Below are positions 1 to 64,000 of a stretch of DNA of 64,000 nt, piece after piece. Each line of letters starts with the position of its first letter. Positions within the stretch are counted from its first letter, which is position 1. A program made the translations under genes and the position numbers. The notes below the pieces were generated by a model. The model was not told where the DNA came from and made no database searches. It worked only from the letters and a program-made list of their open reading frames with translations. Source of the stretch: Sialis fuliginosa (lineage: Eukaryota; Arthropoda; Insecta; Megaloptera; Sialidae). The DNA is taken from NCBI GenBank assembly GCA_961205875.1, contig OY540809.1, forward strand, positions 16,442,267 to 16,506,266. Reading direction: 5' to 3'.

Positions 1-2353
1 CTTGTATAACAGAACTCGAACTATGACTTTTCATAAAGTTTATTTATTTCGTAACCTATTTGTTTTATTTTTTAGTAAACATATGTAACAATGAATTTCT
101 GTTATTAAAAATTTTATTAGTTTTGAATAAACATTAACTAGGTATAAGATGCTATATTGTATGATAGTTAATCAAAAACTGTTGTTTTTTTGTTGTCAGG
201 AACCTGCTAAATTTTATTTAAGAAAATTATACGAGTATCTCGCCAATTGGTTAATATAAAAATAAATGTAACAAAATCACAAACGTTTTTCGATATGTGC
301 TTTGTGTGGGTTGATACATTAGTGCATAACAAAGTCCATATATAATCAACATATATTGTCATTATATCCAAAAATATCAGTGAAAAATCACTTGAAAATT
401 TGACTTTCATTGTTATTAATTTTAAGTTAGCGGCTAGAAAATATCAATATTTTATTCATATTGTATGTGGTTTATTTTACTGCTCCCAATCATTCTACGA
501 TGTCGTAAAAATATCACTCAATCACAGCAAATCGAGTATAAAAAATCGTTTCAAAAAAACTATATCTATCTACATATAATTTTCTAAAATCACGTTGAAA
601 AAAGTTTCAGAACATTCACAAAAATAACAATGTCTAAAAAAATTCACAAAGAAAATTAGTTCGAAAATCTGATATAAATTGATGAAAAACTTAAAATAAA
701 ACAAGCAGTGGGTTCGATCCTTGAGATCCACTTTATCAACATGGTATGACTATAAATACTTGAATACTGATTATTTATAGTTTCCATATATACCTAGTTT
801 ATGCGAATAATTTATTTTTAATATTATATGACAATTTTTAATAGAATTTGTCAGAAATAAAACTCACCTTTGTAATATGAATATTATTTCTAATATCCTA
901 TAATGTCAATAATTAATACACATTTTTAAAATAACTAATGACAATTTAATTACATTTTTTTCCGAAAGAACAGGAATTAGTAGACGTATTTATTAGTATT
1001 TAAAAATCAAATTTTAAGGGTGGTTTTCACCCCTTCAGTGGCTGTTTAGGCACGTATAACAAAAAAAATACTGAAATACATGTTTCATTATTTGTATTGT
1101 AGAATATTTATTATTTTTCCTTTAAACAATGTTTCTAATTTCAACTTTTTTATTTCTATTTGTATATTTTTTATTTTCTACTTGTATATTTAATTGACTT
1201 GTTTTATACTGTAATATCAGCTACAATTAAAATAAAACTTATATCTATCTATCTAAGTTTCAAGTAAATCTGACCAAAAAAATTTTTTACCCACACAAAC
1301 TTTTACACTCCCTTTTAGCACCGTAAGAGTTGAATTTCGAAAAATCCTTTCTTTCAGATCATATTCATATCAAAACGCTTTGATTGGCACCCCAACGATA
1401 AGTCAATAACTTTATTTACGAGATTTCGTGCAGGAAAAAAAATGACACGCACACTATAATGCCCTTGAAACATAAAAATGTTAAAAAAAATTCTTTCGAT
1501 TTTCGGACCGATTCCTGTTGAGAAGTTAATAAGTTTGTTTTTGATTGAAAAATTGAAATCTTGTTAAACGAAAATTGTAATAATAACAAAACGTTTACAT
1601 ATGCATTTAAATTCCTTTAATTGTCGCAGCTTTCATTTGATACCCCACTCACCGAGACGGGGAATTCCTGAATTTGCATGAAAATCGCACCGTGTAACTT
1701 CAAATCCGCGTAAAAAAAGACTCTACGGTATTTAGTTTATGAAAAGTAGAATTATTATTTATAATGAAAAGCATTACGTCTATTTCCTTGTTTTAGTAGA
1801 ACATTGTATAATATATACATATAAAAGTTAAGCAGAAGTGACTCTATTGACGGCTCTCCCAATTAGTGCATAGGGAAACAAAGTATACTCTGACATGATT
1901 GACTTTTTAATTGGCTCTTTTGAAAAACGTGAACAGCTACAGAAAACAACAGATTTTCATTGAATAAAAATTAAAACTTTTAATGATCATATCTTCATAG
2001 AAAAAATACATAACACAAATGTTGATTTTATATTAACTTTTACCGTATATACTTTGTTTTAATTGGCATTCTTTAATTAATCATATCCAAAGAAGTATTA
2101 ATTATTTTTTTAAATGTTTTATTTTACGATATAATTGGTAAATTTTATTATAATTAATTTTTTATCGATATTTTATTTAGTTGAATAATTGCGAGTAATA
2201 AAAATTATTTGAAAAACAAAAAAGTAATGCTTTTTATGAAATTATACAGTATAACTTCTATATATTGAATCTTATCTCATACATTTTTTATGATAAATGT
2301 GTCCTTCATTTTGTGATAAGTATCTACTAAAAAGGTTGTAACTATTAAAAAAA
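1..2353. other. AT-rich intergenic DNA
   Basis: No supportable gene. The only open frames are short and lack any recognisable motif. About 1256-1740 has wording typical of old interspersed insect repeats (stretches such as TTTCAAGTAAATCTGACC and CATTTGATACCCCACTC), but I could not find a second full copy here, so I leave it unclassified. A GGTTCGATCC word at about 710 resembles a tRNA B box but has no tRNA around it. Confidence 0.6.
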
Positions 2354-3082
2354 CATGCGCCAAGTAAATGCACAGTGCTTCCTCGTGCTAAATTCAGCAA
2401 AGGTAGTTAATTATTGATCAATTTAAATAAAAACCGATAAAGTGTTCAGATAAATTGCCTGGCATTGGTTAACCATTAATTTTTTTTACAATTTTACTAA
2501 AAAATATTAGTTAGAAATTTTTCTTAAGATGCACCTGATTATTTTTTCGTATATTTTTAATTATTTGACAGTTTCAATCTAAATATATGCAAACGTCAAA
2601 ATGTCAGAAAATATCAATTTAAAACAAAAAAACACGATTTTTAAAAGCAAATTGATATTTATAAATCTTTGTAAGGGAATATTTTACAATAAACGTTGTA
2701 GACTAATATTATAGGAAATTGAATGCTCTACAAAAAAGATTCTATAAAATTTTCACGTAGCTTGTGTCGTTCTTGATAAATATTGAAAACATAAATATTT
2801 TGGGATGTCACCCTTCCCTCTTACACACGATTTTGATCATTTGAAACCGTCCTCAAGTCAGACGCAACTATCCAACCAAGTTTCATTAAAATCGGTTTAG
2901 TGGTTATGCGTGTAACAAGGATTCACTCGACAGACAGACACGAAACGAAAAGTGTTTGTCTGGACCTGAAACGGAAAGATCAATTTAAAATTTTGAAATC
3001 GGAGAACAATTTTTTTGTGTCATTCTAAAACGATCACAAAGATTATCGTATCTTCGATATTACGAGGAAGCAAAATAATTGT
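2354..3082 (+). repeat. Interspersed repeat family D, copy 1
   Basis: This is the longest plus-strand copy of a family also present at 30944-31508 (plus) and 39352-40212 (minus). Shared landmarks are GCCAAGTAAATGCACAGTGC at one end, a middle with CAAGTTTCATTAAAATCGG followed by GACAGACAGACACGAAACG, and GAGGAAGCAAAA at the other end. The ends carry short inverted words (GCTTCCTCG and CGAGGAAGC). No coding capacity is visible. The superfamily is unknown; it may be a non-autonomous DNA transposon. Confidence 0.7.
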
Positions 3083-3605
3083 AATCATTTTAAATATTTA
3101 TAATTCATAAAACTAGATGATTTAACGCACATTTTAAAATAATTCCGAAGTATGTGTGTGGTTTATAATTGCAGAGTACTATGTAATCAAATTATATACA
3201 TTTTTTAAATTTGTAAAATAAAACATTTTTCCTTTGTTGCTATTTACGTCAATCATTTTGGCTTCTGAGGATATAAATAAATCTAACTATCTGTTAAAAC
3301 ATAATTATCAAAGTCAATTAAGTAAAGTTATGTCGCTGAGACATTTTAAAACGTTTTTTCGAGATACGCGATTTGCTTTTGACAAAACGAACGCTCTCAA
3401 ATATGTGAAGAATTTTAACTAGTATTTAAAATTAGTAAATACATCATTAATAACAGCGTACTTTGGAAGTGACACCGGGACTCGAATCCAGATGTCTTAG
3501 ATATGCGTGTATCTATAACATATATTACTTTAAAACATCTGTACGATTCCTTTTCAATATTTATAAATAATATTAATCTGTAACTAATCTTCAATATATC
3601 ATTAT
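3083..3605. other. Intergenic, unassigned
   Basis: A 62-codon open frame at 3234-3422 has no family motif, no splice context and AT-driven composition, so I do not call it a gene. On the minus strand about 3466-3490 reads GGATTCGAGTCCCGG, a good tRNA T-arm/B-box word, but no D arm or acceptor stem is recognisable, so it is at most a tRNA-derived SINE relic. Confidence 0.4.
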
Positions 3606-4075
3606 GTGAGGTACTGACACCAGTCTTGGCCGCTTTAAGAGCAAGGTATACTGTTTTGTAATTCTCATGAACTCATGTTACTAATAAAACAAGTACCTCT
3701 TTACTAAATCAATTTAATTGCCAATGTCTGCAAATATAGTTTGTTTTTTAAATCATATCCTTTTATTTTATTTATGTTTTTTCTTCAGTAATAAGCACCC
3801 AGTGACGGTCACTTGCTAAAGATTACAAAATGATAAGTACAAAGACACAAAAGTTAAAAAATCGTAAAATTTGAAACAATGTAAAGCAGATGTTATAATA
3901 ATATAATAATTAATAAATAGATAATTACTTTAAATATCCACCATTTTAATTGTTATCAAATTAATCTGTTTTAGAGTTAAGTGTGTATAGATTATGATTC
4001 AGTAATGGCAGTATTCAAATATCAACAATATTTCTAATTTTATAATAGTATGATCCAAGACTTGATTATATGTTA
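3606..4075 (+). mobile_element. TA-MITE family A, copy 1 (right end lost)
   Basis: Left end GAGGTACTGACACCAGTCTTGG matches the terminal sequence of the family whose complete copy is 7875-8340. Internal landmarks include GAGCAAGGTATACTG, TTGCCAATGTCTGCAAATAT and TTTAGAGTTAAGTGT. The right end stops at GATCCAAGACTTG and lacks the expected GTGCCAGTACCTTAT. No coding capacity. Confidence 0.8.
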
Positions 4076-4560
4076 GATAAATACAAAAAAATATATTTAA
4101 ATGAATGCAATTGAGTAGGTATAGAGCCATCTATTGACATAAACTTAAACTAAATATCTTCAAATAATGTTTGGTTTATATGTCGACTAGTACTACTAAC
4201 GCCATCTGTGTAAGGGTGGCGTAGTTAATCGCTAGGGTTGGTTTTAAATCGGAAAGCACCATCTCGATTTTATTTCATATTCTAAAAGAGGGCATTGCAA
4301 TTATATAAAACTTGCAACTGTTGAAATTAAAAAAAATAACATATAATTTGACCCACACCCTTATATGAACATGTAAATTATGCCCTAAGGTGTTAAAAAT
4401 TTTCGAAATTTTTTTCAAGGAGGACATTTTAGAACCAAAGCTAGCTAAAAAAATATTTTTTTATACCAAGGTATGTAGCAAGTGACCAAACCAGTAGAAT
4501 TTGACCGTATTTTAATTTTTTTTCATACTGCTGTAAATAATAAAAAAACATTATTATAAA
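4076..4560. other. AT-rich spacer with the left 8-bp target duplication of the next hAT element
   Basis: I see no gene. The last eight bases (4553-4560, ATTATAAA) are duplicated at 5122-5129 and flank the hAT copy that follows. Confidence 0.5.
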
Positions 4561-5121
4561 CAGGAACTTAAACCTGAACCCGAACCCCAACCCTAAACTT
4601 GAAAAAATCCTGTATTTTTCATTAACCTAAACCCGAACCGAACCATTATATTTCAAAGTCAACGAACCTGAACCTGAATCCAAACCTTTTCAGGAATAAC
4701 CGGTAACCATATATTTTTAAAAAGATTCAATAAATTATTTTTAATATTTTTCTCCAATTATTTTTAAAAGAGATTATAAAATGTACTAACTGGAAATCTT
4801 GGTATGATGTGAGTTATCAAGTCCACTACTAAAATTTACATCATTTTTACTTTTTTCTTAAATTCTATAACTGAACTATATTTCAATTTGCAAAAAAAAA
4901 AATGATTTTTTTCTAGTAATATTTTATAGGCTATTGATGTGTTTTCTTCTTCATAAAATGTTTTATTTGTTAATTATATTCTTTTTTAAACAAAATAATT
5001 TTCTTTCAATTACAAACTTGAACCCGAATCCGAATCATTAAAAAAATAATGGTTTTTTAACCCAAATAGCTAAACCTAAACCCGAACTCGAACCATAAAT
5101 AAATTCCGGTTCAAGTCTCTA
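4561..5121. mobile_element. Non-autonomous hAT (Ac-like ends)
   Basis: A 561-bp element flanked by a perfect 8-bp duplication ATTATAAA (4553-4560 and 5122-5129), the hallmark of hAT insertion. Its ends, CAGGAACTTAAACC on the left and, inverted, TAGAGACTTGAACC on the right, agree at most positions. Near both ends the motif GAACCCGAACC and variants repeat in the same orientation (about 4570-4690 and 5015-5095), resembling the clustered subterminal sites that hAT transposases bind. The centre is AT-rich with no open frame, so it must be mobilised in trans. Confidence 0.85.
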
Positions 5122-5129
5122 ATTATAAA

Positions 5130-7170
5130 TATATTTAATTAAATAAAAATAATAATAAAAATCTATGCTTAACTATTCTAGCTAATGATTTATTAAATTT
5201 AATATAGATCCAATAGAATACTTTTTGTTTAATTTGAACACACAAACATGAATTTGCATAAATTGAAAAGACAAAAGTAAAGCTTGCATGTCCGAGCTTT
5301 TAATATATCTAATGAATATTAGTAATTCCGTCGTTGTTGTCGCACGTAATACAATTTATGAAAGCTGTTTTGTGTTTTAAAGGTGTGGGCTTCCTCAAGA
5401 TTAATCACCAAAGGTGCTTTTTAAATGGCCACAACATCTGTTTATTCTAACGGTGACGTGAATTGATGCGATTAACTCCAACAAACGAACCATTTAACTA
5501 AAAACTGCTCAAATTAATAGTCTTCGTGACTTTATTACCCTAAATTTAAAACATACCAATGTTTGTACTTCTATTTTTTAAATGAAATTAATCCTTTTAA
5601 TGTCCTTTAATGAAAATTATTTGCATGGGTATTTTTTTAATATTTTAAGACACATTTGTGAATTTTTTTCATAATTATAAAATAACATCTACTGTTTAAA
5701 AATGTTTCTATTAAAATTCAATATATTCGATATCCGAAAGTAGATTTTTTTAATATCTAATATGAAATTTTTTGAGTCTGCGCGTTGTATATTTATAGTT
5801 TTTATAATTTTTACTGATTTTGATGAGACTTTCACTAATCGAAATCCTAAGACCCTAGAGTACATACTAGGATTTAATTAGAGCAGATCAATATAAAGGA
5901 AGTTGTTATATGAACCAAATCCGCAAGATTAAATTCTAATAATTGTTTTTATTTATATTATAGATTAATGTTATTGAAATTGAATTCTATTTATTTTTTT
6001 TTATTTTTACCTCGTCGTTATGAAAATATAAAATTTTGAACATTGTCATTTTAGTATGGCCAGTATAGTGAAACGAAACGCGTTGATGCTTAACATAGAA
6101 TAAAGATACTTTTCTAACCAAGTTTAATTTTCGAAAAATAGTTTAAGTACCTACGAAAACGATTGCCGTCATATCAATATAATTTTAAACACTTATCGCA
6201 TCGTTTTTTTGTAATAATTAATTTTTGGTAACCGAATCACAAACGATTATTACTAAAATCGTTATAAGTTTTGGCAACGTTGTTCGATTTTTATTTGTAT
6301 GTGAATATATAGGTACGTGTAAACCTACACTATCTGTATAGTGGTTTAAAGATGTGTTAGGAGTTGATCGCAAAATTTTATAAGAATATACAGTAAATCA
6401 AAATAAAAAAATATTTTTAACTGAAAAATTTATGTTGGTACCACTTTGGTACTAAAGTCAAATGAGCGATTGGGAGCATCATTTATTAAATAATCAAACG
6501 TATTTTAAACAAAAAAAATGCCTAACATGATCTCAATGTACTATTAAATTTTATATACATACATCAAATACAAATATTTTCATGCTTATATTAATTTTAT
6601 CATAAATACTTACACTACATATTTACATAAATACTAGAACAACCTCCTTAAATAAATTTTATAATTGATATTTTTAAATTAAATATATACATATACAAAT
6701 GAAAATGCTTTAATTTTGAAATAAACGCAATGTTTTTCTAGTTTCTAAACAAATTAATTTAAAATACATAAACCATATTTAACAAGATGATTCATGGCTT
6801 CTGAGTGTAAGCCGCGTCTTAAAGTCATGAAATAAAATTTTTATAATTGTTATTATCTAATTATGCAGAACTGAATAGGTAAAGTATCATGTAGGTAATT
6901 TAATCGGAAATGCTGAGAGCCCTTGCGTGACTGAACTCTCCTGATACCCCCTTTCCCCCCATCCTTCTAACTCTGAGTATTAATGTGTCCCACTCGAAAA
7001 TTTAATTGCGAAAACATATGACTGCTCACGCGGCAGATTGCCATCGTATTTTATCCTCAAACATCGCGGAATTAAATTTAAAAAAAAACTACACTTGATA
7101 AGTATGTAACATATTATCACTCAGTACACGAATAATAAGTCATGAAAAAACACTATATTTAATTGTTAAT
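5130..7170. other. AT-rich intergenic DNA
   Basis: No gene is supportable. A fragment at about 6795-6825 (GGCTTCTGAGTGTAAGCCGCG) belongs to the CTTGGCTTCTGGG repeat family whose best copy is 39862-40010. The rest is simple AT-rich sequence with scattered polyA/polyT runs. Confidence 0.5.
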
Positions 7171-7770
7171 TTTGTTTTGTTTCCTTCGAGGTTTTAGGTC
7201 ATTAAAACAGTTATACGAGCTATAACATTATTTATTTAAACGTTTCGTCATTTTAGACTTCTTCAGTAACTACAAAAACACATTTCTAAAATTAAAATTA
7301 AAAACTAAACAGCTAACAGGACAATATTTTAAATTTTAAATGTTAAAATTATAAAATTACGTAAATTACAGACTAAAAATCTAACTAGACAATATTTTTT
7401 AAAAAATTTTTAAATGTTAAAATTATAAAATTACAGTTATATAATACAGATTTTTTTTATAATTATATGAAATAAACAGTCACAATATAATAAAACTTAT
7501 CATGCAAAATAATTTAAATAAAAATCCAAAATACAACTTTTAGAATAAAAATAAACATATAAAAACTTACATGAAAAAGAAAAACAAAACAATCTACTAA
7601 TTAGAAAACAATCATACATTATAGTACAACAATCAGATAATTTTCAGCATTTCTCATGTAGTTCATGTAGTTACTGAAGAAGTCTAAAATGACGAAACGT
7701 TTAAATAAATAATGTTATAGCTCGTATAACTGTTTTAATGACCTAAAACCTCGAAGGAAACAAAACAAAA
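7171..7770. mobile_element. Penelope-like inverted-repeat remnant with hammerhead-like cores
   Basis: Two near-perfect inverted arms of about 103 bp (7171-7273 and 7667-7770) flank a coding-less AT-rich middle. In the right arm the core words CTGAAGA (7674-7680) and GAAAC (7694-7698) are separated by a short GTC/GAC stem, matching the conserved core of hammerhead ribozymes; the left arm has the same words on the minus strand (7260-7266 and 7242-7246). Penelope-like retroelements are known to carry hammerheads in terminal repeats that may be inverted. The arms also hold a hairpin GTTATA-loop-TATAAC. A sister copy is at 53974-54243. An extra base after CTGAAGA departs from the minimal consensus, so catalytic activity is uncertain. 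Confidence 0.6.
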
Positions 7771-7874
7771 TTAAATCTAAAATGGTCATTTTCTTAAATT
7801 CTAAATTTAATTGTTAATTAGTGCATACCTTTGGATAATTATTATTAAGTAAATAGTGAATTTTTTAAATAGAT

Positions 7875-8340
7875 ATAAGGTACTGGCATCAGTTTTGGTC
7901 TGTTTAAGAGCAAGGTATACTGTTTTTGGAATTGTTGGGCTTCTTTTTTAAATTTTCATGAACTTATGTAAGTAACTAATAAAACAATTACCTCTTTATT
8001 AAATCAATTTAATTACCAAAGTCCGCAAATATATTTTCTTTATTAAATTATAGCTTTTATTATGTTTATATTTTTTCTCCAGTAATGATAAGTACTACTA
8101 CACAAAAGTTATAAAATAAAGAATCGAAAATTGAAAACAATATATAAAACAGATACTATGATAACATAAAAATTAATAAATAGATAATTAGTTTAAAGGT
8201 CCATTTTGACACCCATTGGCCTATTGTAATCAAATTAAGCTACATTACAGTTAAGTTATAGATTATAATTCAGTAATCAAATATCAACAATTATTTATAA
8301 TTTAGTACGTTATGATCCAAGATTTGTGCCAGTACCTTAT
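7875..8340 (+). mobile_element. TA-MITE family A, copy 2 (complete reference copy)
   Basis: Starts ATAAGGTACTGGCATCAG and ends TTGTGCCAGTACCTTAT, so the termini are inverted repeats built on AGGTACTGGCACCAG, with TA at each border consistent with a TA target duplication. It is 466 bp and has no open frame. Five further copies exist in the window (3606, 23868, 41475/47883, 53312, 54554), which makes this the commonest MITE here. The superfamily is not certain; TA targets are used by Tc1/mariner-like elements among others. Confidence 0.85.
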
Positions 8341-8479
8341 TTTGTAATGTATTTCTATTTATAATTTCATAAAAAAGCTAGTTACGGAGACCACGGAAGT
8401 CTTATAAAGCTGGTCCATGCGATTCCAATTAATATCAACAGTACACAAATAAGCCAATGAAATAGCTTGTAACGATAAA

Positions 8480-8790
8480 TAGCGCTGACTTGTGTGCTCT
8501 ATTGTGCTACAACGTAATTTATAATTTCATAAAAAACGTTCACATGCGACGTGTCGGCCGGCGCGGGCGATGGAGAGATCTAGATAGCTTAAACAGAGCT
8601 TTACTTAATGTGGCCCAGTCACGGCATCTCTTAATTTCTTCCCTTGTCGAACAAAGTGTTAATTTGGCCTAATGGCCTCGCGCTATTGGCCACTCAATTA
8701 TGAATCTATTAGTGTAATTGGTTTAGCTCTTGATCATTCCGCACGCTGGCCAATCAGTGGTCTTGTTACTTAGTAACAATTCGGATTCAC
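8480..8790. promoter_or_regulatory. Candidate conserved regulatory DNA
   Basis: GC content rises sharply and the sequence is not shared with any repeat in the window. It holds TAAT-type homeodomain words (CTCAATTATGAATC, GTGTAATTGG), CCAAT-like words (GGCCAATCAGTGG) and inverted GGCCTAATGGCC. A 60-codon open frame overlaps it but shows no protein-like pattern. Regulatory function is an inference from composition only; an unrecognised exon or old transposon remains possible. Confidence 0.3.
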
Positions 8791-8995
8791 GGACCTTATT
8801 ATATTATACTTTTCTTTTGTTGAATAATTAATATTAATTTTAAGTTTTCCTTCATACAGATTTGGCAGGAATTCAACTAGGATCTTGGGCTTTCTGACAA
8901 TGAATGTTACATCAAAATCGGTTCAGTAGTTTTTGTATCATGTCGCAATAAGCAGACAGACAAACTAAAATAATTTTAAAAACCATGAAAATAAC

Positions 8996-9110
8996 TATAC
9001 TCTGTTTCATTTAAGAATGCAGTGGTTGCCGGAGTTTTGACGGTACGAATCGTGCATTTGACCGTCAAAAACCATGGCAACCACTGCATTTTTAAATGAA
9101 ATAGAGTATA
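8996..9110. mobile_element. Small fold-back MITE
   Basis: A 115-bp near-perfect palindrome: TATACTCTGTTTCATTTAAG on the left is mirrored by TTAAATGAAATAGAGTATA on the right, and GCAGTGGTTGCC by GGCAACCACTGC. TA dinucleotides at the borders fit a TA target. It abuts the 3' end of the following minus-strand Helitron. Confidence 0.7.
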
Positions 9111-9377
9111 GCTGTTACCCGCGAACGTTGTTCGTGTGGAATACAAGTTAGGTAATACAGATTTCTGTTATGAAGATAATCGATAAAACAGATTTTTAGT
9201 TCCGCATTTACACGCTAGATGTCTACGCCAAAAAAGTATATACTATCGCGCGTACAAATGTCAATTTATCGGGATACAAAGCAGCCTTTGTCCTTCCTCA
9301 GGATTCAAGATCGGTTCAGCAGTTTAGCCGTGAAAAGGTAATAAACAAACAAACATATTTATAATATTAAGTATGGA
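9107..9377 (-). mobile_element. Non-autonomous Helitron
   Basis: Read on the minus strand it begins TCCATACTTAATATTATAAA and ends with a GC-rich stretch (ACACGAACAACGTTCGCGG) followed by GTAACAGCTA, as in the many insect Helitrons that start TC and end in a hairpin plus CTAG. The internal words AATCGGTT...CAGCAG...GTGAAAAGG recur in the other copies (13291, 28500, 30283, 62209). No Rep or helicase frame remains. Confidence 0.7.
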
Positions 9378-9463
9378 TAAAAAATATCAATTTTATTAAA
9401 AATTTTCGTAATACGTATATGCTTTTACGTGTTAGGCTTTTTAATAGTGAATGCCCCATCAAA

Positions 9464-9907
9464 TTTTTTTTCTTCACAAATTTGCTGTCGGCAGGCTTGG
9501 TCCTAGTCCGACAGCTCAGTAGTATCGGGGTGTGTTATGTATGGTGGTGTTTATAATTGTTTTGGGTGTGTGACAGGAACACAAGAAGGATGGGGAGTTT
9601 GCTGATGCGCCGATCATCGTTGGTTTAGACAAACTGGGAGGCCTGGAGTTCCGGGAATGGGCGGTGGGTACACTTGGGGATTAGGGTAACATATATTCTT
9701 TATATTTTTAGGTTGCAATCCTGAATGAAGTTCATGAGGTGTTTGTATATTTTACTATTCGATATGAGCGCTGTGTATTCTTTGTTTCTGATATCAATGT
9801 TCTTTTTTGTTAGTTCTGTCCATAGTTTGTTTCGTTGTTTTGTATATTTTTTGCACTCGTAGTGCGAAGTTTCGATAAAACCCATTTTGTTGAGTACTTT
9901 TTGTATT
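9464..9907 (-). mobile_element. Non-LTR retrotransposon (LINE) 3' end, 5'-truncated
   Basis: Minus-strand frame ending at 9700 carries the tail typical of reverse-transcriptase ORFs of jockey/R1/I-type LINEs: HYECKKYTKQRNKLWTEL followed by a terminal NCNLKI-like end (here DCNLKI). Downstream on the same strand lies about 230 bp of GC-richer 3' UTR that runs into an A-rich tail at 9471-9464. Upstream of about 9907 the similarity stops, so this is a 5'-truncated copy. The longer open frame to 10092 extends into unrelated AT-rich DNA and should not be taken as one protein. The reverse-transcriptase catalytic domain is absent. Confidence 0.6.
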
Positions 9908-10503
9908 ATATCGGAAAAAACGGACAGACATATAAAATCAATTTTAAAGACAAAATAATAGATACTTGTAAATAGACCCAAAAAATTCATTGCATCTATA
10001 AAGCGGCATCTACTAAAAAAAAACTTAAAATAATATATACTTAAATAAATAGGTAAAATAAAAAAATACGTACTCTTTATTTTACGATACATTTTTAATT
10101 AACCACCATCAATGGAAATTAAATGAAAAATGTTTATTAAATATATCTGTTTTTTATATTAATACTTATTCTATCCACTTCTTAAATCATGTCTCCCCCC
10201 AATCTACTATAGATTTTAATATTTGCCCTAATTTCTTGAGTTTTTCAAGTGATTGTTATTAGACATCCTCGGTAACATTTCTACAAGCACTGGTTTTCAG
10301 TTTACGATTAGTCCGTGTTGCGCGCGTGCTATCAATGCCGTCAATCTGCTGGAACAGAGCGACGCTCTTGTGTAATAATATATAAAATTAAATTTCACAG
10401 AACCGACCATCGCACGCGAAATTCTACTAAACAAGATATGGGCTACAAGCGTTGATGTAGATCGCGACTAACTAAAAATATATATTCTGCTTATATTACA
10501 TAG
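9908..10503. other. Intergenic DNA
   Basis: No gene seen. About 10310-10470 is less AT-rich, with words such as GTTGCGCGCGTGCTATC, and matches nothing else in the window, so it may be regulatory. Confidence 0.3.
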
Positions 10504-10505
10504 TA

Positions 10506-10668
10506 TAGTAACCCTCCATTTACGCGTATTCACTTTCACGCGGTTGAAATAGTTTGATAAAAACGGTGAAAATGCTTCATAAACACAACAAAATGGTACA
10601 AATTCTACTGCGGTTTTTACGCGCTGTTTTCTTGGAACCAATTAACCACGTAAATGAAATGATTACTG
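10506..10668. mobile_element. Degraded pogo/Tigger-like MITE
   Basis: Left end TAGTAACCCTCCATTTACGC and right end GTAAATGAAATGATTACTG resemble the terminal repeats of the better preserved copy at 35657-36255 (CAGTAATCCCTCCATTTA). TA precedes the left end; the right flank no longer shows TA. No coding capacity. Confidence 0.5.
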
Positions 10669-10669
10669 T

Positions 10670-11690
10670 TCCCCTTTAAATTTATAATAATTTGTGAATT
10701 AATAAACTTATTTCATAAAGTACTGACTGAGTCGATTTAAATGAAACTTTTACTAACGTCTTCCTTATGATCTTTAGGGTAACATATAGGATATGTAACA
10801 ATGTGACGCAACTTGGAGAAAAGTTACATATATGTAATATGATACACTGAGAGAAGTACCAGAAATTATGTATATCATTGTACTGTATATACTATTTTTC
10901 TGATATTTTTTTCGAGATGCTTTTTATCAGACTTCAAAAAAAGAGGAGGTTCTCAATTCGTCAAGTATAGGTACCTATTCCCGAGGTGATAAATTGATAA
11001 ATTAACAATAAGTTAAAAAACCGCGCCAAAAGTGGTCATTTTTGAACTTTTTTTTTTTTAATTATCGCCAATCGGACAATTTTCAATATTTCCGGTTTTC
11101 CGTACGATGAGACCTTCCTGACGTAATTCCTGACAATATGCATTTTTATTTTTTTCGATACGACCTTTCGTTCTCGAGTTAGGTGGCCTCTCGTTTACCT
11201 ACTCATTTTTGTGAAGCCATTTTGTGGGCTCTGGGAGGGGGGAATAAAAATACATAGACACATGAACAAGGACGGAAAAAGTTAGAAAATTACGTCTACT
11301 TTCACGTAAAAAAAAAACCCGAGTTGATAAATTGAAAAATGACTGAGCTACAGCGGTTTAAAAAATCGTATTTTTTTATGCTTCAACCAGGGATCCTACC
11401 TTAATATCTTAACTTGGCGCGATCCTACAAATTCATTTTTTTAAATATAGCTTACACGATTAACTTTAAGAGTATCAAGTTCCCTAAGACTGTCGCGACC
11501 CCTTTCCCCTATTATAAACAAATAAAATTTGATAAATTAACAAATAAGTTGAATAATTAATATCTTAGTTTGGTGCGATCCTACAGACTCATTTTTTTTA
11601 AATATAGCTTACTGTTTGGTAAATAAATTAGAAGAGGCCCATTTATTTATTTTCTATACCTTAGAACTTTCATACCCCCTCCCCTCCAAA
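10670..11690. other. Intergenic DNA with a short duplicated repeat
   Basis: Two related stretches lie at about 11400-11460 and 11558-11612, both reading TATCTTA(A/G)(C/T)TTGG then GCGATCCTACA and ending in AAATATAGCTTAC. They look like old copies of one small repeat. I see no gene. Confidence 0.4.
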
Positions 11691-11769
11691 GCTGTATGCG
11701 GCCATGTTCGCGCACTATCTCGCGGTACTTGATCGGCGGTCGTACACAAATTACATCATCACTATTTGT

Positions 11770-11773
<4 letters not shown>

Positions 11774-11812
<39 letters not shown>
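11774..11812. repeat. (GT)n microsatellite
   Basis: About 19 uninterrupted GT units followed by TATGTG variants. Open frames crossing it on both strands, full of Cys-Val or His-Thr, are artefacts of the repeat. Confidence 0.95.
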
Positions 11813-11824
<12 letters not shown>

Positions 11825-13290
11825 TATCATCGACTATCCAAGTTGGCCGTTTTCCCATTAGGCAAAAAGCTTTTTTATAGTAAGCCGTGCTTTGCGTGCG
11901 CCCGCTCCGCCCCCTTTGTTTCGTGCTGTAATGTTGGTGTACCTGTGTATCGATGGGTGCATCACGCCCCCCCCCCCAGCTATCCTTATTACATATATTT
12001 ACTTTGTTGCTGATTATTATTGTAACGTAAATTACCATAGATCACAAGTTCAGCAATTTGTTATAAAATATCAACTCAAATACAAGAAAATTAATTTTTG
12101 ATGTTCTCTGATTTATATAGATCGATAAAAACACAGCTAATAATATTTATAAATAAATATATATATAACGAAATGTTTTAAATAAAATTTTAGCAAATGC
12201 TCTTTATAAAAGAATTGATACGCAGTTGATTTCGGCGAAAAAATATCATATTTATCTCTGTTTTGTACCAAAAACATTCCTGTATTTATACGGACGTTTA
12301 ACGTATCCAATCTGGCGAAAAACCACGTCGTTATTGTATCTCAAAACAAAATATTGATTCCGCCAAAGCTACGATATATAAATACCAAATGGGAAACATT
12401 CACAATAAAAGATTCCGCGCCGTCGCTCGTTTGCTTTCACATATTTTAATATTTACACCGAAAATTCGAACATCTATTTTTTTACTTATTTATAAAATAA
12501 TTAAATTTTTATTTGCGAAGATAATCTCCATACATGTGTGTAATGTTACTGCTCAGCTATTTGATGGATTATCGTGATCGAATCTACCCTTAACTAATTA
12601 TACAGTTTTTAGCTATAGTGAAAGTTCCATCAAAATCAGTTTACTTTGAACAGACAAAATTTCAATAAATTGTAAGGAAAAGTCCCCACAATGGATATTC
12701 TTTTGTCTCCACCTGTTTATAACCACTGATTTGTCAACGCACACTACGTGTATATATGTATATAATATTAATGTATTATGTGTTTTTTAAAATCCATCTT
12801 TTGTTTTTAATCTAATACATATCCCTGTAGTTCCATTACAAAATGTTTGCAAACATTGTTATATTATATAAAAAATTAAACACCTTTGATCTTACTTAAT
12901 TAACTCTGTGCCGTTAACCTTTTATGAATAATTAAGAGTTTAATTTTCTGTATTTTACGGCTGTGTTTTCAATTATAATGATTAGATTGTTGTATATGCC
13001 GTAAATAATAACTTTTATGTGGAATAATTATTATTGTCTTATCTGGCATCGCTTTTTAACCCGTTGATACATGAATTATCTGTAATATCATCTATATCAG
13101 TACAAATGGGCAAATACATGTGTATATTCTTGGCTTCTACATGATACAGGAAGGAATGAAAAATGTAGGTACTAATCTATAAAATTTAAAAATATGTAAA
13201 AAAATATTTTTTATTATTATTGAAAACATTAGAGAAGAACGGCTTGTACCCAGAAGCCACAAAATAACTGTTTTAATTTATTATTATTAT
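11813..13290. other. Intergenic DNA
   Basis: Contains a C run near 11968 and GC-richer DNA at about 11880-11985, then AT-rich sequence. Open frames at 11892-12101 and 12389-12577 show no protein pattern. A fragment of the CTTGGCTTCTGGG family (TTGTACCCAGAAGCCACA) lies at about 13246. Confidence 0.4.
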
Positions 13291-13623
13291 ACTTGCTGTT
13301 ACCCGCGACTTCGTTCGCGTGGAAGTTCGGTTTTGTAGAAGCTGTCAGATATAAAACCCATGAAGAAGAAGAAAAAGGTTAGGTAATAGGATGAAAGCTA
13401 TCTCCCAGCCAAATTTCATCAAAATCGGTTTAGCCGTGAAAAGGTTCGCGTGGAAGTTCGGTTTTGTAGAAGCTGTCAGATATAAAACCCATGAAGAAGA
13501 AGAAAAAGGTTAGGTAATAGGATGAAAGCTATCTCCCAGCCAAATTTCATCAAAATCGGCTTAGCCGTGAAAAGGGAAAAAAACAGACAGACATATACTT
13601 TCACATTTATAATATTAGTATGA
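13291..13623 (-). mobile_element. Non-autonomous Helitron with internal 131-bp tandem duplication
   Basis: Minus-strand 5' end TCATACTAATATTATAAATG and 3' end with hairpin CGCGAACGAAGTCGCG then GGTAACAGCAAG. Inside, 13314-13444 and 13445-13575 are direct repeats that differ at about one base (GGTTTAGCC versus GGCTTAGCC), so the duplication is recent relative to the insertion. Helitrons often carry such internal tandem repeats. No coding capacity. Confidence 0.75.
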
Positions 13624-14600
13624 ATTTCTAGAAATATTGTTCACTTATTTTATTTTTAACGCGCATTTAAAAAATTCACGCATTGTTTTATAAGATTACG
13701 TTTATTTAACAGAAAATACAGAATAATTACCTTGCTTAAAAATACTATAAAATTTAATTTAATAATATTTTTTGTTATTAATTTAAAATTGATAATGAGT
13801 ACTTATTAAAAAATATATCTATTTTTTAATTATTAATAATCACGTTGAATTGACTTTTAATAATTTGACTATATTTAAAATATTAACAATTTTAATATTT
13901 GTTACCAATATTGAGACATATGTAGGGTACCTACATGTAGAAATCGACAGATTCTAGTGTCCACTTGGTCCATCATGGTCTTCACATGTCTCGTCTCGTA
14001 TGCAGGAACCCTACTGGGCACACTTTTAAAAATAATGAAAATTCTTTATTCCTCATCAAACATTCTAAATATTATCTACAATATTTTTTTCTTTTTATCC
14101 TCACACACCCACACACACATTCATATAAATTAAAGAACGGAATTTTCTAAACAGCGTGAAATTATCAAAGAAAAAAAATTACTTGAATGATTATTTGTAA
14201 TTTGAACTTCCAAAAAATCCACACACACACACACCCGTGCAAATGTGTGTGTGTGTCGTGTGCACTAATTGTAGACAACGTATAAAGATTAATGTTTCAG
14301 TGCCATAATTAAAACACAAGCATTATAAAAGAGAGAAAAGTGCGCTTGTTACAAAGACATGCAGACGGGGCGCGAAGCTATGTTTGTGTCATCGTCACAA
14401 CTCACAACACGGAGGGAGGCGGGGGGTTGTATACCACCTTGTCACCCCCAACCCTAACCCCGTTAAATCATCTTTTAGGACAGAGGTGGTTTTGCAGTCG
14501 ATAAATGGTTATTTATAAATTATGGATCTTTTTACTTTCTTATACCAATCTATACGAAATATACATAGGTACATATATCATAGTATATAAGTAAGTATAG
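13624..14600. other. Intergenic DNA with short CA/TG repeats
   Basis: (AC)n at about 14219-14234 faces (TG)n at about 14245-14257, giving a small hairpin. GC-richer DNA around 14340-14500 matches no other part of the window. No gene seen. Confidence 0.4.
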
Positions 14601-14835
14601 TGAAGCTGAATTTTTCTAAAGCCGGATTTTGATGGAATTAACCATTTTAATCTTCCCTGAATTCATTCTGACTATTTTCGCCATGATGTATGTGTGTCTG
14701 TCTGTCGGTAAGCGCTGTAACTCAAATACGACAAATCGTAGAAGGGTGAAAATTTTAAGAGTTATTTTTGTCTGGGAAGAAAACCTCCTATTTTTGAAAA
14801 CGATCTTTCAACCGGATACGAATGTTTACTGAGGT
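14600..14835 (+). repeat. Interspersed repeat family G, copy 1
   Basis: Shares GACTATTTTCGCCATGATGT, GCTGTAACTCAAA and AAAACGATCTT, in the same order, with 63600-63830; weaker copies sit at about 41262-41420 and 53095-53265 (GTTATAGCGT-TACAGACAGATA). The open frame across it is not protein-like. Superfamily unknown. Confidence 0.55.
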
Positions 14836-15850
14836 CGATTTTTAATTTTTCGAATTACTTTGAAACAGTGCGAATTAAAGAAAAATGGTTAAGTTAAAAA
14901 CTGTAGGTAATATTATCATCTATAATTTATGTTTTATTCATTTTTTCGAAAAAACAAGTTTTTGAAAAAGAAATTATTATTATTCAAATGGTTCACAAAA
15001 CAGAGAAGAAATTTATTTTTTATTTCCATTTATTTTATTCTATCTTTTATTAGTTTGTCAGAAATATATTTTAATAAAATAAGAATTACGTACACTGTTC
15101 ACTGTCAGGATTACGTATAAGAAAGTCCTTTTTTAAAACTAAATAACAATTTTTCTACGAATTATTGTTAAAATTAATTGGACTTTTACCAAATTCAAAA
15201 ATAATTATAATTTATGTAATTAAACTTTACAATATTTATCCTCAGAAAGTCAGATTTTAGCCAACTAATTATTAAAAACTCTCAGATAGATGGGGGATTT
15301 GCCCCCAAAGTAAAAGAATTTTTTGTAAAGTTTTGAAAAATTAAATCAATATTTCGTTTAGGTAATTTTGTATATTTTTTTAATGAAGAAGAAATTTGAC
15401 TAACCTAAATCAATTTAAAAAAATATCTATATACATTTTATGAAAATACATCCCCCGGTTGAACCCCTTAATTCTCGCCTGTACTCGCACCGCGATACCC
15501 ATCATCCCCTTCAGTGCTCTTGAAAAAGTAGCTTTTAATTACCGTCGTAATCAACAATATCGCCGTACTTGATTAATTATTTAAAAGATGAAAAACCTTT
15601 TTCACGGAATATCATCATTAAAACACCCCCCACACCCCGTTAAAAGAACGCCCCCCGCCCCCCACACACTCTTTAGATAGAAAAATGCTAATGCAAATTA
15701 AACGGACTGATCTCGAATTTAGGTAATTAGTTTTTTGTATTTTTTTTTTGTGTATGTATTTATTTGGGTAATTATGGAGTGAAAAAGAATTGATTAAAAA
15801 AATAATAATGGATGCTTATTTTATTATTCAGTATTAACAAAAAATAATTA
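14836..15850. other. AT-rich intergenic DNA
   Basis: No gene. C-rich blocks near 15625-15665 are low complexity. TTA at 15848-15850 is the left target duplication of the next element. Confidence 0.5.
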
Positions 15851-16115
15851 TGTCCGGTATTACAGCCTAGTAAGCTTACAAACACTTTCAAACGGGGTAT
15901 AAATCTCTTATTACAGTTTTCTTTGAGTTTTTGACAGATATAGTAGCACCTATAGTAAGTTTGATTTTACCGTTTTTACTAAAGGTTAGTAAATATACTT
16001 TACATACCTTTGTTTTTACTAACTGCGCATGCAACTATCTGTAAAAAAATCCAAGAAAACTATCATACCCCATTTGAAAGTATTTGCAAACCTTGCTAGG
16101 CTGTAATACCGGACA
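15851..16115. mobile_element. PIF/Harbinger-like fold-back MITE
   Basis: 265 bp, starting TGTCCGGTATTACAGCC and ending GGCTGTAATACCGGACA, a perfect 17-bp inverted terminus with further pairing inward (AACACTTTCAAACGGGGTAT against ATACCCCATTTGAAAGTATT). It is flanked on both sides by TTA (15848-15850 and 16116-16118), the 3-bp TWA duplication expected of PIF/Harbinger elements. No open frame, so it depends on a transposase elsewhere. Confidence 0.8.
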
Positions 16116-16118
16116 TTA

Positions 16119-17106
16119 GAGTATCACTGTACTAAATCACTAATAAAACCTCACAGAATTAATACCCTGTTAAAAGTGCTTACAAACTAACAAATTTTAT
16201 TACGTTTCTTTATAATACCGATATAAAATACATAATATCATATATTATTAGTAGGCTCCTCCCATTTGATTATTATAATATTTAAATCATTTCTCCGTGT
16301 ACCAAACAAAGGTAGATATTTTGAAAATCATTTGCTAGATAAAGAAGTACTCTTCGTATATATTTGTGTGATTAAATTATTATGTAATCTACTGAAAATT
16401 GTATAAGTAAATTTTATGGCAATAAATATTTGATATATGTTAAACTTAATATAAAATTAATTAATGAAATGGACGCGTATATTTTTATGTTTTTTATATG
16501 TATTATGTAATTATATAAACTCTACCTTAGAAAAAGATAACTGAATGTTTGTCTTAATATTTTTGAATCTGTTGTAAGCGATTCTGACCTTTACGGTAGC
16601 AGACAACTTCTGGAGCTCATAGTACTCTAGTACTAAAATTAAAGATTATAGATTAAAAAAAGTCATATATACTAGCTAAATTTATAAATAAATCTTATTT
16701 TTTATTTCATTTTTCGATCAGTAAAAAAAATTCTAAGGCCAATTTTACAAAAACGAACGATTTGATTCGATCCAATGAAAAATATGAAATAATAAATTAA
16801 ACAAAGCGAAAGAAATATTTGTTAAATGGTACGATATGTATTAATATTTGTCGGCAGCGCTTTTTACAATTACGTGATTTATTTTGTGTGTAACCTAAAT
16901 AAAACATTCTGGATATTTTAATGAACGGTAGAAAGCTTTAGTAATCTCATATATTGGAAGCCGTACCACGCATTTTTGTTTGATGGTGGATTAGAGCTTA
17001 TGCGCGTATTCTATACAATACACATACATATGTACATATATTGATATTATATTTGGAAAAGAAATGCGTTCTTTTTACGCAAAACAATTTTTATTACTTA
17101 TGTTAG
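16119..17106. other. AT-rich intergenic DNA
   Basis: Nothing gene-like or repeated seen. Confidence 0.5.
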
Positions 17107-17985
17107 GATCTATATTATAAATTAGAAAGTTTTTGTCTGTATTATAAAATGCTATACTCTCAAGAAGAAACACAACCTTATTTAAAAATACTAATGCCAT
17201 TATCAATAGTAAGAGCAATAGCACAGCTACGTTTGATGGGTAACAAATGCTTCAGAATCATAATCAAGAATAAATTGTACAGATTTAATCAAGATCAGCT
17301 GTGCACTTTATGTAACTTAAATAGTAATGAAACTTTAGAACATATCCTATTAGAATGCCCAATGTACAAACCTTATAGAGAATTGTTCTTAAAACCAATT
17401 ATGATAGAAACAAATAACTGGACACATATAATTCGCTTTTTGTCAGCTCATTCTAAGGATGTATGTATCAAATTATTTAAATATATTGAATGTGCATTTC
17501 ATACGCGAGCCTTTATTTTGAATTTGGATGAATAATGTCAAACACCATAGATAGACATACATATATGTAATATGTGTAACTTGAAGCGAAGTTGTCTGTA
17601 ATAGTAATACAGACATAATAATGCACTAATACATTTATATAATATTTGTTTACACATATCATATATAAATCCTAAGAATGTGCTGAATATGTACATTGTA
17701 CATAGTACATAATGTAGTAAACAAAATAATTTCGATTATATTATAATTTAATATTACACATTATTAATATATTAGTATAGTATAAGCACATACACAAACA
17801 TACATGGAGAGACTTTTTCTTTTAATAATGTTTTTTTTCTCATGTCACTCATGTAAGTTTGAGTAACAAAAAAAAAAATGTATCAGAATATATGTATGTA
17901 ACACAAATTATTGTATACTTCCAACCTTCCTGTAATGTAATTATATTACTAAATACAGTATTTTCTATTCTATTCTATTCTATTA
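17107..17985 (+). mobile_element. LINE 3' end with RT C-terminal zinc-knuckle and TTCTA tail
   Basis: An open frame from 17107 to the stop at 17535 encodes the C-terminal tail of a non-LTR reverse-transcriptase ORF. The diagnostic part is a CCHC-type knuckle, CTLCN...ETLEHILLECPMY, followed by the usual LF..I.....RFLS tail. About 420 bp of 3' UTR follows and ends in TTCTA tandem repeats (about 17963-17983), a simple-repeat tail found in several LINE clades. The polymerase and endonuclease domains are absent, so this is a 5'-truncated dead copy. The upstream limit is the first in-frame stop (TAG at about 17104) and may not be the true insertion junction. Confidence 0.75.
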
Positions 17986-18310
17986 TAAATTATTTAAAAT
18001 ACGAAAATATTTTTTAACAAAAATTTGTAAATACCAATATTAAATCCAAGGTAGATTTAAAGAATTTTTTAAGTCACGACTGTGACCCGATGTGAGTGTA
18101 AGCGATTTTCAAATCTTGGATTTTGATTGGACAATCGCATATTTGAATGTAAAAAGTGTTCAGCGTAGATAAATATGATTTATATTAAAAATTACTTTGA
18201 AATTATTGTTTATATAGTAATTTTTGATTTTTATTATTTTCTTTTCTATTTAAGTTGATATTTCTATGATAAAATGAAAATTGAACCATGGAATATGACT
18301 AAAATTTTTG

Positions 18311-18684
18311 GGTTTTAGATTTCGTTAAAGGTGTGATTTTCTCAAAGTTTTTATTTTTTCAAAATTTTGGAGAAAAATGTCCGTAACTTTTGAACGGGTG
18401 ATCGGAATTGAAAACAGCGTGTCAAAATCTATGTAATGACATGTATAACACAAAATTCGGCAAAAGAATTTTCGCGAAAAATCGATAAATATAAATGTCG
18501 GTTTTTGTTCAAAATTTTTTGTCGAGTTTTGAAGTCATTACATAGATTTTGACACGGCGCTGATTTCAAATCCGTCAACTAAAATCAATTCCACGACAAC
18601 CCGTGCAAAAGTTACGGTCGTTTTTCTCCAAAATTTTGAGAAAATAAAAACTTTGAGAGACCATATCCCGAAACCGGTTTGAGA
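18311..18684. repeat. Fold-back (inverted repeat) element
   Basis: Left arm 18311-18446 with CTCAAAGTTTTTATTTT, GTCCGTAACTTTTGAACGGG and AAAATCTATGTAATGAC is mirrored by the right arm 18531-18684 (GTCATTACATAGATTTTGAC, CCCGTGCAAAAGTTACGG, AAAATAAAAACTTTGAG). The loop is about 85 bp. No open frame; probably an old MITE. Confidence 0.6.
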
Positions 18685-18837
18685 TACAGACCTGCGGTTT
18701 AAAAATGTAATCTTCTCTCATTATTTTCTATATAATAAAATATAATAAAAGCCCAATATATTAAAATTAAAATAAAGATCTTAACTTATTATATAAATAA
18801 TAATTTTCATGTAAGTTTTCATATAACCAACATTTAT

Positions 18838-20165
18838 TTAGACAAAACGTTTCAATAGAAGATGCACTGAAACACACACAGGTAAAAAATATACTTGGAC
18901 CAAAAAAATCTTTGTTTTATATATAACGAAAACAAGGATTTCTTGGCCTAAATCAACGTTTCTACCAGTGCACGTATATCTAATCAAATTCAGTAACTTT
19001 TGCGTCAAATCAAAACAAATAAACAAAAAGACATTTTCTTAAATTTCAAAAACCATTGATCGATATCTAAATCATTTAAAATTCAAAACATGAACAAAAA
19101 TTCTGTTAATCAACGTTTCTACCAGTGAACGTTTATCTAATCAAGTTCAGTAACTTTTGTGTCAAATCAGAACAAATAAACATTTTCAAAAATTTCAAAA
19201 TCCATCGATCGATATATAAATCATTTAAAATTCAAACATGAACAAAAATTCTGTTAATCAACGTTTCTACCAGTGAACATATATCTAATCAAGTTCAGTA
19301 ACTTTTGTGTCAAATCAGAACAAATAAACATTTTCTAAAATTTCAAAATCCATCGATCGATATATAAATCATTTAAAATTCAAACATGAACAAAAATTCT
19401 GTTAATCAACGTTTCTACCAGTGAACATATATCTAATCAAGTTCAGTAACTTTTGTGTCAAATCAGAACAAATAAACATTTTCTAAAATTTCAAAAACCA
19501 TCGATCGACATCTAAATCATTTAAAATTCAAAACAAGAACAGAAATTGTGTTAATCAACGTTTCTACCAATGAACGTTTATCTAATCAAGTTCAGTGATT
19601 TTTGTGTCAAATCAGAACAAATAAACATTTTCAAAAATTTCAAAATCCATCGATCGATATATAAATCATTTAAAAATTCAAACGTGAACAAAAATTCTGT
19701 TAATCAACGTTTCTACCAGTGAACATATATCTAATCAAGTTCAGTAACTTTTGTGTCAAATCAGAACAAATAAACATTTTCTAAAATTTCAAAAACCATC
19801 GATCGATATCTAAATCATTTAAAATTCAAAACAAGAACAGAAATTGTGTTAATCAACGTTTCTACCAATGAACGTTTATCTAATCAAGTTCAGTGATTTT
19901 TGTGTCAAATCAGAACAAATAAACATTTTCAAAAATTTCAAAATCCATCGATCGATATATAAATCATTTAAAAATTCAAACGTGAACAAAAATTCTGTTA
20001 ATCAACGTTTCTACCAGTGAACATATATCTAATCAAGTTCAGTAACGTTTGCTTCAAATCAGAACGAATAAACAAAAAAAAACATTTTCTAAAATTTCAA
20101 AAACCATCGATCGATATTTAAATCATTTAAAATTCAAACAAGAACAAAAATTCCGTTAGAACAGT
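18838..20165. repeat. 148/149-bp tandem satellite array
   Basis: The word AATCAACGTTTCTACCA recurs at 18951, 19108, 19256, 19404, 19553, 19702, 19851 and 20000, so spacing is 157, then 148, 148, 149, 149, 149 and 149. Each unit holds the palindrome ATCGATCGAT and CAAATCAGAACAAATAAACA. Two unit types alternate in the second half: one with CCAATGAACGTTTATC and CAGTGATTTTTG (19553, 19851) and one with CCAGTGAACATATATC and CAGTAAC (19702, 20000), which gives a 298-bp dimer. The edge units are more divergent. An open frame on the minus strand at 18838-19026 is a by-product. Confidence 0.95.
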
Positions 20166-20460
20166 GTTTCCGGACATGAGATGACAACATCGCAGACGTT
20201 ACGTGAAATCCAATTTGCGTTTGCTGTATTCCCCGGATTTGACTTTGATCACATATATTTTCCCGCACAAATCGTGAATTACCAAGCAGGATTTGCAGAG
20301 AAGTTCACCTGCTCTCGATATAGAACTGTCGTCTTCACCTGAGTCAATGAATCTCGGCTATAGTTTGCGCCCGTGTTACCCAATAAACATTTTTACATGC
20401 AAATTCTGATTGAATGCGATTTACCTCCGGGGACAAATGATGTCGTAAATATATCTATAT
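20166..20460. promoter_or_regulatory. Candidate conserved regulatory DNA next to satellite
   Basis: Non-repetitive, GC-richer DNA directly abutting the satellite. It contains CTTTGATCAC (TCF-like), two E-box words (TCACCTGCTC, TCACCTGAGT) and an octamer ACATGCAAATTC (POU-like). These words are suggestive only; no gene, promoter or exon is visible. Confidence 0.3.
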
Positions 20461-20523
20461 AGTAGAAATACTGACTTTAATAAGTATCAATATTATTAAA
20501 CACAAATTATCAATATACTTGTT

Positions 20524-20590
20524 TTGGATCTTGGCTTCTGGGTGTAAGCCGCGTAGGTTTGGTCGTGTCATCGGCCAACGTTTCTTGTAT
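20524..20590 (-). repeat. Fragment of the CTTGGCTTCTGGG repeat family
   Basis: Matches the right part of the 39862-40010 copy: on the minus strand GAAACGTTGGCCGATGACAC, then GCGGCTTACACCCAGAAGCC and AAGATCCAA. Only this end is present. Confidence 0.65.
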
Positions 20591-22884
20591 CAATATACTT
20601 AATTAAAGGATCAGATAAAAAAATGTCGAAAATTTTGTGATTTTCAAATCGCTGTATTTTCGCAAAAAATGATCGGATTTTTTAAAATGTAAGCTTTTTT
20701 TGAAGCTTGTACTTTTTAGTTTTTGGATCAAAAACTCAATTTTTTTTATCATCCTTTAGCGAGCCGTGAAAATTGAAAATAAGAAAAAAATGATCTTTTA
20801 ATTTTTGTATGCACTCAAAATTGCGAAAAAACTAAAATGATTATTTTTTAAACCTTTGAACTTGTCTGTACGCAGTGTAGTGAGTTTTGATAAATTTTGA
20901 AATTTTTATTTAAAAACTACACAAAACAAGCTTTAAAATGAGCCCATGTTCATTAAAATCTCTTTAATTTTTGACCTATTTTACTTAAAAAGTGATTACT
21001 AATAAAGTAACTGTCGAAATGGTTTGAAATTTTAATACGAAAAAGTATACTATATAATACACACTACAAGACTAACTGGAAATATATATGCTTTATAGTT
21101 TCAGAGTTCTATATCGCCAAACAGAATAAAATAAAAAAATATATTATCTTCGGCATATTGTTTAAAACAGAGCAGTTATTATTTTCTTTTATATGCATAT
21201 AATATCTTTTTCTACATTCATTCATAATTGAACTGTTCAAAACCACAGTGACAACAACATAATGGGTAATAATTCCATCGATATCAAATAAATACGATCA
21301 CGAATTTAAATTCTAGTTTCATGGTCCATTATCGACTACACCACATACGCAATAATTGACAACAACGCATTTTAGAGTCGTCGAGTCCGTCGGGACGTCG
21401 ATCCATCTCTAAAGTCCAATCAGTCAATTCTGTAAAATCAAAAATTTCCGGCGTATTAATTTTTCATATACGTATATACAGTAGGTGTTCGGTCAAGCGA
21501 TACCGCACCATTGTGGTCTCTCCTTGTCCCTGGCGTATTCCGGTGTTGTCTATTAGGCGCGAGCCCTTATGCCGAGGGATGTCCCATCTGTTAATTTTTC
21601 ACCCCCTAAATGTGATCTCTCTATTAACAATATACCACTTTTTGATTACTGCCATTACACAGAAAGCGAGTTAGCTAGTCTTTGTTCCACGGATGCATGT
21701 TCGAATATTAGCTTTAACTTTACTGTTTAGAAAGTGTGTTTTTTTATATTAATTTTGTTGTAGCTTATAGGGCTTCATATGAGATTCAAATTTGATTAAA
21801 ATTTTCAGTCTTGACTCAATCTCTTCTGGGTGTAAACCAAAATACAAACACAAGCTATTAGTTTTCTTTTTCACGAAATATATCAAACTTTGAAAACTTA
21901 TATCTTCGGAACTAATAATCGAAGAGCAATAAATAAAACAGTAATAGATAGCTTATTATAATCCCATTTATAATAAAAATTTATTTTAACAACTCTCTTA
22001 ACTCTTAAATACAGTATCATTAAATAGGTAAGCTAATTTTTATAGGTTTTCATTAATAATACTTATTTTCTGTAATTAAAAAAAATGTAGTCTACGTTAT
22101 TAATTGCTACTTTGCCCCAAGTATTGTTATAAACTTAAAACAATTTAATTATAAAATATAATTGTATAAAGCATTGAAACATTTCTCCCCTATTAAACCC
22201 CTTCCACCGACCCTGCATTTGAACCCTTTCCAACTCTTTTGTATACAATCATAATCGTATTTTTATTAAGCATACTCTATTTGCTTATAAAGCGGATACC
22301 AAATAAAATAATACAATATTTTGACATTCGCTAATGGTATTATAATGTAACAGATTTTATATATAATATGAGAGATAAAGACAGATATACCATGTATATA
22401 TAGAGGGTGAATAAAAAGTAATGTCGATTCTCAACCTAAAATATTAACTTTATGAACAAAATATTTGAATACAAGTTTCATTATGAACTATTAATTTGTC
22501 ACGCTATTAAAATTCAAACTCAAAATTTAATTAAAAATTACACCCTTTAAGAGTCCAGTAATTAGTAAGATTATCTTATTTAAACAAAATGATAAATTCT
22601 ATTGATTGAAGGAAATTTTTTAATGTAAAGATCACTTATCTTTATATAAAAAGTACACATTTCAAAAAATTAATATTCATCCTGTATGTATAAACGCTGC
22701 AAAAAGGGATGGATGCACATAATGGGTTTAAATATGCACGTATCGATATAAAAGATACATTTGTATAAGGAAGCCATTATTAATTATGTGAAATTGACAA
22801 TGGAATTTGATGTTAATGCATTTTGGTATGTTTTAATTTAAAGGATTGTATTTGATACTCATTATATTCACATCTTTTGTACTT
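20591..22884. other. Intergenic DNA, one GC-richer island
   Basis: Mostly AT-rich. About 21310-21600 is GC-richer and unique, with CGTCGAGTCCGTCGGGACG and ACCATTGTGGTCTC, and could be regulatory. No gene seen. Confidence 0.35.
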
Positions 22885-23280
22885 TATTGTATTATATTAT
22901 AACATATGTATCTACATATATGCACATCTGTATGTGATTTATATTAGAGCAGTAGTACTAAAACATTTAAATAAAATTCGATTGAAAAAAAACTTTTAGT
23001 TTCGTGTCCGTCTGTCTGTCTGTCACACGCATAATTCATATTGTATTATAATATTACATATGTTTCTACATATATGAATATCTGTCTGTGATGTATATTA
23101 TATCAGTAGTACTAAATCATTTAATTAAAAATTCGATAAGAAAACGTATCTGAATTTTTAGATCTGCAACCAATACAAACACTTTTTATTTCGTGTCCGT
23201 CTGTCTGTCTGTCACGCGGATAATTCAAGAAATCCTGGACTGATTTTAATTTAACTTGGTCCGTTAGTATGGTCACATAT
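22885..23280. repeat. Diverged tandem duplication with family D-like tail
   Basis: Two related units follow each other: ACATATGTATCTACATATAT ... CAGTAGTACTAAAACATTT ... TTTCGTGTCCGTCTGTCTG (about 22900-23025) and the same order again at about 23055-23215. The TTTCGTGTCCGTCTGTC word and the following AAATCCTGGACTGATTTTAA text are also found, inverted, in family D. Confidence 0.55.
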
Positions 23281-23867
23281 AAAATTCATTAAAATTGGAT
23301 GAATCGAAACAAAGAATAATATCTCATTTTTTTAATATTTTAAGAACGCCGCAATTTATGTGAAATTTGTACAGGATCTTTTTTGAAGGGCATTAAATTT
23401 TTGAGTAAAATATTTCCTTGCAAAAATAGATTTCCCTTTGCAGAATTGAGTATGTGGAAGTTATTAAAACATTTATTTCAGTATTGTACCATTGTTTAGA
23501 GACCACTGGACGCACGATATGATCAAACATAAATGTAATAATTACATCAGAATAAAACACACACAAAAGGTGTATTACATGTAACGTAATAGAACCACGT
23601 CGCGTTGTGGGCGGTTCGGGAGGCGTGATTGATGTGCTGCATATTAATATTACAATTTTTTTAATTCCAGAAAATATTACTTACACGCCTTTCTACTTGT
23701 TCTCACCATTATTCCAGCAAATGGTTGAATTTTAAACCACTATACTTTCTATAGTACTCTTCCCGTTAATTGACTCATATTTTATTATATTATCATAGAA
23801 TTAGAACAAGAATTTGGAACCTTTTTGAAATATTATCATTATTAATACGTTATCAAACTTTTATCCT

Positions 23868-24353
23868 ATAAAGTACTGGCATCAGTTTTTTGGGATTTGA
23901 TGGGCTTTTTTGTAATTCTCATGAACTCATGTTACTAATAAAAAAAAGTACCTCTTTATTAAATCAATTTAATTATATACCAAAGTCCGCAAATATAGTT
24001 TTTTTATTTAATTATGGCCTTTATTTTCTGTATGTTTTTTCTCCAGTAATGAGCACCTAGTGATGAACACTTGCTAATGATAATTACTACGACACAAAAG
24101 TTATAAAATAATTAATCGTATTTGAAACAATATAAAGTAGATGTTATGATAATATAATAATTAATAAATAGATTACATTAATAATTAGTAAGTATAAATT
24201 TTGACACTCATTGGCCGATTGTCATCAAATTAAGCTGTTTTACATTTAAGGGTCTATAGAATGTTTCAGTAATGGCAATTATCAAATATTTCTAATTTAA
24301 TACATTTAATTAAACAAGAGGGGTATGAACCAAGACTGGCGCCAATGTCTTAT
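23868..24353 (+). mobile_element. TA-MITE family A, copy 3
   Basis: Begins ATAAAGTACTGGCATCAG and ends CCAAGACTGGCGCCAATGTCT followed by TAT. Internal order of landmarks matches the reference copy (CTCATGAACTCATG, AAAGTCCGCAAATATAG, CCAGTAATGAGCACC). Several terminal substitutions show it is old. Confidence 0.8.
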
Positions 24354-24544
24354 AATGTTATATATAGTAAAAATTAGCAAAGTTTGCATTTACTCCCTCC
24401 CCCATTAAAAAATGTACACATAATTTCAAAGAGATATTTTTTAAAGAAACTAATTTTTGTTTTAGTAAGCGATTCTTTGTGTTTGTGTTTTTGACATGTA
24501 TCAGGTAAAGAATAGCAACGATACATCGCGCTCATACATATAAA

Positions 24545-24722
24545 ACAAAACAAAAAACTGTATAGAGGCGGGCGGGCACAGTGTCCCGTCACAAAGTGTC
24601 AGAACGCGAGGTCCCCGGGGAAATAAACCTCTCCCGCCAATGGTGATCCCGCCGCTGAATTTCAAATAATATCGGCGACGGGAATGCGGATGAAGTTTCC
24701 GCGCGAACGCGTCCACCCATTT
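24545..24722. promoter_or_regulatory. GC-rich island, candidate regulatory DNA
   Basis: A sharp GC-rich island (GCGGGCGGGCACAGTGTCCCG, CCCCGGGG, CCCGCCAATGG, GAACGCGTCC) in otherwise AT-rich DNA. CAAT- and CG-containing words resemble a promoter or enhancer, but no transcript start, exon or protein pattern is visible. Two overlapping minus-strand frames look accidental. Confidence 0.3.
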
Positions 24723-25013
24723 ATTTTATGTAAATTTGTTGTTGCTACCGCATCAAAAAGTTCAAATCATATTTCTACAGCCAACACTGTTTCTTGTTTT
24801 CAACAAAAAACAGACGCTCTCAAACTGTTATTGACGGACTTGTTCTAATAGGTTGTGAGCCCCAGAACCTTAAAGATACTCCAATAAGAGTTTTTGTAGG
24901 AGTAACGGAGAGGAGAATATAAATTTTAAGTAACTCAAAAATACATATATTTATTTATTTTTCTCATATTATTGAAAATCAAATCATCGTTATTTTATTT
25001 ACTGAAATCGTTA

Positions 25014-25885
25014 TCCTTAATATATATAAAGCTCAACGTCTCTCTGTCTGTCTGTCTGTCCGTTCGTGCGCTTATCACTCGAGAACCACTTATCCGATTT
25101 ACGTGTTTTTTTTTTAATTCATAGGTACGTTCTCTGGCCAGGTTATAGGATATATTTTTTTATGTTAGGTAACATAAGAACTAAGTAGTGACAATAATAG
25201 TAAATCAAGTCGGAAAAAATTTTGCCGTCGGCGCGCTGTTTTGTAATACGCTGCCTAAACCGTTCAATATAGAACAAAATAATGTATTAAAGAATTGTGT
25301 AGAATCAAAAGTTCTACAATTAAGTCCGCGACACCATATGTCTAACTTTTATATTTAAGCCACAATGACTGCTTTTATGTTACAAAGAAAACATAAAATA
25401 TTTGGGTTCTGTTTACGTGGACTTATGACATGCAAAACATTAATCCTTATCGAAATAAATGATTTCATCGTCATAAGTACTTAATGTAGATATAATTTGC
25501 CCTTTACAGCATCCAATTTGGTCGTATAGTTTAGAAAATATCGAAATATATGTTATACGGGAAAATATTATTCGTGCGATGGTGACCCTTGTATGGCGAT
25601 GGAACGTACCAACTAGAAGCGCAGGGCAGAGGGAAGGAAACAGGCCGGTATTCTTTTGATTGTCAATTGTTTATTTTGTTTTCAATAATTAACTTTTTTT
25701 AAATAGAACAAAAATTATTTTTACTTTTTGTTCTGGTTCGCTTAGTAGGTAGGCAATTTAAGTGTTGTTTGGTTTTTATTACAATAATAACTAATCGTGT
25801 TTGTACTTAATTCAACTATATATTTTTTAAATCCTAAACAATAATTCCGTAGTCCACGCGAGCGAAGCCGTGCGGGCCTAGCTAG
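25014..25885 (+). mobile_element. Helitron, 872 bp, clean insertion between A and T
   Basis: Begins TCCTTAATATATATAAAGC and ends GGGCCTAGCTAG, with the GC hairpin-forming stretch CGCGAGCGAAGCCGTGCGG just upstream of the CTAG end. The empty site is visible in the second tandem unit (GAAATCGTTATTTTAAA), proving insertion between A and T without target duplication, exactly as Helitrons do. No Rep/helicase frame is present. A truncated relative lies at 57690-57985. Confidence 0.9.
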
Positions 25886-26178
25886 TTTTAAATATAAACG
25901 AACCAATATTTACAAATAACAAACACAAAACCGAGATAAAAATGAAGAAAACAGAACACTCTTTCTTGTTTTCAAAAAAAAACAGATGCTCTCGCACTAT
26001 TATTTAGGAAATTGACGGACTTGTTCTAATATGTTGTGAACTCCAAAACCTTAAAGATACTCCAATAAGAGTTTTTAGCCAAACCGGAGGTGACACGCAC
26101 CATTTTAAAATCAATTTATGTATTATTTTTTGTAAGTGTAAAGAAAAATTAAAATTGAATATTATGTAATAATAAAAC

Positions 26179-27246
26179 TTGAGTTTGTGAATTAATCCGT
26201 TTTTCGCGTGGTACTTTTTTCATGACTTTTCCGGAAAACCATCAATTTTTCCTGTTTGCGGTTCGGTTTTTCGCAAATATCTCGGCTTCTACTTGATCAA
26301 TATCGACCAAAAAAAATAGAGTCACTCATAAGGAACTCCTCTATCGATCTGTGGAAGGTGGAATATTATAACTTAATTTCTAACCTCAAAAAAATTACTA
26401 ACTGCGCATATAACATATTTTTCATTTTTTCTCAATTACTTTGCAACAGATATCAATATTTTGATGAAAAAAAAAGAAAAATATACTTTTTATGATTCTT
26501 AATAAACCTACCAAGTTTGATTTCAAAATATTCAAAATTACCGCCAAAACTTATATTTTCATTTTTGGGCAAACCATCGTAGAGCAATTTTGTTTATCTC
26601 AAATGTAGGGTATTTTTGCTTTTACGGATTGTTGCCGTAAATACATTTTTCCCGGTTAACTTTCATTATTGTTCAAAACAAATTACAAAATTTAAAATCT
26701 AGTTAAAAGATGAATGTTTGAAATAAAAACATATTTTTATTATACTAATTAGTAGGTCACCGCAAAAATTCAGAAATTTTAAAATTTCACCAGCACAATT
26801 TGAGATAAACAAAATTGCTCTACGATGGTTTGCCCAAAAATGGCGCGTCAATCAATTTTTTTTTGAAAATATAAGTTTTGGCGGTAATTTTTAATATTTT
26901 GAAATCAAACTTGGTAGTTTTATTGAAGACCATAACAAGTACATTTTTCCTTATTTTCATCAAAATATTCATATTTGTTGCAAAGTAATTGAGAAAAAAC
27001 TAAAATTCTGTTATATGCGCAGTTTGTAATTTTTTTTGAGGATAGAAATTATGTTATAGTATTCCGCCTCCCACAGATCGCTGGAGGAGTTCCTTAAGAG
27101 TGACCCTATTTTTTTGGTCGATATTGATCAAGTAGAAGCCGAGATATTTGCGATAAACCGAACCGCAATTAAGAAAAATTGATGATTTTCCGGAAAAGTC
27201 GTGAAAAAAGTACCACGCGGAAAACGGATTAATCCACAAACTCAGT
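26179..27246. repeat. 1.07-kb fold-back with long arms
   Basis: Left arm 26179-26604 is mirrored by right arm 26799-27246 around a loop of about 195 bp. Matching landmarks include GAGTTTGTGAATTAATCCG / CGGATTAATCCACAAACTC, CTCGGCTTCTACTTGATCAA / TTGATCAAGTAGAAGCCGAG, and GCAAACCATCGTAGAGCAAT / ATTGCTCTACGATGGTTTGC. Open frames at 26256 (plus) and 27054 (minus) are mirror images and neither resembles a protein. A transcript would fold into a long hairpin. It sits inside an 1.8-kb insertion in the second tandem unit described for 24785-28065. Confidence 0.8.
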
Positions 27247-28125
27247 TGTGAACTTCTCTTGATCCCTAGAACATTTTAAAATCATAAAATCGCTGTAGGG
27301 AGAGATTGTTTTATTCAATAAAAAATTCCGGTTATATGACTCCACTACATAATGTACTTCAAAGATACAGCACTCAAAATGGAAAAATAAAAAAACAAAA
27401 AAATAAATAAATAACCGACTTAAAAAATACTGAAAAGTATATAATAATTAAATTAAAAATTCAATTATTATATACTTTTCCGTATTTTTATGGTTTTTTT
27501 AAATCGGTTTTATTTTTTTCTTGCAGTATTATAAAACCTATAAGGTGACAATGTATTTTATTTTCCCACAACCCTTTCTGGTTCATTGTTTTGGTACTAC
27601 TGGCACTTCTGATCTTTTCTCACGTGTACAAGAGTGTATAACCAACTTGCACATTATGAATAATAACAATGTGATATCATTCGAGTCGCTTCTCGCCCAT
27701 AATTTGTTTTGTTTTCTCATTATTTTGTATTTAATGGAATTTGTACGCGCTTGAAATGATATGCTTTTAGATATTTTTACTGTGGGTTTTATATAATTAG
27801 GTTTTTGGAACCGTTATTAAAACTTCAAATGTATAAGTTTCTTTTTATTCTATAAATATGCACTGTATGAAAATTCTTGTAGGAGTAAAGGAGGGGTGAG
27901 TATAAATTTTAAATAACTCAAAAATATATTTATTTATTTTTCTCATATATTGAAAATCAAATCATTGTTATTTTATTTACTGAAATCGTTATTTTAAAAA
28001 TAAACGAACCAATATTTACAAATAACAAACACAAAACCGAGATAAAAATGAAGAAAACAGAAAGAAAGGAAAAACAAAACAAACTTTAAGTAGTACGTTT
28101 ATTTTAAAATGAAGCTATATTGTTG

Positions 28126-28330
28126 AAAGAAATTGTAGCCGCGAGCGCTCTTCGATCTCTGTGTTATGTTGATATACTTGTAAGTTAGAGTGTAGCGAGA
28201 AGGAAGGGGGGGGTAGAGACCGACGGCAGCGCCTTTAACGACAAGTAATTACATTAACTAACCTTACTTCGCACTTACGTACACCAGTGGCGCGTATCGT
28301 TTGGGGGAGGCATTATTATAAGATTTTTTT
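28126..28330. promoter_or_regulatory. GC-richer unique DNA, candidate regulatory
   Basis: Non-repetitive, with GCCGCGAGCGCTCTTCG, CGACGGCAGCGCC and a TAATTAC-type homeodomain word. No gene visible. Confidence 0.25.
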
Positions 28331-28499
28331 ATTTATATACAAAAATTGAAACTTTTTGGGGAGTATGAAGCTCTTTCACGAATGATTTTCGGACACATGT
28401 TTCATATAAACTTTTTTGTTTAAAATAACTTCTTCAATCCACTGTTAAAGATTGGCACGCCAGGCAAAAATCACCCAGTAAGAATTGTTTATTAGTCAT

Positions 28500-29098
28500 T
28501 ACATTAATTCCAAATTGATATTATTAAGTTTAGGTAGGAGTTGTCACCCATGAAGAAGAAGAAGGAGGAGGAGGTTAGGTAATATATAATTATGTTATGA
28601 TAGTCGATAATATTACACTTCCATTTTTTTTATCTAATAAATTTTTCGAAATATAAAGTTGCCCATGTCATTCCACGGGATGCAAGCTATCTCCCTGCCA
28701 AATTTAATCAAGATCGGTTCAAATTTTTAGCCGTGAGAAGATAACAAACAGACAGACAGAAAGACACTCATGTAGGAAATTACAAAGGGGCAGGGTTGGC
28801 CTAGGCTTGCACCAATGCTAGCTAACACTATGCCAAGATACAAATGATAACTTTATTCATTTGTTCAAGACTCGGCCAAGACTTGTCGACCAAGGTTTGT
28901 TGTACCAAGGCTGGCCAAGAGTTGGCCCAATCTTGGATAACGAATAGATAACCAGAAGCTCAGTATCTGAAGGTTGGCCTAAACTGAGACCAATATCGAA
29001 AAAGCAGCACTAGCAACCCAATATTGGGCCAAGCTTGAGCCCATCGTCAAGGCTGACATCTCCTATACGGGCAGACGCATTTATAATAATAGTATGGA
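28500..29098 (-). mobile_element. Degraded Helitron interrupted by a MITE
   Basis: The plus strand shows the usual order of this Helitron family: GAAGAAGAAGG...GGTTAGGTAATA, TTTATCTAATAAATTTTTCG, GCAAGCTATCTCCCTGCC, AAGATCGGTTC, AACAAACAGACAGACAG, and after an interruption GACGCATTTATAATAATAGT ATGG (29070-29095), which is the 5' terminus on the minus strand. The interruption at 28771-29067 is the TTGGCC-rich MITE. The CTAG end is not recognisable. Confidence 0.6.
28771..29067 (+). mobile_element. TTGGCC-rich MITE, copy 1
   Basis: Terminal words TGTAGGAAAT and, inverted, TATAGGAGAT. The body is packed with variations of CCAAGACTTGGCC. Inserted in the tail of the Helitron at 28500-29098. Its relative at 30002-30277 lies in opposite orientation. 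Translation yields a repetitive Leu-Gly-Pro pattern that is an artefact of the repeated CTTGGCC word and not a protein family I recognise. Confidence 0.7.
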
Positions 29099-30001
29099 TA
29101 ACAATGATCGGGTAAAATAATTTATTTCCCTAATTAATATCGTAACAACGCCACTGGTTTTCAGCACAGTGTGGCTACAAACTGACTACTGTGTATATAG
29201 AAAAACAAAAAGATTCCAGTAAATAAAGTAGAAAGAAAATGGGGAAAGTTTCTCCACATTCGCTCAGTTAAATGGTATCGAGGAGATCGTCTGTGGTTCG
29301 ATTCCAGGTACAGCTAAAAACAACACCACACGTTTTATGTGTGTTTAATCTTTAAAAGTTTTACTTTTACTAGCTCTATTCACTGAAAGCTCTCTCAAAG
29401 TTAACTCTTTGGTCAGCCTATGGAAAAATAAACATCAATTACAACTGAATTTTACTCTGACAGCGTTCTATTTTCGTTTTAATTTTTTGTTTTTTTATTC
29501 AATACATGAAATTGTTGTAGTAACTGCCTCCTACCCCCTACCCATACATACATATCCCAAATATTTTAATTGATGCAAAGGTTATTGAATATTCACATTT
29601 TATAAAGTTTTAAAAAAGCCTGCCTGAGGTATAAGAATTCGTTTTTGTTATCTCTATATTTGATACATTTTCAAAGACTTGAAACTTTTCGTTGTTTACA
29701 AAAACAATGACAGATTTAGATGAGTTTTGTAGGACATTGGTATCTATTATTACAAACTAATTTGTCGCTGACGATTATTCCAATTTACTCTCATTTATTT
29801 GTGTAATTAGTGACTCGTGACGTTTTCAAGAAATACGGGCCAGTAATTGGCAATGATTTGATTATAAAACATTTTTAACGTTTAGAAAAAAGTTATCACT
29901 AGATTGTTATTATTATATTTTATTCACTTATTTATTTTGCAAGTTTCGTCTCACTTTCTTACAATTAGTATAGATTACAATCATTTATTTACTACTACCT
30001 A
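29099..30001. other. Intergenic DNA
   Basis: No gene. At about 29310 GGTTCGATTCCAGGTACAGC is an excellent tRNA T-arm/B-box word preceded by GCTCAGTTAAATGGTA, an A-box-like word. The cloverleaf does not close, so I read it as a tRNA-derived SINE or a dead tRNA. Confidence 0.4.
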
Positions 30002-30277
30002 TGTAGGAAATGCCAACTTTGACGATAGGCCCAAGCTTGGCCCAATATTGGGTTGCCAGTGTTGCTTTTTCGATATTGATCCCAATCTAAGCCAACCATC
30101 AGATACCGAGCTTCGGGTCATCTATTCTTTATCCAAGATTGGGCCAACTCTGAACCAGTCTTGGTACTACAAGCCTTGGTCGAGTCTTGAACGAAGTTAT
30201 CATTTGTATCTTGGCTCAGTGTTGGCTAGCATTGGCGCAAGCCTGGGCTAACCCTGGCCCCTTTGTAATTTCCTACA
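30002..30277 (-). mobile_element. TTGGCC-rich MITE, copy 2
   Basis: Begins TGTAGGAAATGCC and ends GTAATTTCCTACA, so the termini are inverted. Inverted relative to 28771-29067, with matching text CAATATTGGGTTGCCAG, TCTTGGCTCAGTGTTGGC and CCTGGCCCCTTTGTAATTTC. The 115-codon open frame that crosses it is a repeat artefact. Confidence 0.75.
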
Positions 30278-30282
30278 TGAGT

Positions 30283-30468
30283 AGCTATTACTCGCGACTT
30301 AGTCCGCATGGGATTTGTATTTTTTTTATCTAATCAATTTATCGGGATACAAAGTAACCTATGTTCTTCATCAGGATGCAAACTATCTTCCTGCCAAATT
30401 TAATCAAAATCGGTTCACCGGTTTAACCGTGAAAAGTAACAAACAAACATTTATAATATTGGTATGGA
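30283..30468 (-). mobile_element. Short non-autonomous Helitron
   Basis: Plus-strand text GTAGCTATTACTCGCGACTT through TTTATAATATTGGTATGGA is the complement of a Helitron with 5' TCCATACCAATATTATAAAT and 3' GC hairpin plus CTA-type end. Internal words (TTTATCGGGATACAAAGTA, CTGCCAAATTTAATCAAAAT) match the other copies. Confidence 0.7.
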
Positions 30469-30943
30469 TTCAATTTGAAAAATATAATTTAAATAAACCC
30501 CCTGAATCCAGGCCTGTGTAGCTAAAAGCACAAGAGAAAAACAGTACACAATAACAAGTACTATGTTGCTAGAATTTACTTTTAGTTAGTTTATAAACTT
30601 AAGATTGGATTGGGGCTTTTTAAGATGCGACCAATATCTACAAATAAGAACAAAGGGGTGGGTGGTCCAATCACGTCCGTCCGTGCCTACGGCGCAGGGG
30701 GGAGAGGGGGCGTCGGGACGACACAAAAGAGCGCTGCACAAATAGGATTTTGTTGATACTCTATGTTGTGATGGATAAATTGTTTTAAGGTATAGAGAAT
30801 TTTTGTAGACATGGGAATTTTTTTTTTTAATTCTTATATTGATTTATCTAGTTGTATGTGTATTATAGTAGAACCTCAATGTAGCGAACTAATTAGAATG
30901 AGGGGGGTTTATAACAAATTTTATTTCGAATTTACAGGAAAAG
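30469..30943. other. Intergenic with a GC-rich patch
   Basis: About 30655-30745 is GC-rich and unique (CACGTCCGTCCGTGCC, GGGGCGTCGGGACGAC). Otherwise AT-rich. No gene. Confidence 0.35.
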
Positions 30944-31508
30944 CATCTGCCAAGTAAATGCACAGTGCTTCCTCGTGCTAAATTCACCAAAGGTAGTTTA
31001 TTATTGAACAATTTTAATAAAAACCGATATAGTGAGCAGATAAATTGCCTAGCATTGGTTAACCATTTAATTTTTATACAATTTTACTAAAAAATACTAG
31101 TTCGAAATTTTTCTTAAGACACACCTGATTATTTTTTCGTATATTTCTGATTTTTTGACAATTTCAATATAAATCTAAATTTATCCAAACGTCAAAATGA
31201 CATTAAAATATTCAAAATGACATTTAATAAGTCAAAGTAAATTTGAAATGGAACCATCCTCAAGCCAAACCCAACCATCCAATCAAGTTTCATTAACATC
31301 GGTTCAGTGGTTCATGAGTTATGCGTGTGACAAGGAATCAGGGGACAGACACAAATACACAGACAGAGAGACGCGAAACGAAAAGTGTTTGTCTTGACCT
31401 GAAACGGAAACATCAATTTAAAATTTTGAAATCGGAGAACAATTTTTTTGTCTCATTTTAAAACGATCACAATAGCTTCTCGTATCTTCAATATTGCGAG
31501 AAGCAAAA
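30944..31508 (+). repeat. Interspersed repeat family D, copy 2
   Basis: Shares the left end GCCAAGTAAATGCACAGTGC, the middle AAACCGATATAGTGAGCAGA and the right end GCGAGAAGCAAAA with copies at 2354 and 39352. Shorter than copy 1 because the segment around 2650-2820 of that copy is missing. Confidence 0.75.
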
Positions 31509-32010
31509 CTGTATTTTGGTTTATTTCATCGAAGTTGTACTATAATAATATTTTCCTCTAAGTAGATACATGCATGGTATATGTAATTCAATATGTGATA
31601 TTTTTACTTCAACCCCCGAATATACCGTGGACAAATACACCAGGGTAACTTTTATAGATATGTCCAATCTTTTGTATGGAGAACATTTATCCGATACTTA
31701 ATCCAAAAATTAATCAACGTTTTCGGTCCACGCTAACGACCCTTAACCTTATCAGTATCGAATATCTCTCTCTTAAAACATTCATTCTCTCCATATCCCT
31801 TTCATATTTCACCCCCACCCCCTCTTTAGAAATGGTTTATTAATTTTTATGTCTTTGTTGTTACCTACCACAAAATTATGTTATAAAGATTAATTTGTGC
31901 TGTCGTTAGGAAGCCAAAACGACTAAATGTATCCTATTTTGAAATTAGATAGAATTAGTGAAGTAATTTTCAGAATAATTATTAATTAAAAGTTCACATA
32001 ATATTAAACT
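31509..32010. other. Intergenic DNA
   Basis: Nothing gene-like or repeated seen. Confidence 0.4.
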
Positions 32011-32822
32011 TTAAGAAGGAACATATGAGTAGACGGCGAAAAAATAGGTGAATTTTTGGAATTATTATCTCAAAAACTATTTGATCGATTTCATCCAGTT
32101 TTGTTTGATTCTAAAGTATATATATGGAGGTATATTTACAATTTTTTTTATGAATATATATCGACTGGGAACGCTGCTGTCGTGGTTGTCGTAAAACATG
32201 TCCCTCGATGCGGTTCCCAGGATTACGGGTTGATCTGAAACAGAAATTTCAAAGAGGTTCTTAGAAGTTAATGGCCTTCGAAACTTAGGATTTTTTTTTA
32301 CTAGATTATTACTTTTTTATCAAACCAGAAGGGTCAGAAATTATGGTTAAAAAATGAATGTAACGTTCAATCAGGCACTATTTCGTGGAAAATAATTTTT
32401 TTTTCAAAAAATCCTACTTACCAAAGGGCATCATAAATTAACTTCTAATGCGGTGTTCACACCAAAGAAAACAAAACAGCAACACGGTGTTTGAAAACAC
32501 GTCGTATTTAAAAATGCATAGGCTTTATTGCACTTTTGTCAAAAAGACACGATGTTGCTGTTTTGTTTTTTCGGTCTGAACACGGCATAAGAATCTCTTT
32601 GAAATTTCTGTTTTAGATCAACCGACTGCCAGTAATCCTAGGAACCGAATCGAGGGACATGTTTTACTCCAACCACATTCATAAAAAAAATTTGTGAACA
32701 TACCTCAGTATATATACTTTAGAATAAAATAAACCTGGATAAAATCGAACAAATAGTTTTTGAGATAATAATTCCCAAAATTCACCTATTTTTTCCGCAT
32801 GCTACTCATATATTCCACCTTA
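32011..32822. repeat. 0.8-kb fold-back with nested inner hairpin
   Basis: Outer arms match over 32011-32260 and 32585-32822: AAAAAATAGGTGAATTTT / AAAATTCACCTATTTTTT, GGAATTATTATCTCAAAAA / TTTTTGAGATAATAATTCC, ACATGTCCCTCGATGCGGTT / AACCGAATCGAGGGACATGT. Between them lie inner inverted words (CAAAACAGCAACACGGTG / ACACGATGTTGCTGTTTTG). No protein-like frame; a MITE or a hairpin RNA source. Confidence 0.7.
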
Positions 32823-33426
32823 ACAGCGAAATAATTTAATACTGAAAAGAACTGACATTAACTGAAAATTAAAAAATATTTTATGCAGTATTCTGAAATT
32901 CAACAAAATAAAATATATGAGGTAATATGTTTTTTATTGTAAAAATAAAAACATCAACCGTCTGTCTTCACATTTCCAAAATTAAATCTCTGTTAAAACA
33001 TACAAAAACAAATCAAGTACCTCAAACACAATATTGTATTTATATACATATAGATTTCACACAATAGAGTTTTTCATTGTATCTGTATAAAAAAAATAAT
33101 ACTGTTGCTTGATTGCACTTGAAAAGGTAAACGCTACTGAAAATTGGATCACACACAGCGGGGTTCTATCCCATCCCCCCGTCCCCCGCTCACCCCCTGC
33201 CAAATTCCACGATTTACATCAACGTATGTAACAAAAGAATCGAACAGTGGCGGTCTTAACAAAAAAAAATACCAAATATCATAAATATTTCTGATTTTTA
33301 CAAATATTCTAACAATAAATTAAAATGTCATAAATTTTTATGCTCTTTAGCTGGCCTTCGATGGTTACACTAAAGGACGAAATTTAAAACTGATCAATGA
33401 TATTAATAATGTTTTTTAACCAACGA
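32823..33426. other. Intergenic DNA
   Basis: No gene or repeated structure seen; a short CCCC-rich patch near 33170-33200. Confidence 0.4.
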
Positions 33427-34065
33427 GGGGGAACTCAATTCGACAATATATTTTTTATATATGCTCGGGCATAACTTGTGTGAAGTTAGCCCCATTTTGT
33501 TGAAATTCTAAATTTCGAAAGTTGTGCTAAATTATGCTAGTTGTTCCTAAAATTTTTCCAAAATATTTCACCTCTAAAATAAAAACTACTCTAATAAAAC
33601 TAAAAAACGGTTTTTTGCTAGTGTGAAGTTAGCCCCGCTTTTGTTGAAGTTCGAATTTTTGAAAGTTGTACCAAGTTGTGCTATACTTCCAGTCTTATAA
33701 TTTCAATGAACGTGGGGAAAAAGTTTTATTAGTGTTGTTTTTCACTTAGGGGTGATTTTTTGAAGCGATGATAAACAATTTGGAACAACTTCTAAAATTT
33801 TGAATTTACAAAAAGGTAACATGAGGCTACTAAAAAATCGTTTTTTGATTAATATTAGAGATTTTGTGGTTTTTATAGTGTTGTTTTAATTTAGGAGGGA
33901 AATATTTTTGAACATTATAGAACAAGTATAGCACAATTTGGCTAACTTCATACAGGTTCGGGCATAATAACAAATATGTACCGATTTTGTTGATTTTTTT
34001 GTTTTTTTGAAAGAGTATACTCATGAGGTGGTCCCATATAAATTTTATCAGAATCTGACAACGGG
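33427..34065 (+). repeat. Interspersed repeat family F, copy 1
   Basis: Starts near CTCAATTCGACAATATATTTTTT and ends near GAGGTGGTCCCATATAAATTTTATCAGA. The inverted equivalents of both ends, TCTGATAAAATTTATATGAG and CATTGTCGAATTCTAG, occur at 56285-56425 in a much shorter copy. The phrases GTGTGAAGTTAGCCCC and CTCGGGCATAAC recur inside. No coding potential. Confidence 0.55.
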
Positions 34066-35100
34066 CTTCAAAAGGGAAAATACATTTTTTTCTTAAAAAG
34101 TTTTTTTAAATAAAACATAAATAATTTATTGAATTAATTTGAAACTTTAGTATATCAATCTCGATTATATAACGAACATTTTAAAATCACCCTAAAGTTT
34201 ACAATAGTTATAATTCCATATAGTTCTATGTTTTAATTTATTTATATTTTTTTGGTTGGCGCCACTGTATATAAGATATAACGTGTGTTATTTTTGCAAA
34301 CCTAAACAGGGTGTGTCTAGCGCATTGTTGGCTGCTTTGATCGGGCCCGCTAGGTTTTGTTTAACTTGTGAATGCTGACACCCTGTCGAGAGAATTATCC
34401 CTGTTTAGCGGCCCTTAAATACTTAATACGCTCGGGGATGCTACCGGGATCTTCTTTTTACTTTCCTCTGTTGTGTTTTGTTTTGTAAAAGATATATTTT
34501 GCTGAATGAGAAAGTTATAAAAGCTTCCTAGAAAAACTTGTACGTGTGTATATACGCATTGTTAATTTTGTTTATATTGAGTATAATTATGTAGATATAT
34601 TTTAAATGTTACAATACACGTAATAAGATACCGTTCATTAATTTAATTTTGAAATTTATGACTTCCAACTCCCCTCCCCCACCCTACATTACTCGAAAAG
34701 TCATAAAAAGTACGTACTGTATATAATTTCAATGTAATACTTGTGAAAATGATTATTCAAAATTTTACAATTAGCAGCGAACATGAATGTTTTCGACAAA
34801 ATTGCAACTTTAATTGTTTGATAAATTGATTACTAATTAGTGTTGCTTTTTAGCGAAAAATTAGTTCTTCGTCTTTTAGTAGCATTACTTGTCGAAAAAG
34901 ACACCAAAATATTCATATTATACGGTAAAAATCAAAAGTATTGATTTAAAAAAAAAATATTTAATAACAAATTTTCCGCCGGCCTGTTTTCGAGTTGATA
35001 CATTAAATTAAGAAATAAATCCATTTAATTAAAATGGAAATACTGCGAATATTGCACAGATAAAAGATAGTATAGATATAATATTTATTCAGTGGATCTC
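34066..35100. other. Intergenic, with GC-richer unique segment
   Basis: About 34290-34460 is GC-richer and unique (CTAGCGCATTGTTGGC, GATCGGGCCCGCTAGG). The remainder is AT-rich. No gene seen. Confidence 0.35.
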
Positions 35101-35180
35101 CTAAGCCGGAGCGGGACAATGGGCCGATATATTTCCGATGAAAAGCCTCCGGGCGGTTCACTAATTGGGGCGCGTGCACA

Positions 35181-35642
35181 ATGGCGCACAATACACCGCT
35201 TTCTCGGCCACTAATAGAAACAAATTCACTACCAATTATAGCAAGCCAAAACTATTCAGTAGCAAAAACGAACAACTCCACTGTTATTTACTTTCAAATC
35301 AAAAATAATCATAGAAATATCTACTCAAATGATTCGCAGAACAATGTATTTTTTCAAATCTATACGTCATTTACTGAACCGATTTTGATTGAATTTTCAC
35401 AGTAAAAGAAATTAAGAAACAAACAAGTCCACTGTTATTTACTTTCTAATCAAAAATAATCATAGAAATATCAGTTCAAATGATTCGCAGAATACAATAT
35501 ATTTTTTTTCGAGTCTATACATCATTTACTGAACCGATTTTTATTGAATTTTCACAATAAAAAAAATTAAGAAACTAAAATTAATTCAGGCTTGATATCG
35601 ATTTCGAAATACACGAGAATGAAGCCGCGGTACAAATCTAAT
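35181..35642 (+). mobile_element. Helitron 3' end preceded by a 151-bp tandem duplication
   Basis: CCACTGTTATTTACTTTC recurs at 35278 and 35429 and the following text (CAAAAATAATCATAGAAATA, ATTTACTGAACCGATTTT, GAATTTTCACA) repeats with few changes, giving two units of about 151 bp. The segment ends in CGAGAATGAAGCCGCGG then TACAAATCTAAT, a degraded version of the GC hairpin plus CTAG end seen in the other Helitrons. The open frame at 35181-35405 is not protein-like. Confidence 0.5.
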
Positions 35643-35656
35643 TAGAAATAAATTTA

Positions 35657-36255
35657 CAGTAATCCCTCCATTTAATTGGTTCCATGAAAACGTAAATCGA
35701 CAAATAGAAAGTCGTGTAAAAATATGTACCTATCTTTTATAATTTTTTTTAATAAAAACAGGTTTCTGACAACAATAAATGTTCTTGATTAACTATCATA
35801 AAAAAATATAGCATCTCAGAGGTTATTTTAGTATGTATGTAGTTAAAGCTTGTTTCTGCACTTCTAAAAATGAAAACTACAGTTGTAAAAGCTAATTTGT
35901 GTAGTTGACAAATTGTAAGTAAAAAGAAAAATATAAAAAAGTAAATGTAGAGCAAAAAAAAGATCACTATAATTTGTAAGAAAGAAATATAGAAAGTGTA
36001 GAGCAAAACATCAAAAATAGAAGGTAATGCAGTTGAAAAATTTTCTTAAAATAACCTCTGTAGCATCTTATTGTTAATGTTTATTCAAAATCAATCAATT
36101 TTTAACAGTGGACGGAAATTCACTGTTACATATGTTTTCCATAAATTGACACAAACAGGCTACAAAATAAAAACGCGGTGATGACAACCGGTGTCTAGTA
36201 TTTACATTAGTGAACATATAAAACTTTTTCAACTGCGTAAATGGAGGGATTACCG
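35657..36255. mobile_element. pogo/Tigger-like non-autonomous element
   Basis: 599 bp with termini CAGTAATCCCTCCATTTA and, inverted, CGGTAATCCCTCCATTTA (17 of 18 identical). TA flanks both sides (35655-35656, 36256-36257). CAG-start termini with CCCTC text and a TA duplication are typical of pogo/Tigger relatives. An open frame on the minus strand (35749-36006) is hydrophobic low complexity and shows no DDE transposase motif. Confidence 0.75.
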
Positions 36256-36541
36256 TACTTGTGTTTATTAACAAAGTTCAGATTATATTAATTGCAGAAT
36301 TACAATAGAAATAATTCAAATCGTAAATACAATAAAGTAAAAAAAAAACTGTTTATACCAGTGGGAACAGTAGCGCCACGCGACGGTATTATGTGCAACT
36401 AGAGGACCGGAAACGCTCGAGGACGCGAATAGCTCTTAAAGTTTTCAACTGCTTTTGTAGTTGTTGCGATACTTGTTAATTTTATTAAACGCCCGACATT
36501 CTCACGATATTTGAAAATATATATTGTAATTTAGTACTATA

Positions 36542-37463
36542 GTGGAGTGCCTTAAGGATTCAGCTTCGGAATCAAATTACAAAATGTATATAAACCCTTT
36601 GAATTATGTTTTTTAGACAAAACAAAAATAACAAAATAAAATTTACCAATTTTTTGACTGCTTTTTATTTTATTTTTTAGTAATTACAATTTTTCCATTT
36701 TAAGTAAATAGTTTTATTTGAAATTTTGATTGTATAACCGTCATTTAACAAAAATAGACATAAGATATTCAAAAATGGTCTAAGTTCAATATTTTCAATT
36801 CTAAAGCAGTTTATTTCCCACGTTCGTCGAAAAGATCGTTTATTAAATATTAATGAAATTTTGTATAATTGTTCGAAATATTCATGTTTAACAGTACATA
36901 AAAGAGTACGTCACTTGCATTTTTTCATTTTGCAACCAGTTTTGCAAAATAATCTTCAATAAAAATAAAAATAAAAATTTTGACAACCAACTCCTAATGG
37001 CGGGAGTAGACAGAGGGTGGGGTTTTGATATGTTTTCTGCATAGCTGCTTAAATTATAAAGATGAATTCCGGCAAAATAGTCTTCAATAAAAATAAAGTT
37101 TTAACATTCAATCCCTAATGGCGGGGGTAGACAGGGGATGGATTTTGTAATTTTTAACTAAGAGCCGAGATATCTACGATATTGTATAATGAATGAACCC
37201 CCTATCTCACATAGTAGTCGAGAAAGGATTATTTCTATTAAATTACGAAATCTACGCGAGCGAAGCCGCGGATAACAGCTTATTAAATAAAAAACACCCA
37301 ATTGCAATTGGTAAATTTTTAAATATTTTATATCATATATTAATCAACTAGATTAATATATGATATACCTTATGAACTATACAATCCAAAAGGTTTTTTG
37401 AATATTCATTGAAGTTAAATCGATTCCGAGGTTTTTGTATTTTATGTGCTTCAGGCACTCCAC
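36542..37463. mobile_element. TA-flanked TIR element containing a Helitron-like end
   Basis: 922 bp bounded by GTGGAGTGCCT and AGGCACTCCAC with TA on both sides; GATTC(A/C)G(C/A)(T/G) text near each end continues the inverted pairing. Inside, two direct repeats (CTAATGGCGGGAGTAGACAG at about 36992 and CTAATGGCGGGGGTAGACAG at about 37114) are followed by ACGCGAGCGAAGCCGCGG and ATAACAGCTTA (37252-37280), a Helitron-type 3' end, so a Helitron seems to have landed in it. No transposase frame. Confidence 0.6.
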
Positions 37464-38753
37464 TAATAGTAATGCTGGCCGATTTGAGACTAGCTTGAAT
37501 TTTAACGAGATAATATCAATAATAATAACAGCCAAATAACATTTTAATACAAAATATAGTTCAATATAAAATTTGAGATTTTTTTCTCAACTTTTTAAAA
37601 GCTTGCAGTTAAAGTAAAATAAATAAATTTATAATTCAACCATGTATTTTATAAATTTATTTGAATATAGGTATATTGAAATATATAAAATTGTTTTATA
37701 ATTTTGGTATTAATTACATATAAAATACATGAATGGAGTTTGGATTAATTAACTAAAAATAAGCGTTAATTGGTATAATAGGGTGTATTTGAGAGAGAGA
37801 GAGAGAGACCGAGATATCTCGCATTAAGGAGATTACACAGAGAAGTGATTTTGTTTAACCTAGCACTATTCATCTCAAGATTCATATAAACTTCGTTACA
37901 CTTTGTGAAGTTATTTCTATCTACTTGCCCAACAATGTAGCGCTGGACGTAGATATTAAATACACAGGGACTGACTTACTTATCAAATATCAAATATATC
38001 CCCACCACACAATTTTCTTATACGTGCGTGAATATATTGTGAAAATTAGAAATAGCTGATCAAATTATTGAAAATTTTAAAGATGACAAGAATTTATAAC
38101 ATAGTTAAATATATATTTTAAATTAATATATAATCTCACGTATTCAAAACGCTGTATTTGTTTATTCCAAGTCAAGAATAATTGATTATTATAAATTAGT
38201 TTTAAAATTAATGTGATAAAATGTAAAAATCAGAATGAGTTAAAAAGTTAAAAATACGAAAATAGGAATATGGGAGAGGGGCATATAACACATATTATAT
38301 TTCAGATGAAATCAAAAATCAACTAATGTGACATAACATTATGTGTTCCTATGTTGAAAGTCCCTAACCAAAATTTATTTTAGGTACAGATATAAAATAA
38401 AACGAGTTTGGTAAATGTATAAGATATATATATGTATTTGTAAACACATAAGAGGTAAATCCAGCTCTGCACCAATGTTGAAGTTCCCCGCACATAAGAT
38501 GTTGAGATGTCTTTAAAGATTATATACTGACGCTATCAAAAGTTAAATTACAGGATAAACTTTACATTTCGTCCTTTCATCCTATTTATTTGAAGTATCC
38601 TTGATGTCTTACCTACCTATTCAAAAGAATATTATACTGCTTTTGATGAGACGGTTGATATTTAATTTTTAATAATTTATAGAACAAAATTCTTATTGCA
38701 GAATATTTTAAATCAAATCTTTTATTTGATATATTAACATATATATATATACA
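37464..38753. other. Intergenic DNA downstream of the secreted-peptide gene
   Basis: AT-rich with a (GA)n run at about 37790-37807. No repeat copy or exon recognised. Confidence 0.4.
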
Positions 38754-38759
38754 TTTATT
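38754..38759 (-). terminator. Candidate polyadenylation signal
   Basis: AATAAA on the minus strand about 68 bases downstream of the stop codon of the secreted-peptide gene. It is the nearest canonical signal, but AT-rich DNA yields such hexamers easily. Confidence 0.4.
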
Positions 38760-38826
38760 TCAATTATTATTTATATACAACAACATATTGTCTATAATTT
38801 GATATGAATGATGAAAATCATATTTA

Positions 38827-39235
38827 CTAAATATTATTATCAATAATAATTCTGCAAACTTGTCCTTCAGGACATTCTGATGTTTTGTAACAGAGCGGTA
38901 ACTCGCAAATACCTTTCAGTTCTTCGCATTTCCCTCCTCGTCTTTCACAAGAATGTGATGCCACTAATACAAAAAATACAGATAAAATATATGTATTAAT
39001 ATAAATCCAATTTTCCATAAAAAGTACCAACTTAATAAAATATACAGGTGTGAGGGGGGGGGAGTAAATGTACGATGTTTTATAAAAAATATATAGTGGC
39101 AAATATAAGCAAAAAAATATTGTAGAAACATGTATTAATGTACTTACCATCGGTCCCAAGTGAATCACAATTTACACAAGCGAAATGAGTAATAAGTAAT
39201 GTTAGTAAAACAATTATTGTACGTTTGATATTCAT
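38827..39235 (-). CDS. Two-exon gene for a small secreted six-cysteine peptide
   Basis: Exon 1 is 39235-39148 and exon 2 is 38963-38827. The 184-bp intron has a consensus donor (G|GTAAGTA) and acceptor (TATTAG|T), and the split codon joins in frame. The product has 74 residues. Exon 1 starts at an ATG in good context (A at -3) and encodes a classic signal peptide: MNIKR, then a hydrophobic core VLLTLLI, with likely cleavage near residue 19-23. Exon 2 encodes the mature part with six cysteines spaced C-x6-C-x6-C-x4-C-x5-C-x5-C, including CERRGGKC and CPEGQVC. The last spacing (C-x5-CP-x4-C) recalls WAP or knottin-type small secreted proteins, but eight-Cys WAP is not met and I cannot assign a family. 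Possible roles include immunity, salivary or venom secretion, or signalling; none is shown. The longer open frame running upstream of exon 2 is intron. A family D repeat lies about 115 bp upstream of the start codon. Confidence 0.75.
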
Positions 39236-39351
39236 TCTTCTAACCACTTTTCTCTATTTCTTGTTATAATATTTATTTATTACTTATTTATTATTGACAT
39301 TAATCAGATCGTTACTATGGTTACAATTGAAAATAATCTTCTGAAATGTAT
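39236..39351 (-). promoter_or_regulatory. Putative promoter/5' UTR of the secreted-peptide gene
   Basis: Only 116 bp separate the start codon from the family D repeat, so core promoter elements must lie here or inside the repeat. A weak TATA-like word (AATATTATAAC on the minus strand, about 39263-39273) is the best candidate. An upstream non-coding exon cannot be excluded. Confidence 0.3.
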
Positions 39352-40212
39352 TGCTTCCTCGCAATATCAAAGTTATTTCAGGTCAAGACAAACACTTTTC
39401 GTTCCGTGTCTGACTGTCTGTCTGTCTATTATGTGTGGGTGAGTCTGTCCCCTGAATCCTTGTTACACCCATGAACCACTGAACTGATAATAATGAAACT
39501 TGGTTGGATGGTTGAGTCTGGCTTGAGGACGGTCTCATTTCAATATCATCAAAATCGTGTGTAATGGGGAGGAGTGACATCCCAAAATATTTATTTTTTC
39601 AAGATATCTCAAGAACGACACATGCTACGTGAAAATTTTATAGAATCTTTTTTGTAGAGCATTCACTTTCCTATAATATATGTCTACAACGTTTATTGTA
39701 AAGAAAATTATAGAATGATTTATCTCAATTTGCTTTAAAAAATCGTGTTTTGTTTTTATAAATTGATATTTACTTTGACATATTAAATGTCATTTTGACA
39801 TTTGCATTTTAGATTTATATAGATTGAAATTGCCAAAAAATTAAAAATATACGAAAAATTAGTCTTGAGGCTTCCGCGGTGGTCTTGATATGGATCTTGG
39901 CTTCTGTGCACTTTTAGAAGAACCCTGAAGATGTCCACTGCAATGTGTGACGAAACGTTGGCCGATAACACGACCAAACCGACGCGGCTTACACCCAGAA
40001 GCCAAGATCCATACGAAAAATTAATCAGGTACGTCTTAAGAAATATTTCGAAATAATATTTTTTAGTAAAATTGTATAAAAATTAAATGGTTTACCAATG
40101 CTAGGCAATTTATTTGAACATTTTATCGGTTTTTATTTAAATTATTCAATAATTATCTACCTTTTGTAAATTTTGCACTAGGAAGCACTATGCATTTATT
40201 TGGCAGATGTTT
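39352..40212 (-). repeat. Interspersed repeat family D, copy 3 (interrupted)
   Basis: Minus-strand copy with GCTTCCTCGCAATATC at its near end and AGGAAGCACTATGCATTTAT with TTGGCAGATG at the far end. It includes the inverted GACTGTCTGTCTGTC and CAAGTTTCATTA phrases of copies 1 and 2. It is interrupted by the 149-bp CTTGGCTTCTGGG element at 39862-40010, whose insertion site is recognisable from copy 2 (CTGATTATTTTTTCGTATAT). Confidence 0.75.
39862..40010 (+). mobile_element. CTTGGCTTCTGGG element with hammerhead-like core
   Basis: Flanked by the direct repeat ACGAAAAATTA (39851-39861 and 40013-40023; 13 bp if AT is included). This length favours target-primed retrotransposition or a Penelope-type insertion over a cut-and-paste MITE. 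It carries inverted words ATGGATCTTGGCTTCTG (about 39890) and CAGAAGCCAAGATCCAT (to 40012). Between them, CTGAAGA (39925-39931) and GAAAC (39952-39956) enclose a stem built on GTCCAC/GTGTGAC, again like a hammerhead core. Fragments of this family lie at 6795, 13246, 20524, 40550-40660, 41190 and 63115-63205. Confidence 0.6.
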
Positions 40213-41474
40213 TTTTATAACTTTTTATTTAGTTTCCCCAGATTTATAGGGATTTTTAAAACGAACTTAAAATTTTTTTGTTGTATCACGATTTTTTTTT
40301 TCAAAGTTCTGTAATTTGAGTAAAAATGATCGGATTTGATCCATTCAGAGATCGGAATCTCTGCTATTGAAAGATAGTAATTTTCATTCATATTCTTAAA
40401 AATTCACATTCATTGTTAATTACGAGATATATTAATAAATAACTCATTAAAGAAATCATTAACAAATATTCAATAAAATCGATATTTTCTCAACAAAAAT
40501 ATGTTTTTGAATTCGTTAGCTAATCAATCAAATATTAAAAAAAAAAATTTGGATTCTGGGTATAAGCTGCTTACATTTCAATTATTTTTTTATTATAATA
40601 ATAATTTAAATATTTTAGTATGAAATAAGATACATAATAACACTACCCAGAAGCCAAGAATTACTTGAAGTTTAATTCAAGAAATCGAGTGGCCAATGTT
40701 AATAATAATAATAATATGTACAACAATACATCGGGAATTGAACATTTCTGCGAAATAATAAAATGCTGAAATAAGATAAAACGGACAAAACTGGTATCCC
40801 CCGCCGCCACACGGGGGAGATCATTCCTTTTGTGCCGAGTCCATTCTGTTGTCCAACTGATGCGTTATATAGCCTCTAATATCGTTGTCTTTTGTTATTG
40901 GATCATGATTGGGTTTCGCCGGTAAAAGCTCTTCGGAAAGCTCTATTAGCGCTCCTTCTTTACCTCACCCCTCCACCCCCACCCCCAACACACACACATA
41001 AAGCTAAACCGAAGCTCTTTCACATGCGCGCACGACAAATCCTGTTACTAGCGGAGGAACTTTGACCCGCGGCCAGGGGGCGGGAGGGGTGTCTGTAAAA
41101 AAACTCGGAAAAATAAATCAAAGAACGTGTATAAATTGTATAAAAGAGGGGTGCGTATTTTTGTGTATTTTTTTTACTTTGTTGTATTTCTGGGTTTCTG
41201 GATGTAAGTTGTGTCTTGTTTCAGAGAATCAGGTGCCTAAATGATCAACTTGGCAAGAGTAAACATCCGTTTCTGATTGAAAGAACGTTTTCAAAAATAT
41301 TAAGTTTTTCTTTTATTCACAAAATTTAATCCTAAATAAAAAATGTCACCCTTCGCCTTCTAAGTATTGTCATTTTTGAGTTACAGCGTCTACAGACAGA
41401 TAGACATAATGGATTTCGAGAAAGTCAAAATAGATTATCATCAAAATCTCTAATTCGAAAATTATTGGCTATCT
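40213..41474. other. Intergenic; candidate regulatory island 40800-41060
   Basis: About 40800-41060 is GC-richer and unique, with CCATTCTGTTGTCC, GTCTTTTGTTATTGGATCATGATTG (Sox- and homeodomain-like words) and CGGAAAGCTCTATTAG. A (AC)n/C-rich patch lies near 40970-41000. At 40550-40660 two inverted relics of the CTTGGCTTCTGGG family flank AT-rich DNA. About 41262-41420 is a diverged family G copy. No gene. Confidence 0.35.
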
Positions 41475-41539
41475 TGGGTACCCAGTGATGGACAGTTGTT
41501 AATGATTACAAAATTATAAGTATACACTGTTAAAAATTT

Positions 41540-42720
41540 TTGTAAATTTACTACATTTTTACTAAGCAGTTGCTTTGTAAAATTACAAACTCTCGTATTG
41601 TATTGGAATTTTCAAACGCATTCGTAGTAATATTGCAATTTGTAATAACAAGAGTACTAAGCAGGTTGCAATTTTACAAATTTTTTGTATTCGTCAGAAA
41701 CTTGTTGTAATTTTACCATTCAAAGTTGTAGAATTAAATCTAAAGTTTTGTAAAATTTCCATACATATTCGGAATTTAATTTTACCACAATTATCTGTAA
41801 AATTACTAACCAAAATTTGCAATTACAATCTCAAGAAGTGATTGGAAATTTACAAATCATTATTTATTTTTTCAAATTCTGTTTGCATTTTTACAAAAAT
41901 TCATTCAAGTCATGAGCGCTATGTATTTTTACAAGTCTTGTTTGTAATTTTAAGTCTAAAACTTTGTAAAATTTCTACACATATTCGGAATTTAATTTTA
42001 CCACATTTATCTGTAAAATTACTAACCAAAATTTGCAATTACAATCTCAAGAAGTGATTGGAAATTTACAAATTATTATTTATTTTTTCAAATTCTGTTT
42101 GCATTTTTACAAAAATTCATTCAAGTCATGAGCGCTATGTATTTTTACAATTCTTATTTGTAGTTTCAAGTCTAAAACTTTGTAAAATTTCTACACATAT
42201 TCGGATTTTGATTTTACCAAGATTAATAGTAAAATTACTAACCGAAACTTGCAGTTACAATTACAGGAAATTTACAAATCATTACTTTTTTTTTGAAAAT
42301 TCTGTTTGCATTTTTACAAAATTTCTTTCAAGTCATGAGCGCTATGTATTTTTACAATTCTTGTTTATAATTTCAAGTCTAAAATTTTGTAAAATTTCTA
42401 TACCTATTTGTAGTCTAATCTTACTACAGTTATCAAAAAAATGACTAACTGAAATACGTAATCCAAATTGCAAAAAGTGATTGAAAAATTGTAAAACTTT
42501 AATTACTTTAGATTTGTTTATATTTTTACTAGTGTCTCTTACAATCATATAGTTTTATGTAATCTTCTAATTCTGCTGTGTAGTTTCAAGTATAAAACTT
42601 GGTATATTTATTTTGCATTTTTATAAAATTGTGACTTATGCAGATTTAAAATTTAATTTGAATGCAGTTCTAAGTAAAATTAGTAGCAAACATTTATACT
42701 TGAATTGCAAGTATGAAGTA
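41540..42720. repeat. Left subterminal repeat region of the CACTG element
   Basis: Many short direct and inverted copies of TTTGTAAAATTAC and TTTTTACAA. Larger direct repeats of about 215 bp start with GATTGGAAATTTACAAATCA (about 41840, 42056 and a diverged one near 42265) and share TTTTTTCAAATTCTGTTTGC and TCAAGTCATGAGCGCTATGT. The open frames at 41842-42057 and 42058-42444 reflect these repeats and are not proteins. Confidence 0.8.
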
Positions 42721-43290
42721 TAGATTATAAAAAAATATTTTTTTTTTATTAAAATGTTTTAATATACATGTTGTTTCTGAATATGAAATATGTTAGTTTT
42801 ATAAAAAAAACCTCATAGAATCGATCAAGTGTATAAAAAAAATTGTGAAAGAACCGAATTATTCACTGTGGTAAAAAATAGTGATAAAATTTAATTGTAA
42901 GTGTAATAGGGTATGTTCAAATCTGCATATCAACATTTTTTATATTTGAAAGTAAGTAAATCTTTGCTAATTATTATTTATGAATTATATATAAACTGGT
43001 CAAAATGCCTAAAACAACCTTTATAAATGCTCCATATGCCGGTGTAAAACAACCTTTAATTTTATTCGAATTTGCAAGTCCCGACCAGCATAGAAAAAAT
43101 CATTGTTGCGTTTCTTTTGACATGCCGACACAAGTATAGAACAGTGATTCTCAAAGTGTGGGTCGCGACTCCTAGGAAGGTCGCAGAAAAATTGATGACA
43201 TAAACCGAGTTTAGTAAGCAAACAATTATTTTTTACTTGGTGTGAAAACAGTGTCCACTATTCGCTGAATTAACAATGACAGTTCTCTTG

Positions 43291-44705
43291 CCATTTGCAA
43301 CCAACTTATTTATAGGCGAGCGGATTATCGAGTCTAGCTCGCTTAGAAATGACAATAACCGACCAATCGACGTTCTAGTGGCTAAAAATGATTTTATTAA
43401 ATTCTTTATATTTTTCTGAGAAAAAACATCTATATACATGATATTTTTTTATGCGGTCCTTCAATAGGTACACACATTTTTTTGTTTAATAAATCTAAAT
43501 CTGCATTAAAAAATCTGAAAAAATTATGTAAGCTTCATTGGATTAAAATGAACATTTTTTGTCTCATAAACTTTTTTTTAAAATCAATTGTTTTGAAGAT
43601 AAAAAATATTTATACTTTAAAAATAGCGAAAAATTCGTATATTTGTGATTTTTTTTCTCGGAAACTAATTGTTCAATCAAAATAAATCAAAAACAAAAAG
43701 AATCAGCCAACTTTGAACTATAACTATATTTTTTTTCATTTTGATCATTACTGTAATTAAATGTAAAAACTTCATTAGAGCCGAACTCACTCTTTGCGCC
43801 GTAAATCGATACCTTGGCTGGCTACAACATTCATTTAATAATAATTGAAATATTTAAATACTGGGATGAATGCATCAATAAAAACACTTTAGAATATTTT
43901 TATTGCACATTTATTTGTCACGATTATTTTCTTTATTATAATATTATACTTATCAGAACATCTACAAAAAATATTTCTGTTCTTGTTGCGGAAAATTTCC
44001 TTGTACAGCTAAAACATGCTCTTGTTTGGATTTAGATTTAAAATGTTGTTCAGTTTGTAGATGTTTTGATAAGTGTAACAATAAAGAAAATAATTGTAAC
44101 AAATAAATGTGCAATAAAAATATTCTAAAGTGTTTTTATTGAAACTTTCATCCCAGTATTTAAATATTTCAATTATTAAACGAAAATTGTAGCCAGCCAT
44201 GGTATCGATTTACGGCGCAAGGAGTGAGTTCGGCTCTAATGAAGTTTTTACATTTAATTACAGTAATAATCAAAATGAAAAAAAATCTAATTATAGTTTA
44301 AAGTTGGCTGATTCTTTTTGTTTATGTTTTATTCTGATTGAACAATTAGTTACCGAGAAAAAAATTCACAAATATACGAATTTTTCGCTATTTTTAAAGT
44401 TAAAATATTTTTTATCTTCAAAACTATAGCTTTAAAAAAAAAGTTTATGAGACAAAAAATGTTTATTTTAATCCAATGAAGCTTACATAATTTTTTCAGA
44501 TTTTTTAATGCAGATTTAGATTTATTAAACAAAAAAATGTGTGTATCTATTGAAGGACCGCATAAAAAAATATCATGTATATAGATGTTTTTTCTCAGAA
44601 AAATATAAAGAATTTAATAAAATCATTTTTAGCCACTAGAACGTCGATTGGTTGGTTAGTGTACTCGAAATAGCTGTAATCCGCTCGCCCTATTATACGA
44701 AATGG
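43291..44705. repeat. 650-bp inverted arms inside the hAT element
   Basis: Left arm 43291-43967, right arm 44054-44705, loop 43968-44053. The arms give mirror-image open frames beginning MFNKSKSALKNLKK (43482 plus, 44532 minus) and MAGYN (43814 plus, 44200 minus), which differ by a few substitutions and small indels. The outer 90 bp have diverged most. Neither frame resembles a known protein, and I take them as by-products of the repeat. A transcript would fold into a long hairpin. Confidence 0.85.
43942..44106 (+). CDS. Short Cys-rich open frame at the hairpin loop (CXC-like remnant)
   Basis: An open frame bounded by stops at 43939 and 44104 spans the loop and the start of the right arm. 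It has 12 cysteines within about 40 residues: CSCCGKFPC, KTCSCLDLDLKCCSVCRC, DKCNN. The pattern C-x-C-x(6-7)-CC-x2-C-x-C-x3-C recalls the tesmin/TSO1-type CXC zinc-binding tail found at the C-terminus of some insect transposon proteins. There is no start codon in good context and no upstream coding part, so this is probably the last piece of a lost ORF. Whether it was the element's own transposase or a captured domain is unknown. Confidence 0.45.
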   Translation, partial: YYTYQNIYKKYFCSCCGKFPCTAKTCSCLDLDLKCCSVCRCFDKCNNKENNCNK

Positions 44706-45441
44706 TATTTTCAGTACTGACCAACATCAAAACAAAGCCGCGCTCACTCATCACATTAAATTTAATTTAAAATATTTTAAGTAAACTCAATTAGTTAGTT
44801 AAGTTAATGTCGAAAAATATACAAATAATATTTTGTTCAAAGATGTACTCGAGATAAGTTATTAACTTGTTATTAATTATTATTGATATTAAATTTCGCT
44901 ATTAATCACAATTATGAGTGATTCAATTCAAAAAGTTTGAGAAATACTGGTATAGAACATAGTTTCATGTGAACGCGCTGGCGGAAGGGGTAAATTTTGT
45001 TACATTTTATTTTCTCACGATGCTAAGCTACTGCGTATGAGCAATAATACGATTTTTGAACAGTCGTTATTAAAAATTTGTTGTGTAAAGATTGATGCTG
45101 CTACAAGTGATTTTTTATAATTCTGTTGTTTAATCCAATAATTGTTTTTAACGTTTATTGAATATATATCTGTTATAATTCAGGTAACTTTTTCACCTAC
45201 TTACATCTTTAAGCTGTAGCCATTTGTCTAAACAAATGATTTTTATTTTTGGAGTTAAAATTTTAAGGCAAAAGAAATATTTTCTTGTTTCAAATAATTT
45301 TTTTCCAAAACTAAGATTTTAATATTTGAAATGTGTAATCAAATTTTGATAAGTGTTTTAAAATTTCACGACAAATAAGTATAACTTCTAACGCGTGTAC
45401 ATAAGTACACATACCCACTTTTTGTTTTGTTTTTTATAGAC

Positions 45442-46840
45442 ATGGATCATAAATATCGTCTTATATTATATTATATTATATATACATGGCTTCATTTTGA
45501 AGAAGATTCTGATAAGGTATATTGCAAATATATGCCAGGCCTGCTTGATGATCCAAATGTATGCGAAGAACTGCAAGAAATGGTGAAAAATTTAGAACCA
45601 CCCAAATCTACATAGCCAACATTTCTAGTGGATATTCGCGGAAGTGCTCGTAAGTAATGATATGTTATTTTAAAATAAATTCTTTACCACAATATTAATT
45701 TTTTTACATTTTATTAATTTTTTATGAGCAAAAAAAATATTTTGACATATTATTAATCAATTTTTTAGATACTTATAAAGAAGCTGAAAATAAAATCGTT
45801 GAGTTAGAAACAAAACCATATGTATACTCGACAGCAAATGAAGAATCTGCAAAAAAAAGCAGATACTGATAAGAAGGCTCTGAAGCGCAAATTTGTTGCA
45901 AAGAATAAAGAGCTCATTAACAAACAATTTAGTCAAGCAGCATTGAAATGGACAGACGATCTTGGTATAAAAATTCGTAAGTAGTTTTAATTTTTTTTGG
46001 TAAAATTTTTTGTTATAAATATGCAACAAATATATTTTTTTAATGTTAGATTCATCTAATCCTAAAAGTCAACACACAAAAAGAAAAAAATTGAATTCTA
46101 AATCGATTTCAATCCCAAGTTGTCACCCATCTGATGACACTGACATTAAGTCAACTTCAACGGAATTTTCCAGTGATGAAGACAACACTAACGGATTAGA
46201 TCCAAACAATATATTAAATCCAAAAAGGATTGTAAAAAAAAAAGCTGAAGAAAAACTCGAGACCAGTGCAAATCAACCAATGACAATAGGTAAAAACATA
46301 CATCGTTTTTTTTTTTTTTAATGTGTATTGGAAACGTGATTTTTTTTGTTACAGAAGATCTGCATCAATTCATATCGAGCTGTTTTGTAAGCATCGGCAA
46401 ACGTTTGTCAAATTTAGGAAGTCAATTAACCAATTATTCAACCAGATTACAAAGCCTTGAAAATGTCATTGAAAAACTTCATAATTCAACAAGCATTTTG
46501 AGTGACGAAATCAGTAACTCTGAGAGTGAATTTGACATGATTCTTCCACTACAAAATGAAGAAAGTTTTATTAAATTTAATGATAAAATTAAAAATGATG
46601 TTGATTTTAAAAAAAAATTGGTAAGTAATCACAAATAAAATTATTATTTTTTTATATAAGCCCTATTTTATATAATTCGTTTATAAGACATGAATAATAA
46701 TTTTCTTTTTTTAGATTTACAAATTGTTATGCTAAATAAACAAGACAGTAGATATAACCAAGAATATTGGAAAGATACTCCGTGCCTACATTACTCGTGA
46801 TTTGGCAATTAATTATGTGGCAATCAAAACGTCAGAATAA
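45442..46840 (+). pseudogene. Five-exon passenger gene with DUF4806-like C-terminus, inactivated
   Basis: Exons by splice sites and frame: 45442-45649, 45769-45976, 46050-46289, 46355-46620, 46715-46840; all introns are GT..AG, most with GTAAGT donors. Phases agree across every junction once one base of an A8 run (45851-45858) is discounted. Exon 1 gives an acidic stretch (WLHFEEDSDK) and NLEPP; exon 2 is Lys/Glu-rich; exon 3 is Ser/Asp/Lys-rich and low complexity; exon 4 has a coiled-coil-like segment then LPLQNEESFIKFNDKI and DFKKKLV, the beginning of the DUF4806 domain; exon 5 supplies KILRAYITRDLAINY, matching its end. In-frame stops at 45613 and 46733 and the frameshift make this copy dead. 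DUF4806 proteins are numerous in insects; their function is unknown to me. It lies entirely within the CACTG element, so it is transposon cargo or an accessory ORF. Confidence 0.65.
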
Positions 46841-47039
46841 TCTTCAAAAAAAATTTAAAATTTGTGTTAGCATTAAATTATGTTATTATTTTCATAATAT
46901 AAATTATTGATAACACTGTTATAATTAATGACATATGTTTAATTGTTAATTAAATAATTAATAAATTAATATTTAATAAATATTTTATATTTAACACTAA
47001 AATACGCTGTTGTAGCATTCATTGATTTAACAATTTTTT

Positions 47040-47880
47040 TCAGTAAAATTACAGTCTGATATTGAAATAAAGCTATGCAAGTTATATCCCGATGCATAGT
47101 AATATTGCAACGAGCGGTTTGTATTTTTTTCAAATTGACTTGATGTAAGTTGGGTAGTAAAAATTCAATACTGCAACAAATAGTTTGTAATTTTTCGAAA
47201 CTAAATTGGTATTAGTTGGGTTGAAAAATTACGATATATGGTTGTAAAATTACTAAATGTATTTAATCTAATTTGTTTAGTAAAATTCCGACTATTGTAT
47301 TGTAATATTACTAAACAATTTTTTAATAAAGGTTAGTAATATTGCAACAAATAGTTTGTAATTTTTCTAAACTAAATTGGTATAAATTGTCTAGTATAAT
47401 TACAATAAATTTTTGTAAAATTACTAAAATTATTAGAAACATTTGGCTTAGTAAAATTACGAATAATGTACAGTAATATTACTAAACATAAGTCTAGTAA
47501 ATGATTAGTAATTTTGCGACAGATGATTTGTAATAGTTTAAAATTGAGTTGTGATAAATTGTATAGTAAATTTACAAAACTGTGTTCCATAATTCCGAAA
47601 ATTGTGGTGCGTAAAAACTTCCTACACATTTTTGTAAAATTACTAAAATTATTAGAAACATTTGGCTTAGTAAAATTACGAATAATGTACAGTAATATTA
47701 CTAAACATAAGTCTAGTAAATGATTAGTAATTTTGCGACAGATGATTTGTAATAGTTTAAAATTGAGTTGTGATAAATTGTATAGTAAATTTACAAAACT
47801 GTGTTCCATAATTCCGAAAATTGTGGTGCGTAAAAACTTCCTACACATTTTTGTAAAATTACTAAAAAAATTTTTAACAG
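47040..47880. repeat. Right subterminal repeat region of the CACTG element
   Basis: Rich in TTGTAAAATTACTAAA and GTAATATTACTAAAC words, mirroring the left flank. Includes an identical 219-bp tandem duplication at 47411-47848. The 158-residue minus-strand frame at 47372-47848 is produced by that duplication and is not a protein. Confidence 0.8.
47411..47848. repeat. Two identical 219-bp tandem units
   Basis: TTTTGTAAAATTACTAAAAT recurs at 47411 and 47630 and its start again at 47849. The two 219-bp units appear identical base for base, pointing to a very recent duplication or to a correction/assembly effect. Confidence 0.85.
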
Positions 47881-48365
47881 TGTACTACGACACAAAAGTT
47901 ATGAAATAAAGAATCGTAAAATTAGAAACAATGTAAAACAGATGCTATGATAATATAATAATTAATAAATAGATTACAGTAATAATTACTTTCCACCATT
48001 TTGACATCCATTGGTCGATTGTTATCAAATTAAGCTGTTTTACAGTGAAATGTCTATAGATTATGATTCAGTAATGACAGTAATCAAATATCAACACATA
48101 TATTTATAATTTAACAAAATTCCAACACTGGGGTATTATCCAAGACTGGTGCCAGTACCTTATATCATTTTTCAAGTTGTGAATCTATCTATAAGAAACA
48201 ACATTACAAGAATTGCAAATTACTATTTTTATATTGCTATAATATAACCTCAAAAATATGATTATACAATCATAAAAAGCTCCCCGTCCCCCTTTCAGAC
48301 ATTAAAATGATCCTTGAAAATATATCAACAAAAAAAAAGTAGAAACCAAATGACACAACATAATT

Positions 48366-48565
48366 TCTAACATCTGAATGAAATGGGCCAATAAAGAGAG
48401 ACCAGCATTACACTGTTTATATTACACACAGCGTCATAATACAAACGTCGAAATGTCATTAGATTTACTCCGGCCAACCCCTGAGGGGGTGTTAATTCAA
48501 GGGGCGCCAGCCCGAGAGGTGTTAACTTTAATATACCGGATAATAGCTTTCTTCTTTCTGTTTGT
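48366..48565. promoter_or_regulatory. Candidate conserved regulatory DNA
   Basis: GC-richer unique DNA with GGGCCAATAAAGAG, TACTCCGGCCAACCCC and GAGGTGTTAACTTTAAT (T-box and homeodomain-like words). Overlapping open frames on both strands look accidental. Confidence 0.3.
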
Positions 48566-48718
48566 TCAGATCTGATTTTATTAGACAAGATAATGTGAAT
48601 ACACGTTTACATTACTTGGATGTTCTTATATGTATTATTATTATTACTATATTAACATTTTTATATTTCAGATTTAGAAGATATGTATTTGATTTTTTGT
48701 AACATATACAGTGTGTCT

Positions 48719-49766
48719 CAGAATAGATGTAACAAGAGGTGTAATGAACAAAATAAAATCGAATTTCGGAATGACTTTGGGGATCGAGTCCTACTTGACA
48801 ATTTGACATCCAATCTGTAAGGCAATCTGCAGGATCCCTGCTGATTGGGTTGTGTATAGGCAAGTCGGGGCGATTATATATAAAAAGCAGTACTTACTAT
48901 AACAGTACCAGATTTACCCCCACTTTATTTCACTACAAATCGGCCCTGCAGATTGGGTGGTGTATAGAGGCCTTTAATCTAACGTATACCAAAAATTAGT
49001 TGATTTGGTTTTCTATAGCAGCGGTTGATAAACTTATGTGGCTTAGGGACCCCCTTTTGAACAATTATAATTAATTATTTTTCAGGGACCTCCTTCCCTG
49101 ATAGAAAAACAAAGAAGTTCGATATATATTAATTAATCACTGGTAAATAGGAATCTAAAAGTATTTTAATTTTTGCCAAACATGTTTCACGGACCCCCGG
49201 AGGTCCGTGGACCCTAATTTAAGAACCACTGTTCTATAGGGTGTTTTATAACAAAGTTGTAAAAATAACCAAGAACAAACCATCTATATTTTTCAAAATA
49301 TGAAAAAAATCAAATAAGAAAGTTTAGAACTCAATTTTGTAAGACTATACTGAAAAAAATAACACTTTAAATAAATTAAGTAGATATTTTTATTGTGCAG
49401 TGAAAATTAGGATTGGAAACAACTTAATAATGTTTCCAACCTTACTTTTCACTTCACAATAAAATATATATTTAATCTATTGAAAGTGTTATTTTTTTAA
49501 ATGCACTGAAATTCGGTATAAGGTTACAAAATTGTATTCTAAAAAACTTTCTTAGTGGATTTTTCATATTTTGAAAAGGTATGGTAGTTTGTTTTTGGTT
49601 ATTTTTAGAAGTTTGCTTATAAAACACCCTATAGAAGACCAAATTAACTAATTTTTAGTATACGTTAGTTTTACATCAAGCAGGACTCGATCCCTAAATG
49701 GCATTCCGAAATTCGAAAAAAATTTGTTCATTACACCTTTTGTTACATCTATCCTGGGACACACTG
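48719..49766. mobile_element. Fold-back TIR element with nested hAT
   Basis: Begins CAGTGTGTCTCAGAATAG and ends CTATCCTGGGACACACTG with TA outside both ends. The whole element is a palindrome centred near 49425 (GGAAACAACTTAATAATGTTTCC); matching text includes AGATGTAACAAGAGGTGTAA, CTAACGTATACCAAAAATTA and GGTGTTTTATAACAAA. The left arm carries two extra segments absent from the right arm: the hAT at 49019-49231 and about 48805-48977, the latter bounded by CAATCTGCAGG and CCTGCAGATTGGG. No protein-coding capacity. Confidence 0.75.
49019..49231. mobile_element. Small hAT (Charlie-like) MITE
   Basis: 213 bp flanked by a perfect 8-bp duplication TTCTATAG (49011-49018 and 49232-49239). Ends are CAGCGGTTGATAAAC and, inverted, CAGTGGTTCTTAAAT. 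The GGACCCCC text near both ends is characteristic of this group. The right arm of the host palindrome preserves the empty site (CTATAGGGTGTTTTATA in complement), confirming the insertion. Confidence 0.9.
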
Positions 49767-49773
49767 TATATAA

Positions 49774-49987
49774 GAGTCGATCCAGACTATCGTGCCGGTC
49801 CCGGTCAGGTCTCGGTCCGATCTCGCTCCAATCAAATATAAATATACAATAACCAATGAAAACATTCACATTATATAGGTACCGTGCCGATCTCGGTCCA
49901 ATCACGCTTCGATACAGTATTTACTATACTGAATATTTTACTGGAGCGAGACCGAACCGAGATCGGCACGATAGTGTGGATCGACCC
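49774..49987. mobile_element. Fold-back MITE with TAA duplication
   Basis: Begins GAGTCGATCCAGACTATCG and ends CGATAGTGTGGATCGACCC, flanked by TAA on both sides (49771-49773, 49988-49990). Pairing continues inward (GTGCCGGTCCCGGTC / GACCGAACCGAGATCGGCAC) with internal repeats of CTCGGTCC. The 3-bp TWA duplication suggests PIF/Harbinger. Confidence 0.65.
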
Positions 49988-49990
49988 TAA

Positions 49991-50440
49991 ATGTGTAGTT
50001 TTTGAAAGTAACTACTAACGGGGTATTTATTCTGTGATATTACTTAGATGCTACTTAGATAATAGATTTGTTTTAGAATTTAGATCAGTGATCTTCAACT
50101 TTTTATAACACAGTTGGTAACTCTGACCGTACAAGATAATTACAATACAAAAGATAATTTCCATTTTTTTTAAGCGATATTTTATACGCGCTTTGCTGTG
50201 CAACGTTAAAACCGCATAAAAAGAGATCCTACTGTATTTTATATTCTCAATAACCTGCCTACAAAGTCTCCCCTATTACATTCCTGCTTATCTAATCAAT
50301 ATCAATATGATCCTGATAGATAAAATGCTCACAACCTCTGTGTGTAAATATTAGTTGTGTCGACAAGTCAATCACATAAAATAATCCAAACAGAAAATAA
50401 AATCACGCGACCCTCTACACGTACACACACCCACCCTTAT
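49991..50440. other. Intergenic DNA
   Basis: Nothing gene-like or repeated recognised. Confidence 0.4.
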
Positions 50441-50472
<32 letters not shown>

Positions 50473-50480
50473 ACATGATG
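50441..50480. repeat. (AC)n microsatellite
   Basis: About 13 AC units followed by TACACACATG. Confidence 0.9.
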
Positions 50481-50640
50481 ATGGAGCGAGCGAGTGTAAA
50501 ATGCAGTGAGATTCGGTCTAATCCTCGCGAATCACGGCGCCGGATTTTACCCTTCAGTCCAAATTACCCAAATACGCAAACACACATCTTCAAATTACCG
50601 GAGGGGGCGAGTTACAGGGCCGTATTCTAACCCTTAAATA
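50481..50640. promoter_or_regulatory. Candidate conserved regulatory DNA
   Basis: Unique GC-richer DNA with GGTCTAATCCTCGC (Otx/Bicoid-type word), AATCACGGCGCCGG and CAAATTACC repeated twice. No exon seen. Confidence 0.3.
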
Positions 50641-53090
50641 CGTGCTAATTTTTAATATCGAATTATGTTTTTAAAAGAAAGCTTTTGTTGTTGCTATTAA
50701 TACGTTTTTGAGTTGGTATTATTTATTTTAAAAGAGAAATGTCGCGTCAAATAATATTTGATCCCTCTACACATTTTATTATCTTAAGCACAATACTCCC
50801 CTCCCCTCCCCTCCCCCCAGATACACTAAGCATGCATTCGTTATTAATGGAAATTAGAAACAAAATTTATCTATTATAACACCCCACTTTGCCTAGAAAA
50901 TAAAAAATTCTATGACGCCTTTACCTATTTCTCCAAAATTTGAATTGGTATTGTTGACTTTAGTATAGTCCTGCTAAAGTCTCGTTACCAATTTGTTTTC
51001 AGATTTTTTGAACCAGTAGTTACCGAGAGGAAGAAGGGGCAAAATAAAATACTCCTTGAAGCCCTCTGCTGGCGCCATTTTTGAGTTAGAAAAAAAATAG
51101 GGTCAAATTATACTGATTGTGATCTGCATTTTGACACCCGGCCCACACGTTTTGGTATACAATTTTTTTATTTTTTATTTGCTTTTGTAGCCATCTGCAG
51201 GTGACATTTTTGATTTAGAAAAAAAGAAGAAAGAGGGTTAAATTCCACTGGCTTGGTTATACATATTGACGTGCTACATGCCTTGGTATAAAAAAGTATT
51301 TTTTTACCTAACTTTAGCTTCTTAGCGCCCCCCCCCCCCCCCTGAAAAATTATTTTTTCAACAAATTTGTACATCTTTTACTCGAGGGCATGATTTTACA
51401 TGTATAGTAAACATTTCAAATTTCTAGCTTATATTTACGAGATATTTTGCTTTGGCTGAAAAGGACGGACGGACGGACGACAAAGTGAGATTAATAAGGT
51501 TTCTTCGGAACCCTAAAAATTCACTGCATAGAGACATCACATATATTTTTTACGGGATCTCAAAACATAGATATTTAAACAAGTTATTTTCTCAAAGATC
51601 TACAAAGAGACAAAACAAATCCACAACTTCCATGTAATCGTAACTATCTTTATAATGCAAACAATGTACTACGTACGTACACCTTATAAAAATATCAAGG
51701 TATTTCATTTCTATAAAAATCCCCCGATTTCGCCCCTGTCCAGTACAAAATACAAACAGTAATACCTTTTTTCCACTCAGTGCAGAGCAACACTTGTATA
51801 TTATGAATAGGGGAGTTATATTTAATAGGGACCTCTTGGTATCACTCTTGGTTAGTATTTACTACCCCTAATAGCAGCCCAGTGGCCCGCGCATGCGTTC
51901 GACCTACCTTGTTTCATTACGAGTGCACGGTTTGTCTGGCCGACTGTTATCAGTGCTCTCTTAATAGCATGAATTACAATCGACCAGGACAACAGTGATT
52001 GTTAAACTTTTACTAAAGTGCAGTTTTATTAACATCATTTTTATGTTTTTTTTTTAACTTAACACTTACGTCCTTATTATAGCTCAACCTCTTGACGATA
52101 TCTGGCCTAGTCATATAGGTCTTTAAGTAATTAAAATCCCATCAAAATCGCTCCATTAGTTTTTGATTTCACTTGAAATAAACTTTTTGCTTTGCATTGC
52201 ATATAAAATCAAAAAATTAGAATATTTGCATTTTATAGACAGAGCCTATATACTAGCGGCAAATCCGCGGGCTCGCCCGCGTTGTTTTAATTTTTATAAA
52301 CGTTTATTTAATAAAAGAACAATTGGACTGTTAATATTTAGAATAATGTTTACCCCTATTTGAGTTGAACTTTGAAAAATCGCGATGTACATGTATATTT
52401 TTATTTTAACAGAATTTTGCCTGAAAAAGTACATTAAAACAATCTTCACAAGTAAATTCTTGTACTACAATTATTTAGCCATTCGTAACACAGAGTATAA
52501 AACAATTGGCTCACATTTTTAGAACCACTGTGTCATCACAAGTCATTCTATCGTAACAAAGAATCCCTTACATTTATCTGGACGACTACAGCACAAAATT
52601 ATCTCGTAATAGATTGAAAGTATATAAAAGGTAAATAACAAATGAAAGATTAGTGTTTTATTAGAGAGAAGGGGGCATTGGCGGGTATGCGGAGGGTTGC
52701 ATAGGGGGACAGAGCTTTGATTACCTGTTTAAAAGGAGCTTTACTGAGCTTTACATGGCTTTTGATAGCTCTGGTGTGTTTTGAGTGATTGAAACGAACC
52801 GACTTCTATTTTATTTAAATTACTTTCAACCCCCCCCCCCCCCCCAGACTTCGTTTAATTTAAGTGATTATTTATAATACATGCAATATTAACTGAGCCA
52901 TTCAGAATTTGAAGTGACTTACTTTTTTATCGATTTTATTAATTCTTATACGATAATAGTGAAGTTATCCACACACGCATTTCAATGGGAGCTAAATTAA
53001 TTAAATTTTGCATAGTGGGTAACTATCGTTTGTAAAACATTACTTTCTAATACGCACTGTTTCAAACATAAATCGAAAAAAATTCAAATA
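50641..53090. other. Intergenic, C-runs and GC-richer unique islands
   Basis: Contains C homopolymers at about 51327-51342 and 52829-52845. About 51860-52000 (GTGGCCCGCGCATGCG, TGGCCGACTGTTATCAG) and 52555-52790 (AGCTTTGATTACCTGTT, GGCATTGGCGGGTATG) are unique and GC-richer, so possibly regulatory. A 68-codon frame crossing the C-run is an artefact. No gene recognised. Confidence 0.35.
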
Positions 53091-53311
53091 CCAATAAGAT
53101 TAACATCCGTTTCCGATTATAAAATCGTTTTTAAAAAAAGGAGGTTTTTTCCTTAGAGAAAATTGATATAAAATTTCACCTTTCTATATTTTTGAGTTAT
53201 AGCGTTTACAGACAGATATCATGGTGAAAATAGTCAGAATAGATTCAGGGAAGGTCATAATAAATTCTATAAAAATACTTTCTTGTACGTATAGTGTAAG
53301 AAAGTAAAAAC

Positions 53312-53874
53312 ATAACGTACTGGCACCAGTTATGACCTCTATAAGAGCAAGGTTTACTGTTTTTATGATCGACGAGCTTATTTTTTGTAATTCTCATGAA
53401 CTCATGTTACTAACAAAACAACTAACTCTTTACTTAACTAAATTAATTACGAAAGTCCGCAAATATAATTTATTTTTTTAAATTATACCCTTTTATTTTG
53501 TTTTTCTCCAGTAATGGATAAAGTAAAACCAGTAATGAGATCGCAGTATTGGACACTTGCTAATGATTACAAAATGATAATTACTACGACAAAAGATATA
53601 AAAGAAAGAATTGTCAAAGAAACAATGTAAAGCAGTTGCAATGATAATTTAAGAATTAATAAATTAATTATACCAATAAAAAGTTTAAATGTCCACCATT
53701 TTGCCATCTATTGATCGATTGTCATCGAATCACGCTGTAAGACAGTTAAATGTATATAGATTAATATTCAAAAATAATAGTAATCAAATATCTACAAATA
53801 TTTCAAATTCAGTACGTTTAATTTAAAAATAGCCATTACTGGGGTCATATCAAAGATTGGTGCCACTATCTTAG
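53312..53874 (+). mobile_element. TA-MITE family A, copy 5
   Basis: Left ATAACGTACTGGCACCAG, right AAAGATTGGTGCCACTATCTTA. Internal landmarks match the reference copy. It is longer because of a small internal duplication around CCAGTAATG (about 53510-53545). Confidence 0.8.
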
Positions 53875-53973
53875 CAGTTTTTAAAATCATCAATCAATGT
53901 AAAAAATGTTTCATTTCTAAATCTATCTATTTTTTATATATATGTAGAATTTATGAAAATGACCATTTTTAAT

Positions 53974-54243
53974 GATTTTTATTTTGATTTCGAGGCTTTT
54001 AGATATAGTTATATGAGATATAACATTATTTATTTTGATAAACGTTTCGTCTTGTTGAAGACTTCATCAGTATCTGGTTAATAACAATGATAAATATACA
54101 AATTTCTATTTATCATTGTTATTAACCAGATACTGATGAAGTCTTCAATAAGACGAAACGTTTATCAAAATAAATAATGTTATATCTCATATAACTATTT
54201 TATTTTATTTATGACCTAAAAGCCTCGAAATCAAAATAAAAAT
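53974..54243. mobile_element. Penelope-like palindrome with hammerhead-like cores
   Basis: A 270-bp near-perfect palindrome related to 7171-7770 (shared TTCGAGG(C/T)TTTTAG, ATAACATTATTTATTT and AAACGTTTCGTC). In the right arm CTGATGA (54133-54139) and GAAAC (54155-54159) enclose a stem GTCTT/AAGAC, and the left arm has the same words on the minus strand (54064-54070, 54044-54048). CTGATGA...GAAA is the exact conserved hammerhead core apart from one extra A before the stem. The middle is only about 30 bp, so no coding part remains. Confidence 0.65.
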
Positions 54244-54249
54244 CTATAT

Positions 54250-54460
54250 ATATAGTTAGTCACAATGGCTAATTCTCGATGACATGCATTATTGTGAATT
54301 CGAGTCCTTGCGTTAGTCCATTCCACCGCGCGGCGGTAATTGTATTCAAATAGCGCGTCACAACGACGCGGACGGTGCGATGTCTAATCAAAAGTTTTAA
54401 TTTCCCTGAAGAAATCATCGTTCAACAATGATCTGTTATTTGTTGTCGCAGCGCTTCGCT
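54250..54460. promoter_or_regulatory. Candidate conserved regulatory DNA
   Basis: Unique and GC-richer: CACAATGGCTAATTCTCG (Sox plus homeodomain-like), GCATTATTGTGAATTC, CACCGCGCGGCGGTAATTG and CTAATCAAAAG. No exon. Confidence 0.3.
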
Positions 54461-54553
54461 ACACACGTCTACAACTATCAAAACATTATCTGTTATCTGT
54501 TGATATGTAAAATAAAACACCAACAATGTTGTTTTTGAATCATTCTCAAATCA

Positions 54554-55215
54554 TGTAAGGTACTGGCACCAGTCTTGGTCGCTTTAACCCATTAACGCCC
54601 ACCGTACACACTTGTGTACACCTCATTTTATAATTCGTGTTACTTTATATTATAATATATTATATTAATTCACAATATTTCTATAAAATTCAGATGCTAG
54701 TAGTGTAACAAACAAAATCTGTTAACGTTATTAGTTTCCATGAGTGTTAAACGTGTTTTAATTGCTGCTAATTATTTGTATATGAATAAAGGTATGTGAT
54801 ATGCTAATATATTTTATCCAACTGAAGCATGTGATTTCGAATTTTGTTTAAATCTTATGTAATAATTTTAAATATATACATATAACTTGATTTTTAAATG
54901 TAATTTATCTAAAAAAAGATATCAGAGAAGCAGTCTCTCACAAAATATCTGCCAAATTTACTCGCTTGAATGTACAGGGTTATTTTTTTATTTTTTTTAA
55001 TATTTAGTTAAATATATTGTATGTGTAGGTATTTAATTTCATTTTTAAAAATCTTTTTTTGGGCGTTAATGAGTTATGAACAAGGTATACTGTTTTTTTT
55101 TTTGATTGATGGGCTTCTTTTTTGTAATTCTCATAAACTTATGTTACTAATAAAATAACTACCTCTTTATTAAATCAATTTAATAACCAAAATCCGCAAA
55201 TACAGTTTGTTTTTA
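54554..55215 (+). mobile_element. TA-MITE family A, copy 6, split by a piggyBac-like MITE
   Basis: Left part 54554-54587 reads TAAGGTACTGGCACCAGTC to GCTTTAA; the family text resumes at about 55078 with GAACAAGGTATACTG and ends near 55215 with the right half lost. Confidence 0.8.
54588..55073. mobile_element. piggyBac-like MITE
   Basis: 486 bp beginning CCCATTAACGCCCA and ending TGGGCGTTAATGAG (13 of 14 paired), inserted at TTAA (54584-54587; the right copy is TTAT, 55074-55077). TTAA targets with CCC..GGG ends are the signature of piggyBac elements. The empty site is visible in the other family A copies (GCTTTAAGAGCAAGG). No transposase frame. Confidence 0.8.
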
Positions 55216-56270
55216 CTTCCATGTTCTGAAAGAAATGGAATTATTGTAATACCATCGAAAAATCGTGTACGTGATAAGAGCATATTCTGATACTGTACTA
55301 CCTCTAAAACGTAAAGAAAAGTTGATTTCCGCATGGCGTCTATGTGTGTGTCTGTGTTTTTGTGACTGTGTGTCTGGATGTAGAATTTTCTTTCATTCAC
55401 GATAACTACCATACAATGGCAAACTTATTTGTCCTTTTTAACTTATGGATTCGAAAACCTTTCGGCTTTATCTCGTCCACCCCCCACACTTGTCCAAATT
55501 AGTCGATACTGTATTAGAATTACGATTGAAATAATTATAAATACAGTTATTTAAATTAAAAATGTATCCAAGCACTTTTACTACATATGCACACATATAC
55601 TCGTATTATATAAAAAGGTTTTTATTCCGCGTGTTTATATCAGCAAGCACATAATGCTGACAAAACACGTATGTATATATTCGTACCCTCACCGCATCAG
55701 AGCTATTTATGTGATGACTTTGTTATTAAATAAAAACCTCCAAAGAATTTTTGATCGCTTTGGCCATTTTTAAAATTGGAAAGTATGCTTTATATCATTC
55801 ACGTCTGCATATATGTATGTTTATGATACCTACAACTCGTTATATAGAATACTCTATACAAGGGGTTTAGAAAAATGTTTTCACCGGATGCGGAACTTCC
55901 TATCAACTTTTAGAACTGAAACTCTGAAATATTGAAATTGGAATTTTTTTATTAATGTACGAAATTCGAACGAAGCTTAAACGATATTAATTTTATTTAT
56001 GTCTCGGTCATGTTTACGAGACAAAATACAAGAGTCTCGTTTTTAAGAAAAAAATTAAACCGACTTCAAAAAAACCCTAAAAATACTAAAATGTACATAT
56101 ATAAAAATTAAATTTAAGTTTTGTTTTTTTCTTTCTTAAAAAGTTTTTGTATTGGCTTGGCATCGACTTCAGAAACTGTTAAATTCAATTATTATATATA
56201 CTTTTTGGTGTTTTAGAATTCGGTTTTATTTTATTTTTTTGTAAATTTTTTATTTTTCCCTTTTGTGTGG
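55216..56270. other. Intergenic DNA
   Basis: An 80-codon minus frame at 55170-55412 has no family pattern. Nothing else recognised. Confidence 0.4.
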
Positions 56271-56279
56271 CGTATATTT

Positions 56280-56430
56280 GAAAACCATGATCAGATTCTG
56301 ATAAAATTTATATGAGACCACCTCGAGAGTATACTTATTCAAACAAACAAAAAATCGTCAAAATCAGTGCATATTTGTCGGAGTTATGCCCGAACATACA
56401 CAAAAAATATACATTGTCGAATTCTAGTTT
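56280..56430 (-). repeat. Repeat family F, partial inverted copy
   Basis: Contains CAGATTCTGATAAAATTTAT, GAGACCACCTCGAGAGTATAC, GTTATGCCCGAACATAC and CATTGTCGAATTC, the complement of both ends of 33427-34065 with the interior deleted. Confidence 0.6.
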
Positions 56431-56569
56431 CACTCTTAATTATTAAATGAAATATTAAGAGTACCTACATAAATGATCAAAATAAACCTATTTAAACCCA
56501 GAAACCGAGATTAATTCCAGTAGCAATTTACATTTAAAATAATTTTCAAATAAGCCCTCTTAATTAAAC

Positions 56570-57010
56570 ACATGCCATATTTTTTTTAATCTCTCGTTCG
56601 ATTTTAGTAATGAAATTGAAGTGACACATGATGAATTGTGATTATGCCTCTGCGTCTATCAGAGCAGGATTAATGTGTTAATAGATTATTATTATAATAT
56701 CGAGTTAATTATGTTTTTTTCTCGTTTTTTTTTTTTTTTGTAATCCATAATAATGGGATTGTTATCCGCTGATTTTTTTAATGAACAGGAAGGTCATTAT
56801 TTAAATGAAAAAAAATGGTCTTAATGGATTGAATTATTGGAAAACATGATTAATGTTATTTTTTAATATTTGAAATTAATTAATACGATTAATTAGTATC
56901 AAAATGGGTAATTATTGTATTTTATTTAATTATTAATACAATAATCATAAAGGATATATTTAATTTAATATTATTAATAATTATTTTTTTTAAATATTAT
57001 TTTCTTTCAG
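56570..57010. promoter_or_regulatory. TAAT-rich unique DNA, candidate enhancer
   Basis: Dense TAAT/ATTA homeodomain-type words in a unique segment (CAGGATTAATGTGTTAATAG, CATAATAATGGG, GGTCATTATTTAAATG, CGATTAATTAG). AT-rich DNA yields such words by chance, so confidence is low. Confidence 0.25.
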
Positions 57011-57059
57011 ATTCTACATACTCGCATATGTTTAAATTGCACATACCGTTCAATTACAG

Positions 57060-57330
57060 AGTCGTGTATTTAATGTTGATGGGGGGGAGTCCCCCCATCC
57101 CACACACGGGCGTCTCTGTGTGGTGTAAATGCAGTGGCGTCCCCCGGGGACTTACTGCGGCTAATGTTGCCGCTAATAGCTCTGTGCGCGACCGGTCCGT
57201 GTGGGTGGGGGTGTGATGGGGGGGGGTCACACACACACACACACACACACACACCCGCCACAGCCCCCCAGGGAACGGCAACGCTGCGTGAAACCTGCCA
57301 CGATGTACTGGAATGGTGGTTGTTTAAATT
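57060..57330. other. GC-rich island with (AC)n microsatellite
   Basis: A marked GC-rich island (GGGGGGGAGTCCCCCC, GTCCCCCGGGGACTTAC, GCGCGACCGGTCCG) ending in (AC)n at about 57228-57255. Four overlapping open frames on both strands are explained by GC content and the microsatellite. It could be a regulatory island or a missed exon; none shows splice-bounded protein pattern. Confidence 0.35.
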
Positions 57331-57689
57331 AACGCAGTCGACTTAATGAAATTTCAATATATTTTAGATGGAGATATTGTGTTTGAAGGGGTAAGGGTGA
57401 GGGGGTGGGGGTGAGGGTAATTGCCAGCATAACTCACAGATTTGATCATATTGGTATTGGGATGTTAAAAGTCTCAATGGTCATATTATTTATACTGCAA
57501 AATTTTGAAAATGCATTTATACTTAATTTTTTCATTATATTGTTTTGACGATAACATAGGTATGTATAATACTTCTCGTTAGAGTTAAACATAGATAAAA
57601 CGATAATTATAAGTTGCCATTTTGAATTACTGTAAAAAAATATTTTTTTGAACTTTGCTAAATAAAATTTCAACTGTATCTCTAACCTT

Positions 57690-57985
57690 ATACATATTAC
57701 AAAACGCAACGTCTCTGTCTGTCTGTCCGTTAGTGTGCTTATCATCCGAGAACCACTTTTTCTTTGCCCAGGTTTTAATATATATTTTGTTACGTTAGGT
57801 AACATAAGAAATAAACAGTAACGATAATAGTAAAAAGTTCGCGCCAACACGCTCTTTCTTTTACAATACGCTGTTACGTTACGTTAAATATTGAACAATA
57901 TAATGTAGTAAAGGACTGTGTATAATAAAATCTAAAATAATTCAACTATATTTTCAAAAATCCTAAACAATAATTCAATAAACAA
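57690..57985 (+). mobile_element. Helitron fragment related to 25014-25885
   Basis: Shares CAACGTCTCTGTCTGTCTG, CCGAGAACCACTT, ACGTTAGGTAACATAAGAA and the end region TTTTCAAAAATCCTAAACAA with the 872-bp Helitron. The CTAG terminus and hairpin are missing. A minus-strand 134-codon frame across it is not protein-like. Confidence 0.7.
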
Positions 57986-59990
57986 TAAAACAAAAAACAA
58001 TAATTTAATAATATTGAAATATATGAAATATTTAAGTTGTGTTAGGGGGAGGGAAGTTTACATAAAATCCATAACGTATAAAGTTGAATGCATTTTGAAA
58101 CGTATTTATTAGACACAAAAACTGTTATGTTAAAAAACTAATTTATTATGGGTTTTTGGAACTCCGTTCAAAGATCCTGTAAGCTTATAAATTTTATACC
58201 TATCTGATATTAGTGTTGCCTGTATTTTGTACAATTTATTTTCAAGTAATAATAACACACGTCCATGACAGTGTGTATAAAATAATTACAATAACAATTC
58301 TGGTAGACATATCGGATTAATTCTATTGTTATCCGTGCGCAAACAAAGTGTACGCACATAATAGAGGATCAGATCACCACTTAGCGCGGAAAAATGATAC
58401 CTCATCTTGCGCACGGACCCTCCTATTTGTCAAATAAACTAAATAACCCATTCACATCAGATAGTTTAATCTGTTTATTGTATCGGGCATATAGTATTTC
58501 GGAATTAAAAAAAAAAAATTATCATAGAAAAACGCACCACTGTCTGAAGAAAATAAAAAATAACAATATTTGAAATAATAATGGCATACTCGAGCTAGAG
58601 AGTTAGTTATTATAGCTCTGCTAAACGACTGTATTTATAGCAAACAAGAGCCACTTTAATACGGTACAATAACCGGACCGCTCGGTAATTGAACAATGAG
58701 CCGCGTGGCGGCAGCATAGGTCGCCTCTATTGTTGTCTACATTACACTGTTAACTATATCACATTACTCACATAATACAGTTGCGTAAGTAATTAATAAA
58801 ACTATATCAATATTTTAATAACAATTTTCGCTTTAAACTTAAAAGAGTAAACTTGCAAAATAAAATCGTAATCGTAAAACAAACAATCAAACAGTATTTT
58901 GAAACTAAAATTTCAAGCTTTAACCTTTGTGTTAATGGATAAATGTAGGCTTCGTGGCTGTTACCTGCCCTGATTGCCCACAGGACACTTCACGATCCCC
59001 CCAGTCATCCATGTCTGGTCGTGGCATAGTGACGTTAATAACTGGCTGTATATGAAAATATGCCCAAGTGGGGTTTATTTCTTTTTATAAAAGATGTTTA
59101 ATAATACGGTGCTTTGTTTATTATTTCCAAAATATTATCTAAGTTAGAATGTAACTAATAATAATCAATGTTATTTTTTCTGGGACAAGTTTATCTGTAA
59201 CAAATTTTGAAATGACCCATTTACGTTATAAAACTTTTGCGCGGTGTGTTTAATGTTATTGTTAGTGTGACCTTACTTTTTTACAACAATCATTTAAAAT
59301 CAATGAAAATATGTAAATAGTAAGCTAAATAATATTATATTTTTTACAAAATAGATAAATTTCTAAATATTTCTTTTCTGTTCTTGTGACTGAAAGGTTA
59401 AAATCAAAAATTCCTTGAACATTTTTTGTTGTATATTATAAAGACATATCTTAAGACACTCTACTCAATGAGTTAAGTGAAAAAAAAAATTCTTAATTTC
59501 TGTTTTTGGTTCATCAATCTAAGTTCGTATAGCAAATTTCATCTTAACAGGTATATCATTATGGGAATAAAGGTACACGGGTATCTTTTTTATTAACGAA
59601 CGTTCATTTAAATCTAGGCCCAAAAATCTGTTTTCTTTAACTTTTTTTTCAAGAAATTGCATTACAATAAATGGATCTTAGCAATCCTGAAAAATAATTA
59701 CATACTAAACTCGTCGAATGAAATCAAAAAATGTACACGGGTATCTATTAACAAACAGACCTTTCTGTAATATTTTTCTAAGGAGTAAGGGCTTACAAAT
59801 TTTCAAAAAAAATCATTTTTTTTAATTTCGATTTATTGCTCTCCAAATCAATTAAGTAATGTAAAATCGGAAAAATCTATTAAAATAAAAATACAACAAA
59901 CTTCACAATGTTTTTTGAATGATCCATCTGAGACTTTTTTGTTTGTGATTATTTGAATTTTAGTTTAATAATAATAAACAGGAAGCACGT
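57986..59990. other. Intergenic; candidate regulatory islands at 58330-58430 and 58580-58790
   Basis: 58580-58790 is unique, with CTGTATTTATAGC, GGTACAATAACCGGACCG, GAACAATGAGCCGCG and CCTCTATTGTTGTC (Hox- and Sox-like words). 58330-58430 has CCGTGCGCAAACAAAG mirrored by TTGCGCACGGACC. The rest is AT-rich. No gene. Confidence 0.3.
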
Positions 59991-60200
59991 ATAGAAAAAA
60001 ACATATACTCATGGTTCGCTAATTCGATTTGGAACCACCGATTCGTGAGTAAAACCTTTATGGCCATTACATTGTAACACAAAAGACGCGTTATATCCAC
60101 GTGTTCGATTGTCGGCGACCGATGGTCCAATTACCGGACCTCGTGTCGATTGTTTGTGGTCTAGGTATTGTGAACAACCACATAGGTGTATGTTGAACCC
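59991..60200. promoter_or_regulatory. Candidate conserved regulatory DNA
   Basis: Unique GC-richer DNA with ACCTTTATGGCC (Hox-like), CCACGTG (E-box), CGATTGTTTGTGGTC (Sox- and Runt-like) and CCAATTACCGG. No exon. Confidence 0.3.
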
Positions 60201-60362
60201 CCTTCCTTCAAAATAACTAGGAAATCAATTTTTTTAATAGTACAGAAAATGTTTTTTTGGCATTTTTCAATTTAATATAATAAAAACTACACCACTGAGC
60301 TAAATTATTATTGGTTAAAATTGATACTGATCGATAATACGTAAAGGGGTTACATCTAATGC

Positions 60363-60630
60363 AGGCGTGCACAGCACCCACTGTGCGGCCCGCGAAGACT
60401 TTGGTGAAAGTTCTTAATATTATAAATTAAAAATAATATTCCCTAGCTTATTTATTTATAATATTACGAAAGGTATATACAGAAAAATAATATAAATATT
60501 TATTTCATTTGTAAAATAATCAAAATGTATTTATTTTTTGTCAAATAAAAGAAATATTCTTTATTTTTATAATTTTCTTAATAGCTTTCCCCCCTGTCCT
60601 ATTTTCTTTAGGCCCGCACAAGTTTTTCAT
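60363..60630. mobile_element. Possible hAT fragment
   Basis: CAGGCGTGCACAGCACCC followed by GCGGCCCGCGAAGAC, and later GGCCCGCACAAG, resemble the GGCCCGC text near ends of some hAT MITEs. No right terminus or target duplication is recognisable. Confidence 0.3.
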
Positions 60631-60639
60631 AAATTTCTA

Positions 60640-62080
60640 ATGTAATAAATTTTTAACAATTTTTTAATTGGCTTAAATGATGTATAAATAAACATCTTAA
60701 AAATGATATTCAAATGTAGTTATAAGTAAAAAAAAAAAAATTATTTATAAAGCTGACTTTCCAAAGTGTCTCTAAAGTCTATCCGAACGAAACAACCAGG
60801 ATGGTGAAAGTGGTGAAAAATGAGTGATAAAAAGTATATAGTAATGTAAAGGAGCACTGTAATTCAATCTCAAGCCAAAATAGAATCAAAATAAGCTACC
60901 GAAAACCACCAAATCGTCTCGAAAAAAAGTCGGAACTAACGTCGGCGTTTGCATGTAGTAAAAACAGTTTTCAAACTTTAAACTCATTTTTATCGAAACC
61001 ACATTTTTAAAAAATGCAGAAAACGTATCTTGGCCATTTTCCATTCGATCGACTTGAAATTTTAACTGTAATTTCTTAGATAGATTTTATATCGAAGTAC
61101 TTACGATTTTTATGATTACGGTTTTTATAAACAATTTAAGGTCGTTTTTTCCCTCAAAAACGCGTTTTTTTTTGTTCAAAGTGATACAATATTTGCAAAA
61201 ATCGATTATTTTAATAATCGTGTGTACTTTGATGGGAAAACCCATGTTAATAACGAGTTTTTTTTTTGTTCTGGATGTTGATCCATGGAAATTCTGTTTT
61301 CCGCAGTGGAACACATAACAAAAAAGATGCACTCAGTATAGCAACTCTAAAATCACCATTTGTTTTATATTTCATCAAAAAAAGATTGTATGATTTGAGA
61401 TATGTATAATAAACCCCCAAAATTTCATTTGATTGTTTTTTTTATTATTCTAAAAAAATCCTTAAAAAAGTCTCAGTTTCCGAATTGTCGATTAGATGTA
61501 ACCTTTTAATACTAAACCGATTTATTTATTTTCTAAAAGTTGATCCTTTCGGAAATAAAAATAATTACCTCTGGAGCGGAAATTATGGGTTTTTGTATAG
61601 ATTACGACCAAGTTCCAAACAATTTTAACTAAAAAGGGTATGTATATATATATAATATATATTATGTTAATTTTTATCAGCATAAATTTAGTAAATATGT
61701 TAATTACATTAATTAATGAATATAATAAAGACGTTAGAGTAATTAAATATATATAATAAAAGAGAACATTGACGGTGTGAGTAGCTGAGAACAATATTTT
61801 AATGTTGTTATAAGAACAGGTTAAGTAGAACAATTATTATTCATCAGCTGGAATCTTCCTCGTTGCAAGTTTTAACTCATTATATAATCTTCGTGTTTAA
61901 GAATTACCCGGTACCTAAATAACTTTACAGCTCTAACAGCTACAACTCTAATGAAGAAACTCGAACAGAAATGGGGGAGGTGAAACACACCCCTACTGGG
62001 GTGGGATAAAACGAGATTTGTACATGGAGTAAAGTGGAATGTAAATTATAGTATTTCTTCTCAAAACTGAAAATGTTTTC
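60640..62080. other. AT-rich intergenic DNA
   Basis: Open frames on both strands at 61087-61332 and 61522-61833 overlap each other or are hydrophobic low complexity, with no family pattern. No gene seen. Confidence 0.45.
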
Positions 62081-62110
62081 GCTGACGTTTCGTCAGGAAT
62101 CTTTAAAACT
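62081..62110 (-). repeat. Penelope-like terminal-repeat relic
   Basis: Minus strand AAAGATTCCTGACGAAACGTCAGCG is too long to quote whole in families but its core CTGACGAAACGTCAGC matches the stem and GAAAC part of the hammerhead-like motif. The first core word is degraded (TTAAAGA for CTGAAGA). Confidence 0.4.
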
Positions 62111-62208
62111 GTGTTGTTTTTTTAGAGCATACGAGACGAGACTTTTCTCGATCTTGCATAGATTAAATTTGAACCAACACGTCTCGATTTTAAAGGATTT
62201 ATAAATTA

Positions 62209-62395
62209 CTAGCTATTACCCGCGACTTTTATATTTTTTTATCTAATAAATTTTTCGAGATGATAAGTAGCCTATGTCCTTCCTGAGGATGCAAGTTAGC
62301 TCCCTGCCATAATTCATCAAGATCGGTTAAACGGTTTAGCCGTAAAAAGATAAGAAACAAACAGAATTACTTTTGCATTTATAATTTAGTAAGGA
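62209..62395 (-). mobile_element. Short non-autonomous Helitron
   Basis: On the minus strand starts TCCTTACTAAATTATAAATG and ends GGGTAATAGCTAG with T outside, i.e. the CTAG end at 62209-62212. Internal family words (CTATGTCCTTCCTGAGGATG, CTCCCTGCC, GTTTAGCCGTAAAAAG) are intact; the GC hairpin has lost one arm. Confidence 0.75.
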
Positions 62396-63114
62396 TTAGT
62401 AAAAAAATTATATCATATGACAATTTATTAACTATTTCTTGTAAAATCACTTCTTTAAATTATGTTAATTAAAATCAATAAAGGGCCACATGGATCAACA
62501 ATTGAAATTTATAATAACATGCATAATTGCATACCAAATAAAATACCTCTCCAAAAATTTAAAATCGTACTTTATTATTGTAAATATGAATTTATACAAT
62601 ATTATTGTAACTTATATTTATAATCGTTTATAATGAGTAATAAATAACTATTATTTTGATAAATCTGTAACATCTTTGTAAAGGAACATTGGTTCGCGTT
62701 CTACTTATGCAAAGCTCAATGGTTCAGAGAAACGGCACTAGCGTAATCTAGCGGTAGCCGTGCTAATTAATGCGACATAAACTGTACTTAATGACGTCAG
62801 TGTTTGTGAAGACGCCGGGAATCGTGTGGATGGGAGGGGAGGGGGGAGACAGCGCCGGTCTCAACCGTTTTATTAGAAGCAAAAAATCAATCAACAAGTT
62901 TGGGGCATGTTAATTTTTTTATACATATAGTAAAGAAAATATCTGCGAGGTACTAATTTAAAAATTATTTTAATTTATGATATTATTTTCTATCTTAACA
63001 TTCAATTTAATGTGTTTTTTATACCACCAATTTAACATTTAACATATTTTTAAAAATTCAACAACAAAAAAACTATTGATTTAAACAAAAAAATTATAAT
63101 TAAATAACTTTCAA
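62396..63114. other. Intergenic; candidate regulatory island 62690-62870
   Basis: 62690-62870 is unique and GC-richer with TTATGCAAAGC (POU-like), GTGCTAATTAATGCG (homeodomain pair) and AATGACGTCAG (CRE-like). AT-rich otherwise. No gene. Confidence 0.3.
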
Positions 63115-63205
63115 TGCAGGATGTCCACCGCAATGTAAACGATGTAAACGATGGCCGATAACACAACCAAACTGACACGGCTTACACCCAGAAGCCAAGA
63201 TCCAT
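63115..63205 (+). repeat. Degraded CTTGGCTTCTGGG family copy
   Basis: Reads GATGTCCACCGCAATG, then a duplicated GTAAACGAT, GGCCGATAACACAACCAAAC and ACGGCTTACACCCAGAAGCC. Its GTCCAC-CGCAAT-GT text preserves the left side of the hammerhead-like stem; GGACGAAAC has mutated. Confidence 0.65.
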
Positions 63206-63599
63206 ATCTAGATGACTGCAGAAGCTATTTCGATTTTACTTAATAAAAACATACATTGTTTTCTACCCCCACCCTTTAGGCGTCGATTTTATTAATTTTA
63301 AAACATTAATTCTAATTCCACCTCTGCCTGAAACTCTTGTGCAGAGTAAAGTCTAAAATTCAGCGCGATTTTCAGCTAGCAGTAATAGCGCGAGTGGTGT
63401 GGGTTGGTGGGTGTGTGCGAGAGAAAGACAGAGAGAGAGAGGCGGGGGTGTGAGATATATAACATTAATTCATTAATTAAAATACAACTTCAACTCTTAT
63501 GTAACCAAAGTGGAGACGCTCGTAAGCTTACATCAAGTGCGCTATGGTTGAAAGACGTACACTCCGTGTTAAAAGTACATAATATACAAAATGTTAAAA

Positions 63600-63830
63600 T
63601 CTGATTTTTATATACTCGAAGTCAATACTGACTATTTTCGCCATAATATATGTGTGTTTGTAGACGCTGTAACTCAAAATCAACAATACATTGAAGCGTG
63701 ACATTTTATTTTTAGGATCAATTTTCCTCGAGGATGAAAAAAAAATTTTAAAAACGATCTTACAAAAAAGTGATTTAACTCTTCTCAGTCTGTCTGTCTG
63801 TTTGTTCTGACATGCCACAAAAACTATTGA
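63600..63830 (+). repeat. Interspersed repeat family G, copy 2
   Basis: Matches 14600-14835 in order: GACTATTTTCGCCATAATAT, GCTGTAACTCAAA, AAAACGATCTTAC and a GTCTGTCTGTCTG run. Confidence 0.55.
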
Positions 63831-64000
63831 ACTAATTTGAATGGGCTCTTACTATTAGCTTATAAATACTAAGGAAAATTTACAATAAATTTTAATAAAT
63901 CGCGAATTCTGAAATATATAAAATAAATATAGAAAATGTTATTTACAAAGTTAAACTAACATTTTCCAATATGCAGTGTTTCTAAAATACAATTAACTAC

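Follow-up and report, generated by a model that had tools for sequence, protein, structure and literature searches.

How does a transposon multiply when the one gene that can be recognized in it does not encode a transposase? The window analysed here, a 64,000-nucleotide stretch of the Sialis fuliginosa genome, contains an element with CACTG ends, for which an earlier note had considered two possibilities: that a gene of host type is being spread by a lineage of transposons, or that an accessory ORF has been mistaken for a host family. We consider it probable that the element is a non-autonomous, CMC/EnSpm-like transposon, which has lost its transposase and kept a TNPA-like accessory gene, and the results suggest that the gene, although of "host type" at first sight, is in fact a helper of transposons.

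A complete element and its recent spread

The segment 41525-47882 is a complete DNA transposon with a genuine 2-bp target duplication (Table 1). Both ends were located at 20 of 21 loci examined, and the flanking dinucleotides are identical on the two sides in all 20 copies (16 TA, 3 TG, and 1 AA); none of the 20 agree at 3 bp. The TA borders reported earlier are therefore real. Perfect 17-bp termini, by contrast, hold for the window, whereas across the family the right end is exact in only 6/20 copies, five of which had been chosen for having both ends exact. One locus with a 3.5-kb insert (L025) has no end pair and stands outside these counts, and another with a 2.2-kb insert (L014) is counted for ends and duplication and left out of the 19-copy alignment.

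Table 1. Features of the element, in window positions.
Feature	Position	Strand	Basis
Whole transposon, 6358 bp	41525..47882	+	Exact inverted ends; 19 full copies aligned, 20 end pairs
Left target duplication, TA	41523..41524	.	2-bp agreement, 20/20 copies
Right target duplication, TA	47883..47884	.	2-bp agreement, 20/20 copies
Left terminus CACTGTTAAAAATTTTT	41525..41541	+	Exact match
Right terminus	47866..47882	-	Exact inverse of CACTGTTAAAAATTTTT in window; 1-2 mismatches in 14/20 copies read
Left subterminal block, ~216-bp tandem units, 18 GTAAAATTAC-type motifs	41525..42700	.	Motif count
Right subterminal block, 219-bp and ~171-bp units, 19 GTAAAATTAC-type motifs	47040..47882	.	Motif count
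Nested hAT-type insertion, 1808 bp, enclosing large hairpin (43352-44662)	43142..44949	+	Ends CAGTGATTCTCAAA / CAGTATTTCTCAAA
hAT target duplication GTATAGAA, left	43134..43141	.	Flank reading
hAT target duplication GTATAGAA, right	44950..44957	.	Flank reading
Coding exon 1; ATG 45442, in-frame TAG 45613-45615, phase-1 donor	45440..45649	+	Splice reading, genome matches
Coding exon 2; variable-length A-run, frame broken in 18/19 aligned copies	45769..45976	+	
Coding exon 3; variable-length A-run	46050..46289	+	
Coding exon 4; first part of DUF4806-like domain and a coiled-coil-like stretch, phase-0 donor	46355..46620	+	Genome matches, Pfam
Coding exon 5; remainder of DUF4806-like domain, in-frame TAA 46733-46735	46715..46840	+	

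A genome search with the terminus CACTGTTAAAAATTTTT, as the earlier note had advised, returned 83 exact matches in forward and 82 in reverse orientation (1 and 0 for a reversed control pattern), and recovered a family of ~165 copies; one of the 100 listed termini (L045) is unrelated DNA and was taken as a chance match. Mean divergence from the majority sequence is 0.13% over the 19 aligned copies. The spread is recent: ~165 near-identical copies, mostly full-length, each with the same broken gene. Two outcomes that could have spoken against this picture, copies lacking the gene or a gene extending past the termini, did not occur, as the gene is present in 20/20 copies read and stays inside the termini. 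The comparison of exon-4 places with the 100 listed termini covered contigs C1-C5.

hAT elements carry CAG-type inverted termini and create 8-bp duplications, and the insert at 43142-44949 has both. Its hairpin arms measure 491 and 99 nt and are 95% complementary. The left junction of the insert is identical in 19/19 aligned copies and the right one in 18/19, an empty-site pattern gave 0 matches in searches allowing up to 3 mismatches, and the insertion predates the amplification, the founder copy already having carried it. The hairpin and a cysteine-rich frame (43942-44106; no Pfam match at E<=10) had been considered as what is left of a transposase encoded by the element itself, but both lie inside this insert. 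The gene described earlier as the only recognizable cargo is thus the sole recognizable gene of the element proper, but 1.8 kb of the element are a nested hAT element.

With respect to class, the inverted termini start with CAC (here CACTG), as in CMC/EnSpm elements, and the 2-bp duplication falls inside their short 2-4 bp class. CACTA-type subterminal motif repeats are likewise present: GTAAAATTAC or its complement occurs 37 times at <=1 mismatch, all within the outer 2 kb, and is absent from the 4.3 kb separating the two end blocks. Dinucleotide shuffles (300 per block) yielded means of 0.49 and 0.42 and maxima of 4 and 3, far below the 18 and 19 motifs counted, and the subterminal repeats of the earlier note are hereby borne out.

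A DUF4806-like gene that died before the burst

Splice phases are consistent across all five coding exons, and the end of the gene is, by sequence similarity, DUF4806-like, with a score slightly under the Pfam cut-off: against a curated cut-off of 25 bits, the whole spliced protein reaches 17 bits (E 0.0076) and the spliced C-terminus, with X at the stop, 22.1 bits (E 1.9e-4). Matches to Baculo_PEP_C (E 0.0091), Latrotoxin_C (E 0.033), and PuR_N (E 0.13) are below their own cut-offs and were rejected. A large protein set gave no homologue at E<=10 among 1765 candidates. The Pfam PF16064 profile found no match in the genome, nor did the controls, and it missed even the intron-split domain of the L051 gene discussed below.

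The gene is broken in every copy scored. All 150 exon-1 matches scored across the genome (out of 166 candidates) contain one stop, and so do all 150 scored for exon 5 (out of 165 candidates), whose TAA is kept in 19/19 aligned copies. Exon 4, in turn, is stop-free in 150 scored matches at 98-100% (150 of 169 candidates); in the 19-copy alignment, one copy has a stop in this exon and another an indel. Given that the stops are common to the scored copies, the gene died before the amplification burst, and since a large element with a dead accessory gene was amplified, the transposase and any helper acted in trans. The five-exon gene of the earlier note therefore stands in its exons, phases, and similarity, with the reservations that its stops are fixed and that the domain match is below the Pfam cut-off. 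A lineage spreading a host-type gene finds no support in the form first proposed: the gene travels, yet it is broken in all scored copies.

The same observations bear on the idea of a new kind of transposon in which the DUF4806-like protein would act as the recombinase. While this protein is encoded by the sole recognizable gene besides the nested hAT element, amplification came after the gene had been broken in all scored copies, and elsewhere a gene of this type is found together with a DDE transposase, which makes this idea extremely improbable.

Transposases and their DUF4806 neighbours

Inside 41525-47882, no DDE transposase was detected. No transposase with the ends or repeats of the window element was found either, and the candidates in the genome show no link to these ends. 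Two PF02992-positive ORFs (L041 and L042) have no such termini or repeat blocks within 9.9 kb around each, and were therefore rejected as the partner of the element. L050 belongs to a distinct CACTA-ended unit (about 2042-8709 by our reading), its transposase having K in place of the third acidic residue found in the others, and L052 is mainly retroelement coding sequence plus a transposase remnant.

The earlier note had asked whether a DDE transposase accompanies DUF4806; the element is without one, and a relative of its gene on contig C13 (L051) lies beside one. There, an EnSpm-type frame for a DDE transposase is open, and a DUF4806 gene that appears intact and scores 34.9 bits in Pfam begins 190 bp downstream of it, on the same strand. 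The D, D, and E residues of this transposase align in register with two PF02992-positive proteins, and its assignment is based on a tblastn match to L041 (E 1.2e-23); in Pfam, it does not reach Transposase_21 and matches only DUF4218 (E 0.12). Both genes match the DUF4806/BEN-type domain (PF16064) at the C-terminus, over the curated cut-off in L051 and, in the broken window copy, below it. Compared directly, the two genes score 101 (maximum of 74 among 500 shuffles) and have two intron positions and phases in common; similarity between their N-terminal halves is not significant, with 393/500 shuffles scoring as high. C6 contains a truncated, decayed sister copy of the L051 gene beside a transposase fragment, in the same order and strand, which at 97% identity to L051 is not independent evidence. 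The left flank of L051 consists of other repeats and no terminus, and because the termini of this unit were not identified, L051 may be a domesticated pair.

Two queries of the genome with L051 exons returned C13 and C6 as the only strong DUF4806 places outside the window family, and no DUF4806 gene that was convincing and at the same time distant from transposases, which again lends no support to a spreading host-type gene. The alternative reading, in which a host family was seen in what is an accessory ORF, is supported, as the only apparently intact DUF4806 gene found adjoins an EnSpm-type transposase frame and the C6 copy adjoins a transposase fragment. The results also allow us to weigh transduplication, in which the transposon would have captured a DUF4806 gene of the host and carried it as a passenger, its spread being unrelated to transposition. 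Such a passenger would be dispensable, as the broken gene is in the copies, and the parts of the literature available to us treat DUF4806 proteins as host genes, annotated as host families, or as an entry in a domain table. However, both strong places outside the family adjoin EnSpm-type transposase sequence, and the window gene has two intron positions and phases in common with a transposase-linked gene; we regard capture as rather unlikely.

Membership of another cut-and-paste superfamily with CAC ends and a 2-bp duplication, the C13 pair then being unrelated to mobilisation, appears more doubtful. It would agree with an element that has no transposase, with none found that has its ends or repeats, and with PF02992 proteins that have no such ends nearby. 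However, CMC elements with these features are known: in Cryptococcus, the ends of CNIRT6 start with CACTG and CNEST makes 2-bp TA duplications, although both encode a transposase, unlike the window element, and the available part of that source mentions no DUF4806 gene for them (PMC12810828). Dense subterminal repeats are a hallmark of CACTA elements (PMC2613891), and the cargo gene is of a kind that adjoins an EnSpm-type transposase. Chapaev, a member of the CMC group in animal hosts, has CAC...GTG ends like the window element, but duplicates 3-4 bp (TWA in Chapaev3; PMC4079192) rather than 2 bp.

A proposed TNPA-like role and its implications

We return to a CMC/EnSpm-like element that kept its accessory gene. 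Its ancestor probably encoded a DDE transposase and, in a separate multi-exon gene, a DUF4806 (BEN-like) accessory protein, as on C13. The full TNPA/TNPD system of plant CACTA elements likewise comprises one DDE protein and one multi-exon DNA-binding accessory protein, TNPA, a trans-acting factor that binds subterminal repeats (PMC2613891). By analogy, and judging from domain type and gene layout, the accessory protein might have bound the GTAAAATTAC repeats near both ends, which would have let the transposase bring the element ends together. The lineage would then have lost the transposase, acquired the hAT insertion, and gathered stops in the accessory gene, and its amplification to ~165 copies would have depended on proteins made elsewhere, including a transposase from another source.

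The plant dSpm/En elements resemble the window element in their CACT-type ends and dense subterminal repeats, and their proteins work in trans on defective elements, as we propose here (PMC2613891). In contrast, the duplication in the plant case described there is 3 bp long, against 2 bp in the window element, which moreover combines a dead accessory gene with the lack of a transposase. This accessory gene is DUF4806-like and not TNPA.

The element offers a clean natural case of a large non-autonomous transposon with a dead accessory gene, whose proteins were necessarily supplied in trans. More generally, and tentatively, DUF4806/BEN-type proteins could be the animal counterpart of TNPA, a family of DNA-binding proteins that are encoded by transposons and co-evolve with the repeats in the subterminal regions of EnSpm/CMC elements; the pairing of such a protein with the repeats of its own element opens a direct test of the role of DUF4806. 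Lineage-specific DUF4806 expansions have been described, in the sources available in part, for Hydra, zebrafish chromosome 4, and an ambrosia beetle. If the proposal is true, these expansions would be largely transposon accessory genes or their domesticated descendants, and gene catalogues in which DUF4806 proteins are scored as expanded host families may have to be re-read. This would suggest a possible origin for a poorly understood and patchily expanded domain family.

Ends and copies of the element

The CACTG-ended element of the window is a complete DNA transposon (see the table). The genome search with its terminus, suggested in an earlier note on this DNA, was run over 392 Mb (20 contigs) and returned 83 forward and 82 reverse exact matches; the reversed control pattern gave 1 and 0. 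Ends were surveyed in the window copy and 20 fetched stretches, and end pairs were obtained in 20 of these 21; L025 yielded none because of a 3.5-kb insert. The perfect 17-bp termini described by the earlier note are exact at both ends of the window element, but the exact right end is a minority form, found in 6/20 copies, five of which were chosen for fetching since both of their ends are exact. The two bases flanking either end agree in 20/20 copies (16 TA, 3 TG and 1 AA) and agreement over 3 bp occurs in 0/20; the TG and AA cases show a true 2-bp duplication, beyond the TA borders noted earlier. The subterminal repeats were borne out: allowing at most one mismatch, 37 copies of GTAAAATTAC or its complement are confined to two end blocks, 18 in 41525-42700 and 19 in 47040-47882 with none between, against a mean below 0.5 per subterminal block in shuffled sequence and a density of 0.09 per kb in the window outside 41001-48500. 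Separately, two back-to-back CACTGTTA-type sequences lie 10 bp apart at 36094-36137 without a surrounding repeat block, and are probably a chance occurrence or a decayed remnant.

The copies are a single recent burst and full length for the most part. Exons 4, 1 and 5 of the internal gene have 169, 166 and 165 genome candidates, respectively, and the 150 scored per exon show 97-100% identity. The 100 listed termini comprise 84 left ends whose exon 4 lies 4.55-5.66 kb away (8.2 kb in one case), 6 right ends and 10 ends that lack a pairing. Three of these ten are the fully read copies L014, L026 and L028, while six start with the window element's left sequence (L046 and L049 are rearranged) and have exon-1 or exon-5 matches 4-8 kb inward; L045 was taken as a chance match and rejected as a family member. 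In an alignment of nineteen copies (6260-6532 bp), divergence from the majority sequence averages 0.13% (range 0.03-0.27%), and the mean difference between copies is 0.24%.

Features of the window element and of related loci in the same genome (L-numbers, fetched loci with their own coordinates; C-numbers, contigs)
Feature	Location	Description
Complete DNA transposon	window 41525-47882	both ends exact CACTGTTAAAAATTTTT
hAT-type insertion	window 43142-44949	ends CAGTGATTCTCAAA and CAGTATTTCTCAAA; GTATAGAA duplicated at either side
Coding exons 1-5, window gene	window 45440-45649, 45769-45976, 46050-46289, 46355-46620, 46715-46840	GT-AG borders; phases agree
Open EnSpm-type transposase frame	L041 (C10)	748 aa
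Open EnSpm-type transposase frame	L042 (C14)	826 aa
Open EnSpm-type transposase frame	C11:624318-626525	933 aa
CACTA-ended unit	L050, about 2042-8709 (C14)	long inverted ends
EnSpm-type transposase frame	L051 3000-5147	tblastn to L041 and alignment
DUF4806 gene	L051, starts 5341	directly past splice acceptor; same strand as transposase frame

A nested insertion and a dead gene

The hAT-type insertion was already present in the founder, since its junctions are shared by the aligned copies (left identical in 19/19, right in 18/19), a genome-wide scan tolerating up to 3 mismatches turned up no empty site, and exon 4 never lies 3.0 kb from any of the 84 paired left ends, the spacing expected without the insertion. 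Within it lie near-perfect hairpin arms of 491 and 99 nt (~0.6 kb), and this foldback element, which travels within the aligned copies, is a possible source of double-stranded RNA. A cysteine-rich frame in the hairpin loop region (43942-44106) has no match in a Pfam scan; its cysteine spacing resembles that of a CXC/tesmin domain. L015 and L017 both lack 67 bp of the hairpin stem (43438-43504), and recurrent small length changes in this stem and in A-runs at about 45845 and 46235 are common to subsets of copies.

The five-exon structure of the window gene, as read earlier, stands. Its DUF4806-like end is recovered in part: the spliced C-terminus (X for stop) hits the Pfam DUF4806 profile with E 1.9e-4, but at 22.1 bits falls below the cut-off of 25, and the entire spliced protein reaches E 0.0076. 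The gene is dead. All 150 scored exon-1 matches carry one stop, TAG in every row save one with TAA, and all 150 scored exon-5 matches carry one TAA; the exon-2 A-run differs in length between aligned copies and preserves the frame in 1/19. As these stops are common to the scored copies, the founder had them, and the burst needed no intact window-gene product from the copies themselves. Nor does the element contain a recognisable transposase, as the earlier note had it: four EnSpm-type transposases used as tblastn queries gave a best E of 0.85 inside it.

EnSpm-type transposases and a linked DUF4806 gene

The PF02992 (Transposase_21) profile matches two places in the genome, L041 and L042, whose fetched flanks contain no window-element ends or repeat blocks. 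Together with the C11 frame, these could be domesticated genes. The CACTA-ended unit at L050 has another two-gene layout, in which an EnSpm/Plavaka-like transposase frame of 727 aa without the third acidic residue is accompanied by a multi-exon gene on the opposite strand. None of the candidate loci read joins a transposase to the ends of the window element.

Searching with L041 gave 13 genome matches, including C13:17827641 (tblastn E 1.2e-23), an open frame of 716 aa. In a Pfam scan this L051 frame showed no more than a weak resemblance to DUF4218 (E 0.12); we assign it as an EnSpm-type transposase because of the L041 match and because its D, D, E signatures (NIDG, CDVPA, FRFEN) align in register with the two PF02992-positive proteins. 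The adjoining gene ends in DUF4806 (E 1.9e-8, 34.9 bits) and is apparently intact, judging by the exons read (those other than the small middle ones), which are open. Its alignment with the window gene scores 101, where 500 shuffles reach 74 at most, and the two genes share a phase 1 intron before a (S/T)Y motif and a phase 0 intron within the DUF4806 domain; their N-terminal halves alone show no significant likeness.

A second, decayed and truncated copy of the pair lies on C6, where transposase pieces, one containing stops, are followed 2.2 kb beyond and on the same strand by a DUF4806 exon 98% identical to L051 over 47 of 54 aa. The two loci are 97% identical in DNA over 325 nt, intron included, and do not count as independent cases. 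The remaining L051-exon matches are weak (C9, E 0.17; C13:16629173, E 1.9). Neither end of the L051 unit was located, so the pair may be domesticated. Also at this locus, a ~353-bp repeat (1915-2267) with many genome copies at 95-100% identity is another young non-autonomous family.

Relation to known two-gene elements

According to one account, plant En/Spm requires a transposase, TNPD, and TNPA, a subterminal-repeat binder; TNPA-like proteins of different CACTA elements have little sequence in common, and TNPD and TNPA alike can work in trans on elements that are defective (PMC2613891). These comparisons suggest that, in an animal EnSpm-like element, the DUF4806 gene plays the part of TNPA, with a putative DNA-binding role. 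Among fungal CMC elements, one is described with CACTG ends and another with 2-bp TA duplications, both features of the window element (PMC12810828), whereas Chapaev elements are described as duplicating 3-4 bp rather than 2 bp (PMC4079192). The passages on DUF4806 that were covered make no link to transposons, though one may exist in Repbase or subscription journals, and a narrow literature search yielded nothing tying a BEN domain to EnSpm and transposable elements.

We propose that an ancestor of the window element would have lost its transposase and kept the accessory DUF4806 gene, which would then have died prior to the burst. The ~165 copies could be divided into subfamilies by their hairpin-stem and homopolymer length changes.
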